From Faecalibacter sp. LW9 (GTDB taxonomy: Bacteria; Bacteroidota; Bacteroidia; Flavobacteriales; Weeksellaceae), in the NCBI RefSeq assembly GCF_034661295.1, contig NZ_CP141062.1, forward strand, positions 3,038,001 to 3,102,000: 64,000 nt of DNA, given 5' to 3'. Position 1 is the first letter of the stretch. Each line of letters starts with the position of its first letter. A model generated the notes under the pieces. The model had not been told where the DNA came from and made no database searches. It saw only the letters and a list, made by a program, of their open reading frames with translations. A program made the translations under genes and the position numbers. Positions 1 through 64,000 of the stretch are shown here, in pieces.

Positions 1-1
1 A

Positions 2-97
2 TTATTCATCCAATGGTCTGGGATTGCCATTATCTTATTTGCCATTGTATTTATGAATTACGAACAAGTTTTTCCAAAGAAAAAAACAACGATATAA
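2..97 (+). CDS. C-terminal end of an integral membrane protein (partial)
   Basis: An open frame enters from the left edge and gives 31 residues, ending in TAA at 95-97. It holds one hydrophobic segment (WSGIAIILFAIVFM) followed by a basic tail, so it is the last membrane helix of a membrane protein whose body lies outside the window. Transporters of the drug/metabolite type end in this way, but the piece is too short to name the family. A strong hairpin terminator follows at once. Confidence 0.6.
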   Translation, partial: LFIQWSGIAIILFAIVFMNYEQVFPKKKTTI

Positions 98-101
98 ACA
101 T

Positions 102-130
102 AAAAAGCCGAGCATTGCTCGGCTTTTTTT
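102..130. terminator. Bidirectional intrinsic terminator
   Basis: A stem AGCCGAGC/GCTCGGCT with a three-base loop is flanked by A and T tracts, so it can work on both strands. It lies between the truncated plus-strand membrane gene and the convergent MetX-like gene, whose stop codon is at 129. Confidence 0.85.
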
Positions 131-923
131 AAGCGACATTATTAATAAATTCTTTTTCTAGAATTCCGTCGACCACACGATCGACTTGCTCAATATGTTC
201 TTTCAAATAAATCGTATTTTCGATTTCATCTAGTTCATAAAAATGAAGTTGCTTTTTGATATCATTCAATTTGGTATAAAAACGCTTTAATTCATTACGG
301 TTATAATTCGAATCATTTTTAACCGATATGATGTGAATCTTAGACTTAATATATTGTGCCACTTCAAGTAACCCTTCTCTTCCACGACTTATATCGATGC
401 TATAAAACAAGGATTTTAAAAATTCATTTTTAGCTATAGGCTCTTTGACCAACCAATGATCTGTTTTAGGCGATGAAGCTATTGGAATTAAATTTTGTAC
501 GCGTTTCGGAAATAACGTTGTCATTTCCCAAGCAATACCGCCACCAAGATCCGCCCCGATAATTGCAAAAAGTTCATTGACTTCAAGTTCAAATAACGTT
601 AACCAAAACAATACCGCCACATCGCGAGCTGTGACTTTTTCAAATGGAATGTAGGAATAGTTAATTTCTTTTACCACTTCATTCCCTGGAATATCAATAC
701 AGAATACCGTATATTCTGTTAAATCAATGGCTTTGTTTTTCCCAATGACTCCGTCCCAATGAAACATACAATCCGAATCACTGTTTAAGGAGTGATTAAT
801 CAAAATAACAGGAGCCGTACCTAAAGGTAAACCAAATTGACGGTATGTTACCGAAACATTGTTTACGATAGTATTGTCTTCAAGAGGCCATACTGGAATT
901 GTGATTTGTTGTAACGTTTGCAT
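129..923 (-). CDS. MetX-like alpha/beta-hydrolase fold protein lacking the catalytic Ser and His
   Basis: The 264-residue product follows the homoserine O-acetyltransferase (MetX) fold: an early strand with NHSLNSDSD near residues 43-51 in the place of the usual HALTG-type motif, then a nucleophile elbow. The elbow reads GADLGGG (residues 123-129), so the position normally held by the catalytic serine is Asp125. The C-terminal GHDAFL-type motif with the catalytic histidine is replaced by IENTIYL near 235-241. The usual acid position may be kept (KND near 203-205). The protein is also about 80 residues shorter than MetX, mainly in the lid. It is therefore unlikely to be an acyltransferase and may be a non-catalytic relative. 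It is monocistronic between two terminators. Confidence 0.7.
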   Translation of the reverse strand: MQTLQQITIPVWPLEDNTIVNNVSVTYRQFGLPLGTAPVILINHSLNSDSDCMFHWDGVIGKNKAIDLTEYTVFCIDIPGNEVVKEINYSYIPFEKVTARDVAVLFWLTLFELEVNELFAIIGADLGGGIAWEMTTLFPKRVQNLIPIASSPKTDHWLVKEPIAKNEFLKSLFYSIDISRGREGLLEVAQYIKSKIHIISVKNDSNYNRNELKRFYTKLNDIKKQLHFYELDEIENTIYLKEHIEQVDRVVDGILEKEFINNVA

Positions 924-954
924 TTTATGTTTAATTTTAAGGTTGTTCTTACAG

Positions 955-997
955 TAAAAAAAAATTTCCCCGGCAAAAAAATTCGACGGGGAAATTC
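955..997 (-). terminator. Intrinsic terminator of the small gene at 1023-1103
   Basis: On the minus strand the arms AATTTCCCCG and CGGGGAAATT are followed by a run of T. It closes a short transcript that starts near 1117. Confidence 0.75.
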
Positions 998-1022
998 AAA
1001 GTATCATTTATAAAGCTAAAGA

Positions 1023-1103
1023 TTATATATACGAATTTTCCACGTCTGGATTTGGCGTCCACACCTGTTTACAAATTGACATATATAAGACATTAAATTT
1101 CAT
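1023..1103 (-). CDS. Candidate 26-residue small protein
   Basis: A short frame begins with ATG at 1103 and stops with TAA at 1023-1025. The peptide begins MKFNVLYM and ends WTPNPDVENSYI; an internal ATG at 1082 would give 19 residues. It sits about 14 bases downstream of a good Bacteroidota promoter and is followed by a strong terminator, so the transcript of about 160 bases contains little else. I do not recognise the peptide. A structured small RNA with no translation is the main alternative. The G+C content of the core is higher than that of its flanks, which suggests selection. Confidence 0.45.
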   Translation of the reverse strand: MKFNVLYMSICKQVWTPNPDVENSYI

Positions 1104-1123
1104 AATTGCTGTACTTTCTTATT

Positions 1124-1155
1124 CAAATGTAAAAATTAATTTTCTATAAAAACAA
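1124..1155 (-). promoter_or_regulatory. Bacteroidota sigma-A promoter for the small gene
   Basis: On the minus strand, TTG (1153-1155) is followed after about 20 bases by TACATTTG (1124-1131), which matches the TAnnTTTG minus-7 element of Bacteroidota. Transcription would begin near 1117. Confidence 0.55.
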
Positions 1156-1325
1156 TAAAAACCTCATTAATTTTTGAATATCGCGATTAAAAGACGTCAA
1201 AATCATGATTTTTTTAATAAAATCATTCTCATCATTACAATAAGTTTAGAATAAAATTCGGTTAGTTTTTTGAATGCATTCATCTGTTCATTAAAACGCT
1301 TAATTTCTTGAACAATCTTTAGGGT

Positions 1326-1359
1326 AAAAAAAAATGCTGATTGGAACCAATCAGCATTT
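1326..1359 (-). terminator. Intrinsic terminator of the carbamoyltransferase gene
   Basis: A near-perfect stem (AAATGCTGATTGG paired with CCAATCAGCATTT, two-base loop) ends in a T tract on the minus strand, 19 bases after the stop codon of the carbamoyltransferase gene. Confidence 0.85.
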
Positions 1360-1377
1360 CATTCTATGACAAAAATT

Positions 1378-2349
1378 CTATTTATTTTTTAAAATTTCGT
1401 GGAAAACCGTTTGAGCAGAATAAATTCGATTCGTTGCTTCATCAATTACAATCGAAACATCTGAATCCAATACCTCATCTGAAACGACAACATTACGACG
1501 AACAGGTAAACAGTGCATGAATTTGCCATTATTTGTTAAATTCATTTTCTCCATTGTCACTTGCCAATCTTTATCCCCTTCATTCGCTTGACCATAATTT
1601 TCATAAGACGACCAGTTTTTAGCATACACAAAATCAGCATCTTTTAACGCCTCATCTTGATCGTACATAATTGTAGCACCTTCGGTATATTTAGGATCTA
1701 ATTCCATTCCCTTAGGTTGCACAACTGTAAAATCAACCCAATCTACTTTAGAAAACCATTCAGCAAATGAATTTGGAACCGCTTGTGGCAAACGACGTGG
1801 ATGTGGTGCCCAAGTCATCACAACTTTTACTTTCTTTTCTGGTTTTGCATTGGGATTATATCCAATTTTCTCTGCTATTGTAATTAAATCAGCAAAAGAT
1901 TGTAAAGGATGTAGAGTCGCACTTTCTAAAGAAACAACTGGAACCGACGATAATGATTTTACTTTATTGAACATAATTTCGTGGTAATCTTCATCACGAT
2001 CAACTAATTTTGGAAAGGTACGAACCCCTAAAACATCACAATACGCACTCATGACCTGAATTGCCTCTGTGATATGCTCTTGAGAATCCCCATCCATAAC
2101 AGTACCATCCCCCATTTCTAAGGTCCAAGAATCAGCACCAGCATTTAAAACCCAAGCATTAGCTCCTAAATTATATGCTGCTTTAATTGAACTTAAACGG
2201 GTACGTAAACTAGGATTAAAGAAGATTAAACCTACTGTTTTATTTTTACCTACTGCTTGTTGTCCAAATGGATTAGCTTTAATCTCTAATGCCGTTTTTA
2301 ATAACTCGTCGATGTTTTCCACATCATTTACCGACGTAAATTGTTTCAT
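1378..2349 (-). CDS. argF': N-acetyl- or N-succinyl-L-ornithine carbamoyltransferase
   Basis: This cytosolic enzyme carries out the carbamoylation step of arginine synthesis on an acylated ornithine, as in Bacteroidota and Xanthomonas. The carbamoyl-phosphate loop is FFNPSLRTR (residues 43-51), the HPLQ motif is at 147-150, and the C-terminal HCLP motif is near 281-284. A long insert, MDGDSQEHITEA (residues 85-96), separates it from ordinary ornithine carbamoyltransferases and fits the acyl-ornithine subgroup. Which acyl group is used cannot be settled here; relatives in Bacteroides use succinylornithine. The 323-residue length is normal. It stands alone, with its own terminator, and no other arg gene is in the window. 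Confidence 0.9.
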   Translation of the reverse strand: MKQFTSVNDVENIDELLKTALEIKANPFGQQAVGKNKTVGLIFFNPSLRTRLSSIKAAYNLGANAWVLNAGADSWTLEMGDGTVMDGDSQEHITEAIQVMSAYCDVLGVRTFPKLVDRDEDYHEIMFNKVKSLSSVPVVSLESATLHPLQSFADLITIAEKIGYNPNAKPEKKVKVVMTWAPHPRRLPQAVPNSFAEWFSKVDWVDFTVVQPKGMELDPKYTEGATIMYDQDEALKDADFVYAKNWSSYENYGQANEGDKDWQVTMEKMNLTNNGKFMHCLPVRRNVVVSDEVLDSDVSIVIDEATNRIYSAQTVFHEILKNK

Positions 2350-2486
2350 ACCTGTAATTCGTTATGTTTTATTTGTACCGCAAATTTACTCTAAACGAAT
2401 GATGAATATCGATTTTTTGCGATTTATTTTTAAATTTAAGCAAAATTAATACGAGACATTCCATTCGGAAAGATAGGCTTAATCCC

Positions 2487-3764
2487 ATGAAAAAAACAAT
2501 TCTGATTACTCTTCTTTTATACCTTCCACTCGCGCTTCTAGCTCAAGGAAAAAATGAAACATTAATAGATTCTGAAATTAAAAAACTGAAAATAGTTCAT
2601 GCCAAATACCGAAAATTTGAATCGAAAGTTCAAAGAGATATCTATGATGAACATTTCTCTGAAATCGAACGGAAAATTTCAAAAGGATATACGCAAGGCT
2701 TTATAGCTTTTGATCGTGAATATAATCAATTCATTCAAAAAATTTTTCAAGATTATACCACTACAAACCAAACGTATCAATTGGGTACACCTCATGTATA
2801 TGTGATCAATGACAATTCACCAAATGCATTTACAACTGGATTTGATTATTATTTTATCCATACCGGATTGTTCCAATTGTTGGATAATGAATATCAATTG
2901 GCAGCCGTAATCGGTCATGAATTAGCACATAATTATTTAAAACACACCGATCAATCCATATCGCAACAAGCTGAATTTGCTCAGGATTTTCAAAAAAAAA
3001 TGAAATCCATAAAACGTTCAGAAATGATCAAATTGATTCAATCTCAAGATAAAATTATTCAACAAAAATATGATTTGGCCAATCAATCCCGAAAAAAAGA
3101 GATTGCATCAGACAGCTTAGGATATGTATTCTATAGTCAATTAAATTATCCCAAAGAAGAATATTTAAATCTATTGCAAAAATTAAAAGAATGGGATGAA
3201 GAAGAATTCGATACCATTCATGATGAAACCTATCAAACCATTTTTAATGTCAATGGCGTATCATTCAAAACCAGTTGGCTAAACCTTAAAAAAGATGATG
3301 TATTTGCTGGATTAACGTTTACCGAACACATCGACAAAGACTCTATTCGGTCTCATCCCAACACCGTGGATCGAATGAATTGGTTTTCAAAAACATTCAA
3401 CATTGAATCTAAACTAGAAAATGCAGCAGCTCCTTCTAATGAATTTTTAGATTTAAAACGAAAGGCAAAACAAGATTTTTATGAGCATTTGATTTTACAC
3501 CAAACGTATGATTACGCTTTATATCATATCATTCATCAAATACAAAAAGACCGTACTAGACAAGATTTGAATAAATATTTGGTAAAGATCTTCAATGATT
3601 TACATCAGGCTCGTATGAATCATCGTTTCAATCAATATGTAAGTGTAGCCAATGCCAATCACAAAGATCAAGATTATCATCGTTTTCTCCATTTATTATG
3701 GAATATCCCGACTCCCGATTACCAAAAACTAGCAGACTATTATAATGAAAAAGCAGCCCTTTAG
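2487..3764 (+). CDS. Secreted M48-family metalloprotease
   Basis: The first 20 residues form a signal peptide (MKKTILITLLLYLPLALLAQ). The zinc site HELAH is at residues 144-148, inside the M48-type context AAVIGHELAHNYLKHTD, and the third ligand is probably Glu205 in EIASD. The rest is helical and rich in Lys and Glu, without clear TPR repeats. A periplasmic or surface-exposed peptidase of the BepA/Oma1 kind is expected, perhaps in envelope protein quality control. The 425-residue length is normal for periplasmic M48 proteins. The gene stands alone and shares its terminator with the convergent gene. Confidence 0.85.
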   Translation: MKKTILITLLLYLPLALLAQGKNETLIDSEIKKLKIVHAKYRKFESKVQRDIYDEHFSEIERKISKGYTQGFIAFDREYNQFIQKIFQDYTTTNQTYQLGTPHVYVINDNSPNAFTTGFDYYFIHTGLFQLLDNEYQLAAVIGHELAHNYLKHTDQSISQQAEFAQDFQKKMKSIKRSEMIKLIQSQDKIIQQKYDLANQSRKKEIASDSLGYVFYSQLNYPKEEYLNLLQKLKEWDEEEFDTIHDETYQTIFNVNGVSFKTSWLNLKKDDVFAGLTFTEHIDKDSIRSHPNTVDRMNWFSKTFNIESKLENAAAPSNEFLDLKRKAKQDFYEHLILHQTYDYALYHIIHQIQKDRTRQDLNKYLVKIFNDLHQARMNHRFNQYVSVANANHKDQDYHRFLHLLWNIPTPDYQKLADYYNEKAAL

Positions 3765-3780
3765 GCTGCTTTTTCATTAT
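3742..3780. terminator. Bidirectional terminator overlapping two stop codons
   Basis: A long palindrome, with core GCAGCC/GGCTGC and the flanks AATGAAAAA/TTTTTCATT, spans both convergent gene ends: the TAG of the M48 gene (3762-3764) lies at the loop, and the TAA of the minus-strand gene (3777-3779) lies in the 3' arm. Confidence 0.85.
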
Positions 3781-5273
3781 AAATTAATGCGTTCTAATCG
3801 CATAGAAACTGGAATTTCTTTTTCATCATATGCTGTAATTAAAATATGACCGAATTTCGCGTTATTAAATTGCAAATAATTGTTCTCTGTTTTGTATGGA
3901 ATTTTCTCTTGTGTAAGTTGGCCATGTGAAAATTTATTCACCACTAAATTTCTGGATTTTACCTTTAATAACCCCAAATCTAGGTCTTCATAATAGATGA
4001 TCAATGCATTGTTTTCGACGTCAGATTGTGCAAAAAGAAAACGATCATACCCTTGCCCAATCTTAGATTTTTCTAATACATAATGACCCAGAACCTCTGA
4101 TTTTTCATTTAAATGAATTAAAATGTAATCTTCCGTTTTACTTTTATTATTCCCGAATCGATCCATTCTTAACTTCTTTTTCTCCAATAAAATTACCGAT
4201 GAAAAATCATTGAAATTAAATACTTCAACTAAATTTAAACGAAATCCATCCTCAAATTTTTTACTTCCAAAACCTAAAGTGGCTAAAGCCTCTTTGAATT
4301 GAATGGTCTGATCAACTAATTTAGCACCTTTATCATCATAAACTGTTCTTCTGAAACCACGCATATTAAACGCCGCATCCACTAATGATGTGGTAATAAC
4401 TATTTTATCATCTAAAAACTGTCCCCAATAGCCTTGAGGCATTCCTTTATCAAGTGTTTCCAAATGGTGATTTATTTTTAAAACGTTTTTCTTAGCATTT
4501 AAATCTTTTACATAGATGCTATCAACTTCTGTCACAGCTTTTAACCCTTTCATCTTCAAAACAATTTTTGAAGATAATAGTTTACCATCTTTAATATCCA
4601 ATACAAAAGATTCCTTCATATTAAAAAAACCTTCCCTCTCCAATTTATACTGATAAACCAAATCTGAATTCGTATTGAAGATGCCTAATTCTTTAATTTT
4701 ATTCTCGAAGGTCACGGTAGTCGTATTATGGGTATAAACATGGAAGATGTTTTTTCCTTCTCCTTTGGTTACCAAACGATCAAAAGTATCATAAGTAAAC
4801 ACATTTCTTTCCTTTCCTAATTCTTTTCCTGTAGGCTTTGGAGTAACTTCAAAATCGCGAATAAATTGAGTATCAATTACGGTCTTATTCTTGGCATCTA
4901 AGGCCACATGCATATAGCCCAGATATTTCTTTTTACCAGCATGATATACACGATAGTTCGTATATAAATTCCCTTCCGAAAAATGATTATCAGCTAATCG
5001 GTATTCTAATTTCTTATGAAAAGGCAAAACAAAATCGGCATTCGCAAGTTGATTTAATGATTTATCCAAGATGATATACTCATAGGTAATCATCGATTCA
5101 TCTGCAGTAAGTCCTTTATTAAAATAAAGAATGTAACCTGTAACATTTTTGTTGGCATCTAAAATTGAAGTCTTGTATTCCATTTTTCCGGTAGAAAGTT
5201 CACCCAATTTCTGCAACTGAGCATTCAACCCTATGCACATAAATAGGGATAAGATGTAAAAATAATATTTCAT
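3777..5273 (-). CDS. Secreted protein of unknown function, paralogue of the next gene
   Basis: The 498-residue product has a signal peptide ending near residue 18 (GLNAQ). The rest is beta-rich, with recurring motifs such as YEYIILDKSLNQL and DYILIHLNEKSEVLGHYVLEKS, in which data about a value alternate with charged turns. That pattern suggests a propeller or repeat fold, but this is inference. It aligns end to end with the product of 5387-6895: both open with a LGELSTG/LEELSTG motif and end in LERINL/LEKLNL. No catalytic motif is visible. The pair probably arose by tandem duplication. Each gene has its own terminator. Confidence 0.75.
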   Translation of the reverse strand: MKYYFYILSLFMCIGLNAQLQKLGELSTGKMEYKTSILDANKNVTGYILYFNKGLTADESMITYEYIILDKSLNQLANADFVLPFHKKLEYRLADNHFSEGNLYTNYRVYHAGKKKYLGYMHVALDAKNKTVIDTQFIRDFEVTPKPTGKELGKERNVFTYDTFDRLVTKGEGKNIFHVYTHNTTTVTFENKIKELGIFNTNSDLVYQYKLEREGFFNMKESFVLDIKDGKLLSSKIVLKMKGLKAVTEVDSIYVKDLNAKKNVLKINHHLETLDKGMPQGYWGQFLDDKIVITTSLVDAAFNMRGFRRTVYDDKGAKLVDQTIQFKEALATLGFGSKKFEDGFRLNLVEVFNFNDFSSVILLEKKKLRMDRFGNNKSKTEDYILIHLNEKSEVLGHYVLEKSKIGQGYDRFLFAQSDVENNALIIYYEDLDLGLLKVKSRNLVVNKFSHGQLTQEKIPYKTENNYLQFNNAKFGHILITAYDEKEIPVSMRLERINL

Positions 5274-5352
5274 AATAAGTGTTAATCGGCACGAAAATAT
5301 AGTAATTTTTTAAAATGTTATTCAATAGAATATAACCTTCGAATAACCTATA

Positions 5353-5382
5353 AAAAAATCGAGCATGTACGCTCGATTTTTT
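5353..5382. terminator. Bidirectional-looking terminator after the second paralogue
   Basis: The stem AAAATCGAGC/GCTCGATTTT with a six-base loop and flanking A and T tracts lies four bases beyond the stop codon of the minus-strand gene at 5387. Confidence 0.85.
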
Positions 5383-5386
5383 GATG

Positions 5387-6895
5387 TTATAGATTTAATT
5401 TTTCTAATCGTATAGAAACTTCTTTATCTTCTTGATTATATTCTGTTATTAGAATGCTACCATATTCAGCTTTCGAAAAACGCAAGGACGTAGATTCAGT
5501 TTTAAAGGGCATTTTAAGCTGCGATAATTGGCCATCTTTTAATTTATTAACGACGAGATAATAATTTTTTTTCCCATCTTCTTTTAGTTTTTCTTGATAG
5601 AAGAATAACACTTCATTCTTTTCTTTATTTTCCTGAGAGAATAGGTAGGAATCAAAATATTCTTTTGATTTTTCTAATACCAAATGATGGGTATAATTTC
5701 CTTTTGGATCAAAATTGACAAGAATGTAATCGGTCGTTTTCGTAGCTACAAAATTCCCATCACCTTTTTCTTTTGCCAATAGGATTGTAAAGGAATGATC
5801 GTTAAAGTTAAAATGTTCCGTCATCAAAAATTTATAGCCCTTCGAATCTCGACCATTTTTAAATTTAAGTTCAGCAAAAATATCTTGGTAATAAACCTTG
5901 TTATCCACCAATACTTCCCCTTTTTCATCATAGATCGTACGTTTAATGCCTAACGAAGGTTTTGATTGATATTTCCCTACATATTGCTCTGGAGCCATTT
6001 TTATTTCACCAACCACAAACATTTTTTGATCAAAAACTTCAACATTGGGGTCATAATATTCTTGACCATTGACTAAATTAGAGTTGTAAACAATATTACT
6101 TAGCAATTCACTGGTATTGATATCATAAGTCAACAAGCGATCAACGCCCATCTTTAACCCATCTTTAAAGGTATTTTTTCGTTGCCAAATGACAGTTTGA
6201 TGATTCTTAATACTCTTTCCTAGAAACGAATAGTAATTTTTTCTTTTCTCACCATCTAAATAATATTCATATTTTTTATTAAAATCTGAATCATAAAAAG
6301 TGATGTAATATAAGGGGATCTCCTCGGGGTTTATGCGGTTAAATTGGGTCGCAACATAATACACTTGATCTTTTTCTGCATGAATAAAGACATAATCTGA
6401 AATTCCATAATTCCCTCTGAAATCCATTTTAGCCAATTCATTGAAATTAATTTCTTCATGTTTGTAAATTGTACCATATGTATAAAGAAAATGCTTAAAT
6501 TGATTTGATTTCAAATCAATTGAAGTGACTAATTGCCCTGAAGATATCCCATATTTTTGATCAATAATTCGAGTAACAACATACACCTGTTGGTTGTTAA
6601 AAATAACAGATTGAACACGAGGAACTAATTTTTGAGTATATGGTATTTGATAGGTTCCGTTGGTTACTTTATGTAATTTTTTATCTAAAATTACATATTC
6701 AAATTCTTGTTCTTTAGAATCATTAACTAAACCTTTATTGTAAAGAATAGAATAACCAATAACATTTTTATCTGAATCAGTTAAAATTGATGTAGTTTCG
6801 ATAACACCTGTGGATAATTCTTCCAAATTCTGATATTGAGCAAATAAGACGCATTCAAACAGAAAAAAAAGAATAACAAAAATTGCTTTTTTCAT
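5387..6895 (-). CDS. Secreted protein of unknown function, tandem paralogue
   Basis: The 502-residue product has a hydrophobic signal peptide ending near residue 19 (VLFAQ). It shares the STG motif, the GYxxxxNKGL motif and the YEYVILDKKL block with the product of 3777-5273, and the same C-terminal frame (ILITEYNQEDKEVSIRLEKLNL-like). Aromatic and lysine content is high. It is most likely a periplasmic or surface protein. No domain name can be assigned from the sequence, and no enzyme motif is visible. Confidence 0.75.
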   Translation of the reverse strand: MKKAIFVILFFLFECVLFAQYQNLEELSTGVIETTSILTDSDKNVIGYSILYNKGLVNDSKEQEFEYVILDKKLHKVTNGTYQIPYTQKLVPRVQSVIFNNQQVYVVTRIIDQKYGISSGQLVTSIDLKSNQFKHFLYTYGTIYKHEEINFNELAKMDFRGNYGISDYVFIHAEKDQVYYVATQFNRINPEEIPLYYITFYDSDFNKKYEYYLDGEKRKNYYSFLGKSIKNHQTVIWQRKNTFKDGLKMGVDRLLTYDINTSELLSNIVYNSNLVNGQEYYDPNVEVFDQKMFVVGEIKMAPEQYVGKYQSKPSLGIKRTIYDEKGEVLVDNKVYYQDIFAELKFKNGRDSKGYKFLMTEHFNFNDHSFTILLAKEKGDGNFVATKTTDYILVNFDPKGNYTHHLVLEKSKEYFDSYLFSQENKEKNEVLFFYQEKLKEDGKKNYYLVVNKLKDGQLSQLKMPFKTESTSLRFSKAEYGSILITEYNQEDKEVSIRLEKLNL

Positions 6896-6956
6896 TGTAT
6901 TGTTTAAGAACTACGAAAGTATTAATTAAATTCTAATAGTATTTGCTGGAGAGAAT

Positions 6957-7847
6957 TTAAAATAATAAACCATCCCTATTTTTCGTTGGAATACGAACAT
7001 TTAAACCCAACACTTGATTTAATTTTTCTACAAAATAAGTCGCATATAGTTCTTCCTCCCCTTGTAAACCTTGGTGTATAAAGAAATTTACGGATTGTAA
7101 TCCTTCTTCTTTGAATACTTTTATACGTTCTATCCATGCATCCAATCGAGTGTAGTCCACAGGATCATATGCACTTACAAATCGAACGAATAAGTGAGGA
7201 GTCGTTAATCGCATATGCAAAATATCTCGACGTCCAGGTGTATCAACAATCACATTCGTTATAAAATTTTGTTCCAGTAAATCCGCATATTCATTGAATA
7301 TTGAGTCATTCTGAAACCATTCTTCATTTCTTATTTCGATGGCTAAAGGATAACCTTTCGGAAAATCTTCAACAAAGCCTTTTAAACGTTCAAAATCTTT
7401 GGGTTTATAATTGTCGTGCATTTGTAGAAACGCCATGCCTAATTGCTCTTCAAAAAGTGTGATAGCATCCAAAAAAGTCCACAGTTTTTCTTTCACATTT
7501 AATAATCGACTGTAATGACTAATGCTTTGAGGAATTTTTGGGTAAAACTTAAAATCAGAAGGTGTTTTCTTTTTCCATGTCAAGATTTGCTCTTTTTGAG
7601 GTGAGCTATAAAAAGTACCATTCATTTCAATGGCATTAAATTGCGTCGAATAATACGTTAATTCGTCTTTTGTTTTGGGTGGGTAAAAACCTTTAAGCTC
7701 CGACTTTGCCCAACGTGCTCCACCAACGTAAACCTGAAAGGATGAATGCTCCTCCTTATATTTTGCTAAAATGACCAATGTAGCGGGAGGAATTTCCGGA
7801 AGACTAAAATCAATTCCCTTGATACTATCTACTTTTCCAAACTTCAT
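6957..7847 (-). CDS. DUF72 (YecE-like) protein
   Basis: The 296-residue product has the DUF72 hallmarks: YVGGARWAKSELKGFYPP near residues 40-57, then FNAIEMNGTFY (70-80) and the LAIEIRNEEWF block (about 167-178). The family adopts a TIM-barrel fold that resembles sugar-phosphate isomerases or endonuclease IV, but no activity is established. This copy has a longer N-terminus than most. It is divergent from htpG, with about 130 bases between the two starts. Confidence 0.85.
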   Translation of the reverse strand: MKFGKVDSIKGIDFSLPEIPPATLVILAKYKEEHSSFQVYVGGARWAKSELKGFYPPKTKDELTYYSTQFNAIEMNGTFYSSPQKEQILTWKKKTPSDFKFYPKIPQSISHYSRLLNVKEKLWTFLDAITLFEEQLGMAFLQMHDNYKPKDFERLKGFVEDFPKGYPLAIEIRNEEWFQNDSIFNEYADLLEQNFITNVIVDTPGRRDILHMRLTTPHLFVRFVSAYDPVDYTRLDAWIERIKVFKEEGLQSVNFFIHQGLQGEEELYATYFVEKLNQVLGLNVRIPTKNRDGLLF

Positions 7848-7975
7848 GCTGACTAATTTTTCATAAAAATACAGATTTTATAATTGGGGATAAGACATTA
7901 TGTCAGAATTCGTCGAATGGTATTGGATTTGAAAATAAAAAGACAACTATTTATTTAATAAAAAAACAAAATATA

Positions 7976-9853
7976 ATGAACAAAGGAAGCATTAATGTAT
8001 CGGTGGAAAATATCTTTCCATTAATCAAAAAATTCTTATACTCTGATCACGAAATCTTTTTACGCGAATTAGTTTCAAATGCAACGGATGCGACTTTAAA
8101 ATTAAAACACTTATGCAACATCGGTGAAGCTAAAGTGGAATACGGTGAACCTAAAATTGAAGTCAAAATCAACAAAGAAAATTCTACGTTACACATTATC
8201 GATCAAGGATTGGGGATGACTGCGGAAGAAGTTGAAAAATACATCAATCAAGTGGCGTTCTCTGGTGCAGAAGAATTCATCAACCAACACAAAGATGCAG
8301 ACGGAATCATTGGACATTTTGGATTAGGGTTCTACTCTGCTTTTATGGTTGCCGATAAAGTAGAAATTATCACGAAATCGTATAAAGATGCCCCTGCAGC
8401 CCATTGGACGTGTGATGGATCTCCAGAATTCACATTAGATGTAGCGGATAAAACAGAACGCGGAACAGAAATCATCTTACATATCGCAGAAGATTCGAAA
8501 GAATTTTTAGACGAGTGGAAAATCCGTGAGTTATTAACGAAATACAACAAGTTTATGCCTGTTCCAATTAAATTCGGAACACGCAAAGAAACTTTACCAT
8601 TACCAGAAGGTGCTGCAGAAGATGCAAAACCTGAAGAAATTGAAGTGGATGATATCATCAATAATCCAACTCCAGCATGGACTAAAGCTCCATCTGATTT
8701 AAAAGAAGAGGATTATGCCAATTTCTACCGCGAATTGTACCCAATGCAATTTGAGGATCCGTTATTCCACATTCATTTAAATGTTGACTATCCGTTTAAT
8801 TTAACTGGAATTTTATTCTTCCCTAAGTTAGGAAACAACATCAACATTGATAAAGATAAAATTCAGTTATACCAAAACCAAGTATTCGTTACAGACGAAG
8901 TCAAAGGAATTGTGCCTGACTTCTTAATGTTATTACGTGGGGTAATTGACTCTCCAGATATTCCATTAAACGTTTCTCGTTCGTACTTACAAGCGGATGG
9001 TGCTGTGAAGAAAATTTCAGCACACATCACGAAAAAAGTAGCAGATAAAATGGCTTCATTAATGAACCAAAACCGTGAAGATTACGAACAAAAATGGAAC
9101 GATATCAAAGTTGTAATTGAATACGGAATGATTACAGAAGAGAAATTCTTCGAAAAATCAGACAAATTTGCATTATATCCTACAACAGATGGAAAATATT
9201 TCACGTGGTCTGAATTAGAAGCTGAAATCAAAGACATCCAAACGGATAAAAATGGTAAGATGGTGGTGTTATACGCAACAGATAAAGATGCACAAGACCA
9301 ATACATCCAAATTGCAAATGAGAAAGGATACAAAGTGTTATTCTTAGATTCGCCAATTGTTCCACACCTGATCCAAAAATTAGAAGGAACGAAAGAGAAC
9401 GTTACTTTTGCACGTGTGGATGCCGACCACATCAACAACTTAATCGATAAAGATGAAGTAAAAATTTCAAAATTGTCGGAGGAAGACAAAGAGAAATTAA
9501 AAACGCAGATTACAGAAGGTATCAATGATAAATCCTATACAGTGCAACTAGAAGATTTATCGGCTTCGGATGCGCCATTCATCATCACGCAATCTGAATT
9601 TATGCGTCGTATGAAAGATATGCAAGCGACTGGAGGTGCCGGAATGTTCGGAATGGGGAATTTCCCAGATATGTACAATTTAGTGGTAAATACCAACTCT
9701 GAATTAGCAAGTCAAATCTTAGCCAAAGATAACGATGAGGATAAAAAAGCTACAATTGCTCATGCCTTAGACTTAGCGAAATTATCGCAAGGGTTATTAA
9801 AAGGAAAAGAATTAACGAACTTCATTAACAAAAGTTTTGAAGCATTGAAATAA
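7976..9853 (+). CDS. htpG: Molecular chaperone HtpG (Hsp90)
   Basis: The protein is the bacterial Hsp90, an ATP-dependent homodimeric chaperone of the cytoplasm. The N-terminal GHKL ATPase domain shows ELVSNATDA (about 29-37), DQGLGMT (74-80) and GHFGLGFYSAFMV (about 111-123). The middle domain has the LPLNVSRSYLQ-type segment, with the conserved arginine near residue 337 (NVSRSYLQAD). The 625-residue length is normal. The intergenic gap upstream shares promoters with the divergent DUF72 gene. A terminator follows 23 bases after the stop. Confidence 0.98.
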   Translation: MNKGSINVSVENIFPLIKKFLYSDHEIFLRELVSNATDATLKLKHLCNIGEAKVEYGEPKIEVKINKENSTLHIIDQGLGMTAEEVEKYINQVAFSGAEEFINQHKDADGIIGHFGLGFYSAFMVADKVEIITKSYKDAPAAHWTCDGSPEFTLDVADKTERGTEIILHIAEDSKEFLDEWKIRELLTKYNKFMPVPIKFGTRKETLPLPEGAAEDAKPEEIEVDDIINNPTPAWTKAPSDLKEEDYANFYRELYPMQFEDPLFHIHLNVDYPFNLTGILFFPKLGNNINIDKDKIQLYQNQVFVTDEVKGIVPDFLMLLRGVIDSPDIPLNVSRSYLQADGAVKKISAHITKKVADKMASLMNQNREDYEQKWNDIKVVIEYGMITEEKFFEKSDKFALYPTTDGKYFTWSELEAEIKDIQTDKNGKMVVLYATDKDAQDQYIQIANEKGYKVLFLDSPIVPHLIQKLEGTKENVTFARVDADHINNLIDKDEVKISKLSEEDKEKLKTQITEGINDKSYTVQLEDLSASDAPFIITQSEFMRRMKDMQATGGAGMFGMGNFPDMYNLVVNTNSELASQILAKDNDEDKKATIAHALDLAKLSQGLLKGKELTNFINKSFEALK

Positions 9854-9876
9854 GCTAAACAGCCTATCAATAATAG

Positions 9877-9909
9877 AAATCTCAGCAAAATATGCTGAGA
9901 TTTTTTTAT
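9877..9909 (+). terminator. Intrinsic terminator of htpG
   Basis: The stem AAATCTCAGCA/TGCTGAGATTT is followed by a T tract, 23 bases after the htpG stop codon. Confidence 0.9.
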
Positions 9910-10141
9910 CATTAAACATTTATTGATGTGTTAAAGTTTTGATTTAATGATGATTATATTTTGCAAATATGATTTTTGTCATTAATTTTACTATAAGAAA
10001 TAAAAATAATCGTTCTCTTCTTTAAAATTAGTGAGGTTTTAAAACAGAACAATTAAGATTATTTTATTCTTGTACAACGAAATTTAATTTATAGTAAGAT
10101 GATTTCGTTATATGAAATTATTTTCATTATCAAATTTCGGG

Positions 10142-10171
10142 AAGGATGTTAAGCAATTGACATCCTTTTTT
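10142..10171 (+). terminator. Intrinsic terminator, block 1
   Basis: The arms AAGGATGT and ACATCCTT with a ten-base loop are followed by T residues. No coding gene lies directly upstream. Confidence 0.7.
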
Positions 10172-10304
10172 CCCCCAGAAGTTCTTTGATGATTACATAC
10201 GATATTCCATTTGAACGGAACTATTATGTAAAGAAATAATAGAGATAATCATCATGATTATATAAAGAACATTTTAAGTAAAATCAATTTATGATTTTCT
10301 TTAG

Positions 10305-10336
10305 GGATTTCAATTTTTAGGAATTGAAATCCTTTT
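10305..10336 (+). terminator. Intrinsic terminator, block 2
   Basis: An 11-base perfect stem (GGATTTCAATT/AATTGAAATCC) ends in TTTT. No coding gene lies directly upstream. Confidence 0.7.
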
Positions 10337-10550
10337 AAAATGGTTCAGTTTAGAATTGTAGGAATTTAACAAAAGCCGATTATTTACAATGTGTATCACA
10401 TTATTTTTGGTATGAATGTAAAGCGATATTTCATTCAAACGTATTATTCAAATAGTATTAACCCGTTATATTCCATTAAAACACAATTCAATCATATATT
10501 GAACACGTACAAAAAATAAGATCATTCCATGATCATAATATTTTTTGTTG

Positions 10551-10587
10551 AGGATTTCATTCAAACGAATGAAATCCTTTTTTTTTT
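10551..10587 (+). terminator. Intrinsic terminator, block 3
   Basis: A 12-base perfect stem (AGGATTTCATTC/GAATGAAATCCT) with a four-base loop is followed by a long T tract. It faces away from sdhB, so it serves a plus-strand transcript that has no visible coding gene. Confidence 0.8.
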
Positions 10588-10591
10588 GCAC

Positions 10592-10626
10592 AAAAAAAAG
10601 GTGTCAAATCAATGACACCTTTTTTA
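10592..10626 (-). terminator. Terminator of the sdh operon
   Basis: The stem AGGTGTCA/TGACACCT is flanked by an A tract on the plus strand, which gives the T tract needed on the minus strand. It lies 19 bases after the sdhB stop codon and could also act on the plus strand. Confidence 0.85.
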
Positions 10627-10644
10627 AAATATAATCGTTTATGA

Positions 10645-11421
10645 TTAAGCAATCTCTTCAGAAGTTAATTTAGCTGATAAGAACTCACGGTTCATACGAG
10701 CGATGTTCTCTAAAGAAATACCTTTAGGACATTCAACTTCACAAGCACCTGTATTTGTACAGTTACCAAAACCTTCTAAGTCCATTTGAGCTACCATTTT
10801 CTGTGCACGACGTGCAGCTTCAACTTGACCTTGTGGTAATAAAGCAAATTGAGAAACCTTAGCACCTACGAATAACATCGCAGATCCATTTTTACACGTT
10901 GCAACACAAGCTCCACAACCAATACATGTTGCAGCATCAAATGCATCATCAGCCGCTTTTTTGTTGATTGGAATAGCATTTGCATCTACTGTACGACCTG
11001 ATGTATTTACAGAAACATAAGCACCTGCTTGTTGGATACGGTCAAAAGATGAACGGTCAACAATTAAATCCTTGATCACTGGGAAAGCCGCAGATCTCCA
11101 TGGTTCGATGTAGATTGTTTCACCATCTTTGAACATACGCATGTGTAACTGACATGTTGTAACTCCAGAATCTGGTCCATGAGCTTGTCCATTAATGAAT
11201 AAAGAACACATACCACAGATCCCTTCACGACAGTCGTGGTCAAAAGCAACTGGCTCTTTTCCTTCCTCGATTAATTGCTCATTTAATAAGTCAAGCATTT
11301 CTAAGAATGAAGAATCAGTCGAAACATCTTTAAGAGAATATGTTTCCATTTTCCCTTGAGCATTAGCGTTTTTTTGACGCCAAATTTTCAGTGTAATACT
11401 GATTGTTTTTGATGATGCCAT
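10645..11421 (-). CDS. sdhB: Succinate dehydrogenase iron-sulfur subunit
   Basis: This 258-residue subunit carries the electron relay of complex II. A [2Fe-2S] ferredoxin-like domain has [10 protein letters not shown] (about residues 64-73) plus the later TTCQLH cysteine. Two further clusters are held by [17 protein letters not shown] (about 166-182) and the [15 protein letters not shown] block (about 221-235). It works at the cytoplasmic membrane face with SdhA and SdhC, oxidising succinate in the citric acid cycle and passing electrons to menaquinone. It is the last gene of sdhCAB, 62 bases after sdhA, and is followed by a terminator. Confidence 0.97.
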
Positions 11422-11483
11422 ATTAATTTTTGATATTATGACATTCAGTTGAGCTCCAAGATGAGCCCAACCAAATGATTTTA

Positions 11484-13496
11484 TTATTTATAACTACGAG
11501 CTTTTAACTCAATAAATTTATACTCTAACATTTCCTTGTGTAACACCTCTTGGTTGATGTCAGCACCTTTGTATTCCCAAGCAGCAACGTAAGCGAAGTT
11601 TTCGTCATCACGTAATGCCTCACCTTCTGGAGTTTGGTACTCTTCACGGAAGTGTCCACCACAAGATTCGTTACGGTGTAAAGCATCAATTGCCATTAAT
11701 TGTCCTAACTCTAAGAAGTCAGCAACACGCATCGCTTTTTCTAACTCAGTATTTAATTCATCTGCAGATCCAGGAACTTTAACGTCACGATAGAATTCTT
11801 CACGTAATGCTGCAATTTCAGCAATCGCTTCTTTTAATCCTTTTTCGTTACGAGCCATACCTACTTTGTTCCACATAATCACACCTAAACGTTTGTGGAA
11901 GTGGTCAACAGATTTCGTACCTTTATTGTTAATGAAGAAGTTTAATTGATCTTTAACCGATTTTTCAGCTTCGTCGAATTCTGGTGTATTTGTAGGGATT
12001 TTACCTGTACGAATATCTGATGCTAAGTAATCAGCAATAGTATAAGGTAATACGAAGTAACCATCCGCTAAACCTTGCATTAATGCAGATGCACCTAAAC
12101 GGTTAGCACCGTGGTCAGAGAAGTTAGCCTCACCTGCTACGAAACATCCAGGGATTGTAGACATTAAGTTGTAATCTACCCATACACCACCCATTGTGTA
12201 GTGGATCGCTGGATAAATACGCATTGGGTTTTCATATGGATTCTCATCTGTAATTTTCCAGTACATTTGGAATAAGTTACCATATTTCTCCTCAATCCAT
12301 TTTTTACCTAATTCCTCAATACGAGCATCAGATGGATGAGTTTCACCGTTTGCGAATGCAACCTCTTTACCTTTCTTTCTAATTTCTTCTGTAAAGTCTA
12401 AGTATACTCCTTCTCCTGTTTCGTTCGCTTCGATTCCGTAACCAGCATCACAACGCTCTTTCGCAGCACGAGAAGCAACGTCACGAGGTACTAAGTTACC
12501 GAATGCAGGGTAACGACGCTCTAAGTAGTAATCTCTATCTTCTTCTTTAATGTCTCTTGCTTTTAGCTTACCTGCACGGATTGCTTCAGCATCTTCTTTC
12601 TTTTTAGGAACCCAGATACGTCCTGAGTTACGTAAAGATTCAGACATTAACGTTAATTTCGATTGATTTGTTCCGTGGATTGGAATACATGTTGGGTGAA
12701 TTTGTACGTAACATGGGTTAGCGAATAAAGCACCTTTTTTGTGAATTTTCCAAGCTGAAGTTACGTTAGATCCCATCGCATTCGATGATAAGAAATAAAC
12801 GTTACCGTAACCACCTGTAGCAATTACTACAGCGTGAGCTGAATGTCTTTCAATCTCACCTGTAATCATGTTACGTGCGATAATACCACGAGCTTTTCCA
12901 TCAACAATTACAATATCCAACATTTCGTGACGGTTGTACATCTCGATTTTTCCTAAGTGGATTTGGTGATTCATTGCTGAATAAGCACCTAATAATAATT
13001 GTTGACCTGTTTGTCCTTTCGCATAGAACGTACGAGATACTTGTACCCCACCGAAAGAACGGTTATCTAATAACCCACCGTATTCACGTGCAAAAGGAAC
13101 ACCTTGAGCAACACATTGGTCGATGATGTTACCAGAAACCTCAGCTAAACGATAAACGTTAGACTCACGAGCACGGTAGTCACCCCCTTTGATTGTATCG
13201 TAGAATAAACGGTAGATCGAGTCATTATCCCCTTTATAATTTTTAGCAGCATTTACCCCCCCTTGAGCAGCAATAGAGTGTGCACGACGTGGAGAATCTT
13301 GGTAACAAAATGCTTTAACTTTGTATCCTTGCTCAGCTAAAGTAGCTGCAGCAGATCCACCTGCTAAACCTGTACCAACAACTATAACATCAATTTTATC
13401 ACGGTTGTTTGGAGCAACTAAGTTTAAGTGAGCTTTGTGCTCGCTCCATTGATTTGCGATATCTCCTTTTGGAGTCTTTGAATTTAAAATACTCAT
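11484..13496 (-). CDS. sdhA: Succinate dehydrogenase flavoprotein subunit
   Basis: The 670-residue subunit binds FAD covalently and oxidises succinate. Visible motifs are the dinucleotide fold [20 protein letters not shown] (about residues 39-58), the FAD-linked histidine in [10 protein letters not shown] (about 73-82), the IHPTCIP substrate segment, and [10 protein letters not shown] with the active-site residues. The length and the absence of an SdhD partner fit the Bacteroidota type (B-type, one cytochrome b subunit). The spacing to sdhC is 12 bases, so the three genes are one operon. Confidence 0.97.
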
Positions 13497-13508
13497 TTTC
13501 TTTTGATA

Positions 13509-14189
13509 TTATAAGTTATTAACAAAATGGTAGATAGCGATAATAATAAATAACGCTGGAACTAAAATAGAATACCATTTACCGAAAGCAACAATAATTG
13601 GTGTATATCTCGCGTGACGAGCTCCAATTGATTGGAATGCTGATGCAAAACCATGTTGTAAGTGTAATGATAAGAATACGAAAGCCACTACATATAATAC
13701 TAATGTTACTGCATTAGTAAATACGTGGTTTACGTGATCCATAAAAAAGTTCCCTTCTCCAAAGTTAGGATCTACATTAACGTAATGAGCGTTAATTGTT
13801 GGAACCCAAAATTGCCATAAGTGCACTAATAAGAATAATAAAATAACTGCTCCTGAGATAATCATGTTTCTTGACATCCAACTTGAGTTAGCAGCACCAT
13901 TATACTTCGCATAAGCAACTGGTCCACGAGCTTTTTTGTTTTGAATTTCTAATACAAATCCCATCACAAAGTGGTATACGACACCAAATAATAAGACAGG
14001 TTGCATTACGAATTGAATAATTGGGTTTGCACTCATGAAAGCTGATACTTCATTGAACCCGTTAGGATTAATTACTGATAGTAAATTAATCACTAAATGC
14101 TGTAGTAAGAACACTAATAAAAATAAGGCTGACAAAGCCATAGCGAACTTCCTACCAATAGAAGACTTTAGTAATGATTCATTTGCCAT
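13509..14189 (-). CDS. sdhC: Succinate dehydrogenase cytochrome b subunit
   Basis: A 226-residue membrane protein with five likely transmembrane helices. Histidines suited to heme binding occur in each helix region (FLLQHLVINL, VVYHFVMGF, FLLVHLWQF, FLSLHLQHGF, AIYHFVNNL), as in di-heme B-type succinate:menaquinone reductases. It anchors SdhAB to the inner membrane and holds the quinone site. It is the first gene of the operon, and a plausible promoter lies 34-65 bases upstream of its start. Confidence 0.93.
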   Translation of the reverse strand: MANESLLKSSIGRKFAMALSALFLLVFLLQHLVINLLSVINPNGFNEVSAFMSANPIIQFVMQPVLLFGVVYHFVMGFVLEIQNKKARGPVAYAKYNGAANSSWMSRNMIISGAVILLFLLVHLWQFWVPTINAHYVNVDPNFGEGNFFMDHVNHVFTNAVTLVLYVVAFVFLSLHLQHGFASAFQSIGARHARYTPIIVAFGKWYSILVPALFIIIAIYHFVNNL

Positions 14190-14222
14190 AAAGCAATACG
14201 TTTAATTTTTTAGATATTGCTA

Positions 14223-14254
14223 CAAATTTAATCAACACAAACCGCTATTCACAA
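14223..14254 (-). promoter_or_regulatory. Putative sdhCAB promoter
   Basis: On the minus strand, TTG (14252-14254) and TAAATTTG (14223-14230) are about 21 bases apart and match the Bacteroidota consensus. Confidence 0.5.
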
Positions 14255-14353
14255 TGAATTTTATCATTTATAGACGGAATCTAACTAGTTTAGAACGATT
14301 CTTATTAAGAAGTTAAAATTTTTAATTTTTTGTAAAATTACTCAATTAAATTA

Positions 14354-14382
14354 TTGTTAATATCAAAATATTCCTATATTTG
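14354..14382 (+). promoter_or_regulatory. Promoter of the short RNA or leader upstream of the sigma factor gene
   Basis: TTG at 14354-14356 is followed, 18 bases later, by TATATTTG (14375-14382), a full match to TAnnTTTG. Transcription would start near 14388. Confidence 0.65.
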
Positions 14383-14387
14383 TTAAT

Positions 14388-14466
14388 GATAAAGCCGTAG
14401 CTTTTTCATAGGTTTAAGTTAGTTAGGAAATCTCCATATCTTTATGATGTGGAGATTATTTTTTTT
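14388..14466 (+). ncRNA. Small RNA or attenuator leader of the sigma factor operon
   Basis: A transcript from the promoter just upstream would run about 80 bases and end at a strong terminator: AATCTCCATATC pairs with GATGTGGAGATT (one G-T pair) at about 14430-14457, followed by eight T. No small frame is evident. The sigma factor gene begins 48 bases later, so this may be a free small RNA, or a leader whose terminator controls read-through into the sigma gene. I do not recognise the family. Confidence 0.5.
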
Positions 14467-14513
14467 GTAACATTTTTTTACTTTAGACTACTAATAGTAC
14501 AAACAACATTAAA

Positions 14514-15014
14514 TTGTCTGATAAAGCGCTAAATTTCACCAACTTAATCGAAGAAAATCAAGGGATTATTCATAAAATATGTCGTATCTATACCGACGAT
14601 GAATTTTCTCATGAAGATCTTTTTCAAGAAATTGTTTTACAATTGTGGCGTTCATTTGATAGTTTCAAAGGCGATTCAAAATTCTCCACATGGATGTACC
14701 GTGTAAGCCTTAATACAGCAATTATCCTTATTCGGAAAAAAAATCGAACCATCACCACCTCCTCTATTGAACATCAAATTATACCTTTCGACAACAATGA
14801 TTACGACGCCGAAGCGGAAGAACGTTTACAACTGCTCTATGCCGCAATTAAACTCTTAAATGATGTAGAAAGAGCATTGGTATTAATGTACCTGGAGGAT
14901 TTACCTTATAAAGATATTGCAGAAACACTCGGAATCTCTGAAGTCAACGCACGAGTAAAAATGAATCGTGTGAAAATTAAATTAAAAGATATCATAACTA
15001 AAATGGAACAATAA
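14514..15014 (+). CDS. ECF-type RNA polymerase sigma factor
   Basis: This 166-residue protein has region 2 (LFQEIVLQLWRSFDSFKGDSKFSTWMYRV-like, about residues 37-65) and region 4 (LEDLPYKDIAETLGISEVNARVKMNRVK-like, about 127-155), with no long linker, so it is a two-domain ECF sigma factor. The start is TTG at 14514; no ATG occurs in frame before an upstream stop (TAG at 14484-14486). The next gene begins one base after its stop and encodes a membrane protein likely to be its partner. Confidence 0.9.
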   Translation: MSDKALNFTNLIEENQGIIHKICRIYTDDEFSHEDLFQEIVLQLWRSFDSFKGDSKFSTWMYRVSLNTAIILIRKKNRTITTSSIEHQIIPFDNNDYDAEAEERLQLLYAAIKLLNDVERALVLMYLEDLPYKDIAETLGISEVNARVKMNRVKIKLKDIITKMEQ

Positions 15015-15015
15015 A

Positions 15016-15648
15016 ATGGAATTAGACGATTTTAAATCTGCTTGGAAAACTGTTCCAAATGAAAAAAAATACAACCAGAAAGCTATCTTTGAAATGTTGA
15101 AGAAAAAATCTTCTTCGACCATCAAATGCTTATTTCTATTTACGTTAATCGAATTTTTAATGGTATTAACGTTTACAATAACATCCTTAATAAAAGGCCT
15201 AATGTTTACCGGTGAAAACTTATCCTTTGAAAATTCAACAGCCTATTTCAATTTTACCATTGGAACATTATTCACCTTAGTCTTTACCTTATTCTTCTTA
15301 TGGTATAATTATAAAACCTATAGAAAAATAAACATCAACACCTCTACGAAAGCGTTGATTGTTCAAATTTCAAAATTCAGAAAATTCGTCAATCTTTTTA
15401 TTCTTTTTATTCTTATTGCGCTTATCGCTGTTTCGGTACCTTATTATTATGAATTAGGAATTAATATCTATACAGAAAAGGTCGGTAGCCACTATGATGC
15501 ATCAAAAGCACAAACCATAGGAATCGTATCCGTTACACTAGCTATCATATTCCTAATGATTATAACAACCATCTATTATGGCTTTATTCACTGGTTCTTT
15601 TTAAGAAAATTATCTCAAAACTTAAACGATTTAAATGAAATAAATTAG
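15016..15648 (+). CDS. Four-helix membrane protein, possible anti-sigma partner
   Basis: The 210-residue product opens with MELDDFKSAWKTVPNEKKYN, a short cytoplasmic N-terminus of a kind that is common in Bacteroidota proteins encoded right after ECF sigma genes. Four hydrophobic stretches follow (about residues 37-60, 77-96, 125-144 and 170-195). There is no zinc-binding anti-sigma motif. Regulation of the preceding sigma factor is inferred only from position, with one base between the genes. Confidence 0.75.
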   Translation: MELDDFKSAWKTVPNEKKYNQKAIFEMLKKKSSSTIKCLFLFTLIEFLMVLTFTITSLIKGLMFTGENLSFENSTAYFNFTIGTLFTLVFTLFFLWYNYKTYRKININTSTKALIVQISKFRKFVNLFILFILIALIAVSVPYYYELGINIYTEKVGSHYDASKAQTIGIVSVTLAIIFLMIITTIYYGFIHWFFLRKLSQNLNDLNEIN

Positions 15649-15674
15649 ATAAATCGTTTATTTTTGTATCCTCA

Positions 15675-15983
15675 ATGAATAAATTTCTAAAAAATATCAT
15701 CTATATGCTTATGCTCCTGATATCAACCTATCAGGCAATACATACTATTGGACATTTTTTAGATCACCAAGACAATAACACAAAAGAATACACCCATTTT
15801 AGCGAACACAAGTGTTCGTTATGTCATATTAATAGTACACCTTTATTACCAGAAGTCAACGTCCTATCCTTTGAGTGGAATGAAATTCATGTTCCCCAAG
15901 AAGAGACAAATTTGGTATTATCACGATACCAAAGTACGATTTTCGGAATCAAACAACTTCGAGCACCACCAGTAGAAATGTAA
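15675..15983 (+). CDS. Small single-span protein of a metal-receptor locus
   Basis: A 102-residue protein with an N-terminal hydrophobic segment (about residues 8-25), then His- and Cys-bearing sequence: HTIGHFLDHQD and HKCSLCHI (CxxC flanked by His). It ends in the sequence RAPPVEM. Small proteins of this layout are often encoded before TonB-dependent receptors in flavobacteria. Metal handling is suggested by the His/Cys motif and the His-rich neighbours. The exact role is unknown. Confidence 0.65.
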   Translation: MNKFLKNIIYMLMLLISTYQAIHTIGHFLDHQDNNTKEYTHFSEHKCSLCHINSTPLLPEVNVLSFEWNEIHVPQEETNLVLSRYQSTIFGIKQLRAPPVEM

Positions 15984-16024
15984 TCTTTACGAAATATTTT
16001 TTATATTTTTTTACATTTAATACT

Positions 16025-18406
16025 ATGTCATTTACTACTAAAAGCACTGTAATTGCTGCATTATTCTGCAGTAACGCATTTGCACAACATTATATTTCTG
16101 GTCAAGTCACAGACCAGAACCAAAAACCTATTCCTTTTGCTTCCATTGAAGTCAATAATGAGGTCATGGAAGCGGATGCTCAAGGTAAATTCATCATTAA
16201 AAATTTACCTATTGGAACGTATGAAATTTATATTCATGAGCAGGGCTATACCCCTATTCATCAGAAAATGATTCTGAATCAATCACAACATTATCAATTT
16301 GTGTTGATTCATGATCACAGTTATAATCTAAATCAAGTTGATGTCATTGCCCATAAGCATGATTTTACAACTGGAAATTCTGAACATGTAGGTCAAAATT
16401 ATGTTCGCGAAAATTACGCCGGTTCATTAGCAAAGTCATTGGAAAATATGGCGGGAGTGAATGCCTCTGGTATTGGTTCTTCTGCTTCTAAACCGATTAT
16501 TCGTGGATTAGGATTTAACCGATTATTGGTTGCTGAAAATGGAATCAAACAGGAAGGACAGCAATGGGGAGCGGATCATGGATTAGAAATTGACGCCTTA
16601 AACATTGAAGATGTAGAAGTCATTAAAGGGACAGCTACTCTTGAATATGGAAATGAAGCCATTGCAGGGATTATTAAAATTAAGAACAATCAACTTCCTC
16701 AAAAGAATTCATCTCCAACCAATGTATCCTTGATGTATCAATCCGTTAATGCCAATTACATCGGATCCATTAATCATCAATGGAGACGAGACCGCTTTTT
16801 TTATAAAGTCAAAGGTACGTATTCTGATTTTGGGGATTATCGCACCACGACAGATCGCATTAAATATTTGGATCGATGGATGCCTATATACGACCAACGC
16901 GTCAAAAACACGGCTGGAAGTGAGTTAAATCTTATGGGCTAACTGGGATATGTAGACCAAAATTTTAGAAGCATTTTAACCGTTTCCAATGTGCAACAAA
17001 AAATGGGATTCTTTCCAGGTTCCCATGGTATTCCTTTATTATCGCGATTAGAACCAGATGGAAGCAACAGAAATGTTGAATTTCCTTATCAACAAGTGAA
17101 TCATTTTAAAGTGATCAGCGAAAATGAATTGAAAATCAATTCAAAAAATAACATTAAGTTTAATTTTGCGTATCAGAATAATTTACGCCAAGAAATAAGT
17201 GCTTTCCATACCCATTACGGAAATCAAACTCCTCCAGCGAATAATCCGGATACGGAACTTGAATTTAATTTATCGACGTATGATACGCATATCAAATATG
17301 AGCATACCCATAATCAAAATTTCAAAACAATTATTGGAGCTCAAACGCAAATGCAAAACAATCGTATTGCTGGATACAATTACTTATTACCAAAATATCA
17401 GCGCAACATTTACAGCGGATATTTAATTGAAGAATTTCAGAAAGATAAGACATGGAAAGTAACAGCTGGGATTCGTTGGGATTATTCAGATTTTAAATCC
17501 GAAGGATATTTTGACGGTTTATTATATGACTATCTTACGGCAGAAAATTATGCTCCTGCAATAGCAAACTATTATGCCCAGCGCAGTGAAAACATTTCTC
17601 GTCATTTTTCGAATCTCAATGGGATGATTGGAGCCACATACCAACCCAATGATTTTTGGGATTTCAATGTAAATATTGGAACAAATTTCAGATTACCGAC
17701 AGCAATTGAATTAGGGGCAAATGGAATTCATCATGGTTCTTTCCGACACGAACGTGGGGATGCTACACTTGATTTAGAAAAAGGATATGCTTTTGATTTT
17801 AAAGCGACTTACCACAAAAACAATTGGGAAGTCGCTGTAAGTCCTTATGTGTATTATTTTGACAATTATATATTCTTAAAACCTTCTGGACAGTTCTCTA
17901 TTTTACCGCATGGTGGTCAAATTTATCAGTACATGCAGAGTAAAGCCCTATTGACAGGATTTGAAGTGGCTCTACAAAAACAATTCAATCATCAGTGGGA
18001 TGGGCAAATCATTTATGAGCACATCTACAATCGACAATTAACTTCAAATCACAAGTTAGGCCATTTTTTACCTTTCTCTCCTCCGAATACTTTATTTGGA
18101 AAAATGAATTATCGCCTAGCACAACCTTTGAAAGGATTTGAAAATTTAACGCTTCAAATTAACGGGAAATACGCCTTCGAACAGGCTCATATTGCGCAAA
18201 ACGAAGATATTACCAAAGATTATTTTGTTTTGGGAGCGGGGATTTCTACGGAATTGCATTTGGGACAATTCGAAGCTAAACTTTCCATTCAAGGAGGAAA
18301 TTTATTAAACAAGAAATACTTTAATCATACTAGTTTTTATAGACCGTTACAATTACCTGAACAGGCACGTAATATTCAAGTCATCTTAAATATTCCGTTG
18401 GGTTAA
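16025..18406 (+). pseudogene. TonB-dependent outer-membrane receptor interrupted by one in-frame stop
   Basis: Read through a TAA at 16940-16942, the frame gives about 793 residues. It has a signal peptide to about residue 21 (AFAQ), a carboxypeptidase-regulatory-like domain (QVTDQNQKPIPFASIEV, about 26-42), a plug domain (EGQQWGADHGLEIDALNIEDVEVIKGTATLEYG, about 177-209) and a beta-barrel ending near SFYRPLQLPEQARNIQVILNIPLG. Both halves are in one frame and the protein sequence continues across the stop (LGYVDQNFRSIL). The neighbours are a His/Cys-bearing small protein and a His-ended lipoprotein, so the ligand is probably a metal or a metal chelate. It could be a true pseudogene or a base error. 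Confidence 0.85.
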
Positions 18407-18416
18407 TCGCTATTCT

Positions 18417-18749
18417 ATGAATCTATACATTAAACACAAAATCATCATTTTCTTTAGTAGCCTTCTTTTAGCGCTACCTATTGCCAATGCGCTGCATTTT
18501 GTTTTAATTGATCATACTATAAATTTAGAAAATGAAAACGCAAATAAAATAGTACATCAATGTGATGATTATATTTTTCATTCGGTGTTTGATATTCATC
18601 ATCCTTCGGTAGAAATTCAATCACCCCAATGGTTTTCCTTTTTTAAACAATACATTCCATATTATTCCAATCATTATCATGTTCAAGTTTTACATGAGAT
18701 TAATAATAGAGGTCCCCCGATGTTTGGTTTTTCCAAAGCACTATCTTAA
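18417..18749 (+). CDS. Small single-span protein of the metal-receptor locus
   Basis: The 110-residue product has one N-terminal hydrophobic segment (about residues 10-27), then a histidine-rich region (HQCDDYIFHSVFDIHHPS and SNHYHVQ). Its end, RGPPMFGFSKALS, is like the RAPP end of the gene at 15675. The gene starts 11 bases after the receptor stop, so it is in the same operon. The function is unknown; binding of a transition metal in the periplasm is an inference from the histidines. Confidence 0.6.
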   Translation: MNLYIKHKIIIFFSSLLLALPIANALHFVLIDHTINLENENANKIVHQCDDYIFHSVFDIHHPSVEIQSPQWFSFFKQYIPYYSNHYHVQVLHEINNRGPPMFGFSKALS

Positions 18750-18785
18750 ACCATTCTATTATTAAACAAATAAAAAAACTTAACA

Positions 18786-19241
18786 ATGAAAAAATTATTC
18801 AAAACAACATTATTCGCCGCTTCATCATTATTTTTATTAACTGCTTGTTCAGATGATGATGCCGTATTAGACACGACAAAACCAACAATTACATTAGCAA
18901 AACCTTCTGATCATCAAGCCTTCGAATTTGGAGATGTGATTGAATTACAAGCCATCTTAAATGATGATACTGAATTAGGATCATATAAGATTGATATTCA
19001 TTCGGCAGGAGATGGACACCAACACCGTTCAGCCCAAGCCTCAACAGCTGAAGGGTGGTCTTATAGTGACATAGCAGACATCTCAGGAAAAAAAGAACAT
19101 CTATTAAATAAAAGTATTCCAATTCCGACGGGTGAATACGCAGAAGGTCATTATCATTTAGGGCTTATCGTAGTCGATAAAGCGGGGAATGAATCACAAA
19201 CATTTATCGAAATCGTTATAGGTGAAGATCACCACCATTAA
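18786..19241 (+). CDS. DUF4625-like lipoprotein with His-rich tail
   Basis: A lipoprotein signal ends in LLTAC (lipobox, Cys20 or so). The body, DTTKPTITLAKPSDHQAFEFGD and what follows, is a single immunoglobulin-like DUF4625-type domain of about 120 residues, with the usual GNESQ end. Histidines appear inside (GDGHQHRS) and at the C-terminus (EDHHH). It closes the operon of the receptor and is followed by a terminator. Likely role: lipid-anchored partner of the receptor in metal capture. Confidence 0.75.
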   Translation: MKKLFKTTLFAASSLFLLTACSDDDAVLDTTKPTITLAKPSDHQAFEFGDVIELQAILNDDTELGSYKIDIHSAGDGHQHRSAQASTAEGWSYSDIADISGKKEHLLNKSIPIPTGEYAEGHYHLGLIVVDKAGNESQTFIEIVIGEDHHH

Positions 19242-19258
19242 TCGATAAAAATATACAC

Positions 19259-19287
19259 CAATGGCTCGGAAATTCCGAGCCATTTTT
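19259..19287 (+). terminator. Terminator of the receptor locus
   Basis: The stem ATGGCTCGG/CCGAGCCAT is followed by TTTTT, 18 bases after the lipoprotein stop codon. Confidence 0.85.
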
Positions 19288-19337
19288 AGTTTAAAATCGA
19301 GAGAATTGTTACTTTAGCATTCATCAAATAAAATACA

Positions 19338-20195
19338 ATGATAATTATCGCAGATAGTGGTTCTACTAAGACAGATTGGGTTGTTTTAGATGACACCAAA
19401 CAAGAAGTTTTTAGAACAAATTCGATCGGATTTAATCCCTATTTTGTTACAAGTGTAGATATAACAACAGAAATTGCTAAAAATGAAGAATTAGCAGCCA
19501 TTGCAAATGAAGTCAAAAAAGTGTTCTTTTATGGTGCTGGAACTTCAACGGATGTTAATCGTGAAATTGTTCGCATCGGATTAAATGGAATATTTACCAA
19601 TGCTGAATTTGTTGTCGATCATGATTTACTTGCGGCATGTTATGCAACTTATATGGGTAAACCTGCTATGGTATGTATTTTAGGAACGGGGTCTAACTCT
19701 TGTTATTTTGATGGAAAAGAAATGAGAGAAGAAACAAAATCTTTAGCTTATATTTTAGGGGATGAAGGTTCAGGGAATGATTTAGGTAAACGATTGTTAC
19801 GTGCATATTTTACCAAAAAACTACCTCCACATTTAGCCAAAGCTTTTGATGACTACTATAAATTAAGCATCGAAGAATTAAATAAGAATGTGTATCAAAA
19901 TAAATTTGCAAACGCTTATTTGGCATCTTTTAACAAATTTGTTGTTGAACACAAAGACGATCCTTACATTCAAAAAATCATTTATGATGCCATGACGGGA
20001 TTCATCGAGTATCAAATTTTACCTTATGAGGAAGCTCGCCATTCAGAATTAAATTTTATTGGTTCAATTGCACACATTTATGAGCCGATTATCCGTTCAG
20101 TACTCGCTCAATATCACTTAACTGTGGGGCACATTATCCGCAAACCGATTGATAATTTAGTGGAATACCACAAAAACTATTTAATTACGGAGTAA
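19338..20195 (+). CDS. BadF/BadG-type sugar kinase (N-acetylglucosamine kinase family)
   Basis: The 285-residue product begins ADSGSTKTDWVV, the phosphate-1 loop of the ASKHA fold, and has a second loop CILGTGSNSC near residues 115-124 and the GDEGSGNDLG segment near 144-153. These match the BadF/BadG/BcrA/BcrD ATPase domain used by N-acetylglucosamine kinases. It is expected to phosphorylate an amino sugar from peptidoglycan or chitin recycling. The next gene starts two bases after its stop. The exact substrate is not fixed by the sequence. Confidence 0.8.
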   Translation: MIIIADSGSTKTDWVVLDDTKQEVFRTNSIGFNPYFVTSVDITTEIAKNEELAAIANEVKKVFFYGAGTSTDVNREIVRIGLNGIFTNAEFVVDHDLLAACYATYMGKPAMVCILGTGSNSCYFDGKEMREETKSLAYILGDEGSGNDLGKRLLRAYFTKKLPPHLAKAFDDYYKLSIEELNKNVYQNKFANAYLASFNKFVVEHKDDPYIQKIIYDAMTGFIEYQILPYEEARHSELNFIGSIAHIYEPIIRSVLAQYHLTVGHIIRKPIDNLVEYHKNYLITE

Positions 20196-20197
20196 CT

Positions 20198-20905
20198 ATG
20201 GACGGTGTACAACCACAAATTGCTGTAATTACTTACAACACACCACATCGTAAAACACAAGATGTATTACATGGGTTAAAAGCCAAAGGCTATCAAAAGG
20301 TCAAAATTTACGCTTTACCTTTCGTTAAAAGAGAAAATCCATTTCAACCGATTTATCAACATCGCCCGAGCAAAGCCATCCCTGTACCGATTGAAGTTTA
20401 TGCTGATCATTTTGGTTATGCCTTCGATCGAACAACAGCTGACACATTGCATGAGCAACTGACCAAGGATCATGCGGACTTTGTGATTATTGCGGGGGCT
20501 GGATTATTACCCGATGAATTGGTCATCAATCATAAAATCATCAATACTCATCCTGGTTTTTTACCAAAAACAAGAGGATTAGATTCTCTGAAATGGGCGA
20601 TTACGAAAGGAGTTGAAATTGGAGTGACTACTCATTTTGTAGATACAGAAGCTGATGCTGGATTTTTAATCGAGCAACAAGTGGTTCCCATCTACAGCAA
20701 CGATACATTTCATTCAGTAGCCCAACGCCAATATGAAATGGAAATTGAGATGTTGGTAAATTCAATTGAATTAATTCCTACACTTACAGAATTTCCATCT
20801 TTAGCAACTACAGCATACGAAGCGACACGACGTATGCCAAAAAGTGTTGAAGTACATTTGATGGAAGCGTTTAAAACGTACAAAGAGCAATTCAAAATGG
20901 ATTAA
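20198..20905 (+). CDS. Formyltransferase-family protein
   Basis: The protein (235 residues) carries the formyl_trans_N core. NTHPGFLPKTRGLDSLKWAI (about residues 113-132) holds the Asn and His of the catalytic set, and DTEADAGFLI (about 150-159) holds the Asp. The N-terminal part is shorter than in PurN or Fmt, and the C-terminal domain of Fmt is missing. The substrate may be a sugar or a nucleotide-linked amine, since it is encoded directly after a sugar kinase, but that is inference. A terminator follows. Confidence 0.75.
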   Translation: MDGVQPQIAVITYNTPHRKTQDVLHGLKAKGYQKVKIYALPFVKRENPFQPIYQHRPSKAIPVPIEVYADHFGYAFDRTTADTLHEQLTKDHADFVIIAGAGLLPDELVINHKIINTHPGFLPKTRGLDSLKWAITKGVEIGVTTHFVDTEADAGFLIEQQVVPIYSNDTFHSVAQRQYEMEIEMLVNSIELIPTLTEFPSLATTAYEATRRMPKSVEVHLMEAFKTYKEQFKMD

Positions 20906-20927
20906 CTCTATTGGTATTTAACATAAT

Positions 20928-20960
20928 AAAAAAGCGATTCCTTAAAGGGAATCGCTTTTT
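20928..20960 (+). terminator. Terminator after the formyltransferase gene
   Basis: The stem AAAAAGCGATTCC/GGAATCGCTTTTT has a short loop and is followed by T residues. It lies 23 bases after the stop codon and also faces the convergent MFS gene. Confidence 0.85.
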
Positions 20961-21002
20961 ACATTTAGAACGCTAAAGCTCTAATTTATAAATGGAAAGG
21001 AT

Positions 21003-22580
21003 CTAAAAGTTAACATTCTTTTTTTTGACAAAAATTCGTTTAATCGGATAATAAATTAAAATGAAAACTACGGTCAATAATCCAAAAACAAACAATGTTC
21101 TAAAAATCTCCATATTCGAGATTAATAACGATTGATTAAATAGATTAGCTTTTAAAACACGAGTCGTTAAATCAACCGACTCATTGTAAAGATGAGTGGA
21201 GTCATGCTTCTGGAAAATATTATCCCACTGATCTTGAAAATATGTTTTAGTACGATCTAAATTCTCCGTCATATAAAATTGATGTTTCGTTGTTAAATAC
21301 AAAATCATATTTTGCATTAACGAAAATCCAATCGTAGAAGTCCAATAACGTGCACCTACGGCAGCTTGCATAGTATTCATCGAATAATTGGCATGGACTG
21401 AGCCTACCATATATTGTAACAAAGGTGAAAACAGTAACCCCTGTCCTAGTCCTTCCACAATAAGAGGAGGAATCACTTCTGCTGGTTTCGCATCAGGCAC
21501 TAACAAATAACTAAACCACAACATACTGATGGAAAGGCAAAGAAATCCTAAAACAAAAACGGTTTTATAACTTAATTTTTTTACGATCATCACATAAGAT
21601 ACAAATGCACCGAAAATGATTCCATAACAGTTGTAATATTGAATATCTAATACATATTCCCAATGCCACTTCCAAACAACATTCATCACTTGATAAATAT
21701 TACTCATCGTAGATTTGAACATATAAAATACAAAGAAGAACAACACTCCTAAGATTACACGTTCAGAACGTAAAATACTGAAATGGAAAATTGGTTTTTT
21801 TGAAGTCAATTGTTGCAATACAAAAACCCCTGTAAAAACACAGAATCCCGTAAAGGCTGCAATAATATAAGGCGACTCGAACCAATAATAACGTTTACCG
21901 TAAATCAAAACATAAGCTCCCGAAATTAGTGAAAACATCAGTAATATATATCCCGGGAGATTAAGTTGATACAATGGTTTCTTTGGGTACAGACGACCAT
22001 GGCTAAACAAGAAAACATATATCGATAGAGCAATGATGTGAAAAAACACCACTGAATAAATCATGTAATTATAATTGTAATTTTCTATGGCGAATTTTAC
22101 AATGGACGTTGCAAATGTAGCACCCGTCATAATAAAGCAATACAAGAATGAGTTTCCTAATAATCGGCTGTGTGGATTATTAAGACGAGACATGATTAAG
22201 GGAACTGTAATACAACTTTCCAAATAACCAGAGGTTCCTTGAATGGCTCTTAAAATATACACTAACTCTTTGTTTGAAGTCACTGACAATAATAACAACA
22301 CGACAATGTTGATAATAGTCATGATCAACAAATACGAACGAATATTAAAGAAATGGAATAAACGTTCGTTGACACATAATCCACAAACAATGGTTGCATA
22401 CGCTAGGGTAAAAATAAATTGCAGATCATCAACATCAACATCAAAAAAAGAGGCGGTAAATGTACTGTTCATATTAAAGAACGGAATAATCATAGCATAG
22501 GGGATCATTGTAATGATTAATAGTGGTATAATCAATTTTTCTGGAACCCACTTTCGGAAAATCGAGAGGTTATTATGCAT
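21003..22580 (-). CDS. MFS transporter, DHA2-like (second copy)
   Basis: The 525-residue protein has 14 likely transmembrane helices, as in DHA2 (EmrB-like) drug exporters. It aligns along its full length with the product of 22986-24551: both contain NSTFTASFFDV(D/E)VDD near residue 35 and the LYQLNLPGYILL/LYQLNLGGIFLM block mid-protein. It lies downstream of the tolC-hlyD-MFS operon but behind that operon's terminator. It is therefore a recent or retained duplicate with separate expression, preceded by its own terminator-like leader hairpin. Confidence 0.85.
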   Translation of the reverse strand: MHNNLSIFRKWVPEKLIIPLLIITMIPYAMIIPFFNMNSTFTASFFDVDVDDLQFIFTLAYATIVCGLCVNERLFHFFNIRSYLLIMTIINIVVLLLLSVTSNKELVYILRAIQGTSGYLESCITVPLIMSRLNNPHSRLLGNSFLYCFIMTGATFATSIVKFAIENYNYNYMIYSVVFFHIIALSIYVFLFSHGRLYPKKPLYQLNLPGYILLMFSLISGAYVLIYGKRYYWFESPYIIAAFTGFCVFTGVFVLQQLTSKKPIFHFSILRSERVILGVLFFFVFYMFKSTMSNIYQVMNVVWKWHWEYVLDIQYYNCYGIIFGAFVSYVMIVKKLSYKTVFVLGFLCLSISMLWFSYLLVPDAKPAEVIPPLIVEGLGQGLLFSPLLQYMVGSVHANYSMNTMQAAVGARYWTSTIGFSLMQNMILYLTTKHQFYMTENLDRTKTYFQDQWDNIFQKHDSTHLYNESVDLTTRVLKANLFNQSLLISNMEIFRTLFVFGLLTVVFILIYYPIKRIFVKKKNVNF

Positions 22581-22630
22581 CTCTTTGCTTACGTATTTTT
22601 CGTCTTAATATTCTAGTAAAATCTGAAATC

Positions 22631-22685
22631 AAAAAAAGGATATGGTATTGATAAGATTCCTAAAGAATGACAATACACGATATCC
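22631..22685 (-). terminator. Terminator-like hairpin in the leader of the second MFS gene
   Basis: On the minus strand, GGATATCG pairs with CCATATCC through an internal bulge, and a stem TATTG/CAATA lies inside. A T tract follows, about 50 bases before the MFS start codon. It could attenuate transcription into the MFS gene or end a short upstream RNA. Confidence 0.45.
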
Positions 22686-22985
22686 AAATTTAACAACAAC
22701 TCTTTTGGTACTTTATACGTATCATTGTGTTAAAAGAGTGAGCAAACTTACATTCAAGTCACGCAAATTGATTTTTTATTTGTGTTTTTTATTTTGTTCA
22801 TTTACGCCAATTTTAACACCTATTTGGGCTGAATTCCAGGACCCATTTAAACTTATTTTTCTATCGAATCGTCTAAAAATCTATCTTACAAATATTTTTA
22901 ATCTTTCACCCATTCAAAAACGGATATATTTCCTAAAATGAACAAAAAAAAGGAGAATCATTTTTCATGTTTCTCCTAAAAACTA
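22686..22985 (-). other. Gene-free region between the two MFS genes
   Basis: About 300 AT-rich bases lie here. It holds the terminator of the upstream operon at 22945-22979 and probably the promoter of the second MFS gene, with a TAAGTTTG-type box on the minus strand. A plus-strand frame at 22642-22941 lacks the coding look of its neighbours. I see no other gene. Confidence 0.4.
22945..22979 (-). terminator. Terminator of the efflux operon
   Basis: On the minus strand AGGAGAAACATG pairs with a TTCTCCT arm and a T tract follows, seven bases after the first MFS gene's stop codon. This separates the first MFS gene from the second. Confidence 0.75.
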
Positions 22986-24551
22986 CTAATTTAAAAATCT
23001 TAATTTACTTCTTATGGAAGGATAAATTAAAACCACTAGTGCTAATATTAGCGCTAGTACAAATAAAGATCTAAATATTTCAATGTTTGAAACTAACAAA
23101 GCTTGCTGATAGAGTTTGGATTTTAAAGTCCCAACTGCTAATTGCATACTGTCATTCGTTAAATGGGATACATCAAATTTATGGTATAATTCATCCCATT
23201 CCTTCTGGAAAATGGGATGGGTTAAATCCAGATTTTTAGTCATCAAAAATTGATGCTTGGTGGTTAAATGCAAAATTATATTTTGCATAATCGAAAACCC
23301 AATTGTATTGGTCCAAAAACGGATGGCTGTTCCGCCTTGAGAAGCACTTCCAGATATGGATGGATGAACCGATCCTGTCATAAAGAAAACCAAAGGACAA
23401 AATAAAAGTCCCTGTCCAAGACCTTGCATGATTAATCCATATACCACGACTTCTACTCGTGTGTCGGGTAAAAATATATGACTAAAATAAAGCATGGTTG
23501 CCGACAAAAGCGCAAAACCTATAAAAAAGATAATTTTATAATTGACTTTATTTTTCATCAAAAGATATGCGCTAAAAACCCCAATGAAGGAACCTGCAAC
23601 ATTAAAATATTGGATTTTTAGCACATATTCCCATGGCCATCTCCATACCTGGCTCATGACTTGGTAAATATTACTCATACTTGATCTTAAAATATAGAAA
23701 AAGAAAAAAAGTATGATTCCTACCACCACGCGTTTTGATTTAAATATCTCGAAATGAAATAATGGTCTTTTGGATGTGATTTCTCTCCATAAAAACAAAG
23801 CACCTGCAACCAAGTTTAAGGCAAAGGCCAATGTAATTTTTGGCGATTCAAACCAATAAAATTGTTTTCCATAAATCAAGAAATAAGCCCCTGAAACCAA
23901 ACAAATTACCATTAAAAATATCCCGCCTAAATTCAGCTGATATAATGGCTTTTTGGTAAATAATCGGTTCTGATTGAAGATAAAGATGAAAATCAATAAC
24001 GTTACAATATGATAAGCGATAATTGCATAATAAATCATATGATGCGTATAGTTTTCAATCGCAAACTTTACCAAAGTTGTTCCGAATTTATCCCCTGTAA
24101 GCATAAATGCATATAAAAACGAAAACGAAATTAACCGCGCATTTTCACCTTTAATCAAAGACATTATGACCGGGAGAAGAATACATCCTTCAAACAATAC
24201 AAGGGGTCCTTGAATAAAGCGCAAAACAATTAATAATTGAATGTTGTTCGTTAAACTCATGATATATAGAATCACAATGTTTAACATCGTCATCGTCAAT
24301 GTAAAAGAACGGACATTAAAAAATTGAAAAAATCTTACATGAAAAAACAATCCACATACAATTGTTGCATAAGCAATTGAAAACAGAAATTGGATATCAT
24401 CTACTTCTACGTCTAAAAATGATGCTGTAAACGTACTATTCATACTGAATAGACTTAAAAGCAAAATATGTGGGAGTAATGCCACTAATAATAGAGGCAA
24501 AAGCAATTTCTCTGGTAACCAAGATTTAAATACGGATTGTGGTTTTTGCAT
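22986..24551 (-). CDS. MFS transporter, DHA2-like (EmrB-type)
   Basis: The 521-residue protein has about 14 hydrophobic helices and the DHA2 layout. Its gene starts three bases after the HlyD-type adaptor gene. With that adaptor and the TolC-type channel it would form an EmrAB-TolC-like tripartite exporter that moves hydrophobic compounds from the inner membrane to the outside using the proton gradient. The NSTFTASFLDVEVDD block (about residues 37-51) lies in the first periplasmic loop or the second helix. Substrate is unknown. Confidence 0.87.
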   Translation of the reverse strand: MQKPQSVFKSWLPEKLLLPLLLVALLPHILLLSLFSMNSTFTASFLDVEVDDIQFLFSIAYATIVCGLFFHVRFFQFFNVRSFTLTMTMLNIVILYIMSLTNNIQLLIVLRFIQGPLVLFEGCILLPVIMSLIKGENARLISFSFLYAFMLTGDKFGTTLVKFAIENYTHHMIYYAIIAYHIVTLLIFIFIFNQNRLFTKKPLYQLNLGGIFLMVICLVSGAYFLIYGKQFYWFESPKITLAFALNLVAGALFLWREITSKRPLFHFEIFKSKRVVVGIILFFFFYILRSSMSNIYQVMSQVWRWPWEYVLKIQYFNVAGSFIGVFSAYLLMKNKVNYKIIFFIGFALLSATMLYFSHIFLPDTRVEVVVYGLIMQGLGQGLLFCPLVFFMTGSVHPSISGSASQGGTAIRFWTNTIGFSIMQNIILHLTTKHQFLMTKNLDLTHPIFQKEWDELYHKFDVSHLTNDSMQLAVGTLKSKLYQQALLVSNIEIFRSLFVLALILALVVLIYPSIRSKLRFLN

Positions 24552-24554
24552 TGA

Positions 24555-25604
24555 TTATTTTAATTTTTCTGTCGTTACCAAAACATTCATCCCTGAACGT
24601 AATTTATCGTTATGTTTTGTATTTATTATTAATATTTTAATTGGGAAACGTTGTTCAATTTTAACGAAATTTCCTGTTGCATTATCCGGTTTAATCAAAG
24701 AGAACTCCGATCCAGATGCTGGCGATAATGATTCGATATATCCTTCAAATTCAATATCAGGATACGCATCTGCTGTAAAGTGAACAGGTTGTGAAATATC
24801 AATTTTTCCAATTTGTGTTTCTTTAAAGTTGGCAATGATCCATTTCTCTTTCGACACGACCTGTACTAATGCTTGACCTTCTTTAATTAATTGTCCTTCT
24901 TGAATATTTTTAACCCCTACCCATCCATCATAAGGCGCAATCACATAAGTATACGATAATTTTAATTTCGCATTACTTAATTCAGCTTTACGGTGTGAGA
25001 TTTGTGTCTTCGCTGGTGCTACTTTGGTTTTCTCTTCCGAAGTACTGACATTAATTAAATGAATTTGTTGTTCTAACGCTAATAAATTTGCTTTCGCTTG
25101 TTTGTATTTCGCTTCAACTTCTTCAAATTGTTGTACTGTTGCGGCATCTTGTTCAACTAAATTTTTGAAACGAACATAATCTTTCTCAGTTCGCCAAACT
25201 TCAATTTTTGCTGCTTCAATGTTGGCATGAATCACATTCGCGTTGGTTGCTTTTGTGTTTACAGCGCTTTCATACGTCGCTACCGATTCTGCTGTACTTT
25301 CTAAATTTGCTGCGGCTATATTTACTTCGTTGATGTATTCTCTATTATCAATTACGACCAATGTATCCCCTTTATGAACATATTGATTTTCTTCGAAATT
25401 AATTTTATCGATAAAACCAGGAACACGACTCGAAACTGGAGTAATATATTGTCTTACCTGAGCATCATTCGTATTAACGTGTGTGCTCGAAAAGAAATAA
25501 AACCAAACCATTGCTCCAGCTCCTATGATAATAAAAACCCAAGCAATTATCGACAATGTACGATTTAATCTTTTTTCTCCTTTTGTCAAATGTTTTGCTG
25601 CCAT
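24555..25604 (-). CDS. HlyD/EmrA-type membrane fusion protein
   Basis: A single N-terminal membrane anchor (about residues 17-37) is followed by a biotinyl-lipoyl-like half (DTLVVIDNREY), a long coiled coil (about 80-200), the second lipoyl half (APYDGWVGVKNIQEGQLI), and a beta-barrel domain ending LRSGMNVLVTTEKLK. It bridges the inner-membrane MFS pump and the TolC-type channel. It overlaps no gene but lies four bases after tolC and three before the MFS gene, so all three are co-transcribed. Confidence 0.92.
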   Translation of the reverse strand: MAAKHLTKGEKRLNRTLSIIAWVFIIIGAGAMVWFYFFSSTHVNTNDAQVRQYITPVSSRVPGFIDKINFEENQYVHKGDTLVVIDNREYINEVNIAAANLESTAESVATYESAVNTKATNANVIHANIEAAKIEVWRTEKDYVRFKNLVEQDAATVQQFEEVEAKYKQAKANLLALEQQIHLINVSTSEEKTKVAPAKTQISHRKAELSNAKLKLSYTYVIAPYDGWVGVKNIQEGQLIKEGQALVQVVSKEKWIIANFKETQIGKIDISQPVHFTADAYPDIEFEGYIESLSPASGSEFSLIKPDNATGNFVKIEQRFPIKILIINTKHNDKLRSGMNVLVTTEKLK

Positions 25605-25608
25605 AGAG

Positions 25609-26934
25609 TTATAAGTTTCCTAAAATGTATTGTAATTGATAGTATTTTAATTGTTTATTAATTTGTAATGAAATCATTTGCGATTCTGCTTCCAGATATG
25701 CATTATCAGCATCGATTAACTCTGTAATCAAACTCAATTGATTCGCATATTTAAGTTTTACGATACGGTAGTTTTCTTTGGCTTGCTCCATAGCTTCTTT
25801 CGCAATTTCTATTTTTTCAATGGCCTCTTGATAAAGACGAGTCGCACGATACACATCATTTCTGATCTGCTCTTCCTTTTCCTCCACTTCTAATTTGGCA
25901 ATATTAATTTTTTCCGAAGCAATTGCCATTTTCTCACGGTTTTTGTAAAAATTAAACAATGGAACTTTTACACTAAAACCAACAGCACCAAATCGATACA
26001 AATGGGCCACCGGAGGAAAGAACATAAAGTTGGGATAGTTGTACCCGTATTCTCCACCACCTGTAATTATTGGTAACTGATTGGTTCGAACAATTTTTTT
26101 CTCGATATTTTTAATATGGATGTCTTTTTTCGCAATCTCTAACGCTTCATTCTTTTCATAAGCTTCTTCTACCAATTGCTCCTCGAATCCTAAAAGTTCA
26201 GTGTCTGAAATTAATCCTTGTGTGGTAACATGAAATTCTTCATGCTCAGGGAAAGAAATTAACGTTTTAATTTGGTGTTCTACAATCGCGATTTGATTAT
26301 CCAATTCGGTATACGCCATCTTGTGATTAGACAATTGAAGTTTAGCTCTCAAAACCTCATTATTCGTTACCACCCCATTTTTTCTTAAGGCATCAATGTG
26401 ATGAATATTCACCGAATCTTCGTGCATTTTTTCACGCAATAATTCTTGTTGATCTTCAATGTGACGTACTTGTAAATAACCCGTCACGATTTGCAAACGC
26501 AAATCTTTTCCTGTTTTCTTTGTTTTTAATTCAGAAATCTCTGTTTCAATTTCTGCTTTTAATTCATCGTTTTTAAGGCGTCCTCCCAAATAAATTGGAA
26601 TTTCGGCTGATAATGTAAAATTGTATTGTTCCCTCGGAACTTCATATTTAGTTGATGGGTTGAAGAAACCGTTCTCAAATTGTCGAATATTACCTAATAC
26701 TTTAAAACCTGTTTTAAAGTCGATATCAGGTAATTTTTCCATTTTAAGGTCTTTTTCTTTTGTATGAGCAATTGCTTCGTTGATAGAACTGATCTGAATA
26801 ATTTTATTATTATTCATCCCAATTTCTATCGCCTCATCGAGTGAGAATATACCATTCTTGGATTGCGCAAAACTTACTACTGAAAAGAAAAGTGCACAAA
26901 ACAGCACGTGATATCTAAAAAAGTTAAATACCAT
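25609..26934 (-). CDS. TolC-family outer-membrane efflux protein
   Basis: The 441-residue protein has a signal peptide ending near residue 24 (VVSFAQ) and two outer-membrane-efflux repeats. DEAIEIGMNNNK starts the first near residue 28; the second holds the region around RNDVYRATRLYQEA and ENYRIVKLKYANQLSLITELIDAD near its end. It is the outer-membrane exit of the tripartite pump. As the first gene of the operon it faces the divergent AraC gene across a 146-base gap. Confidence 0.93.
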   Translation of the reverse strand: MVFNFFRYHVLFCALFFSVVSFAQSKNGIFSLDEAIEIGMNNNKIIQISSINEAIAHTKEKDLKMEKLPDIDFKTGFKVLGNIRQFENGFFNPSTKYEVPREQYNFTLSAEIPIYLGGRLKNDELKAEIETEISELKTKKTGKDLRLQIVTGYLQVRHIEDQQELLREKMHEDSVNIHHIDALRKNGVVTNNEVLRAKLQLSNHKMAYTELDNQIAIVEHQIKTLISFPEHEEFHVTTQGLISDTELLGFEEQLVEEAYEKNEALEIAKKDIHIKNIEKKIVRTNQLPIITGGGEYGYNYPNFMFFPPVAHLYRFGAVGFSVKVPLFNFYKNREKMAIASEKINIAKLEVEEKEEQIRNDVYRATRLYQEAIEKIEIAKEAMEQAKENYRIVKLKYANQLSLITELIDADNAYLEAESQMISLQINKQLKYYQLQYILGNL

Positions 26935-26996
26935 ATAAGTGATTTGTATAAAAAATTATATTTGGAAATTATTATGCAAAATTACATCAGGGACGC

Positions 26997-27011
26997 TGTC
27001 ATTAGTTGACA
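26997..27011. promoter_or_regulatory. Inverted repeat, possible operator
   Basis: TGTCA, five bases, then TGACA makes a perfect inverted repeat in the middle of the gap between tolC (minus) and the AraC gene (plus). A TAATTTTG box follows on the minus strand at 26978-26985, so a regulator bound here could control the efflux operon. Confidence 0.3.
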
Positions 27012-27080
27012 ATAAAAGAAAACAATTTGTTTATTTACGCCATTTTTTAGAAATTTGCCTATCGGTTTTAATCGTGATGT

Positions 27081-27887
27081 ATGAGTAAATTTGAACCAAA
27101 ATTTGAAGAGATAAATGAACAAAATATTGATTTTTATATCAACCATTTTAGAATAGAAAAAATCGAATCACTTGTACATCAACATAACAAAGCACAGTTG
27201 CTGTATGCAGAAGGTGGAATCGTCCATATTTTCACCAATGAAAAACATTGGTACTTACCCGCACGTTGCTTTATGATTATCCCTGCTAATGTCCAACATT
27301 CTTTACTGAGTTTTAGCACTAATATTCAGTTATATAACTTTTATTTCAATATCAAAGAGGAAGACGATGATTTTTATCGCAAAAAAAACATCTATTTCGC
27401 GAATGATCTCCTGCGAGAAATGATCATATATACGAAACAATGGAATGGAAAATTAGAACCGAATACCACTGCTTATGATTTTTTAAAAGCGGTTAAATCT
27501 ATTTTACCGGAAATCAACAAGAAAGAAATTCCATTCCCAATTCAACATCCTTTTCCAAGAGATGAAAAATTAATCGAAATTTCCTTATTTCTTACCCGTA
27601 ATATCGAAAAAAATTATACTCTCGAAGAAATCGCCCACGAATTTGGAATGAGTTCCCGTACGATATCCCGAAAATTTAAAAATGATTTAGGTATGAATTA
27701 TATTCGTTTTTTACGTTCATTACGAATTACCAAATCGTTGGAACTAATTGCGGAAAATAAATACAACATGTATGAAATCGCTATGTTAGTCGGTTATAAC
27801 AGCTTATCTACATTCAGTAATATTTTCTTTAAAGTGCTAAATATGCGTCCTACGGAATATCATCATATGATTCAAAACCGCAAGTAA
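27081..27887 (+). CDS. AraC-family transcriptional regulator
   Basis: The C-terminal 100 residues hold two helix-turn-helix units: YTLEEIAHEFGMSSRTISRKFK (about 174-195) and NMYEIAMLVGYNSLSTFSNIFFK (about 225-247). The second has the typical GYNSLSTFSNIFFKVLNMRPTEY pattern. The N-terminal half is a cupin-like sensor with His and aromatic residues. The gene is divergent from the tripartite efflux operon, so it very likely responds to a substrate and controls that operon. The ligand is unknown. Confidence 0.9.
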   Translation: MSKFEPKFEEINEQNIDFYINHFRIEKIESLVHQHNKAQLLYAEGGIVHIFTNEKHWYLPARCFMIIPANVQHSLLSFSTNIQLYNFYFNIKEEDDDFYRKKNIYFANDLLREMIIYTKQWNGKLEPNTTAYDFLKAVKSILPEINKKEIPFPIQHPFPRDEKLIEISLFLTRNIEKNYTLEEIAHEFGMSSRTISRKFKNDLGMNYIRFLRSLRITKSLELIAENKYNMYEIAMLVGYNSLSTFSNIFFKVLNMRPTEYHHMIQNRK

Positions 27888-28136
27888 ATTTTAAAACATT
27901 TACGGTTCAAAACTAATAACACAACAAGTATTAACGCAAATCCCTTGCATGCATGCCACAAAGTTTTTAAGAAGCGATTTAAAAAATAATAAATTCACTT
28001 GTCGAAAGATCGATTACAAATTTTAAGGAGATGCTCATCGTACCTTGATATGTTTTTGTTTCCGAAGAACAAGCTTTAAAATTCGTTCAACATTGATTTT
28101 CAATTGATATTTTTTTGTAAATTGAAAAGAAAACCT

Positions 28137-28661
28137 ATGCCTACCATCGCCTTTGCAGGAAGTAATAGTACTACTTCTATTAATAAACAATTGGTAACTT
28201 ATGCCGCTCACCTTTATGGAGAAGCAATTATTTTAGATCTTAATGATTACTCCATTCCCACTTTTTCGATCGACATCGAAAAGAAGGAAGGGTTTTCAGA
28301 GGATGTGAAACGATTTTATCAGACCATTCAAGCAGCATCTATTGTTTTTATATCATTTTCAGAACACAATGCTTACTTTACTGCGGTTTTTAAAAGTTAT
28401 ATGGATTGGTGTTCGCGCATCGAATATCAATTTTTTAAGGATAAGAAAATTTTTGCTTTAAGCACATCACCCGGTGGATATGGGGGAAGAAACGCTCTGG
28501 AAGCTGGAGTAAAATTAGTCACAAAATTTGGAGGAATTGTATTAGATGAATTCGCCTTGCCGAAATTCAATGAAAATTTTGCGGATGGAAAAATTATGAA
28601 TCCTACCCTCGATCTTGCGCTAAAAGAAAAAATTGAATCCTTTAAGAATAAAATTCAATAA
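28137..28661 (+). CDS. NADPH-dependent FMN reductase-like protein
   Basis: A flavodoxin-like reductase of about 174 residues. AFAGSNSTTSINKQL near the N-terminus binds the FMN phosphate, FSEHNAYFTAVFKSYMDW follows mid-protein, and TSPGGYGG is the later flavin-binding loop. I place the start at the ATG at 28137 (MPTIAFAG); the frame is open 33 bases further upstream, but the downstream start matches the paralogue. Likely an NAD(P)H:quinone or flavin reductase in stress defence. It is followed about 100 bases later by its paralogue. Confidence 0.85.
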   Translation: MPTIAFAGSNSTTSINKQLVTYAAHLYGEAIILDLNDYSIPTFSIDIEKKEGFSEDVKRFYQTIQAASIVFISFSEHNAYFTAVFKSYMDWCSRIEYQFFKDKKIFALSTSPGGYGGRNALEAGVKLVTKFGGIVLDEFALPKFNENFADGKIMNPTLDLALKEKIESFKNKIQ

Positions 28662-28758
28662 ATTGTTCAAATCCGGAAAATCCTAACATAAATCAATAGA
28701 TGAAAGTAAATTTGACCTCTATATTTGCGGTATAAAACTGAAATAAATACAAATCAAT

Positions 28759-29301
28759 ATGAAAATTTTAGCTTTCGCGGGTTCAAATAGCACAACATCT
28801 ATTAACAAAGAATTAGTAAACTATGCAGCAGCACAATTAACGGCACATGAAGTAAAAGTCGTAGATTTGAACGATTACGAAATGCCAATTTACTCACCAG
28901 AGCGCCAAGCAGCAGGATTTCCTCAACAAGCTGTAGATTTCCACCAAGAAATTAAAGATGCAGATGGTTTAATTATTTCTTTAGCGGAGCATAACGGGAA
29001 CTTTTCTGTTGCTTTAAAAAATATTTTAGATTGGGTTTCTCGTATCGAAATGCCATACTTAAAAGATAAAAAAATCTTATTGTTAGCGACTTCTCCAGGA
29101 GGATACGGTGGAGGAAATGTATTAGAAGTTGGATTAAAAACATTTGTACACTTCGCAAGCGGTGAAGTGGTAGCCTCTTCTACTTTCCCATCTTTCTATG
29201 ATAATTTCAAAGAAGGAACAATCGTTAATGAAGAATTAAAAGCATCAATCGACGAAAAAATTAAAGCATTCGAAAATGCATTAGTAGCGGTTGAAGCATA
29301 A
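28759..29301 (+). CDS. NADPH-dependent FMN reductase-like protein (paralogue)
   Basis: The 180-residue product begins MKILAFAGSNSTTSINKEL and is a close relative of the gene before it: same phosphate loop, SLAEHNGNFSVALKNILDW, and LLATSPGGYGGGNVLE. Codon use here is closer to that of highly expressed genes. A TATATTTG box at 28720-28727 suggests its own promoter. Both proteins likely reduce quinones or flavins with NADPH, which fits the peroxiredoxin genes just downstream. Confidence 0.88.
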   Translation: MKILAFAGSNSTTSINKELVNYAAAQLTAHEVKVVDLNDYEMPIYSPERQAAGFPQQAVDFHQEIKDADGLIISLAEHNGNFSVALKNILDWVSRIEMPYLKDKKILLLATSPGGYGGGNVLEVGLKTFVHFASGEVVASSTFPSFYDNFKEGTIVNEELKASIDEKIKAFENALVAVEA

Positions 29302-29312
29302 AATAAATCCAT

Positions 29313-29353
29313 CGTAAAAGAAAAAGCCATCAGAAATGATGGCATTTTTCTTT
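29313..29353 (+). terminator. Terminator after the second flavin reductase
   Basis: The stem GTAAAAGAAAAAGCCATCA pairs with TGATGGCATTTTTCTTTTAC around a short loop. It follows the stop codon by about 12 bases and carries T residues in its 3' arm. Confidence 0.7.
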
Positions 29354-29595
29354 TACACAAAGTTGTATTAATCATCAATCCTTATGATATCAAGGTTTTG
29401 CTAATGAATATCATTTGATAACTAAAAGGATTTTTATAAATTAGTCCAAGATAAGTAAAGATTTTAAAATTTATTCTGTTGTACAAAAAATCATTCAAAC
29501 ATGTTAAACTAATGATTTTCAATACCTATAAATAAATTAAATGTATACTTATAAAAAATATTTATACTTTAATCTAAAATTGAAATCGAAATCAG
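29354..29595. other. Gene-free region upstream of the peroxiredoxin gene
   Basis: About 240 AT-rich bases with no open frame of useful size. It precedes the promoter at 29596-29626 and shows nothing else I can name. Confidence 0.4.
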
Positions 29596-29626
29596 TTTGA
29601 ACCCGTGATAAACAGGTCTATATTTG
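29596..29626 (+). promoter_or_regulatory. Peroxiredoxin promoter
   Basis: TTTG (29596-29599), exactly 19 bases, then TATATTTG (29619-29626): a full match to the Bacteroidota consensus, about 70 bases before the peroxiredoxin start. A strong promoter fits the optimised codons of the gene. Confidence 0.8.
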
Positions 29627-29700
29627 CATCAGAAAAAGTAACAAAACACAGGCTTTACTTTTAAAAAAGAATATTTAATAAATATAAAAACATTAGAATT

Positions 29701-30327
29701 ATGTCATTAGTAGGAAAAAAAGCGCCTTTATTCACAGCGCCAGCAGTAATTGAGGGAGACGAAATCGTTGAAAACTTTTCAATGCCAATCGGAGAGAAAA
29801 ACATTGTTTTATTCTTCTATCCAAAAGATTTTACTTTCGTATGTCCAACAGAATTACACGCATTCCAAGCTAAATTAGCTGAATTCGAAAAAAGAGACGC
29901 TGTTGTAATCGCTGTTTCTTGTGATTCAGAAGAAACACACTTAGCATGGTTAAATACAGCGAAAGATAACGGAGGTATTGAAGGTGTAACTTACCCTGTG
30001 GTTGCTGACTTAGCAAAAACAATTGCTATGGACTATGGAGTTTTAGCAGGTGAATATGTTTACAACGAAGAAAACGATTCATTAAAATTCGAAGGAGCTC
30101 CAGTAGCTTACCGTGGAACATTCATTATTGACAAAAATGGAGTTGTTCGTCACGAAACAATCAACGACTTACCATTAGGACGTAACATAGACGAATACGT
30201 ACGTTTATTAGACGCTATTTTACATGTTGAAAAATACGGTGAAGTTTGTCCAGCAAACTGGGAAGAAGGTAAAGATGCAATGTCTGCAACAAAAGACGGT
30301 GTAGCTTCTTACTTAGCTTCTCACTAA
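29701..30327 (+). CDS. Typical 2-Cys peroxiredoxin (AhpC/Prx type)
   Basis: The protein reduces hydrogen peroxide and organic peroxides. The peroxidatic cysteine is in DFTFVCPTE (Cys48) and the resolving cysteine in the second VCP motif, GEVCPANW (near residue 183). The conserved arginine and GRNIDEYVRLLDAI are present; 208 residues is normal. It is followed by a thioredoxin and a DUF6952 gene, a common flavobacterial cassette in which the thioredoxin recycles the peroxiredoxin. Confidence 0.96.
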   Translation: MSLVGKKAPLFTAPAVIEGDEIVENFSMPIGEKNIVLFFYPKDFTFVCPTELHAFQAKLAEFEKRDAVVIAVSCDSEETHLAWLNTAKDNGGIEGVTYPVVADLAKTIAMDYGVLAGEYVYNEENDSLKFEGAPVAYRGTFIIDKNGVVRHETINDLPLGRNIDEYVRLLDAILHVEKYGEVCPANWEEGKDAMSATKDGVASYLASH

Positions 30328-30368
30328 TCATAAATTGGACATCTAAGAGAGATCCAAAATTCACGAAT

Positions 30369-30458
30369 AGGCTGTCTAAACTCATTGACAGGAGATTTTT
30401 AACGAATTCATTTTCAACCGAAAATCACTAAGTTCAAATCTTAGACAGCCTTTTTTAT
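30369..30458 (+). terminator. Long hairpin with terminator features
   Basis: AGGCTGTCTAA and TTAGACAGCCT pair across a loop of about 60 bases, and TTTTTT follows. It lies between the peroxiredoxin and thioredoxin genes, so it can end the former's transcript or lower expression of the latter. Confidence 0.65.
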
Positions 30459-30488
30459 ACCCAATTTTTAACGTTTAAAACGAACAAA

Positions 30489-30806
30489 ATGTTTGCAGAA
30501 TTAGAACAAGATAACTTAGCACAAGTAGTTGCTGAAAATAATATCGTTATTGTACAATATGGTGCTGGATGGTGCGGAAACTGCCGTTTAGTAAAACCTA
30601 AATTCAAAAAATTAGCAGCTGAATACGAAGGACAAGCTGAATTCTTATACGTTGATGCTGAAAAATTAGTAGAATCAAGAAAATTAGCAGAAGTTCCTAA
30701 CTTACCAACTTTTGCTGTTTTCAAAGGAGGAGTTAATGTAGGACAAGTGACTGCATCTAAAATTGATGCTGTAAAAGAATTGATCAATGAAGTTGCCGGT
30801 ATTTAA
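30489..30806 (+). CDS. Thioredoxin-family protein
   Basis: The 105-residue product has the fold of a minimal thioredoxin. The redox site is WCGNC (residues 28-32), in place of the common WCGPC, with the conserved VPNLPTF cis-proline loop near residues 74-80. It likely reduces the peroxiredoxin encoded upstream. It overlaps the next gene by 20 bases, so the two are translationally linked. Confidence 0.9.
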   Translation: MFAELEQDNLAQVVAENNIVIVQYGAGWCGNCRLVKPKFKKLAAEYEGQAEFLYVDAEKLVESRKLAEVPNLPTFAVFKGGVNVGQVTASKIDAVKELINEVAGI

Positions 30807-31038
30807 AAATTTAGCAAAAAATGTTTCTGTAGAAGCTATGGAAACAGCTTTAGAGGTTTTAGAAGTTTATGCTGATTCTCCAGCGGTAAAAGAACCAGAA
30901 CAAGAGGTCATCGGTGAAATGATTTCTAACATTTGTGGAGCTATGGAAATGAAACAAATGATGGAAGAAGAAGGGATGGATGAGCGTACTGCTGCCAATA
31001 CGTTTATGCAACGTGTAATGGGATCAATCGATAAATAG
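30787..31038 (+). CDS. DUF6952-like small acidic protein
   Basis: An 83-residue helical protein, rich in Met and Glu: EAMETALEVLEVY and EMISNICGAMEMKQMMEEEGMD-type segments. Proteins of this kind are encoded after peroxiredoxin and thioredoxin genes in many Bacteroidota. The overlap of 20 bases with the thioredoxin gene supports a shared function, possibly as a stabiliser or partner. Nothing else is known from the sequence. Confidence 0.75.
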   Translation: MKLPVFKNLAKNVSVEAMETALEVLEVYADSPAVKEPEQEVIGEMISNICGAMEMKQMMEEEGMDERTAANTFMQRVMGSIDK

Positions 31039-31068
31039 TCTTTTCGAATTAACTAAGCATAACTTTAA

Positions 31069-31102
31069 AAGTCAACTGAGCAATTGGTTGACTTTTTTTA
31101 TG
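31069..31102 (+). terminator. Terminator of the thioredoxin operon
   Basis: AAAAGTCAAC pairs with GTTGACTTTT around a nine- to ten-base loop, followed by more T residues. It lies 30 bases after the last stop codon. Confidence 0.85.
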
Positions 31103-31344
31103 GTCTTATTTGTATATTTTTTATATTAAAATCAATACAGATAAAATAGCATTCCCATCCATTTTTATTTGATTTCTTACAGATAACTTAAGTAAAAATA
31201 ATCTGAATTTTAACGCAATTTCAAATGCTAATCCATCTAAAAATCAATAATTGTTATTATTGAAAAACAATTATTTACACGAAGAATTTAAAAATCAAAT
31301 TATTGCGTAATTTTACATTTCCAATTTAATTTTTTTGGATTTCA
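31103..31344. other. AT-rich gap upstream of the porin pseudogene
   Basis: About 240 bases between the thioredoxin operon terminator and the porin. Weak promoter-like boxes occur but none is clear. I see no gene. Confidence 0.4.
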
Positions 31345-32729
31345 ATGAAAATAATTCATCCAACGCTTCAACCTCTTCTACTCCTATCTTTTTTTCTGCG
31401 GGTCCAAATTTAATGGCTCAAGACAACGATACCATCAAAATTTCGAAAACTGAACTTCGTCAATTCATTCAAGAAGAAGTACAAAAAGAATTAAAACGCT
31501 TACAACTGGAAACATCCCAAGACAGTTTATACCTTACACAAAAAAGTGAAGTCCCAGAAAAACCGAAAGCGGAGGCACCAAAATTAATCGGTGATCGTTT
31601 TAAATTCAGTGGAACAGCTTTATTGCGTGTTGGCGAATGGGATTTTGATCAGAATGAAATTAATCCTTCGTCCGGTGATGTGAAAAGTACCCACAAACGA
31701 TTTTGGACACGTACCAATTTTTATTTGAATATGGATGCCCATTTGATCGATGGGTTGGATTTTCATGCCCGAATTCGAACAGGTCAAAAGCAATATTCGT
31801 TTGTCACATTTGGTGAAAATGTGGACGAGCGCTTCAACATTATCCTGGATCAAATTTGGTTGAACTATAAATTAGGGAAGTATGAATTTCGTGCAGGTCG
31901 ACAAGATGCGGGACGCATTTGGACCAATCAGAAAGGCGCACAATTTGATATACCCATGCACGATGGGATTACCTTTGTAGCCGATTATCAATTGGGGAAA
32001 GTGAACCTTTCACCCCGCATTGCTTATTTTATTGAAAATTATCAAAATAATGCGCCTTATCGCCAACAAGGAAAAGTATTTGGTGCATCAATACGCGCCA
32101 ATCAAACGACTGATCAACTGAGTTGGAAAGCCGAAACAGGTTTAATTAAAGCTGAAAAACTTCCGACACGATATGTGAACGACTTGGTCCAACGCGGGAA
32201 CGAAATCAAATACCACGATGGGGATTTAGCACCGGATTATGCCATTTGGACGAATCAAGTTTCATTGACCATTCCGCAATGGAGAAACTTAAATTTTACG
32301 GTAGATTATTACCATAATTTTAAACATTATAGCCAAAATCCAACCTCATCCTTGATCTATGATGCACAAGGCAATAATTCCTTTAGTTATCCCAACGAAT
32401 TTGATGTACAATCTTCACCTGATTTTAAAAATCAAAATACCGGATTTATTGCCAGTATTTCGACCGAAATCTGAATGTTCCCAAAAATATTTGTATTTCA
32501 ATGTCTTATTTGTACATGGAAAAATATGCGGCCATGGATTATTTTGCCCAATACGATAATGCCCGATGGGCTTCTACCAATATACAGGGACCCGAATTTA
32601 GTGCAGGATATCGTTTCAATGCGTGGACGATTTTTTATCACCAAAGACATTAAAGGGTATTATGGGACCAATACGCACTATACACAATCAGCCGATCGAT
32701 TCCGATTGGATTTTAACGTGAGTTTTTAA
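31345..32729 (+). pseudogene. Outer-membrane porin with three frameshifts
   Basis: Starting at ATG 31345 the frame gives a signal peptide (MKIIHPTLQPLLLLSFF); the frame then slips at a run of seven T (31389-31395), after which the true sequence SAGPNLMAQDNDTIKIS continues in another frame. The body has an N-terminal coiled coil and amphipathic beta strands typical of porins (DUF1302- or alginate-export-like). A second shift occurs at about 32455-32470 and a third at a T run (32630-32635). The end, ADRFRLDFNVSF, is a normal barrel terminus. One base added at the first, one added at the second and one removed at the third restores a single 460-residue porin. Sequence errors are possible. Confidence 0.75.
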
Positions 32730-32776
32730 CTCCCTATTGCTTTACAGCAAGGAAATTTAGATCAAATACAACAGAA

Positions 32777-32820
32777 AAAAGGATAAAATAGACAAGTATA
32801 AGGTCATTTTATCCTTTTTC
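32777..32820. terminator. Bidirectional terminator between the porin and the minus-strand gene
   Basis: AAAGGATAAAAT pairs with ATTTTATCCTTT around a loop of about 16 bases, with A and T tracts on both sides. It serves the plus-strand porin gene and the minus-strand gene that stops at 32824. Confidence 0.8.
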
Positions 32821-32823
32821 TAT

Positions 32824-33540
32824 TTAAACCAATGTGATCAAATGATAACGGTACAAATGATAAGGCACTGCAAAAACAGAACTTTGGTTCACGACATTTA
32901 GACTGATCACCGGAAAGGCTAAACAGGATTCCGGAACTTCAGCAGTCGGAAAAGAAAGACCTGTAGAGGCTAAATGTTCAACCCCATCTTCCAGGGACAA
33001 AAATTCAGTGGTTAAGCCTTTTAATTCCATCTCTAAATCCGTGTTTAGCGTGAGCCAAGCCATATTTACTTCGAGGTATCCTTTGGGGTATTTCGCTTGA
33101 CAAGCTTTTATTAAAAAAGCATTCAAATGCAACGTATGCGTTTCCCGGTTCAAAACACAATCTTGCCCTTTTAAAACGGAATGTTTGTTCAGGGAAATGT
33201 GTTTGAGATAATGCAGGGCAATTCCCTCTTTAAAAGCCGTGTACAACTTTCGATCGGGCGTATTTTTCTGAATCTTGCAAAACAATCCGACCAATTGATT
33301 ATGAAAAGTACCGTCTTTATGCTTGGCCAGCAAAGGGGTTAATACTTCCTTGAATTGTTTGACAAAAGCCGCCACTTCCCCAAAATTTTTCTGCACGGCT
33401 TTGGTATGCGGATGTTCATTGGATTTCCCATTGACAAAACCACCCGATTTTCTTTTTACAAATGATTTCCCATTTCTGGTGTAGAATACAAGGTCTCCGA
33501 TTTTACCTCTCAAATTAAATAGATTATTCGATTGAGCCAT
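32824..33540 (-). CDS. DUF6266-like protein of unknown function
   Basis: The 238-residue product opens with NNLFNLRGKIGDLVFYTRNGKSFVKRKS, a start found in a Bacteroidota family that recurs in several copies per genome. The rest has alternating beta-rich and helical segments and no signal peptide or enzyme motif. Its leader on the minus strand (33541-33887) is unusual, being rich in purines. Function unknown; the N-terminal pattern looks like an OB- or tail-associated module, but that is only impression. Confidence 0.65.
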   Translation of the reverse strand: MAQSNNLFNLRGKIGDLVFYTRNGKSFVKRKSGGFVNGKSNEHPHTKAVQKNFGEVAAFVKQFKEVLTPLLAKHKDGTFHNQLVGLFCKIQKNTPDRKLYTAFKEGIALHYLKHISLNKHSVLKGQDCVLNRETHTLHLNAFLIKACQAKYPKGYLEVNMAWLTLNTDLEMELKGLTTEFLSLEDGVEHLASTGLSFPTAEVPESCLAFPVISLNVVNQSSVFAVPYHLYRYHLITLV

Positions 33541-33887
33541 ATCATCAACTATTATAACTATTCATTTTCAGTAAATTAAATATAAAAATATTTTGCTAAT
33601 TTTATCTGGTGATGACCTGCAATTGTATGATTCTTTTTATTCTCATCTTCCCTATTCTTCTATTTCTATGCCGCCTCTATGCCGCCTTTATACTACCTCT
33701 ATGACGCATTTGATTCGCCTTTAAACTCCCTTAACCCTGCCTCAACAATAAGGTTTGTGTTGGCTATCTTCGGTCATTCTTCGGTCATCCTCCCTACGTC
33801 CTTTCTGCTCTCATTGCATCAACATCTTGCGGTATGAATCATTACGGCAATTTCGTCTCTTGCCTTTTACAGATTAGATCTTTATAA
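33541..33887 (-). other. Purine-rich leader with short repeats
   Basis: On the minus strand this 347-base gap is rich in A and G. Short units recur: GGCGGCATAGA twice with a third degraded copy, and GACCGAAGAAT/GACCGAAGATA. Higher G+C than the genes around it. It has no open frame. It may be the 5' leader of the gene at 32824 or a small element of its own. Confidence 0.5.
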
Positions 33888-34613
33888 TTAATCGATTTTC
33901 GTCTCCATTTTTTGATGCTCCACTTCCTCACATCTCTTTTTATGCGCATCCACAATGGCATTAAATTCCTGCTGAGAAATGATTTTTCCTTTGGTCGGTT
34001 TCGCTAATTTTAAATCAGGGACGATTGAAATTTTATCCGCACTAAATGTTCGTTTATGCCTTGATTTATTATGATTAAAATAATGCGTGAATTTAACAAT
34101 CAATCCTGGTAATTCGACGTATCCGTTTGGTCCAAAATTTAGTGGCAAGGAAGGAACAAACCAAGCTTCATATTCTAAATAATCATTCTTATAAGTTGCT
34201 TTTCGGGTTTCATAGCCCAGATGCCTTCCTCTTTCCCGTTCGATCTTCCACTCTACTACATTAACTGAATCTTTGATGATGTATTTCCCGTAATAGTTTA
34301 CCTCATCTAATCGTTCTCTCGTTTGAAGATTAAAATAACTCTTTCCAATTGGTCCTGAAATAGCAGGTTTATTCTTTTCTTGTGCATTATCGACACGAGG
34401 AACATCCACAAACACTGCTTCATGGTTATCGATGGATAAGGTATAGTAAAAAATCTTTTCGTTTGAATTCTGGTACAAATTCAGCGTATGTGCATCGGTT
34501 ACATTAGAGGTATCAAATGTGTTACGGTAGCTGTATTCTACAACTATTTTATCTTGTGCAACAACCAAAATTGTCACAAAATACATTAGACATGAGAATA
34601 GTATTTTCATCAT
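33888..34613 (-). CDS. GLPGLI family protein
   Basis: Secreted 241-residue protein: a signal peptide of about 19 residues, then two beta-rich halves. The family motif is ELPGLIVKFTHYF, preceded by the LGYETRKATYKNDYLEYEAWFVPSLPLNFGP-type segment in which LG, A-W and GP are fixed. The end, PTKGKIISQQEF, is the family tail. GLPGLI proteins are known only as conserved secreted Bacteroidota proteins. This is one of six in the window, and the last of five in a row; the spacing to the next gene is 15 bases. Confidence 0.88.
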   Translation of the reverse strand: MMKILFSCLMYFVTILVVAQDKIVVEYSYRNTFDTSNVTDAHTLNLYQNSNEKIFYYTLSIDNHEAVFVDVPRVDNAQEKNKPAISGPIGKSYFNLQTRERLDEVNYYGKYIIKDSVNVVEWKIERERGRHLGYETRKATYKNDYLEYEAWFVPSLPLNFGPNGYVELPGLIVKFTHYFNHNKSRHKRTFSADKISIVPDLKLAKPTKGKIISQQEFNAIVDAHKKRCEEVEHQKMETKID

Positions 34614-34628
34614 TCTAATTGTTATTTT

Positions 34629-35384
34629 CTAATTCGTATCAACACCTTCGGGATTCATTTCTTCCATTCGTTCCCAATATTTTTTCATATTCGATTTGTA
34701 TGTTTCAAGATTAACAATTTCTCCTTTTGACGGTTTTTTAATCTGCTTATTATTTTTCAATTCCTTTATATTTACTGCTAAATATTTTACACGCAAATTA
34801 ATCTCATTATTAAAATAATATTCTAATTCTAATATCAAACCTGGTAATCCTACGAAAATATCCGGACCAGAAGAAAATGGAATTTTAGTCGCATACCAAG
34901 CTATAACATTTCTATCTCCATTTACAACTGCTGTTGCTTTACGAACTTCGAAACCTAAAATTGTCTTCTTTTCTCGTGTTAATTGCCAATCTATTTTCTG
35001 AATCGAATCTTTAATAATTTGATCATATCCAAAACCAACCGATTCGTGCATATAATAATTACTGACTAAATCTTTGTAATAAACTCCGTTGCCCGTGTCA
35101 TCGAAAATACTCATCGATGAAGCACCATTCAAAATTGGCTTTTCTATATAAATAGAAGCTCGTTTATCTGTAACTAAAAGATAAGGTTTGGCTTTCGCCA
35201 TTTCGTCTTGAAAATATTTTATCAGTTGTTGTTCATTTAAATCAACATCGTTAATCGTAACCTTCTGATTTTTTACCTTTTCCGCATCAAATAATCGGTA
35301 ACGATCATATTCCACTTCTACAGTTTCTTGAGCAAAAGATAATATCGAAAGTGTAAATAATAATATGTTTAATTTTAATTTCAA
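34629..35384 (-). CDS. GLPGLI family protein
   Basis: The 251-residue product has a signal peptide (MKLKLNILLFTLSILSFAQ), the body ILGFEVRKATAVVNGDRNVI-like, the segment WYATKIPFSSGPDIFVGLPG and the motif GLPGLILELEYYF. The tail, KKPSKGEIVNLETYK, matches its neighbours. Compared with them it has a few extra residues after the signal. Function unknown. Its stop lies 15 bases before the next gene in the cluster. Confidence 0.9.
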   Translation of the reverse strand: MKLKLNILLFTLSILSFAQETVEVEYDRYRLFDAEKVKNQKVTINDVDLNEQQLIKYFQDEMAKAKPYLLVTDKRASIYIEKPILNGASSMSIFDDTGNGVYYKDLVSNYYMHESVGFGYDQIIKDSIQKIDWQLTREKKTILGFEVRKATAVVNGDRNVIAWYATKIPFSSGPDIFVGLPGLILELEYYFNNEINLRVKYLAVNIKELKNNKQIKKPSKGEIVNLETYKSNMKKYWERMEEMNPEGVDTN

Positions 35385-35529
35385 GGGTTTTTGGTTTTTG
35401 AATCGTTAAAAAGGATTTTACTCTTAGTTCTCGATACGGTTTTTTTTTACAAAAATCACGGGAAATGACGAAAAATTATTATCTTGAACTGGTTACTGAA
35501 CATAATCGAAGTGCAAAATCACATCGGAA

Positions 35530-36261
35530 TTAATCAATCTTAGTCTCGACTTTGTTATTTTCCATTTCATCGTATTTACGATTCTCTTCTTCAATAATTT
35601 GACTAAATTCTTTTTCCGAAACGATTTTGCCTTTTGTAGGTTTTTCGATTTTCGCCTTCGGATCAATTCTAATTTCTCTTGCATGATAAATACGTTTATT
35701 CTCTCCTCTTTCGCTCGATACTAAGATTTCAAGTTTTAAGATTAATCCTGGAAGTCCACCAAATTCGATTGGTCCATTTTTAATAGGTAATTTTGGTGCA
35801 TACCAAGCGGTAAAAATTGTATTATTATCTTTATAAAAAGCTTTTTTAATATCATAACCTAAAAATTTATCTTTCTCTTTTTGTATTACCCAAGGTTGTA
35901 CTTTTAGAGAATCTTTTATGATTAATTTTAAACCATTATAATTCATAAAGGTTAGGGATTCATTTTCTTTTAAATTTTTATAAAAATCATCTCCAGCACC
36001 TCCAAACGAAATTGTAGCTCCAGTCTTTCCTTGTGAGTTATCGATACGTTCTATTTTTTTGTAGATCGATTCATCAGCAGTTGTTACCAATTCAAAGTAA
36101 GAACGTTTCTCATTACTATTTTTATAGATTTCGAGCATTTTTGGATTGGTTTCCTTTGATAAATCAAAGACATTGTAAAATTCATATTCTACCACCACTT
36201 TCTCTTGAGCAGTAGAAACTATTGATGTTGCAAGTAAAACAACAAATAGGATTTTTTTCAT
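35530..36261 (-). CDS. GLPGLI family protein
   Basis: A 243-residue secreted protein: signal peptide to about residue 18, LGYDIKKAFYKDNNTIFTAW, then LPIKNGPIEFGGLPGLILKLE. The tail reads IEKPTKGKIVSEKEFSQ. Its start codon is about 20 bases downstream of a tetranucleotide repeat (36281-36303). The gap before the next gene (35385-35529, 145 bases) shows no feature, so this may be a separate transcription step. Confidence 0.9.
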   Translation of the reverse strand: MKKILFVVLLATSIVSTAQEKVVVEYEFYNVFDLSKETNPKMLEIYKNSNEKRSYFELVTTADESIYKKIERIDNSQGKTGATISFGGAGDDFYKNLKENESLTFMNYNGLKLIIKDSLKVQPWVIQKEKDKFLGYDIKKAFYKDNNTIFTAWYAPKLPIKNGPIEFGGLPGLILKLEILVSSERGENKRIYHAREIRIDPKAKIEKPTKGKIVSEKEFSQIIEEENRKYDEMENNKVETKID

Positions 36262-36280
36262 AATTGTAATTTAGAAACTA

Positions 36281-36303
36281 AAAATAAATAAATAAATAAA
36301 TAA
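36281..36303. repeat. AAAT tetranucleotide repeat
   Basis: About six copies of AAAT in tandem lie directly upstream (about 20 bases) of the GLPGLI start at 36261. Repeats of this type can vary in length by slippage, and here they sit near the ribosome-binding region. Confidence 0.7.
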
Positions 36304-36312
36304 GTCCAAGAA

Positions 36313-37035
36313 TTAATCAATCTTTCTAATCACCCGATTATTCAATCGCTCTTGTTGTTTTTGCAACATTTCTTCCATAAATGCTTCATAACCTTCTTTC
36401 GAAATCACTTCTCCTTTGGTCGGCTTATTAATCTTCGCTTTATCGTTTATTTTGACTTCCAAGGCTTTTGTAATTTTTTGATGTCCTTGCGCATCCGTTT
36501 CTGTCAATTGAAGAATAACACCTGGTAATCCATTAAAACTAAACGGTCCACTTTTAAAGTTCAATTTTGGCGCAAACCAAGCTTCATAAATTAATTTACC
36601 ACGAGTAGCAGTGGCTAACTTTACATCATAACCTAAAAGTTTAGTCTTTTCTTTTTGTATCACCCAATTGTAAGTTGGCAAAGAATCGGTTACAATAAAA
36701 CTCTTACTTATCATATCTTTTAATTCAACAATTTCATTTGTAGAATAATTTAAATAATACGAATTTCTTGGTGGTAACATTGAACCTCCACCTCTTGCTT
36801 TATTTTGTTGATTGTTTAACTTTTCAATGGGTGAAAAAGTAGCTTCCGTTTTCGACGTGATTAAAGTGTATTCCCCTTTATTTTCATTAGTCGCTTTATA
36901 AAAATCTAACATCGAAGCCTTATCTGCTTTACTTAAATCAAACGCATATTCAAACTCATATTTAATTTCTAGTTTTTCTTGTGCAAATAGAAAGGCAGAA
37001 GATACCATTAAAATTGCGGTAAGTGTATTTTTCAT
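36313..37035 (-). CDS. GLPGLI family protein
   Basis: A 240-residue secreted protein with a signal peptide ending near residue 18 (FLFAQ). It shows LLGYDVKLATATRGKLIYEAW, then LNFKSGPFSFNGLPGVILQLTE, the family motif with Val in place of Leu, and the tail INKPTKGEVISKEGYEAF. It is 51 bases upstream of the 35530-36261 gene and 6 bases downstream of the 37042-37764 gene, so this part is an operon. Function unknown. Confidence 0.9.
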   Translation of the reverse strand: MKNTLTAILMVSSAFLFAQEKLEIKYEFEYAFDLSKADKASMLDFYKATNENKGEYTLITSKTEATFSPIEKLNNQQNKARGGGSMLPPRNSYYLNYSTNEIVELKDMISKSFIVTDSLPTYNWVIQKEKTKLLGYDVKLATATRGKLIYEAWFAPKLNFKSGPFSFNGLPGVILQLTETDAQGHQKITKALEVKINDKAKINKPTKGEVISKEGYEAFMEEMLQKQQERLNNRVIRKID

Positions 37036-37041
37036 TTTTTT

Positions 37042-37764
37042 TTAGTTTTTACTGATTCCTACATCTTCAGATAAACGACGCTCGTATTCCTTTTCGATCG
37101 CTTTAAATTCTTGTGCTGATATTTCTTTACCTTTGAATAAGGAATTTAAATTTTGATCATCTTTTAACTCAATGGATGTTGCATTCAGCGTAAAACGAGG
37201 TTCATCCTCCTCTTTATACGTAGAAACCACTTTTAAAACTAAACCGGGCAAATTCGTATAAGTAGATGGCCCAAATTTTGAAGGTAAGGCTGGAGCATAC
37301 CATACTTCTGTCTTCATTGCTTCAAAATTGATTATTGCTTTTTTGACTTCATACCCTAACATCATCCCTTTTTCTCGTGTTAATTCATAATGATGTGTCA
37401 CAATAGTATCCGTTACGATGTATTTTTTATGATTAACCTCCCACTCCCTTTTTGAAAGATTTTGATTGAAATCTAATAATAAATTTCGTGCGAAAATTCC
37501 ACTCGCATATACAACTTTCAAACCCTGCGAATTGTCAATGGGATCAATTTTTGAATAAAAACTTTGTTGATCTTTTATCTTTAATTCATAAAATGTTGGA
37601 CGAGCAAGCGCTTGTTTTAATTGTGCATCAATTTGGGCACCTCCAGAACCTTCAGATTTTGGAAAGGTTGGAATTGAAACTTGTTCGTATTGAATTGTAA
37701 TTCCGCTTTGGGCGAATGCAAATTGAAAGAGCAGTAAGAATGTAAAAGTTATATTTATTTTCAT
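37042..37764 (-). CDS. GLPGLI family protein, first gene of the cluster
   Basis: The 240-residue protein has a signal peptide to about residue 18 (FAFAQ), the segment MLGYEVKKAIINFEAMKTEVWYAP, and the motif TNLPGLVLKVV. Only eight bases separate its start codon from the left end of the IS1182-like remnant at 37773. Its native promoter has therefore been lost or replaced by the island, and the whole five-gene cluster may now depend on sequences inside the remnant. Confidence 0.88.
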   Translation of the reverse strand: MKINITFTFLLLFQFAFAQSGITIQYEQVSIPTFPKSEGSGGAQIDAQLKQALARPTFYELKIKDQQSFYSKIDPIDNSQGLKVVYASGIFARNLLLDFNQNLSKREWEVNHKKYIVTDTIVTHHYELTREKGMMLGYEVKKAIINFEAMKTEVWYAPALPSKFGPSTYTNLPGLVLKVVSTYKEEDEPRFTLNATSIELKDDQNLNSLFKGKEISAQEFKAIEKEYERRLSEDVGISKN

Positions 37765-37772
37765 CTATCCTT

Positions 37773-38638
37773 TGTGCTTGTTGCACAACTAGAATAACGT
37801 AAAATTTCTTAACTTGTTATCATGCAAGGCAAAAAAGAATTTACACCCCAATTATTTTACGATTTAAATTTAGATCGATTGGTACCTTTTGATAATTACT
37901 ACCGAACAATACAGCGAGAATTATCATTTGATTTTCTTTATCAAGCGACAGCTAAATATTATGGAAAAGAAGGTCAAAAAAGTATTGATCCTGTGGTCTT
38001 TTTCAAGATATTATTGGTGGGTTATCTCAACAACATCAACAGTGATCGGGCATTGATTCGCTACTGTAGCAATTGTTTAGATGTACGTTTATTTTTAGGC
38101 TATGATTTAAATGAAGATTTACCTTGGCACTCAACCATTAGCCGAACACGTCAATTATTAGGAGAAGAAGTTTTTTTAGAATTGTTTCGTCAAGTGTTAA
38201 GTCTTTGCGTTAAAAAAGGAATGGTTCAAGGTCGTCGTCAAGCGGTTGATAGTGCATTTATCAAGGCTAATGCCAGCATGGATAGTTTAGTTGAAAAAGA
38301 AGTGTTAGAGGATGCATCGGCTTATGTCAACGAATTAGAAGAAAATAGTGAATATAAAGTCACTTCAACACGTAAAAAGTTAGTTGAGCAACACCATAAT
38401 GCAAATTCCTGAAATTTACGCCTAAAAAGTCCAAATTACTAGCCCAAATCTGTGCCTTACCAAAGGTAAAGTATGCTATTTTTAAAATAGGTGAATTTGA
38501 CTTTAAAATCCGCTTTGTAGAACCACTTTATTTTTAACTCATTTGCATTTTAACCCAAAATAAACCTCGTTTAAAAAGGCTTAAACGAGGTCATATATGA
38601 TTTTATTTTGTTGAGTTTTGAGTTGTGCAACGGTTACC
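37773..38638. mobile_element. IS1182-like element remnant 1
   Basis: The left end TGTGCTTGTTGCACAACT and the right end AGTTGTGCAACGGTTACC form an imperfect inverted repeat sharing GTTGCACAACT. The same ends occur in the second remnant (47300-47792). The internal transposase gene is deleted in the middle, so the remnant cannot move alone. Together the two remnants bound the 10-kb accessory island. Confidence 0.8.
37822..38537 (+). pseudogene. IS1182-family transposase, internally deleted
   Basis: The first 196 residues are intact: MQGKKEFTPQLFYDLNLDRL, the DUF772-type N-terminal domain (SIDPVVFFKILLVGYLNNINSDRALIRYC, about 51-79) and the start of the catalytic domain (RRQAVDSAFIKANASMDSL, about 132-150, with the first Asp). 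After EQHHNANS the frame stops and resumes out of frame with FTPKKSKLLAQICALPK and FVEPLYF, the C-terminus. The central catalytic part is deleted, so the product cannot be active. Confidence 0.85.
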
Positions 38639-38741
38639 GATGTTATATGCAGTGCTTTTTTGTTCAGTGAGTTGTAAATATACAGGAGTAGGTGAGGGAA
38701 ATTTATTCTTTTTTGGCGGTGGGAAAATGAGGGAAGGGAAA

Positions 38742-38803
38742 AGCTCTTTTGCAGTCTTTGGTTATGCGGCTGGTGGAGCGGACTGCAAAAGAGCTTTTTC
38801 CTA
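38742..38803. repeat. Inverted repeat with 18-base arms
   Basis: AAAAGCTCTTTTGCAGTC and its exact reverse complement GACTGCAAAAGAGCTTTT flank about 25 bases. A related sequence, GCTCTTTTGCAAAATATGCGG, starts at 43488 near the other end of cassette 1. Both ends of the cassette therefore hold kindred structured DNA. Confidence 0.7.
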
Positions 38804-38965
38804 TGGTGCTGGTGTTGATGTTTATTTTTTCAGTTACATCGAGCGTATTATAAAGTAGGATGGAAGATTTATAAACTTCGGTGCGAGTTTTATAAAAACG
38901 GAAAAGAGTCTACCATGATAGCTTTTACAATATTATTTATTTTGCTGAGTGTTACCTTGAAAAAC
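38804..38965. other. Non-coding left part of cassette 1
   Basis: About 160 bases between the inverted repeat and the helix-turn-helix gene. Open frames here are short and do not resemble proteins. I see no promoter or RNA gene. Confidence 0.35.
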
Positions 38966-39295
38966 TCACCATACTACAAATGTTTTTTTCCATTTGGTAA
39001 TGGAGTTTCTGCTGATTCTGAAATGGTTTGCCAATTGACTATTGTTCAGATGGTGTTTTTTCTGATAATCCAAGATTTTAAAAATATCGGATTTGCTGTA
39101 AGAACGAAGCTTTTGGTTTTGAGACGGGTTTGCACCGAAGATTTTTTCATTGAGTATGATGACATCAGAAGCTGACAAATCTGCTTTCTCGATTATTTGG
39201 CTGCACATTTCTATTTTTTCGGGAAATTTCTTGGTAAGAATATCCAAATAAATGCGTTTGTAATTGGGTGTTGTTATTTGTACTTGCTTATCCAT
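38966..39295 (-). CDS. Helix-turn-helix protein, transposase-accessory type
   Basis: The 109-residue product ends in HHLNNSQLANHFRISRNSITKWKKTF, a helix-turn-helix of the IS3 OrfA/InsE type. The middle holds FPEKIEMCSQIIEKADLSASDVIILNEKIF. It starts within the last 22 bases of the broken gene at 39274-39689, overlapping in another frame. A role in regulating cassette genes or in a lost transposon is possible; function is not known. Confidence 0.6.
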   Translation of the reverse strand: MDKQVQITTPNYKRIYLDILTKKFPEKIEMCSQIIEKADLSASDVIILNEKIFGANPSQNQKLRSYSKSDIFKILDYQKKHHLNNSQLANHFRISRNSITKWKKTFVVW

Positions 39296-39689
39296 TTGTA
39301 TAAAGTTGTTTTTGGGATGTTATATCTTGCCATTACTTCATTTTTCGTCATTTCACCGGTCTCTATCTGTTCAATAATAAAGTCGATCACTTCTTTGGTG
39401 TAAATATTTTTACGGAACCTCGGAAGATTTGATTTTTGTTTCCTTTTTCTTTTCCGGCAGAAGGAGGAGCATATAAAATAAGATGTTGAGAATAAATTCT
39501 GAAAAAATCATACTCCAACAATTTGCACCAACGCAACAGGATTTCTGTATCTAAACTTTTATGTTTGTACATTTTTTCCAATTCTTCTTCTGTACAATTC
39601 AAAAAGTTACAGATGCGAGATAGTTCTATCCCGCTTTCTGTAACAAGTTGATTGAGTAAACTTCCGATATGGATTTCTTTGAAGTTCAT
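39274..39689 (-). pseudogene. Frameshifted DNA-binding protein of a flavobacterial pair
   Basis: The N-terminal part reads MNFKEIHIGSLLNQLVTESG and SRICNFLNCTEEELEKMYK, then YSQHLILYAPPS. The frame then goes wrong at an A run (T run 39433-39437 on the plus strand). Reading on with one base added gives LPRFRKNIYTKEVIDFI and NEVMARYNIPKTTLYKWI, a second helix-turn-helix. Without correction the product ends in FRGSVKIFTPKK. The real gene would stop at 39274 and overlap the following gene. Confidence 0.7.
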
Positions 39690-39702
39690 TTATTATCAAA
39701 CT

Positions 39703-40650
39703 TTAATTCTCAACAATTGTTAAATTATTGTATATTGAATTTGTTCCTGAAAGAGTTAGGTCAAAGGGCTTAGGTCCGTAAGGATTAAGATCTATCCATA
39801 ATGCTGGTCTAATGCTTTGTCCTGCTTCTAAGTAAACAATTGCTGTACAATTGGATCCTGCTTTTGCATTTCCTGTATTGTCGTTCCAAGCATACCTGCT
39901 ATCCGAAGGAAATGCATTGGCACACTTTACCGAATTTATTTCAACATTGCTTGCATTGTACACTCTCCAAATAGCTTCTATTTGGTTAGTATCAACAGGG
40001 TTTTCGTAACCATTCCATGCTCTGATAATACCGTCTGCTAAAGCAAAAGTAAAAGTAGCTGTAAAAGTTCCGGCTCTGTTTGCTGTGAAAATCCCGGTTG
40101 AGGCATCAAAACTCCCACCATCTGTGGTGGTAATATATTTCTGTGTCCAATTTGTGAGATAAGCAGAAGTTCTGTGTGGAGCTCCTGTAACATTACAATT
40201 GGAGCAACCATGTCCTCCTGTCTCATAAGCATAAGTATCACTATTTGTTTTGGTTGCAATAACAACAGTTTTTGCAGGGCTTTCTGTTAAAAGATTCACC
40301 CAATGTGTACCATTAGAATACTGTAGAGAAGAACCATTGTATCTTATGGCTCCTTTTTCTGCTTCAGTGGCGGTAAGATTTGTATCTCCTATTCCTAAAG
40401 CATTGTTGACAGAATTATTCCTGATATCTAGTTTTACCTTTGGTGCATTGGTACCTACTCCAATATCTCCCGTTGTATGTTTCACAATAAAGTCATCTGA
40501 TAACTGGTTTAAAGTAGCTCCTGTTTCAGGTGTATTCTTTTTAGAATCAATGTGAAATATTCCTTGAGGTTTTTCGGTATTGACACCAACCCCATTCTGA
40601 GCTTTTGATAATATTGATATGCTCAATAGTATTATAAAAATATATTTCAT
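39703..40650 (-). CDS. Secreted protein with C1q-like C-terminal domain (copy 1)
   Basis: A signal peptide (IILLSISILSKAQ) is followed by GVGVNTEKPQGIFHIDSKKN, which opens a family of surface proteins in flavobacteria; next comes GDIGVGTNAPKVKLDIRN, a short stalk, and a jelly-roll head (about residues 150-310) with FDASTGIFTANRAGTFTATFTFALADG, typical of C1q/TNF-like domains. Probably trimeric. It is the last and longest of three tandem paralogues, 10 bases from the next gene. Possible roles are adhesion or surface display. Confidence 0.75.
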   Translation of the reverse strand: MKYIFIILLSISILSKAQNGVGVNTEKPQGIFHIDSKKNTPETGATLNQLSDDFIVKHTTGDIGVGTNAPKVKLDIRNNSVNNALGIGDTNLTATEAEKGAIRYNGSSLQYSNGTHWVNLLTESPAKTVVIATKTNSDTYAYETGGHGCSNCNVTGAPHRTSAYLTNWTQKYITTTDGGSFDASTGIFTANRAGTFTATFTFALADGIIRAWNGYENPVDTNQIEAIWRVYNASNVEINSVKCANAFPSDSRYAWNDNTGNAKAGSNCTAIVYLEAGQSIRPALWIDLNPYGPKPFDLTLSGTNSIYNNLTIVEN

Positions 40651-40660
40651 ATTATTTAAA

Positions 40661-41488
40661 TTATAATTGTGTTATTGTTAAGGTATTAAGACTGCTATCG
40701 GCAGCTAAATTTCTTGCAGAACCAAAGTTGTGTCTGAATCCCGTACTGATGGTATTGCCTGTCTGAAGATAAAAGATAGCCGTACAATTATTCCCGGATG
40801 TGTTAGTAGCTGACCCGGTAGTATAGCCGGGATATGAATTAACACAACGAAACTGAGGAACTCCAGTTGTAGTGTTTGATTGTACAATCGTTTCTGTATA
40901 ACTGTTGTTTGGAATACTACCAGATTGTGTTGCAAGGTTCACAGAAACAATATATACACCGTCTCTAGGAGCTGTAAATACACCTGTAGTAGGGTCAAAA
41001 CTATCCGTTTGATCCGTATTTTCAACCCAATTTATAATGGTGGTTCCAGTGGTACCGCCAGAGTTTATGGATTGTGCTGTATTCTTTGTAGCATACACCA
41101 ATGCTTTATCAGGAACAACCGGCAAAAACACCCAACTGCTTCCGTTTGAATAGCTTAATCCCCAATTACTTCCACTTTCGTGATATTGTACGGCTCCTGC
41201 ACCAGCTGATGATGCCGACTGATTTGTAACACCGATACCAATGATATTTTCGTTTGATGCATTTCTAAGATCAACCTTAGTAATGGGAGCTATATTTCCT
41301 GCACCTAATTTCCCTTGAGAAGTAACGACCACGTCATCATTATTTCTATTATCTGCCGGAGCCGTTGCATTATTGGCAGCTGCATCTATATGTAATATTT
41401 GCTGAGGGTTGTCAGTGCCGATTCCTACTTGACTGAAAGTAATACCAGGAATCAGAATTGAAACCGCTATGGATATAAAGTATTTCAT
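40661..41488 (-). CDS. Secreted protein with C1q-like C-terminal domain (copy 2)
   Basis: The 275-residue protein has a signal peptide ending near ITFSQ, then VGIGTDNPQQILHIDAAANN, a stalk with a KVDLRNASNENIIGIGV segment, and the head FDPTTGVFTAPRDGVYIVSVNLATQSG. It ends in LAADSSLNTLTITQL, near the ends of copies 1 and 3. The head has two cysteines (FRCVNSYPG and GNNCTAIFY) that may form a disulfide. The lengths of the stalks differ between the copies. Confidence 0.75.
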   Translation of the reverse strand: MKYFISIAVSILIPGITFSQVGIGTDNPQQILHIDAAANNATAPADNRNNDDVVVTSQGKLGAGNIAPITKVDLRNASNENIIGIGVTNQSASSAGAGAVQYHESGSNWGLSYSNGSSWVFLPVVPDKALVYATKNTAQSINSGGTTGTTIINWVENTDQTDSFDPTTGVFTAPRDGVYIVSVNLATQSGSIPNNSYTETIVQSNTTTGVPQFRCVNSYPGYTTGSATNTSGNNCTAIFYLQTGNTISTGFRHNFGSARNLAADSSLNTLTITQL

Positions 41489-41498
41489 AATTTTTGTT

Positions 41499-42353
41499 TT
41501 ATTGTTCTACAATGGTAAGATTATTAAAACCAAAAAATGGATTGGTAACTGTTGTGGAAGAACGTAAACCTCTCCCTCCTGAAGTCGTATTATCTATTAG
41601 CTGTAAAAGCCGTGCATTTATCGTCTCACCTTCTTCAAGAAAAATACTGGAAACACAGTTTCCTGCAGATTGAGCTGGACGTGTTGATTTTCCATAGGTT
41701 TTCAGGCATTTTATAGCAACTGTATTTCCATTTTTAATGATTTGGGATTCAACGGAACTGTTTGCCAATATGGGCCCGTTTACAAAATTAAATGTAAAAC
41801 TTACAGTATATATCCCATCTCTTGGAGCGGTAAAGATTCCTGTAACGGGATCAAAGCTTGATGTTGGATCATACATTTCTTCCCAGCCGGTAACATTTTT
41901 CACTACATTGTAAGTGAATTTTTGTGTGTTGTTAGCTTCATTGATCCTCGCTACTATATTAGCCTTAGTAGGAACTGATGCTATGTTTTCCCACGTGATT
42001 CCGTTAGATACCTGTATTCGACCTCCTGATTGATCTATATAACGAATGGCCCCTGCTCCTGCATCTGAGGCTGATTTTGTCGTACCACTAATACCAATGG
42101 CATTATTCGTATCACTGGAAGCTCGCAAATCTAATCTTACTTTAGGTGAAATGGTTCCCAAACCTATATTTCCATCTTCTGTAATGACAAAATCATCTGA
42201 TTGTTCTGAATTGGAAGGAGTTCCTATAGCGGGATTATTCTTTGATCCGTCTATGTGGAACATTGCTTGCGGATTCTCTGTATTGATGCCGACTTGAGAA
42301 TAGAGCAATGTAGAACATGCCAATGCTCCGATAATTAAAATATTTTTTTTCAT
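41499..42353 (-). CDS. Secreted protein with C1q-like C-terminal domain (copy 3)
   Basis: The 284-residue product has a signal ending LACSTLLYSQ, then VGINTENPQAMFHIDGSKNN, a stalk with VRLDLRASSDTNNAIGIS, and a C1q-like head (FDPVTGIFTAPRDGIYTVSFTFNFVNG). It is the first gene of the tandem operon; the spacing to the second is 10 bases and the second to the third is 10. Cys pairs as in copy 2 (IKCLKTYG, AGNCVSSIF). Confidence 0.75.
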   Translation of the reverse strand: MKKNILIIGALACSTLLYSQVGINTENPQAMFHIDGSKNNPAIGTPSNSEQSDDFVITEDGNIGLGTISPKVRLDLRASSDTNNAIGISGTTKSASDAGAGAIRYIDQSGGRIQVSNGITWENIASVPTKANIVARINEANNTQKFTYNVVKNVTGWEEMYDPTSSFDPVTGIFTAPRDGIYTVSFTFNFVNGPILANSSVESQIIKNGNTVAIKCLKTYGKSTRPAQSAGNCVSSIFLEEGETINARLLQLIDNTTSGGRGLRSSTTVTNPFFGFNNLTIVEQ

Positions 42354-42412
42354 ACTGTTTCTTTGTTGGTTAATCGATAAAATTGAAAAGAATTTTTAGA
42401 AATGTAATTTTT

Positions 42413-42982
42413 TCAAACAGGAGGCGGTCTCACACTAAAACCAAAAGTTTTGGTGCTGACATATTCATTTTCTATATAAAAAACAATGTTTTTAAAAGGA
42501 AATTTTTTATTCAAGTTTAGTTTTCCTTCCGATAGGCAAGGCAGGATAGCCGCGCCATAAACCGGTGTTATAATACTGGAAGAATTATATTGTGCTAAAG
42601 AAAAGAAAATATTGTGTTTACGATTACCGGATATAATTTTATTTGTGGGTTCTTTTTTTTCGGTATTATCCTGGCTTGCTTTCTTCTTATTTTTTTTGGG
42701 AATGCTTTTTTGGGCAAGTAGATTAGGTTTCGAATTTGCAGAAACCGTACTATCAACTTTATTTTCATTGCCAAGAGTTTCATTATTGAAAATTGTTATA
42801 TTGTCATTTTCATCGGACTGTGATATAAAAGCATCGTCTTTTACAGTTAATACAGCTGAGTTTCCAACATATAACTGCGAAAATACAGGGCGTAAAAAAA
42901 GAAAAGCAAATACCAGCAGAATCTTTTGGGTAAGATTCTGACAAATGCTTTTACGCAAATCTTCGAATAATTTTTTTTTCAC
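42413..42982 (-). CDS. Secreted protein of unknown function
   Basis: The product (189 residues) has a hydrophobic stretch near residues 21-35 (ILLVFAFLFLRPVFS) after a basic start, so it is exported or anchored. A Lys-rich middle (IPKKNKKKASQDNTEKKEP) follows, and the protein ends in FGFSVRPPPV. No domain is recognised. It lies 60 bases upstream of the C1q-like operon and is likely co-transcribed. The proline-ended C-terminus is a feature shared in kind with the small proteins of the metal-receptor locus. Confidence 0.6.
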   Translation of the reverse strand: MKKKLFEDLRKSICQNLTQKILLVFAFLFLRPVFSQLYVGNSAVLTVKDDAFISQSDENDNITIFNNETLGNENKVDSTVSANSKPNLLAQKSIPKKNKKKASQDNTEKKEPTNKIISGNRKHNIFFSLAQYNSSSIITPVYGAAILPCLSEGKLNLNKKFPFKNIVFYIENEYVSTKTFGFSVRPPPV

Positions 42983-43081
42983 CTGTTGTATTTTCTCATC
43001 TTAAGATACATGAGTAAATAGCGACTATCTTACTTAAAAGTGTATATTTGTATTCATATTTTGTATAAAATAATACATTTT

Positions 43082-43444
43082 ATGAGTAAAATAGGATTCA
43101 ATATAAGAAAAATAAGGGAATCTAAAGGGTTCTCTCAGGATTACATGGCAAGTGTTCTAAACATTAGCCAGGCATCTTATGCAAGGTTAGAAAATGAAGA
43201 CACGAAGGTAACTGTGGATAGACTTTATAAGATAGCAGAAATATTGGATACTAATATTATAGATTTTTTTGATGCAGACAGAATGGTTATTCAAAATCAA
43301 ACCAATAATGAGGGAGCTTTTGGTAACGGATATGTTGAAAATCTTAACGTAGGAAATAAAAATGTTTACGAACAACTTTTAAAAAGTAAAGACGAACAAA
43401 TAGAACTTCTTACCAAGATGATAGATAAGCTTCTTAAAAAATAA
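43082..43444 (+). CDS. XRE-family transcriptional regulator
   Basis: A 120-residue protein starting at ATG 43082 (MSKIGFNIRKIRESKGFSQD). The helix-turn-helix domain covers residues 5-58: LNISQASYARLENEDTKVTVDRLYKIAE. A helical tail follows. The frame is open to an earlier ATG at 43040, but the TATATTTG box at 43042-43049 lies there, so the later start is preferred. It is divergent from the secreted protein genes and is likely their regulator. Confidence 0.82.
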   Translation: MSKIGFNIRKIRESKGFSQDYMASVLNISQASYARLENEDTKVTVDRLYKIAEILDTNIIDFFDADRMVIQNQTNNEGAFGNGYVENLNVGNKNVYEQLLKSKDEQIELLTKMIDKLLKK

Positions 43445-43668
43445 TTTTGATAGTATCATAAGATGATCTCAAAGCAATGGAAAATCAGCTCTTTTGCAAA
43501 ATATGCGGTTGGTTTAGCATTGGCGTTTTGCAAATGTGCTGATGAGCGTTGGGAAAAAGCGGCTGGAAAAAAGAATAAATTTTGGGTTGGGAAAGTTTTA
43601 GAATTTTGCGGATTAGTTTTAAATCTGTTCTGTTTTGAAAAACTTTGATTTTTGTAACCGCGCTGGCA

Positions 43669-43870
43669 GCATTGCATATAACGGGAAACGCATTGGCGAA
43701 GTGGCGGCTAAATTGAACAGAAAGTTCAATTTAGCAGTAACGTAGCCGATGTGTTTCCACAGAAGCTAAATTATTAAAAAAAAGCTGAATGTGGAACACA
43801 TTCGGCTGATAAAAAAGCACAAAAATTGAAGATTGCACTTACCCGCCATTTTGCCAATGCGATGTTAGCT
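43669..43870. repeat. attC-like site A
   Basis: About 200 bases that fold back on themselves. The outer arms are GCATTGCATATAAC (43669) and GTTAGCTG (43864-43871). The next arms are CGCATTGGC (43689-43697) and GCCAATGCG (43853-43861), then GAAG opposite TTTT, then TGGCGG (43702-43707) and CCGCCA (43843-43848). Inside are two more hairpins: GCTAAATTGAAC/GTTCAATTTAGC (43707-43735) and GCCGATGTGTTTCCACA with its partner (about 43750-43815). The crossover is predicted between G43864 and T43865. Confidence 0.6.
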
Positions 43871-45478
43871 GTCGTTATTATTTTTCCGTTTCGTTTATCA
43901 ATTCAAAACACAATCCGTCAATGTTTCTCATTTTAGGATGATAAGCTGAAAGGTTTGATAGAATTATAACAGCTGTTTTGTCGTTAGTATTTAAAGTCAT
44001 AGAAGAAGAATAGCCTCCAGTTCCTCCATTATGCCAAACCAAATTTTTTCCGCTTTTTGATTTTAACAAATGCCAACCTAAACCGATTTTCATATCTTCG
44101 TCAATGTCTGAAGTTGGTGATCTCGTTAATGTTAGTTCTTTGTTTTTCGGATTGAATTGTGCTTCTGCAAATTTTACTAAATCTTCTGTTGTAGATAAAA
44201 TTCCTCCTGCTCCGAACAATACGTCCCAATCCCAATTAGATGTAATTTCTCCATTTGGATTTTGCCCTTTTATAAGTTTGTCGTTTAGATTATTAGAGCT
44301 TATAAACGAATTTTTCATTTTGTATTTGTCAAAAACTTTCTTCTGTAATAACTTTTGAAAACTCATTTTTTGAGTTAATCCAAGAGTGTAACCCAATAAT
44401 CCGGTTCCTAAATTTGAGTACGAATAAGTTTTAGCATTATCAAGTTTCAGAAAGTTTTTCAGATAATCTTCAATTTGATTTTTTCCGTAGCTCTTGTATG
44501 GATTGGTTTCGTTTGATAAATCTAAATTTTCAGGTAATCGAGGTAATCCTGAAGTATGATTGGCTAAATCTATAAAATTCAGATTGATATTGTCTTTAAA
44601 TGGAAACGAGTAATACGAATTTATTTTATCGGTCAATTTGATTTTTCCTTCTTCTACAAGCGAAGCCAAAACAGTTGATGTAAAAACTTTTGTAATAGAA
44701 CCAATTTCAAATACTTTAGTTTGATTTTCAATAGATTTTATGGTATCATTAAGTTTTATAACTCCATAATAATTTGTCTTCCCATTTTGAATTATGGCAA
44801 TGGAAAGTTGTGTGTTATTGGGAAAATCTTTGGCTTTTGAAAAAATAATTTCGGAAATTTCTTTTGGGTAATTGCTCAGTGAATTTATAGTATTATTCGT
44901 TGTTTGTGTTGGTTCTTCATAAGGTTTTATAAAAAGTCCGTTTATCAGATTTTCGTTGTCAAGCGAAATATTTACCGCTAAAACCATTTTTTCGAACTTC
45001 GTTTTGTACGTTGCGTAAGTTTCTTGTTGATAAGTTATAAATTCTTTGTTTTCAATTTTGCCAACTTGGCTTTTAAGTCCTTTTAAAAATTCGACCGTTT
45101 GTTCAAGTGGTAATGCTTGTTTCATTTCAGACGAAAAAGTATTGAAAATTTCTTCATATTTTTCAGCGTTATAATTCGATTGGAAATTATCAATTGCAGT
45201 TTTGTAATTTTCGGTTTGGGCAAATAATAAATTTGTCATCAAAATTGCGATTAAAAGAAAGAGTGATTTTTTCATACGGGATTTTGTTCTATAATGACAG
45301 CTAACGGGCCTAGTATTTGCGAAGAACGGGAAGAAATTGAGCGAAAGTTCAAGTTCGTGCGTTCAAGCAAATTGCTTGGCTAAAACTAAATTAATTGAAA
45401 GTTTTTAGAAAAGCAATTTTGCGAGCGGAAAAAGATGGGATGAAAGTTTACTTTCAGCCCGTTTTTTGCAAATACTAT
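43865..45478. mobile_element. Integron-like cassette 2 (serine hydrolase)
   Basis: The unit starts with TTAGCTGTCGTTAT (43865-43878), the reverse complement (14 of 15 bases with the preceding G) of ATAATGACAGCTAAC at 45291-45305, which opens its own attC-like site. The gene is in minus orientation and its stop codon is 13 bases after the predicted crossover. The cassette is split by the IS110 element at its right end; the last base before the crossover is beyond the insertion. Confidence 0.6.
43878..45275 (-). CDS. Serine hydrolase of the beta-lactamase family with DUF3887 domain
   Basis: The 465-residue secreted protein has a signal peptide to about residue 20 (LLFAQ), an N-terminal DUF3887-type domain (about 22-115), and a class C beta-lactamase/D-Ala-D-Ala peptidase-like domain. 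Its motifs are SITK (Ser193, Lys196), YSN near residue 285 and HNGGTGG near 425. These residues suggest an active esterase or peptidase. It is probably not a true beta-lactamase, since relatives with DUF3887 are usually annotated only as hydrolases. It is the single gene of cassette 2. Confidence 0.85.
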   Translation of the reverse strand: MKKSLFLLIAILMTNLLFAQTENYKTAIDNFQSNYNAEKYEEIFNTFSSEMKQALPLEQTVEFLKGLKSQVGKIENKEFITYQQETYATYKTKFEKMVLAVNISLDNENLINGLFIKPYEEPTQTTNNTINSLSNYPKEISEIIFSKAKDFPNNTQLSIAIIQNGKTNYYGVIKLNDTIKSIENQTKVFEIGSITKVFTSTVLASLVEEGKIKLTDKINSYYSFPFKDNINLNFIDLANHTSGLPRLPENLDLSNETNPYKSYGKNQIEDYLKNFLKLDNAKTYSYSNLGTGLLGYTLGLTQKMSFQKLLQKKVFDKYKMKNSFISSNNLNDKLIKGQNPNGEITSNWDWDVLFGAGGILSTTEDLVKFAEAQFNPKNKELTLTRSPTSDIDEDMKIGLGWHLLKSKSGKNLVWHNGGTGGYSSSMTLNTNDKTAVIILSNLSAYHPKMRNIDGLCFELINETEK

Positions 45479-45482
45479 CCTA
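45291..45482. repeat. attC-like site B (interrupted by IS110)
   Basis: The 5' part has CAGCTAACGGGCC, TAGTATTTGC (45311-45320), GAAG and AACGGG; the 3' part has CCCGTT (45458-45463), TTTT and GCAAATACTA (45468-45477). The bases between hold several smaller hairpins. The closing half, GTTAGCTG, lies at 46713-46720 on the other side of the IS110 element, so the intact site read GCAAATACTATGTTAGCTG. It is about 90 percent identical to site C. Confidence 0.65.
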
Positions 45483-45534
45483 TGTTTGTAATTGATTATA
45501 TTTAAGATATATAGTAACAAAAAAAAGAAAGAAC

Positions 45535-45682
45535 TCAATGGGCAGATTAAGATCGTAAATACTATTAAGCATAAAGCTTCACTAACATGATAATCCCTGC
45601 TCATTTCTTGCCAAAAACCGTACAGTTTATTTGAACAAAAAGTTCGTGCTAGGATAGTAGGTTTCATTGCAAGATTAGTTCT
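45535..45682 (+). ncRNA. Bridge RNA of the IS110 element
   Basis: Two internal loops are visible. Loop 1: stem (GGGCAG..ATTA with TAAT..CTGCTC), then AAATACTAT (45557-45565), a small hairpin AAGC/GCTT, then CTAACAT (45582-45588). AAATACTAT is the left target; CTAACAT is the complement of ATGTTAG, the right target. Loop 2: stem (TCTTGC..ACC with GGTT..GCAAGA), ACAGTTTAT (45622-45630), hairpin GAAC/GTTC, then TAGGAT (45650-45655). ACAGTTTAT matches the right end ACAGTTCAT with one G-U pair; TAGGAT is the complement of ATCCTA at the left end. Confidence 0.8.
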
Positions 45683-45709
45683 CTCCTATAGAAATTAAAT
45701 ATAGAACAA

Positions 45710-46686
45710 ATGAATGAAAAAATCAACTATTGTGGTATTGATGTATCAAATGAAACGTTAGATCTTTATTTTAAAAATAAGGAAGGAATAGAACAACATT
45801 TACAAGTTTCCAATACGTTAACTGGATTTAGAAAACTTCTAAAAGAAGCAGGAAATAATACACATTTCGTAATGGAAGCAACAGGAGTTTATCATTTGAA
45901 TTTAATATTCTTTTTGAATGAAAAAAATGTTGTTTTAGTGTTGTAAATGCGCTTCAAATCAAGCGTTATATTCAGATGCATTTAGAACGTAATAAATCGG
46001 ATAAAAAAGATGCGAAAAGGATTTATGAATATGGCTGTGATCGTGAACCAGAAAAATACACAATGCCCGATTCATCGTACTTTGAATGTCGCTCGTTAAA
46101 TAATTCGATCCATGATTTAACCAAGGAAATCACAAAATTTAGTAATCAAATTCATAGTCTAAAGAAGTGTCCATTTAATGCAAAAAAGATAGAAAAAAGC
46201 TTCCTTAAGATCATCAAATTATTAAAAGAAGAGAAGTCGAAATTAGAGCTTGAATTGCATACCAAATTGGTAGAATGGGATGAAGAAACACTCCACTTAA
46301 TAAGCAGTGTGAAAGGAATAGGAAAGCGATCAGCAGCAGAATTAATGGTTTATACGCAAAGTTTTAAAGACATGGAATCGTATAAACAATTAATCTCTTA
46401 TGCAGGATTAAGTCCGACCGAATATCGAAGTGGAAGTAGTATTCGAGGTCGAGTACGAATATGTAAACAAGGAGGTAAACAACTAAGAAATATGTTGTAT
46501 ATGTGTGCCTTGAATGCTAAGAAAAGTAATGGTTATTGTCGTGCATTATATGATCGATTAGTAGAAAAAGGAAAAAACAAAAAAGCAGCGTTAATCGCAG
46601 TGTGCAATAAGCTGCTTAAATTAGTATTTGGAGTGGTAAAAAATAAAACATTTTACCATGAAAATTTTGTTGTAAAAATTGATTAA
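45710..46686 (+). pseudogene. IS110-family transposase with one frameshift
   Basis: The N-terminal DEDD domain is present (GIDVS, Asp11; MEATG, Glu56; RNKSDKKDAKRI), and the C-terminal Transposase_20 domain holds VKGIGKRSAAELMVY, ISYAGLSPTEYRSGSS (catalytic Ser region) and GKQLRNMLY. The frame breaks near 45936-45941 (VVLVL then stop); one added base restores LSVVNALQIKRYIQMHLERN, the conserved link. As it stands no full protein is made, unless programmed slippage occurs. Confidence 0.88.
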
Positions 46687-46731
46687 AAAACTTGTTTTTT
46701 TACACAGTTCATGTTAGCTGATGTTTTTTTA

Positions 46732-47097
46732 TTAGATATGATTGAAGACAAACTTTAAAGTTTTGTTATGCTTATATATTTTAATATTTGATGGTTCTGA
46801 TTGATTTGTGAAATTCTCATAATAATATTCATTATTACTTGATTTCCAATTTGGATCTACCAAAATTAATGAATCTACTTGATGAATTATTTTTTGAAAA
46901 TTATTTTCGTCAAATTGTAACATAATATTAATTTCAAAATCTGCGATTCCTGTACTTTGAGTTTCATTTTGTAAAATTTTAAAATCTTTTGGTAAAATTA
47001 AGTTAGAATTTTCAGAGATTAATTTAATTCTATTTTTACCACAACTAATTAAAGTAAAGCAAATTATAAATATATATATCAGATTGTTTTTATTCAT
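46732..47097 (-). CDS. Small lipoprotein of unknown function
   Basis: The 121-residue protein has a lipoprotein signal with lipobox LISCG (Cys19). The body is mostly beta-rich with a helical start, rich in Asn and Ile, and carries no known motif. Codon use is AT-rich, even for this window. It is the only gene of cassette 3. Such cassettes often carry small surface or lipid-anchored proteins, but nothing more can be said from the sequence. Confidence 0.65.
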   Translation of the reverse strand: MNKNNLIYIFIICFTLISCGKNRIKLISENSNLILPKDFKILQNETQSTGIADFEINIMLQFDENNFQKIIHQVDSLILVDPNWKSSNNEYYYENFTNQSEPSNIKIYKHNKTLKFVFNHI

Positions 47098-47117
47098 AAG
47101 TTCTGAATTTAAAAATA

Positions 47118-47302
47118 GCAGCTAACGAGCCGAGTATTTGCGAAGAACGGGAGAGAATTTGAGCGAAAGCTCAAGTTCGTCCGTTCAAGCAAATTGCTTG
47201 GCTAAAACTAAATTAATTGAAAGTTTTAAGAAAAGCAATTTTGCGAGTGGAAAAGGATGGGATGAAAGTTTACTTTCAGCCCGTTTTTTGCAAATACTAT
47301 GT
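47118..47302. repeat. attC-like site C (interrupted by IS1182-like remnant 2)
   Basis: This repeats site B: GCTAACGAGCC, GAGTATTTGC (47132-47141), GAAG, AACGGG (47146-47151) and, at the far end, CCCGTT (47280-47285), TTTT, GCAAATACTA (47290-47299). A compensating change is seen in one inner hairpin (TTGAGC/GCTCAA here, TTGAGC/GTTCAA in B). It then runs into the remnant with TGTGCTTG, and the sequence after the remnant is TATGTTATAT. Confidence 0.65.
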
Positions 47303-47792
47303 GCTTGTTGCACAACTAGAATAACGTAAAATTTCTTAACTTGTTATCATGCAAGGCAAAAAAGAATTTACACCCCAATTATTTTACGATTTAAGTTTGG
47401 ATCGATTGGTACCCTCGGATAATTAGACGAAGTGCAACGGTAGAACCCGTTTTAGGTACTTTAATCAACCATCACAATATGAAACGTATCAATAGCCGAG
47501 GAATGGCCCAAGCGAACAAACATGTTCTCTTAGCCGCCTTATGCTATAACCTGAAGAAATACCTGAAATTTACGCCTAAAAAGTCCAAATTACTAGCCCA
47601 AATCTGTGCCTTACCAAAGGTACAGCATGCTATTTTTAAAATAGGTGAATTAGACTTTAAAATCCGCTTTTTAGAACCACTTTATTTTTAATTATTTTGA
47701 ATATATTCCAAAAATAAACCTCGTTTAAAAAGGCTTAAACGAGGTCATATATGATTTTATTTTGTTGAGTTTTGAGTTGTGCAACGGTTACC
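47300..47792. mobile_element. IS1182-like element remnant 2
   Basis: It has the same ends as remnant 1 and lies at the crossover position of attC-like site C. The sequence TATGT is found on both outer sides (47298-47302 and 47793-47797), as a target duplication would give. The internal deletion is larger than in remnant 1, leaving only about 490 bases. Confidence 0.75.
47349..47691 (+). pseudogene. IS1182-family transposase, mostly deleted
   Basis: The first 26 residues match remnant 1 (MQGKKEFTPQLFYDLSLDRL), followed by a stop. The frame returns with VEPVLGTLINHHNMKRINSRGMAQ, LAALCYNLKKYLKFTPKKSK and FLEPLYF, which is the C-terminal end including the glutamate that is the last catalytic residue of the DDE fold. 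The middle of the gene is absent. Confidence 0.8.
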
Positions 47793-47868
47793 TATGTTAT
47801 ATTATCTAATATACATTATTTCATTTCGAACAATGGAATAAATATTTAATATTTAGAATATAATTTAC

Positions 47869-47901
47869 AAAAAAGACCAATCTGTAACGATTGGTCTTTT
47901 T
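47869..47901 (-). terminator. Terminator of the sixth GLPGLI gene
   Basis: AAAAAAGACCAATC pairs with GATTGGTCTTTTT around a six-base loop, with T on both strands. It is three bases after the stop codon. Confidence 0.85.
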
Positions 47902-47904
47902 AAT

Positions 47905-48651
47905 TTATTTTATATCTACTCCACCACTAAAAGATTCTAACATCTTTTTTCGAGATTCGTCTTGTAATTTTTTAAATTCCTCTTGTGATATTTCTGGCGA
48001 AGTAAAGGGTTTAATTTTAGTGAACTTTTTAGGATTTTTATTGATCTTTTCTGCCGTAAAATTCATAATTAATCCCATTTTACCGCCCATTTCAGACGCT
48101 GATTTTAAAACTAACCCAGGAAGTCCATTAATCTGATTAGGTCCAGCGTTAATTGGTAAATCTGGTGCATACCATGCTGCAACTTTATTTCCGTTTATTT
48201 CTCCAACTGCTTTAATTACTTTATATCCCAAAATTGTATCTTCAATATCCGTTATTTTCCAATTATAGTTTTTATAAGGTGTTACTACGGTATATTTTTT
48301 TCCATCTAATACGACTTCTTGCTTAAATTTTTGTTCAGTAATGGTAGATGTCGTATTTTTAAACTCTCCTCCTACATGAATAGAAAAACCACCGCCTCCT
48401 GCACCTTGGTTATTGTTCACCGATTCGATTTTATCGTAATTTAAAAGATTTTGATTAACCTCTAATTGATAAAAGATCTTCGGCATTTCCATAGAACCGA
48501 TATTTATACCTTTTTGTGCTAATTCGGCATTAAATTGCTTTTGCTTCTCTTCGTCATATTCATTAACTTGACGATATTCCACAATAATTTTATCTTGTGC
48601 ATTAAGTAAAGCTGTAGCTGAAAATAGAGCTGTGAATAATAATTTCTTCAT
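47905..48651 (-). CDS. GLPGLI family protein (sixth copy)
   Basis: The 248-residue secreted protein has a signal peptide ending near residue 18 (ALLNAQ), the segment LGYKVIKAVGEINGNKVAAWYAPDLP, and the motif NGLPGLVLKSASEMGG. The tail, IKPFTSPEISQEEFKKLQ, is more divergent than that of the five copies to the left. It is separated from them by the 10-kb island, so it was probably once their neighbour. Function unknown. Confidence 0.9.
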   Translation of the reverse strand: MKKLLFTALFSATALLNAQDKIIVEYRQVNEYDEEKQKQFNAELAQKGINIGSMEMPKIFYQLEVNQNLLNYDKIESVNNNQGAGGGGFSIHVGGEFKNTTSTITEQKFKQEVVLDGKKYTVVTPYKNYNWKITDIEDTILGYKVIKAVGEINGNKVAAWYAPDLPINAGPNQINGLPGLVLKSASEMGGKMGLIMNFTAEKINKNPKKFTKIKPFTSPEISQEEFKKLQDESRKKMLESFSGGVDIK

Positions 48652-48710
48652 TTTTAATGTATTAATTTTTTATGAAGATAATATTATTATTTTATTCTAC
48701 AAATATAGAA

Positions 48711-49493
48711 CTAAATTAATTTGTAATATTTTAACGCCTTCCAAATCCCATCATCATCTGCCGAAGTTGTCACATAATCTGCGATTTCTTTTACGTCATC
48801 TTTGGCATTTCCCATGGCCATACCAATTGTACACCCTTGCAACATTGGAACATCGTTTCCACCATCGCCAAAAGCCATGGTTTTGGATAAATCCAAATGG
48901 TATCGTTGGGACATACGTTGGATACCTTTCATTTTATTGATTCCTTTTGGATTTACATCGGCGAAATAGGGCATCCAACGAGAGGATTCACTGTTTTTAA
49001 AAACTTCTTGCATCAATAATTTTTCTTGTTCTTCATTGACAAAAATATTCATCTGCATCACTTGATTGAATGTCACCGTTTCAAAATCGATCAATTCAGG
49101 TACATTCATTCCAAAATATTCAAAAGCTTTTTCCACATATTCGTTGATGCGATTGATGGCAAACCCTTTTTCTGTCATTAAGGAAAAAGCGATTGGTTGA
49201 ATCGAGTCGTATTCTATCATCGCTTGTATATCACGTTCCGCAATATATTCGACATAAAATGAATTTAATTCAGCATCCGAACACATGGCACCATTATTAT
49301 TAATGAATCCATCAAATCCAAAAGATAAAACATCTCTTGGCATATCGATTCGATTTCTCCCTGTCGCAATGAATACTTTATAGTGGTTTTGCTTCAAAAT
49401 ATATAAAGCTTCTTTTGTGGAATCACTTATCGTATGATTTTCGAACCCTTGTAATGTTCCGTCAAAATCAAAAAAAATACTTTCAATAGGCAT
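48711..49493 (-). CDS. Cof-type HAD-IIB phosphatase
   Basis: The 260-residue protein has FDFDGTL (residues 8-14) with the nucleophile aspartate, IATGRNR (about 38-44), a lysine in the NPKGINKMKG segment and GDGGNDVPMLQGC (about 214-226). These are the four HAD motifs of the IIB subfamily, and the long cap between motifs two and three fits. It removes phosphate from a small sugar or cofactor. The start codon is directly after a terminator hairpin and its T tract, so expression may be limited or from an unusual leader. Confidence 0.9.
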   Translation of the reverse strand: MPIESIFFDFDGTLQGFENHTISDSTKEALYILKQNHYKVFIATGRNRIDMPRDVLSFGFDGFINNNGAMCSDAELNSFYVEYIAERDIQAMIEYDSIQPIAFSLMTEKGFAINRINEYVEKAFEYFGMNVPELIDFETVTFNQVMQMNIFVNEEQEKLLMQEVFKNSESSRWMPYFADVNPKGINKMKGIQRMSQRYHLDLSKTMAFGDGGNDVPMLQGCTIGMAMGNAKDDVKEIADYVTTSADDDGIWKALKYYKLI

Positions 49494-49526
49494 AAAAAAA
49501 TCGTGAGGTATAGTTCTACCTCACGA
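49494..49526 (-). terminator. Terminator directly before the HAD start codon
   Basis: On the minus strand TCGTGAGGTA and TACCTCACGA form a ten-base stem, followed by seven T and then the ATG of the HAD gene at 49493. It ends the lysine transaminase operon. Confidence 0.85.
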
Positions 49527-49575
49527 AGTAATGAATTAATAAATTATAATTAAAAAGAAATGAAATAATTTTAAG

Positions 49576-50883
49576 TTAAATTAATGCTTTCTTTACGACT
49601 TCTAACGCTTGATTTACTTCAGAAAAAGAAACATTAAGGTGAGGACGGAAACGTACAGAAGTTTCTCCACACGGTAAGAGAATTAACTTTTGTTCGAAGC
49701 ACTTCGTAATAAAATCTGTACGAGATTGGTCGTTATCAAAATCAAAAGCGATAAACAAACCTTTGCCTCTGATATTTTTTATTTTGTTGGTGTGTTTTTC
49801 AATGTCATTTAATCGATCAAGGATATACGCTCCTTTTTCAGCGGCATTTTCTACTAATTTTTCTTGTTCAATAACCTCTAAAATTAGTTTGAAACGCAGC
49901 ATATCGATGTAATTTCCACCAAAAGTAGAGTTGATACGACTAGATTCTTTAAAAACATTGTTCGGTACGATATCTAACTTTTCTTTGTTCGCTAAGATTC
50001 CACATACTTGTGTTTTCTTTCCGAAAGAAATTATGTCTGGAATCACATCATAATGTTGAAAAGCCCACATTTTTCCTGTCATTCCCATACCTGTTTGCAC
50101 CTCATCAAAAATTAATAAGATTTCTTCTTGATCACAAATGTCACGTAACATTTGTAAAAATTCAGGACGGAAATAATTATCACCACCTTCTCCTTGTATC
50201 GTTTCGATGATAATACAAGCGACTTTATTTTGGCGTTCCGTTAAAGCAGCCTTGATTTGATCAATAGCAATTTGTTCTGTTTGTTTTGTTTGCGCGATGT
50301 TTTCGTCTGTTTCTGGGAAATTGATCTTTGGGTTCTCGATACGAGGCCTATCAAATTTTGGAAAGTATTCGTATTTACGTGGATCCTTTGTATTGGTTAA
50401 AGATAATGTATATCCTGAACGTCCGTGAAATGCTTGTTTGAAGTGAATAACATCACTTGCTTCAGTTTCAATCCCTTTTGATAAATTTAATTTAGTTTTC
50501 CAGTCAAAAGCTGCTTTCAATGCATTTTCTACCGCTAAGGCACCTCCTGAAATGAAGAAACAATATTGTAATTCCTTCGGCATTGCCACGCGTGAAAAGG
50601 TTTCTACAAACTCGGCATAATCTTTTGTATAGATATCGGACATTGCCGGTTTATTGATGGCATTTTTGCCTAAAAATTCCAAATGCTTTACAATATGAGG
50701 GTGATTGTATCCAATTGCTGTAGAGGCAAACATTGAGAACATATCCAAATATTCATCCCCTTTATCATCAACAAGGTACGATCCATGTGATTTTTCAATA
50801 TCCATAACTATTGGATAACCATCGGCAAGGATATGTTGACCTAATCTTTCGTGAACTGTCATAGTCGTTGTGGTTGTATTCAT
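49576..50883 (-). CDS. lat: L-lysine 6-transaminase
   Basis: A pyridoxal-phosphate enzyme of 435 residues, class III aminotransferase fold. The catalytic lysine is in SFGKKTQVCG, a lat-type motif, and IFDEVQTGMGMTGKMWAFQH precedes it. The reaction moves the epsilon-amino group of lysine to 2-oxoglutarate, giving 2-aminoadipate 6-semialdehyde. It lies 15 bases after the aldehyde dehydrogenase gene, in one operon, and the next gene on the other side is an acyl-CoA dehydrogenase of the same pathway. Confidence 0.93.
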   Translation of the reverse strand: MNTTTTTMTVHERLGQHILADGYPIVMDIEKSHGSYLVDDKGDEYLDMFSMFASTAIGYNHPHIVKHLEFLGKNAINKPAMSDIYTKDYAEFVETFSRVAMPKELQYCFFISGGALAVENALKAAFDWKTKLNLSKGIETEASDVIHFKQAFHGRSGYTLSLTNTKDPRKYEYFPKFDRPRIENPKINFPETDENIAQTKQTEQIAIDQIKAALTERQNKVACIIIETIQGEGGDNYFRPEFLQMLRDICDQEEILLIFDEVQTGMGMTGKMWAFQHYDVIPDIISFGKKTQVCGILANKEKLDIVPNNVFKESSRINSTFGGNYIDMLRFKLILEVIEQEKLVENAAEKGAYILDRLNDIEKHTNKIKNIRGKGLFIAFDFDNDQSRTDFITKCFEQKLILLPCGETSVRFRPHLNVSFSEVNQALEVVKKALI

Positions 50884-50898
50884 TGTGTGTTAATTATT

Positions 50899-52464
50899 TT
50901 AGAAGTTAAATTGAATGCCTTGTGCCAAAGGTAATTCTGTCGAATAGTTAATGGTATTGGTTTGACGACGCATGTATATTTTCCAAGCATCAGACCCGGA
51001 TTCGCGACCTCCACCCGTTTCTTTTTCTCCACCGAATGCTCCACCGATTTCTGCTCCAGAAGTACCGATATTAACATTGGCAATTCCACAATCTGATCCT
51101 TGGTGGGATAAGAATAATTCGGCTTCACGTAAATTTGTGGTCATGATGGCTGAAGAAAGCCCTTGTTTTACGCCATTTTGAATTTCAATGGCATTTAAGA
51201 CATCACCTGAATATTTAATTAAATATAATATTGGAGCGAACGTTTCCGTTTGTACAATTTCTAAATCATTCGTAACCTCTGCAATCACCGGTTTTACATA
51301 GCATCCACTTGCATATTCTTCGGTTTCTAAAACACCACCTTCCACAATGATATTGCCCCCCTGATCTTTAATTTTTTCTAAAGCCATTAAATAATTTCTT
51401 ACAGCATCTTGATCGATTAGTGGTCCGATATGATTTGATGCGTCTAATGGATTTCCAATTTTTAATTGTCCATACGCATTTACTAAACCTTCTTTCACTT
51501 GATCATAAACTGATTCGTGAACAATTAATCGACGAGTTGTTGTACAACGTTGACCAGCAGTACCGACAGCTCCAAAAACAGCACCTGTTAAAGTAATTTT
51601 CAAATCTGCATCTGGTGTAACGATAATGGCGTTGTTTCCTCCTAATTCTAATAAAGTTTTTCCTAATCGACGGGCTACAACTTCGTTGACTTCACGTCCC
51701 ATTCGCGTAGAACCTGTCGCAGAAATTAACGGAACTCTTTCGTCTTCTGCTAACCATTCCCCTACCTCTCTTCCGCCTGATACTACATTTGAAATTCCTT
51801 CCGGTAAATTATTTGCTTTTAAAACTTCTGCTAAAATATTTTGACAAGCAATAGCACATAAAGGTGTTTTTTCACTTGGTTTCCACACCATTACATCTCC
51901 ACATACCAATGCTAAGCAAGTATTCCATGACCAAACGGCTACGGGGAAATTAAACGCAGTAATTACACCTACAATTCCAAGTGGATGATATTGTTCGTAC
52001 ATGCGGTGTGAAGGACGCTCTGAATGAATGGTTAAACCATATAATTGACGTGATAATCCTACAGCAAAATCACAGATATCGATCATTTCTTGTACTTCAC
52101 CATATCCTTCCTGTAAGGATTTTCCCATCTCGTAAGAAACTAATTTTCCTAAGTCTTCTTTATATTGACGTAATTTCTCTCCCAATTGTCTTACAATTTC
52201 TCCACGTTTAGGAGCTGGAATTAAACGCCATTCTTTAAATGCTTGTTCAGCTTTTGTAATTACTTTTTCATACTCTTCACGAGTCGTAGAAGAAACTTCC
52301 CCGATTACTTTTCCATCGACTGGCGAATATGAAGTGATATATTCCCCGTTTCCAAACCATTCTTGGCCTGTTGATGTTCCTAAATTTTTATCTAATAATC
52401 CAAGGGTCTTTTTCTCGTTTACTAACATATTTTCAATTAATTTGTGGTTTGAAATGTTCGACAA
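50899..52464 (-). CDS. amaB: Aminoadipate-semialdehyde dehydrogenase (ALDH7 type)
   Basis: The 521-residue protein has the aldehyde dehydrogenase layout: nucleophile Cys307 in GQRCTT, general base Glu283 in LELGG, and the NAD fold near GSTRMGREV. Its ALDH7 character is seen in ITAFNFPVAVWSWN and the FGGEKETGGGRESGSDAWK end. It oxidises 2-aminoadipate semialdehyde (in equilibrium with piperideine carboxylate) to 2-aminoadipate. It is the first gene of the two-gene operon with lat and is divergent from the acyl-CoA dehydrogenase gene. Confidence 0.88.
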   Translation of the reverse strand: MSNISNHKLIENMLVNEKKTLGLLDKNLGTSTGQEWFGNGEYITSYSPVDGKVIGEVSSTTREEYEKVITKAEQAFKEWRLIPAPKRGEIVRQLGEKLRQYKEDLGKLVSYEMGKSLQEGYGEVQEMIDICDFAVGLSRQLYGLTIHSERPSHRMYEQYHPLGIVGVITAFNFPVAVWSWNTCLALVCGDVMVWKPSEKTPLCAIACQNILAEVLKANNLPEGISNVVSGGREVGEWLAEDERVPLISATGSTRMGREVNEVVARRLGKTLLELGGNNAIIVTPDADLKITLTGAVFGAVGTAGQRCTTTRRLIVHESVYDQVKEGLVNAYGQLKIGNPLDASNHIGPLIDQDAVRNYLMALEKIKDQGGNIIVEGGVLETEEYASGCYVKPVIAEVTNDLEIVQTETFAPILYLIKYSGDVLNAIEIQNGVKQGLSSAIMTTNLREAELFLSHQGSDCGIANVNIGTSGAEIGGAFGGEKETGGGRESGSDAWKIYMRRQTNTINYSTELPLAQGIQFNF

Positions 52465-52568
52465 TTTAATTAAAAGTTAGAAAAAATAAAATATTTTATA
52501 AATTTTATTCAGAAAACTTTTAGTTTTTCTGAATATTATTTAGTTTTATACAAATATCACTGCATAAA

Positions 52569-53735
52569 ATGAATAACACAACTGATTACTTTAAAATAGA
52601 CGATCTATTATCTGAAGAGCATTTAATCATTCGTCAATCGGTACGAGATTTTGTAGACAAAGAAATTAAACCTATTATCGATGAGTGTGCGCACGAACAT
52701 AAAGATGTTCCCGATTTAATGAAAAAACTAGGTGCGATTGGCGCACTTGGACCATATATCCCAGAAGAATATGGAGGAGCAGGCCTTGATCAAATGTCTT
52801 ATGGTATCATCATGCAAGAATTGGAACGAGGAGATTCTGCAGTTCGTTCTGCTGCTTCGGTACAATCTTCTTTAGTGATGTATCCTATTTTCACATATGG
52901 ATCAGAAGAACAAAAGCAAAAATTTTTACCCCTATTAGCTTCTGGAGAATTTATTGGTTCTTTTGGATTAACCGAGCCGAATCATGGTTCGAACCCAGGG
53001 GGAATGGAAACACGATTAACTAAGGAAGGTGAGCATTACCGTTTAAATGGTGCTAAAATGTGGATTACCAATGCTCCTGTATGTGACATTGCTGTTGTAT
53101 GGGCAAAAGATGATGAAGGAAAAATTCGTGGAGTAATTGTAGAACGTGCAATGGAGGGATTATCTACTCCAGAAACAATGAATAAATGGTCGTTGCGTGC
53201 CTCTAAAACAGGAGAATTAGTCTTTGATAATATTTTAATCAAAGAAGAAAATATTTTACCAGGTGTACAGAGTTTACGTGGCCCATTATCATGTTTAAAT
53301 TCAGCTCGATACGGTATATCATGGGGTGTAGTTGGAGCAGCCATTGATTGTTATGAAACGGCTTTAAAATACAGTTTAGAGCGTACACAATTTGGCAAAC
53401 CAATTGCTTCTTATCAATTACAGCAAAAAAAATTAGCCGAATTTATAACGGAGATTACAAAAGCACAATTGATGGTCTGGCGTTTAGGAATGCTTAAAAA
53501 TGAAAACAAAGCTACACCCGAACAAATATCGATGGCGAAACGTAATAATGTCCGAATGGTCATTGATATTGCACGAGAATCGCGTCAAATTATTGGTGCA
53601 ATGGGTATTATTGGAGATTTCCCAAACATGCGACATGCTGCTAATTTAGAGTCAGTCATTACTTATGAAGGGACACATGATGTGCATCTGCTAATCACTG
53701 GAGCTGACATCACGGGCATCAATGCATTTGTTTAG
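52569..53735 (+). CDS. gcdH: Acyl-CoA dehydrogenase, glutaryl-CoA dehydrogenase type
   Basis: The 388-residue FAD enzyme has FGLTEPNHGSNPGGMETR (about 136-153) and MWITNAPVCDIAVVWAKDD, typical of glutaryl-CoA dehydrogenase. The catalytic base is Glu367 in YEGTHDVHLL. It oxidises and decarboxylates glutaryl-CoA to crotonyl-CoA. Together with the divergent lat and semialdehyde dehydrogenase genes it forms a lysine breakdown route through aminoadipate, although the steps from aminoadipate to glutaryl-CoA are not in the window. Confidence 0.9.
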   Translation: MNNTTDYFKIDDLLSEEHLIIRQSVRDFVDKEIKPIIDECAHEHKDVPDLMKKLGAIGALGPYIPEEYGGAGLDQMSYGIIMQELERGDSAVRSAASVQSSLVMYPIFTYGSEEQKQKFLPLLASGEFIGSFGLTEPNHGSNPGGMETRLTKEGEHYRLNGAKMWITNAPVCDIAVVWAKDDEGKIRGVIVERAMEGLSTPETMNKWSLRASKTGELVFDNILIKEENILPGVQSLRGPLSCLNSARYGISWGVVGAAIDCYETALKYSLERTQFGKPIASYQLQQKKLAEFITEITKAQLMVWRLGMLKNENKATPEQISMAKRNNVRMVIDIARESRQIIGAMGIIGDFPNMRHAANLESVITYEGTHDVHLLITGADITGINAFV

Positions 53736-53767
53736 TAGAATTTAATTTGATAAAATCCGCATAAAGT

Positions 53768-53802
53768 TATAGGTTTACATGAATAGAAATGTAAACCTAT
53801 TT
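53768..53802 (+). terminator. Terminator between gcdH and the PNGase gene
   Basis: ATAGGTTTACAT pairs with ATGTAAACCTAT around an eight-base loop; TTTTGATTTT follows. The PNGase start codon is only about 8 bases downstream, so both terminator and ribosome-binding region overlap. Confidence 0.75.
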
Positions 53803-53809
53803 TGATTTT

Positions 53810-55492
53810 ATGAAGCCGATATTTTCATTTTTTATTTTCTTAATCGTACACTTGCCCTTAATTGCACAAGAAACTTATCAAATTACCTATGAAAAACTAA
53901 GTAATCATAAAAAAGTAACCGATTCAAATCCAATCCGTGTTATTGCTAATGCGGAAGAAACAGTCATCGGTACTGAAAATTCATTTGTTTCTGATCGTTT
54001 CTATCCCAATGAAATTCATTATTATCACGGTCAAGAACCTGAATTGATTTATTCCATTATGGAATTAGAAGAGAATCGAGTGCTAAAAACGGTTGATTCA
54101 ATAGGATTTCAAAAAATAGTATTTAAAAAATTAAATCAAACCAAACGAATTTTAGGTCTACGCGCAAAACATGCTCAAATCATTATTAATTCGAATACTA
54201 TTGACTTGTGGTATGTCGATCATTTAGGAATACATGCTTCACCTGTACCTTTAGGATTAAAATTAGGATTTGTTTTAGAATATACGCGTAATAATAATTA
54301 TACCATACGCGCTTCAAAAATTGAGTATCTTAATCAAGTACAACCCTCCGGATTCTACCAAAAACATTTGGCTTTAGATCCTTTAGACCCACTTACTTAT
54401 TCCCATTTGGTTTGGAAAAATAAATTCAAAACAATTCCACTCTTAGCCCGACAACAAATACATTATGACCCGCAATCCAATGTTGCTTCTAATAACGATT
54501 CTATCTTTCGATATGCCCATGGAACAGTAGTTGTTCGCAAAGTGAAAATGCCCTATATCGATCACGGTTCACAATTGTTTTTGGATGTTACGCAAGTTTC
54601 AAATGGAGATGCCTATGACCGAACAGGCTCGGTGTTTATTATTCCTCAACGCTCAAAAACCAATTTAAAAGATGCGCTTGAGAAGGGATTGAATATTTTA
54701 CCCGTCTATGAAAATGGAAATGGAAAAAAATACCAAGGTGTCGTTTTAACGAAAGATTACGAACCTGTAATTGAATTGATGCGGTTTTTCACCCCCTTTG
54801 GTATTGGTCAATTTAATCACGTTCAGTTGAAAGATAAAACATGGCATCTCGAAAATCCATACCGCCAAGATATCTCAGAGTTTCGAGATTTATTATCGGA
54901 CCAAGAGGTATATATTGGATTCTTTATTGGAAATTATGACCAAGGCGGCCATATGATCGATGCTAATTTAACCATCCATAATTCCGAAAAGCAATTGTTT
55001 TCAAATGGTAAATCCTTAGCTTTATTTAACACCTTAAATGTGATGGAAATGGCTGGACAAGAATATCCAACCCTGTTCAATTCTGATCGTGGAATTCACC
55101 TTGAATTTGAGTTAAAAGAAGATTGGAAAAATGCCAAATTACGATTAATTACTACTGGTCATGGGGGTTGGGGAAATGGAGATGAATTTGTTCCAAAATT
55201 AAATTCGGTGTTTTTCGACGATAAATTGGTCTTTTCATTAACGCCATGGCGTCAAGATTGTGGATCCTATCGTTTATATAATCCTGCCTCAGGAAATTTT
55301 GACAATGGATTATCTTCATCCGATTATTCCCGATCAAATTGGTGTCCAGGTACAGTCACTACGCCCTATTTTATCCAATTAGGGGATTTAAAGGCAGGAA
55401 AACACACGGTACAAGTCAAAATTCCTCAAGGTGAACCCGAAGGAAATAGTTTTAGTTCTTGGGCCTTATCAGGAGTTTTGTTAGGAGAATAA
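53810..55492 (+). CDS. Secreted peptide-N-glycosidase F (PNGF-II-like)
   Basis: The product (560 residues) has a signal peptide to residue 20 (LPLIAQ). The two C-terminal jelly-roll domains of PNGase F follow from about residue 230: GDAYDRTGSVF (266-276), TGHGGWGNGDEFVPK, PWRQDCGSYRLYNP, SRSNWCPGTVTTPY and FSSWALSGVLLGE. The enzyme releases intact N-glycans from glycoproteins. The N-terminal 200 residues are absent from the classical PNGase F and match the larger type with an N-terminal bowl-like domain. It acts outside the cell. Confidence 0.92.
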   Translation: MKPIFSFFIFLIVHLPLIAQETYQITYEKLSNHKKVTDSNPIRVIANAEETVIGTENSFVSDRFYPNEIHYYHGQEPELIYSIMELEENRVLKTVDSIGFQKIVFKKLNQTKRILGLRAKHAQIIINSNTIDLWYVDHLGIHASPVPLGLKLGFVLEYTRNNNYTIRASKIEYLNQVQPSGFYQKHLALDPLDPLTYSHLVWKNKFKTIPLLARQQIHYDPQSNVASNNDSIFRYAHGTVVVRKVKMPYIDHGSQLFLDVTQVSNGDAYDRTGSVFIIPQRSKTNLKDALEKGLNILPVYENGNGKKYQGVVLTKDYEPVIELMRFFTPFGIGQFNHVQLKDKTWHLENPYRQDISEFRDLLSDQEVYIGFFIGNYDQGGHMIDANLTIHNSEKQLFSNGKSLALFNTLNVMEMAGQEYPTLFNSDRGIHLEFELKEDWKNAKLRLITTGHGGWGNGDEFVPKLNSVFFDDKLVFSLTPWRQDCGSYRLYNPASGNFDNGLSSSDYSRSNWCPGTVTTPYFIQLGDLKAGKHTVQVKIPQGEPEGNSFSSWALSGVLLGE

Positions 55493-55587
55493 TAAAATTC
55501 GGTTAAATCCATGGTTCGAATGGATTTCGTATGAGAATATCAAATATAAATTAGTAAGTTTGTAGACTTTAATTGTAGAAAAAATCG

Positions 55588-56322
55588 ATGGAATATAACA
55601 CGCTACGTTCTAAATTGATCATCCCAGAATATGGTCGACATATCCAACAAATGGTTGATCATTGTTTAACAATCCAAGATGAACAAGAAAGAAACGAATT
55701 CGCTGAGATTATCATTGAAGTGATGGGTGAACTGAATCCGCATTTACGTGATGTTCCAGACTTTCAACATAAATTATGGGATCAATTGTTTATTATGTCT
55801 GACTTTCAGTTGGACGTAAAATCACCTTATCCGATTCCCACTAAAAAAGATACGATCGATAGCAAACCCAATAAAGTGGAATATCCACAATCCATTTACA
55901 AATACCGTTATTACGGAAATAATATTCGTAAAATGATTGATGTGGCTGCCACTTGGGAAGAAGGAGAAAAAAGAGAAGGCTTATTCTTTGCCATTGCCAA
56001 TCACATGAAGAAAAGTTATTTAAAATGGAACAAAGATACGGTGGAAGACAGCGTTATTTTTGATCATTTGTATGAGCTTTCTAATGGTAAGATTGATTTG
56101 AGAGCGGTGGATGATAACTTGGTGCAACCAGACCGTCAGAATAATTATAGCCAACAAAATCAAAGTCGTTCCAATAATTATCAAAATCGTTCGACGAATA
56201 ATCATAACAATCGTCAGAATTACCAAAACAATCAACGATCGAATCATTCGAACAATAACAACAATCGAACAAATAATAACAATAATCGTAACCAAAACGT
56301 TAGAAATAACAACAAAGGTTAA
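55588..56322 (+). CDS. DUF4290-like protein with Asn/Gln-rich tail
   Basis: The first 180 residues form a helical DUF4290 domain (MEYNTLRSKLIIPEYGRHIQ and MKKSYLKWNKDTVEDSVIFDHL). The last 60 residues are low-complexity, almost only Asn, Gln, Arg, Ser and Tyr, and are probably disordered. The gene is 23 bases upstream of murA and the same pair occurs in many Bacteroidota, so a role in envelope or cell wall control is possible. The tail length may vary between strains. Confidence 0.85.
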   Translation: MEYNTLRSKLIIPEYGRHIQQMVDHCLTIQDEQERNEFAEIIIEVMGELNPHLRDVPDFQHKLWDQLFIMSDFQLDVKSPYPIPTKKDTIDSKPNKVEYPQSIYKYRYYGNNIRKMIDVAATWEEGEKREGLFFAIANHMKKSYLKWNKDTVEDSVIFDHLYELSNGKIDLRAVDDNLVQPDRQNNYSQQNQSRSNNYQNRSTNNHNNRQNYQNNQRSNHSNNNNNRTNNNNNRNQNVRNNNKG

Positions 56323-56345
56323 ATAAATATAAGTTATCATTTACA

Positions 56346-57659
56346 ATGGCAACATTTCAAATAAAGGGAGGAAAGAAATTAAGTGGAGAGATTACTCCAC
56401 AAGGTGCTAAGAATGAAGTTTTACAGATTTTATGTGCCGTTTTATTAACAAGTGAACAGGTCCGTGTAAAAAATATTCCTGATATCCGTGACGTCAATCG
56501 TTTGATTGAAATCTTAGGAGATTTAGGGGTAAAAACTCAAAAGAATGGTAAAGGTGATTATACTTTCCAAGCGGACGAGTTACGATTAGATTATTTAAAA
56601 TCAAAAGCATTTAAAAAAGACGGAGCATCATTGCGTGGATCAATCATGTTAATGGGTCCTTTATTGGCTCGTTTTGGTGAAGCTTACATGCCAAAACCAG
56701 GAGGAGATAAAATTGGACGTCGTCGCTTAGATACACACTTTGAAGGATTTTTCGCTTTAGGAGCAAAATACCGTTTTAATCCAGATGAAGATTTCTATGG
56801 TGTAGAAGTGGACGAAAATGGATTACAAGGAGCATACATGTTATTGGATGAGGCTTCTGTTACCGGAACAGCAAACATTATTATGGCTGCCGTTTTAGCG
56901 CATGGTACAACTACCATTTATAATGCGGCATGTGAACCATACATTCAACAATTGTGTAAAATGTTGAATCGTATGGGAGCGAAAATCACAGGAATTGGTT
57001 CTAATTTACTTACAATTGAAGGCGTAAGCGAATTAGGAGGTACTGAACATACTTGTTTACCGGATATGATTGAGATCGGTTCTTGGATTGGTTTAGCTGC
57101 AATGACGAAGTCAGAAATTACCATCAAAAATGTCTCTTGGGATAACTTAGGTATTATTCCAAATGTATTTCAAAAGTTAGGAATTAAATTAGAACGTCGC
57201 GACGATGATATTTACATTCCTGCACAAGAAAATTATGAAATTGAGCGTTTTATCGATGGATCAATTTTAACCATTTCTGATGCCCCTTGGCCAGGTTTTA
57301 CTCCAGATTTATTATCGATTATTTTAGTGATTGCTACCCAAGCCAAAGGAAGTGTTTTAGTTCACCAAAAAATGTTTGAATCGCGATTATTCTTCGTCGA
57401 CAAATTAATTGAAATGGGAGCTCAAATTATTTTATGTGATCCACACCGTGCAACAGTGATTGGATTAAATCATGAAAATCCATTAAAAGGTGCACAATTA
57501 ACCTCTCCAGATATCCGTGCCGGAATGTCTTTATTAATTGCAGCATTATCGGCTAAGGGAACTACCGTGATTCATAACATTGATCAAATCGATCGTGGAT
57601 ATGAAGATATCGATACCCGTTTACGAGCTTTAGGAGCAGATATTATTCGAACAGCATAA
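56346..57659 (+). CDS. murA: UDP-N-acetylglucosamine 1-carboxyvinyltransferase
   Basis: The first step of peptidoglycan precursor synthesis: transfer of enolpyruvate from PEP to UDP-GlcNAc. The 437-residue protein has the early KGGKKLSGEI start, GGDKIGRRRLDTHFEGF (about 119-135) and the late GMSLLIAALSAKGTTVI segment. In the GGDKIG loop the position normally held by Cys115 is Asp121, which is known from other bacteria to block fosfomycin. It is followed by a DedA gene ten bases later. Confidence 0.96.
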   Translation: MATFQIKGGKKLSGEITPQGAKNEVLQILCAVLLTSEQVRVKNIPDIRDVNRLIEILGDLGVKTQKNGKGDYTFQADELRLDYLKSKAFKKDGASLRGSIMLMGPLLARFGEAYMPKPGGDKIGRRRLDTHFEGFFALGAKYRFNPDEDFYGVEVDENGLQGAYMLLDEASVTGTANIIMAAVLAHGTTTIYNAACEPYIQQLCKMLNRMGAKITGIGSNLLTIEGVSELGGTEHTCLPDMIEIGSWIGLAAMTKSEITIKNVSWDNLGIIPNVFQKLGIKLERRDDDIYIPAQENYEIERFIDGSILTISDAPWPGFTPDLLSIILVIATQAKGSVLVHQKMFESRLFFVDKLIEMGAQIILCDPHRATVIGLNHENPLKGAQLTSPDIRAGMSLLIAALSAKGTTVIHNIDQIDRGYEDIDTRLRALGADIIRTA

Positions 57660-57668
57660 TCTATTACC

Positions 57669-58349
57669 ATGCAATCAATCATCGAATTTTTTAGCAATTT
57701 TGTTCAACGTCCAGATAAAGTCATCATGCAGATGATTGAAACCTATGGATATTGGATCTATGCTATATTATTCACTATTATTTTTGCTGAAACAGGATTA
57801 ATCATCATGACATTCTTGATGCCATTTTTACCTGGTGATGCTTTAATATTTTCTATCGGAATGATTGCAGCCAACGATGAGCAAAACCATTTACACATCG
57901 AATTCGTCATTCCGTTGTTAATGTTTGCCGCTATATTAGGTGACAACGTCAATTACTTTGTCGGGAAGAAATTTGGACATTGGATTTTAAACCAAGGAGA
58001 TTCCTTCTTCTTAAAGAAGAAACACTTAGAAAAAGCGACTGACTTTTTTAATGAGAATGGAAAAAAGGCCATTATTATTGCACGTTTTATGCCGGTAGTA
58101 CGTACGATCATTCCCTTTATTTGTGGAACGACAAATCTGAATTACCGTATTTTTTTAACGTACAGTATGATTGGTGCATTTCTTTGGGTAGGTGTCATTT
58201 CATTATTAGGTTATTTCCTCGGGGGATTTGATATTGTTCAACATCATCTGGAAAAATTTATATTCGGAATAATTATCGCAGCGAATTTGCCTTTGATTAC
58301 CCGTTTAATTAAAGCGCAATTCAATAAAAATAAAAAAGATGCTATATGA
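57669..58349 (+). CDS. DedA-family membrane protein
   Basis: The 226-residue protein has about five hydrophobic segments and the DedA features: ETGLIIMTFLMPFLPGDALIF (about 42-62), GDNVNYFVGKKFG (about 92-104), and ARFMPVVRTIIPFICG (about 137-152) with the conserved Arg. DedA proteins move lipid carriers such as undecaprenyl phosphate across the inner membrane, which suits the neighbour murA. It overlaps aroE by four bases. Confidence 0.92.
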   Translation: MQSIIEFFSNFVQRPDKVIMQMIETYGYWIYAILFTIIFAETGLIIMTFLMPFLPGDALIFSIGMIAANDEQNHLHIEFVIPLLMFAAILGDNVNYFVGKKFGHWILNQGDSFFLKKKHLEKATDFFNENGKKAIIIARFMPVVRTIIPFICGTTNLNYRIFLTYSMIGAFLWVGVISLLGYFLGGFDIVQHHLEKFIFGIIIAANLPLITRLIKAQFNKNKKDAI

Positions 58350-59083
58350 AACAATTGGGATTAATCGGGAGAAATATCTCTTACTCTTTTTCCAAGGGTT
58401 ACTTTGCTGAAAAATTTAAAAACGAAAACATCGTAGGTTTCACCTATGATGTTTTTGATTTACAGCAAATCCAAGACGTTGAAAAAGTCTTCGAAATTGA
58501 TCATTTAAGAGGATTTAACGTCACAATTCCATACAAACAAGAGATTATCTCCTATTTGGATGAATTATCACCAGAGGCGAAAGCTATCGGTGCAGTCAAT
58601 ACCGTTCTGATAACGGATGGAAAAAGGATTGGACACAATACAGACTTTTATGGGTTTAAAAATTCCATTACACCCTTATTGCAACCTCATCATTCCAAAG
58701 CCTTAATTTTAGGATTTGGAGGTGCCGCAAAAGCTGTTGTGTATGCTTTAGAACAATTAAAGATCGCATATCGTATTGTTTCAAGAAATCCAGCTGAAAA
58801 TGATTTGGGATATGATGACTTAACGGAAGAAATTATGAACGAGTATTCAGTGATTATTAATTGCTCACCTGTGGGTACATTTCCTCATGTAACACAAGCT
58901 CCACAAATTCCTTACCACTTACTCACTCCAAACCATCTTTTGTATGATTTAATCTATAATCCTGAGGTTACTCAATTCTTACAAAATGGATTAGAACGAG
59001 GGGCTATTATTAAAAACGGATACGAAATGTTGGTTTTACAAGCTGAAAAATCATGGGAAATTTGGAATAAACCCACTTTTTAG
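58346..59083 (+). CDS. aroE: Shikimate dehydrogenase
   Basis: The product (245 residues) reduces 3-dehydroshikimate with NADPH in aromatic amino acid synthesis. Visible motifs are the shikimate-binding start SYSFSKGYF, FNVTIPYKQEII (about 54-65) with the catalytic lysine, GAVNTV, HNTDFYGF, and the NADP fold GFGGAAKAVVYAL (about 115-127). The shorter NADP loop (RNPAEND) is common in Bacteroidota. It is co-transcribed with the DedA gene, sharing the overlap ATGA. Confidence 0.95.
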   Translation: MKQLGLIGRNISYSFSKGYFAEKFKNENIVGFTYDVFDLQQIQDVEKVFEIDHLRGFNVTIPYKQEIISYLDELSPEAKAIGAVNTVLITDGKRIGHNTDFYGFKNSITPLLQPHHSKALILGFGGAAKAVVYALEQLKIAYRIVSRNPAENDLGYDDLTEEIMNEYSVIINCSPVGTFPHVTQAPQIPYHLLTPNHLLYDLIYNPEVTQFLQNGLERGAIIKNGYEMLVLQAEKSWEIWNKPTF

Positions 59084-59138
59084 TCTTGATTTTATAGATT
59101 AGATTCATTAGATTTGTTAGGAACTAAACTTTCTATAT

Positions 59139-60992
59139 ATGAATATTGAAATGGATAACCTGCAACCAGCAGACGGAAACAACTTATCTTCTAACGCTGC
59201 TAATCAATCGACTAACGAATCTTACGTCTTAAATGAAAACCAAGATTACAAATCTGAAGATGTAATCGAAAGAAAAGATTATGAGTCTTTTGGATTTGAA
59301 GTACTCATTGACGAAGCTAAAAATTTAATTAATAAATTTCCGGCTCATCAAATCAAAAATCACATCGAGCAAATTCGAGATGTTTTTAAACAAAAAATCG
59401 AAGCAGAGGAGCAATCAAAAAAAGAAGCCTTTGTTGAAGAAGGTGGAGATCCTTTGGATTTTCGATTTGACAGTGTGTACAAAAGTCAATTCCAAACCGT
59501 TTACAACGATTTTAGAAATCAGTTATCCATTTATCATAAAGAAAATGAAAAACAAGAGAAACAAAATCTTACAGAACGTTTAGCTATTATTGAGGAATTA
59601 AAAGCCCTTTATACGGAACAAAATGTATCCACTTCACAGATGTTTAAGACGTTCCGCGAATTAAAAACAAGATGGCATAATGCGGGTCGTATTCCAGCCG
59701 CTCAGGCAGAGAATGTTTTTAAGAATTATTTCTTTCATTTGGACAACTTCTACAAGTATCTTGATTTAAATAAAGAATTACAAACGCTAGACTATCAGCA
59801 TAATTTAGAAGTTCGTTATTCTATTATCAAACGTGCTGAAGAATTAGTTCAAGAAGATAATGTACAAAAAGCCTTAAACGAATTACAATATCTTCACCGA
59901 TTATGGAAAGAAGAAGCCGTTCCGGTTATGGAAGAAATGCGTGAAGTGACTTGGTTAAAATTTAAAGAATTAACCAATAAAATTCACGATCGAAAATCGA
60001 TTTTAAATGAGAAATTGAAGCAAGAACAAGCTTTAAATTACGAGAAAAAAATTGCTGTTATTGAGAAAATAAAAACCATTACAGCAAATACAAAATCTAA
60101 GTCGCACGCCGAATGGCAAAAAGCCATCAAAGAAGTAAACAGCTTAAGGGATGAATTTATGTCGATTGGCCGTGTTCCGAAAGATAAAAACAACAAAACA
60201 TGGGATGCTTTAAAAGAAGCCTCTCGAGAGTTTAATCAAATTAAAAATGATTTTTACAAATCATTAAAAAATGAACAGCAGGAAAATTTAAAGCGTAAAT
60301 TGGCTTTATTGGACATTGCGAAAGAACACCAAGACAGTACGGATTGGAACAATTCGGTAAAAGTGATTAAACGCATCCAAAACGAATGGAAAAGTATTGG
60401 TCATGTGCCTCGAAAAAATTCAGATAAAATTTGGAAAGATTTTAAACAAGCATGTAATCAATTTTTTGATCGATACAAAAATCGTCAGAATGAGCACAAT
60501 GAACAATACGAGCAAAATTTAGAAATCAAACATCAACTTTTTGCAGAATTTAGTGCGCTACAGCTTCCTGAAGATAAACATGAAGCCTTAGATGTTTTAA
60601 ATGCTTTCCATTTCAAGTGGAATGCTGTTGGAAAGTTACCAGCGAATAAAGGAGAGATCAACCAAGAATTTTCGAAAGCTTATCAAGAAAAGTTAAAATC
60701 ATTAAACTTATCAAATTCAGAAGTTCAAGATTTTAAATTACAAGCTTTTATTGGACAAGTCATTGCCAATAAAGATAATCGTACACTAGACGAAGAAATT
60801 CGTAAAACGCGTAAGATCATAGAAGATCTTGAAAAAGAAATTAACCAATTGGATAATAACGTTCATTTCTTTGCCAACGCAGACGCGAACAATCCTTTAT
60901 TGAAAGATGTTTATCGTCAAATTGAAGAAAAACGTTCGAAATTAGTCGAAGCTGAAATCAAATTAAGAACACTAAATCATGTAGAGTTTTAA
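59139..60992 (+). CDS. DUF349 repeat protein
   Basis: The 617-residue protein is largely coiled coil and holds several DUF349 repeats of about 70 residues, each with a W-x-x-A/I..P..K pattern: FRELKTRWHNAGRIPAAQ, LWKEEAVPVMEEM, IKEVNSLRDEFMSIGRVPKDK, IQNEWKSIGHVPRKN and FHFKWNAVGKLPANKG. The N-terminus is acidic and likely disordered. The function of the family is not established. It is likely cytosolic. It precedes ribD by 16 bases and may share its transcript. Confidence 0.88.
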   Translation: MNIEMDNLQPADGNNLSSNAANQSTNESYVLNENQDYKSEDVIERKDYESFGFEVLIDEAKNLINKFPAHQIKNHIEQIRDVFKQKIEAEEQSKKEAFVEEGGDPLDFRFDSVYKSQFQTVYNDFRNQLSIYHKENEKQEKQNLTERLAIIEELKALYTEQNVSTSQMFKTFRELKTRWHNAGRIPAAQAENVFKNYFFHLDNFYKYLDLNKELQTLDYQHNLEVRYSIIKRAEELVQEDNVQKALNELQYLHRLWKEEAVPVMEEMREVTWLKFKELTNKIHDRKSILNEKLKQEQALNYEKKIAVIEKIKTITANTKSKSHAEWQKAIKEVNSLRDEFMSIGRVPKDKNNKTWDALKEASREFNQIKNDFYKSLKNEQQENLKRKLALLDIAKEHQDSTDWNNSVKVIKRIQNEWKSIGHVPRKNSDKIWKDFKQACNQFFDRYKNRQNEHNEQYEQNLEIKHQLFAEFSALQLPEDKHEALDVLNAFHFKWNAVGKLPANKGEINQEFSKAYQEKLKSLNLSNSEVQDFKLQAFIGQVIANKDNRTLDEEIRKTRKIIEDLEKEINQLDNNVHFFANADANNPLLKDVYRQIEEKRSKLVEAEIKLRTLNHVEF

Positions 60993-61008
60993 AATCTACT
61001 TCATTTCA

Positions 61009-62052
61009 ATGACACAACAACTTATCGATGAGCGCTATATGGCTCGTTGTATACAAATAGCTCAAAACGGGTTAGGATCTACATATCCTAATCCGTTTGT
61101 TGGTTCTATAATTGTCCATAACCAAAAAATTCTAGCAGAAGGTTACACTTCGGCATATGGAGGTCCACATGCAGAAGTGAATGCCATTCGTCAAATTAAA
61201 GATGATTCGATATTAAAAGAATGCACTTTGTATGTCACTTTAGAACCTTGTTCACATTACGGGAAAACTCCACCATGCTGTGATTTGGTCATTGCAAAAG
61301 AATTTAAACGTGTGGTGATCGGAACATTAGACCCATTTGCTGAAGTTAATGGACAAGGATATCTTCGTCTATTAGAAAATGGAATCGATGTCACATTAGG
61401 GATTTTGGAAGAAGAATGCAAAGAATTGAACCGTCGTTTCATCACCTTTCATCAAGAAAAACGTCCATATATCATCTTAAAATGGGCTCAAACACAAGAT
61501 GGATATATGGGGCACGATGATGTGCAAAAATGGATTACTAATCGTTATTCAAGGCAATTGGTCCATGAATGGCGTACAGAAGAACAAGCCATTTTGGTCG
61601 GAAAAAAAACAGCATTAGTCGATAATCCGCAACTGAATACTCGATTTTGGGAAGGTAAAAACCCTCTTCGCATTTCTATTGATAAATTTTTAGCCATTCC
61701 TCGCAATTTTCATTTGTATGATCAATCCATTCCAACGGTTATTTTCAATGCCATAGAGGATCGTGAAGATAAAAATTTGAAATTGGTTAAAATTGATTTT
61801 GATTCCAACATCATCCCTCCTATTCTCGATTATTTATATCAAAACAATTTTCAAACATTAATTGTAGAAGGCGGTAGTGATACCATTCAAAAATTTATTG
61901 ATATGAATTTGTGGGATGAAGCAAGAGTCTTATCTTCGAACGCTTTTTGGAATCAGGGGATTTTAGCTCCTATTGTACGCGGAAAACGAGTGTCTCAACA
62001 AAAAATAATTAATGATCACGTGACGGTGATTCGAAATCAAAAAAATGACTGA
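61009..62052 (+). CDS. ribD: Bifunctional riboflavin deaminase/reductase
   Basis: The 347-residue enzyme acts in riboflavin synthesis. The N-terminal deaminase has HAE (54-56) and PCSHYGKTPPC (about 80-90), the zinc-binding set. The C-terminal reductase starts near 146 (KRPYIILKWAQTQDGYMG) and includes WITNRYSRQLVHEWR and the VEGGSDTIQKFI end motif. It converts the pyrimidine intermediate in two steps. It overlaps the following gene by eight bases. Confidence 0.95.
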   Translation: MTQQLIDERYMARCIQIAQNGLGSTYPNPFVGSIIVHNQKILAEGYTSAYGGPHAEVNAIRQIKDDSILKECTLYVTLEPCSHYGKTPPCCDLVIAKEFKRVVIGTLDPFAEVNGQGYLRLLENGIDVTLGILEEECKELNRRFITFHQEKRPYIILKWAQTQDGYMGHDDVQKWITNRYSRQLVHEWRTEEQAILVGKKTALVDNPQLNTRFWEGKNPLRISIDKFLAIPRNFHLYDQSIPTVIFNAIEDREDKNLKLVKIDFDSNIIPPILDYLYQNNFQTLIVEGGSDTIQKFIDMNLWDEARVLSSNAFWNQGILAPIVRGKRVSQQKIINDHVTVIRNQKND

Positions 62053-62650
62053 TTCATTTAAAACCATTAAAGCACCTGTAGAGGATGTTATTTTTAAAGA
62101 GTTAGGGAGTAAATTTATCAACTATGCTTATCCTGTGGAATCGGAAGAAGAAGTAGAATTTTACTTGAACCAATTGTACGAACGTTGGCCGGATGCAACC
62201 CATCATTGTTATGCCTATGCCATTGGAATAGATGGAAAAACATTTCGAGCAAATGACGATGGGGAACCAAGTGGTTCGGCTGGGTTACCGATTTATAATC
62301 AAATATTATCGCATGAGATAACAAATGTATTAATTGTATCGGTTCGTTATTTTGGTGGAACTAAGCTTGGGGTTCCTGGTTTAGTCAAAGCATATAAATA
62401 CGCGGCCTAAGTGGCTTTGGAAGAAGCTGAAATTGTAGAGAAATTCATTACACAACGGGTAAAAATGATTTTTAATTACGATCAACAAGGAATTGTTGAA
62501 CGAAATGTCGATCGAATGAATGGTGAAATAAAAGATAAACATTTTAGTGACAAATGCATGTTTACCATTGCAGTTCGTTCCAGTAAAATGGAAGAATTTA
62601 TACGCCAGTTCGATGAATATTATCAAATGGAAATTAAAATATTAGATTAA
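62045..62650 (+). pseudogene. YigZ/IMPACT-family protein interrupted by one in-frame stop
   Basis: The frame 62045-62410 encodes the YigZ N-terminal domain (HHCYAYAIG, FRANDDGEPSGSAGLPI, VLIVSVRYFGGTKLGVPGLVKAY). The stop TAA lies at 62408-62410, exactly where the family reads KEAALDAL. After it the same frame goes on with ALEEAEIVEKFI and a normal C-terminal DUF1949 domain ending FDEYYQMEIKILD. One base change would restore a 201-residue protein. It could be a real mutation or a sequence error; both parts are kept intact otherwise. Confidence 0.88.
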
Positions 62651-63696
62651 TGTTAAACAGCTTAACTTCACTGCGTTTCTTCTTCGCTTTCGCTGTGTTT
62701 CTTTCCCATTTAACCTTTGTACAAACTGATTTGAAGTGGTACAATTGGCTAAAAAATGTGGTCTTCTTTGAAGGATATGTAGGGGTTGGATTTTTCTTTA
62801 TCTTAAGTGGTTTTGTATTGGCACTTAATTACAAACACAAGATTATCGATCAGCCTCATTTTTCCTATAAGAATTTTTACATTGCCCGCATGGCAAGAAT
62901 TTATCCTTTGCATGTCTTAACATTTGCAGTGATGATTCCATTGGTCATTGTTCAAGGATTATTTGGTTGGGATAAAGCTCTATTGAATATCAGTTTGCTT
63001 CATACCTACATTCCGATTAAAGATTATAATTTCTCAATCAACAATGTTTCTTGGAGTATATCAACAGAATTTTTCTTCTATTTGATGTTTCCCATGTATG
63101 TCATAGGATTGCATCGCTACAAATGGCTGAAATATGTATTGTTTATCATAGCCATACCATTGTTAATTTATTTTGAACCCTTTGTTACCGGAAATAAAGA
63201 TCTTGAAAAAGGAATTTATTATGTCAATCCTCTTGTAAGAAGTTTGGACTTTATCATTGGAATACTGTTGTGTGATGTATACCAAAAAATTAAAGACACT
63301 AAAATTTCAGTTGCCAAAGGCACCTTATTTGAAATAGGAGCTTTAGTTATATTTGTGTTATTTTTTAGCTTTTATGATGAGGTCGTTAGAACATTTCGAT
63401 ACAATATTTACTATTGGATTCCAATGATTCTCATTACGCTTGTGTTTGCTTTACAACGCGGAATGTTATCCAAAATTTTACAAAATAAACCTTTGATATA
63501 TTTAGGTGAAATCAGCTTTGGATTTTATATGATTCATATGATTGTCATCAAATATGGTAACTATTTCTTCCCTGAAGGAAATGATTTTATCAAAATTGGT
63601 GCTTATTTTATTCTTGCCATTATGTTGAGCATTATTTGCTTTGAATATTTTGAAAAACCATTGGCTAAAAAAATCAAAACTTATTTTTCGAAATAA
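62650..63696 (+). CDS. Acyltransferase family 3 membrane protein
   Basis: The 348-residue protein has about ten membrane helices. It opens with LNSLTSLRFFFAFAVFLSH (about 2-20), which includes the catalytic-type arginine and histidine of the family, then FFFILSGFVLALNYK (about 54-68). Related proteins acetylate sugars in surface polysaccharides. The start codon overlaps the previous stop (taATG), so it is translationally coupled to the YigZ gene. The substrate is unknown. Confidence 0.9.
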   Translation: MLNSLTSLRFFFAFAVFLSHLTFVQTDLKWYNWLKNVVFFEGYVGVGFFFILSGFVLALNYKHKIIDQPHFSYKNFYIARMARIYPLHVLTFAVMIPLVIVQGLFGWDKALLNISLLHTYIPIKDYNFSINNVSWSISTEFFFYLMFPMYVIGLHRYKWLKYVLFIIAIPLLIYFEPFVTGNKDLEKGIYYVNPLVRSLDFIIGILLCDVYQKIKDTKISVAKGTLFEIGALVIFVLFFSFYDEVVRTFRYNIYYWIPMILITLVFALQRGMLSKILQNKPLIYLGEISFGFYMIHMIVIKYGNYFFPEGNDFIKIGAYFILAIMLSIICFEYFEKPLAKKIKTYFSK

Positions 63697-63699
63697 TAA

Positions 63700-63733
63700 A
63701 AAAGCTGAATCTATAGGTTCAGCTTTTTTTATT
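63700..63733. terminator. Terminator of the right-hand operon
   Basis: AAAAAGCTGAA(TC) pairs with (GG)TTCAGCTTTTTT around a short loop, with A and T tracts on both sides, so it can serve the plus-strand acyltransferase gene and the minus-strand porin gene. Confidence 0.85.
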
Positions 63734-63739
63734 TTCCTC

Positions 63740-64000
63740 TTATATTCCAATTTCGACTTGTAGACGAGCATACCAATTGTTCTTGGATGTTTGATCAAAG
63801 AACTTTTGATTTTCATAGGTAACTTCCGCTTGAAGTTTAAACGCATGTTCCCAAATGTATTTCGTTAAACCTAAACTATACTGATCTGTATTGGGTGTAA
63901 ATTGAAAAATAGAATTTTTAACCCTTTGATTCGAATATCTTCCAATCACTTCGTAATTTTTTGGAAAAGTATATGAAGCTTGGAAATCATGTCCTCGACC
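63740..64000 (-). CDS. C-terminal part of a phosphate-selective-type porin (partial)
   Basis: The frame is open to the right edge, giving 86 residues, and ends with the barrel terminus WYARLQVEIGI. The strands ASYTFPKNYEVIGRYSNQR and EHAFKLQAEVTYENQKFF, with alternating aromatic residues, are those of an OprP/OprO-like porin (porin_O_P), whose last strands often read this way. It would lie in the outer membrane. The bulk of the gene lies beyond the window. Confidence 0.75.
   Translation of the reverse strand, partial: GRGHDFQASYTFPKNYEVIGRYSNQRVKNSIFQFTPNTDQYSLGLTKYIWEHAFKLQAEVTYENQKFFDQTSKNNWYARLQVEIGI

What the first reader, a model, noticed from the sequence alone, without database searches (positions are those of the whole stretch)
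53810..54500. N-terminal domain of the PNGase F resembles GLPGLI proteins
Seen: residues 20-200 include ITYEKLS, ILGLRAKHAQIII, IDLWYVDHLGIHASPVPLGL and KLGFVLEYT in the same order as the GLPGLI proteins here (VEYRQVN, ILGYKVIKAVGEI, AAWYAPDLPINAGP, GLPGLVLKS). Known: PNGF-II enzymes have an N-terminal bowl-like domain of unclear origin. Inference: that domain may be a GLPGLI domain fused to the enzyme, giving a hint to the role of GLPGLI proteins.
Basis: partly seen in the sequence, partly recalled or inferred. Interest (0 to 1): 0.6.

Follow-up and report, generated by a model that had tools for sequence, protein, structure and literature searches.

The report
PNGase front domain is GLPGLI-type
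The mysterious front part of a sugar-clipping bacterial enzyme proves to be a divergent member of GLPGLI, a very common but unexplained family of exported Bacteroidota proteins, so two separate 'unknown' labels become one question, with solved crystal structures and a recurrent outer-membrane partner gene to start from.

Summary
Window 53810-55492 encodes a type II PNGase (560 aa). [quoted passage not shown] Independent tests agree that it is a divergent GLPGLI domain. A profile of GLPGLI proteins alone finds PNGF-II in the whole PDB at 4e-13, with nothing unrelated below 0.1. NBL and GLPGLI profiles align at P about 1e-15 (score 103 against at most 16 in 100 shuffles). An AlphaFold model of a window GLPGLI protein has the two solved NBL enzymes as its best PDB matches, then LolA/LolB/RseB-like folds. 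The NBLs form one clade: one fusion, co-inherited with the enzyme, now without the GLP of the name motif. New lead on role: in 49 of 60 sampled GLPGLI loci a nearby same-strand gene encodes a beta-barrel outer-membrane protein of TonB-receptor type; 19 of 30 such genes have GLPGLI next door. I infer that GLPGLI/NBL is a bowl-shaped holding or docking module working at the outer membrane; that step is untested. Databases half-record the link (PDB 7ZGN is named 'Glpgli family protein'); no paper held states it.

The parts
53810..55492 (+). type II PNGase F (PNGF-II-like), 560 aa, full ORF
   Evidence: PDB 4r4z/4r4x E 5e-175 over residues 21-560; PF09112 + PF09113 + PF22252
53810..53869 (+). signal peptide (residues 1-20, ...LIAQ|ETY)
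   Evidence: sequence pattern only; solved PNGF-II aligns from residue 21
53882..54400 (+). [quoted passage not shown]
   Evidence: PF22252 E 1.9e-40; NBL-GLPGLI profile match; GLPGLI profile finds PNGF-II residues 46-171 in the PDB
54431..54976 (+). PNGase catalytic domain, first half (PF09112)
   Evidence: E 5.8e-57
55061..55480 (+). PNGase catalytic domain, second half (PF09113)
   Evidence: E 1.8e-52
47905..48651 (-).
   Evidence: TIGR01200 114.9 bits; PF22252 36.4 bits over cut-off 27.6
33888..34613 (-). GLPGLI protein, 241 aa
   Evidence: TIGR01200 110.4 bits
34629..35384 (-). GLPGLI protein, 251 aa; the one modelled by AlphaFold2
   Evidence: TIGR01200 130.3 bits, PF22252 37.9 bits; model pLDDT 79
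35530..36261 (-). GLPGLI protein, 243 aa
   Evidence: TIGR01200 132.1 bits
36313..37035 (-). GLPGLI protein, 240 aa
   Evidence: TIGR01200 140.7 bits
37042..37764 (-). GLPGLI protein, 240 aa
   Evidence: TIGR01200 96.1 bits

Best explanation
The first ~180 residues of this type II PNGase after the signal peptide are a divergent GLPGLI domain that was fused once, early in the type II enzymes, to the PNGase catalytic module and inherited with it (shown). GLPGLI/NBL has the open-barrel 'bowl' fold of the LolA/LolB/RseB kind (supported by one predicted model). Stand-alone GLPGLI proteins carry export signals and are often encoded next to a carboxypeptidase-regulatory/beta-barrel outer-membrane protein of TonB-receptor type (shown for the sampled loci). 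Inferred mechanism: the GLPGLI bowl is a small binding and docking module that works at the outer membrane with such a beta-barrel partner, holding a hydrophobic or peptide ligand or a part of the barrel protein itself; in the PNGase it acts as a non-catalytic accessory that holds the enzyme at, or orients it on, the outer membrane. My estimates: homology 0.97, shared LolA-like fold 0.8, outer-membrane docking/holding role 0.4. The confidence below is for the whole chain.
For: Homology: GLPGLI-only profile against the PDB gives PNGF-II 4e-13 and 7zgn 2e-5, next unrelated chain 0.1; NBL-only HMM hits nearly all GLPGLI proteins (best 1e-11), best reversed decoy 0.78; hhalign score 103, P 1.4e-15, against at most 16 for 100 column shuffles, 15 for the reversed profile and 13.5 for the catalytic domain. 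Shared conserved positions: Y26/Y27, ILGYxCxKA, WY, P174/P145, GL(I/V)L. One origin: 18 NBLs form one clade (SH-aLRT 95) beside part of the GLPGLI diversity; in the catalytic tree NBL-bearing and NBL-less enzymes split at 100/100. Fold: six best PDB matches are the two NBL enzymes, then LolA, VioE, ependymin-related, RseB, LolB. Outer-membrane partner: 49 of 60 loci have a same-strand OMP gene beside GLPGLI, 36 of them with a gap under 60 bp; reverse 19 of 30; in this genome 3 of the 4 best OMPs abut GLPGLI genes. Accessory: NBL identity mean 0.40 against 0.58 for the catalytic part, lower in 169 of 171 pairs; NBL removal left PNGF-II activity and specificity unchanged, as reported in PMC9522356.
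Against: No experiment links GLPGLI to an outer-membrane partner, and the window's own six GLPGLI genes and its PNGase have no such OMP beside them. The sampled loci were best-scoring GLPGLI hits, biased to typical members; genome-wide here only 6 of 18 GLPGLI genes (3 of 10 loci) have the OMP neighbour. The fold match is from one mid-confidence model (pLDDT 79; TM 0.5, rmsd 6-7 A to PNGF-II), and the LolA/RseB matches are weak (TM 0.3-0.4). The AlphaFold run on the window PNGase failed (pLDDT 32). The NBL has lost the GLP of the name motif, so it may have lost the family's activity too.
Confidence: 0.5

Rival explanations
1. The NBL is a homologous GLPGLI domain but is now only a structural appendage (solubility, folding or spacer) with no binding role; the fast sequence change reflects relaxed constraint.
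For: Deletion has no effect on PNGF-II activity or specificity (PMC9522356); NBL evolves faster than the catalytic part in 169 of 171 pairs and the window's copy has a very long branch and lost the conserved Cys; GLP of the motif is lost.
Against: The domain is kept in all 19 enzymes of the clade examined and keeps its own conserved positions (I114, L115, S128, N129, I131, W134, P145, V155, L156, N161, N163, A168 invariant), which pure decay would not leave.
Confidence: 0.3
2. The NBL is a substrate-handling module: its bowl holds the peptide part of denatured or hydrophobic glycoproteins near the active site.
For: LolA/RseB-like bowls hold hydrophobic or peptide ligands (established knowledge of those families; fold match).
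Against: No activity change on deletion in the assays reported (PMC9522356); [quoted passage not shown]
Confidence: 0.15
3. The similarity is convergence or chance; NBL and GLPGLI are unrelated beta proteins.
For: Pairwise identity is low (about 30% over 60-76 residues) and TIGR01200 stays under its cut-off.
Against: Reciprocal profile hits, shuffles, reversed decoys, PDB search and structure search all agree.
Confidence: 0.02

Closest known systems
PNGF-II / type II PNGase of Elizabethkingia meningoseptica (PDB 4r4x, 4r4z)
   Same: Whole protein aligns over residues 21-560 (E 5e-175), same NBL plus two catalytic halves
   Different: Window NBL is far more diverged (about 0.33 identity to its nearer relatives) than its catalytic part (about 0.60)
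B035DRAFT_03341 PNGase of Bacteroides massiliensis (PDB 7zgn, named 'Glpgli family protein')
   Same: NBL plus catalytic domain; the molecule name in the PDB entry already carries the GLPGLI label
   Different: The paper (PMC9522356) describes the NBL as unique to these two proteins with unknown function and does not mention GLPGLI
GLPGLI family (TIGR01200; Pfam Porph_ging PF09697)
   Same: Shared conserved core ILGYxCxKA ... WY ... P ... GL(I/V)L and overall fold
   Different: NBL lacks the GLP of the name motif and stays under the TIGR01200 cut-off (18.4 of 50 bits); it is fused to an enzyme
LolA/LolB/RseB-type bowl proteins
   Same: Next-best PDB matches of the GLPGLI model after the NBL enzymes
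   Different: Low TM (0.3-0.4) and about 10% identity or less; no evidence of lipoprotein carriage

Membership tests
type II PNGase (PNGF-II) | N-glycanase_N and N-glycanase_C domains | tested here: met
   PF09112 192.7 bits, PF09113 177.3 bits
type II PNGase (PNGF-II) | N-terminal bowl-like domain PF22252 | tested here: met
   138.8 bits, cut-off 27.6
type II PNGase (PNGF-II) | cleaves N-glycans with core alpha-1,3-fucose | not testable with these tools
   needs an enzyme assay; close alignment to PNGF-II only
GLPGLI superfamily (broad) | profile-level sequence homology over the conserved core | tested here: met
   hhalign P 1.4e-15 with controls; GLPGLI profile vs PDB 4e-13
GLPGLI superfamily (broad) | same fold | tested here: met
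   AlphaFold model of a window GLPGLI protein best matches 4r4x/4r4z/7zgn, TMq about 0.5; no solved stand-alone GLPGLI structure to check against
GLPGLI family sensu TIGR01200 | score over the curated cut-off of 50 bits | tested here: not met
   18.4 bits for the PNGase
GLPGLI family sensu TIGR01200 | GLPGLI motif | tested here: not met
   window has GLKLGFVL; NBL consensus keeps G-L-V-L but not GLP
LolA/LolB superfamily | open beta-barrel bowl fold | tested here: inconclusive
   Foldseek E 7e-5 to 1e-2 from one model, TM 0.3-0.4
LolA/LolB superfamily | binds lipoprotein acyl chains | not tested
   needs an experiment

The most novel reading that the evidence does not exclude
GLPGLI proteins are a large, unrecognised class of LolA-like bowl proteins, many paired with their own carboxypeptidase-regulatory/beta-barrel outer-membrane protein, and the type II PNGase captured one as a docking module that ties a secreted glycan-releasing enzyme to an outer-membrane complex.
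Probability: 0.3. Interest if true: 0.75.

Novelty: new variant of a known kind. Interest (0 to 1): 0.55.

Why it matters
GLPGLI is found in about a third of the sampled Bacteroidota genomes (94 of 296), with 18 over-cut-off copies in this one, and its role is unknown. Joining it to the NBL gives the family crystal structures at once, and ends the description of the NBL as a structure unique to two proteins. The recurrent outer-membrane neighbour gives a concrete partner to test. For enzyme users, it explains a dispensable domain on a useful PNGase.

Tried and rejected
AlphaFold on the whole window PNGase with a two-row alignment failed (pLDDT 32), so the NBL fold rests on its solved relatives. 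Disulphide idea rejected: the conserved Cys of ILGYxCxKA is the only Cys in 17 of 18 NBLs, and no partner column follows it. Viral structure library: no match below 1e-3. Convergence rejected by the controls. A first ORF extraction failed because loci of minus-strand hits are not turned round (redone).

Full report
What is there. The ORF at 53810-55492 (+) is a 560-residue type II PNGase: it aligns to solved PNGF-II over residues 21-560 (E 5e-175) and carries PF22252 (residues 25-197), PF09112 and PF09113. The window also holds six GLPGLI genes: five in tandem at 33888-37764 and one at 47905-48651. The nearest named relative of the locus found is Faecalibacter rhinopitheci (Weeksellaceae), with the PNGase and GLPGLI genes in the same neighbourhood.

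Is the resemblance real? Single-pair BLASTP is already suggestive (E 1e-5 and 2e-5). The profile evidence is decisive. I aligned the NBLs of 18 PNGases from Bacteroidota genomes and 47 GLPGLI proteins separately: hhalign gives probability 98.6, P 1.4e-15 locally, and 99.1, 7e-18 globally over 182 columns. The same NBL profile against 100 column-shuffled GLPGLI profiles scores at most 16 (real score 103), against the reversed profile 15; the PNGase catalytic domain against GLPGLI scores 13.5. Leaving the window sequence out does not weaken the match. An HMM of NBLs alone hits nearly all GLPGLI proteins in a set of 664 ORFs (best 1e-11); the best reversed decoy has E 0.78. In the opposite direction, a profile of nine GLPGLI proteins (window and Faecalibacter only) searched against all PDB chains returns PNGF-II at 4e-13 and 7zgn at 2e-5 and nothing else below 0.1. 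Pfam's own PNGase NBL model finds 13 GLPGLI places in this genome and none in 14 control genomes; over 395 Bacteroidota genomes its scores run on from PNGases (lowest 60 bits) to stand-alone 240-300 aa GLPGLI proteins (from 54 bits) almost without a break.

Fold. AlphaFold2 on the window GLPGLI protein 34629-35384 with nine rows gave pLDDT 79, pTM 0.75. Its six best matches in the PDB are the chains of 4r4x, 4r4z and 7zgn (E 4.5e-8 to 4e-7, TMq about 0.5); the next are LolA, VioE, ependymin-related protein, RseB, LolB of Porphyromonas gingivalis and LprG (E 7e-5 to 8e-3). So the 'bowl' seems to be the LolA/LolB/RseB type of open barrel rather than a unique structure; this second step rests on weaker scores. 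The viral library gave nothing below 1e-3. The model of the PNGase itself failed.

What the two share. Over 109 aligned sequences the common core is a Tyr in the first strand (Y26/Y27), E/D then T-K, I-L-G-Y-x-C-x-K-A, W-Y, an invariant Pro (P174/P145), and G-L-(I/V)-L. The NBL has lost the GLP of the name motif, which explains why TIGR01200 does not call it (18.4 bits of 50). The lone Cys is kept in 17 of 18 NBLs without a partner and is Ala in the window's copy.

History. In a quick tree of 18 NBLs and 91 GLPGLI domains the NBLs are one clade (SH-aLRT 95), grouped (91, and inside a 99 branch) with one part of the GLPGLI diversity; with a root outside that part they are nested, but the tree is not rooted by an outgroup. 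In a careful tree of catalytic domains the NBL-bearing and NBL-less enzymes separate at 100/100, and the well-supported groups of the NBL tree agree with it. The simplest history is one fusion followed by joint descent. NBLs change faster than catalytic domains (mean identity 0.40 against 0.58; lower in 169 of 171 pairs), and the window's NBL is especially diverged. A second kind of fusion exists: a GLPGLI-like domain followed by WG repeats in a 474 aa protein (L173).

What GLPGLI genes sit next to. Around 60 GLPGLI loci from diverse Bacteroidota genomes, one other protein cluster recurs: about 900 aa, in 51 loci, and in 49 with full length and on the same strand beside GLPGLI, 36 of these with gaps under 60 bp. 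It has CarboxypepD_reg, often OMP_b-brl_3, and in some members weak Plug or TonB-receptor barrel matches. Starting from this outer-membrane protein instead, 19 of 30 best matches, one per genome, have a GLPGLI gene within 1.5 kb, always on the same strand. In this genome three of its four best copies abut GLPGLI genes. Bias: these are the best-scoring GLPGLI hits; here only 3 of 10 GLPGLI loci have the neighbour. In 11 of the 60 loci two further clusters of about 227 and 513 aa are close; a pair of the same size and order in L172, beside such an outer-membrane gene, is a response regulator and a histidine kinase. Published work finds GLPGLI genes under PhoP in Riemerella (PMC9603813) and PG0720 in Porphyromonas (PMC8757827).

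Mechanism. Shown: the homology and the gene pairing in the sample. Supported: the shared bowl fold. Inferred: a holder or docking role at the outer membrane, and for the PNGase an accessory role in placing the enzyme. The reported absence of any activity change on NBL removal (PMC9522356) fits an accessory role and fits equally a dispensable appendage. PNGase genes in some genomes lie next to SusC/SusD-type genes (L189), an alpha-L-fucosidase and a sugar transporter (L191) or a GH18 enzyme (L185), in keeping with glycan foraging, but not in the window.

Known or new. The NBL was called 'unique structure and unknown function' and 'unique to these two proteins' in 2022 (PMC9522356) and of unknown role in 2025 (PMC12381499). 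Only three papers in the library mention GLPGLI and none was found to state the link. The original PNGF-II structure paper is not held, so I cannot exclude that it, or another subscription paper, says more. The link is half-recorded in databases: 7ZGN's molecule name is 'Glpgli family protein', and PF22252 matches GLPGLI proteins over its cut-off.

Noticed in passing
L173:4836-6257 (G359, same class): A 474 aa protein joins a GLPGLI/NBL-like domain (PF22252 27.9 bits) to six WG repeats (PF14903): a second kind of GLPGLI fusion.
   Followed up: partly
60 GLPGLI loci L082-L141: Recurrent same-strand partner gene of about 900 aa (CarboxypepD_reg plus OMP_b-brl_3) next to GLPGLI genes; often tandem GLPGLI copies, up to seven in L123.
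   Followed up: yes
L084, L086, L087, L121-L124, L126, L127, L137 and others: A probable histidine kinase / response regulator pair near the GLPGLI-OMP pair in 11 of 60 loci, possibly its regulator.
   Followed up: partly
window 33888-37764 and 47905-48651: Five tandem, strongly diverged GLPGLI paralogues with no outer-membrane partner gene; in Faecalibacter rhinopitheci (L081) counterparts of two of them lie directly beside the counterpart of 47905-48651, so in the window about 10 kb with transposase fragments seems to have come between them.
   Followed up: no
window 37822-38412 and 45976-46686: Transposase genes or fragments (DUF772 type and IS110/IS116 type) in the stretch between the two GLPGLI groups.
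   Followed up: partly
window 39703-42353: Three tandem related exported proteins (275-315 aa, similar starts and ends) with no Pfam match for the one tested.
   Followed up: no
window 53810-54400: The NBL of this PNGase is unusually diverged and has Ala where 17 of 18 NBLs have the conserved Cys.
   Followed up: partly
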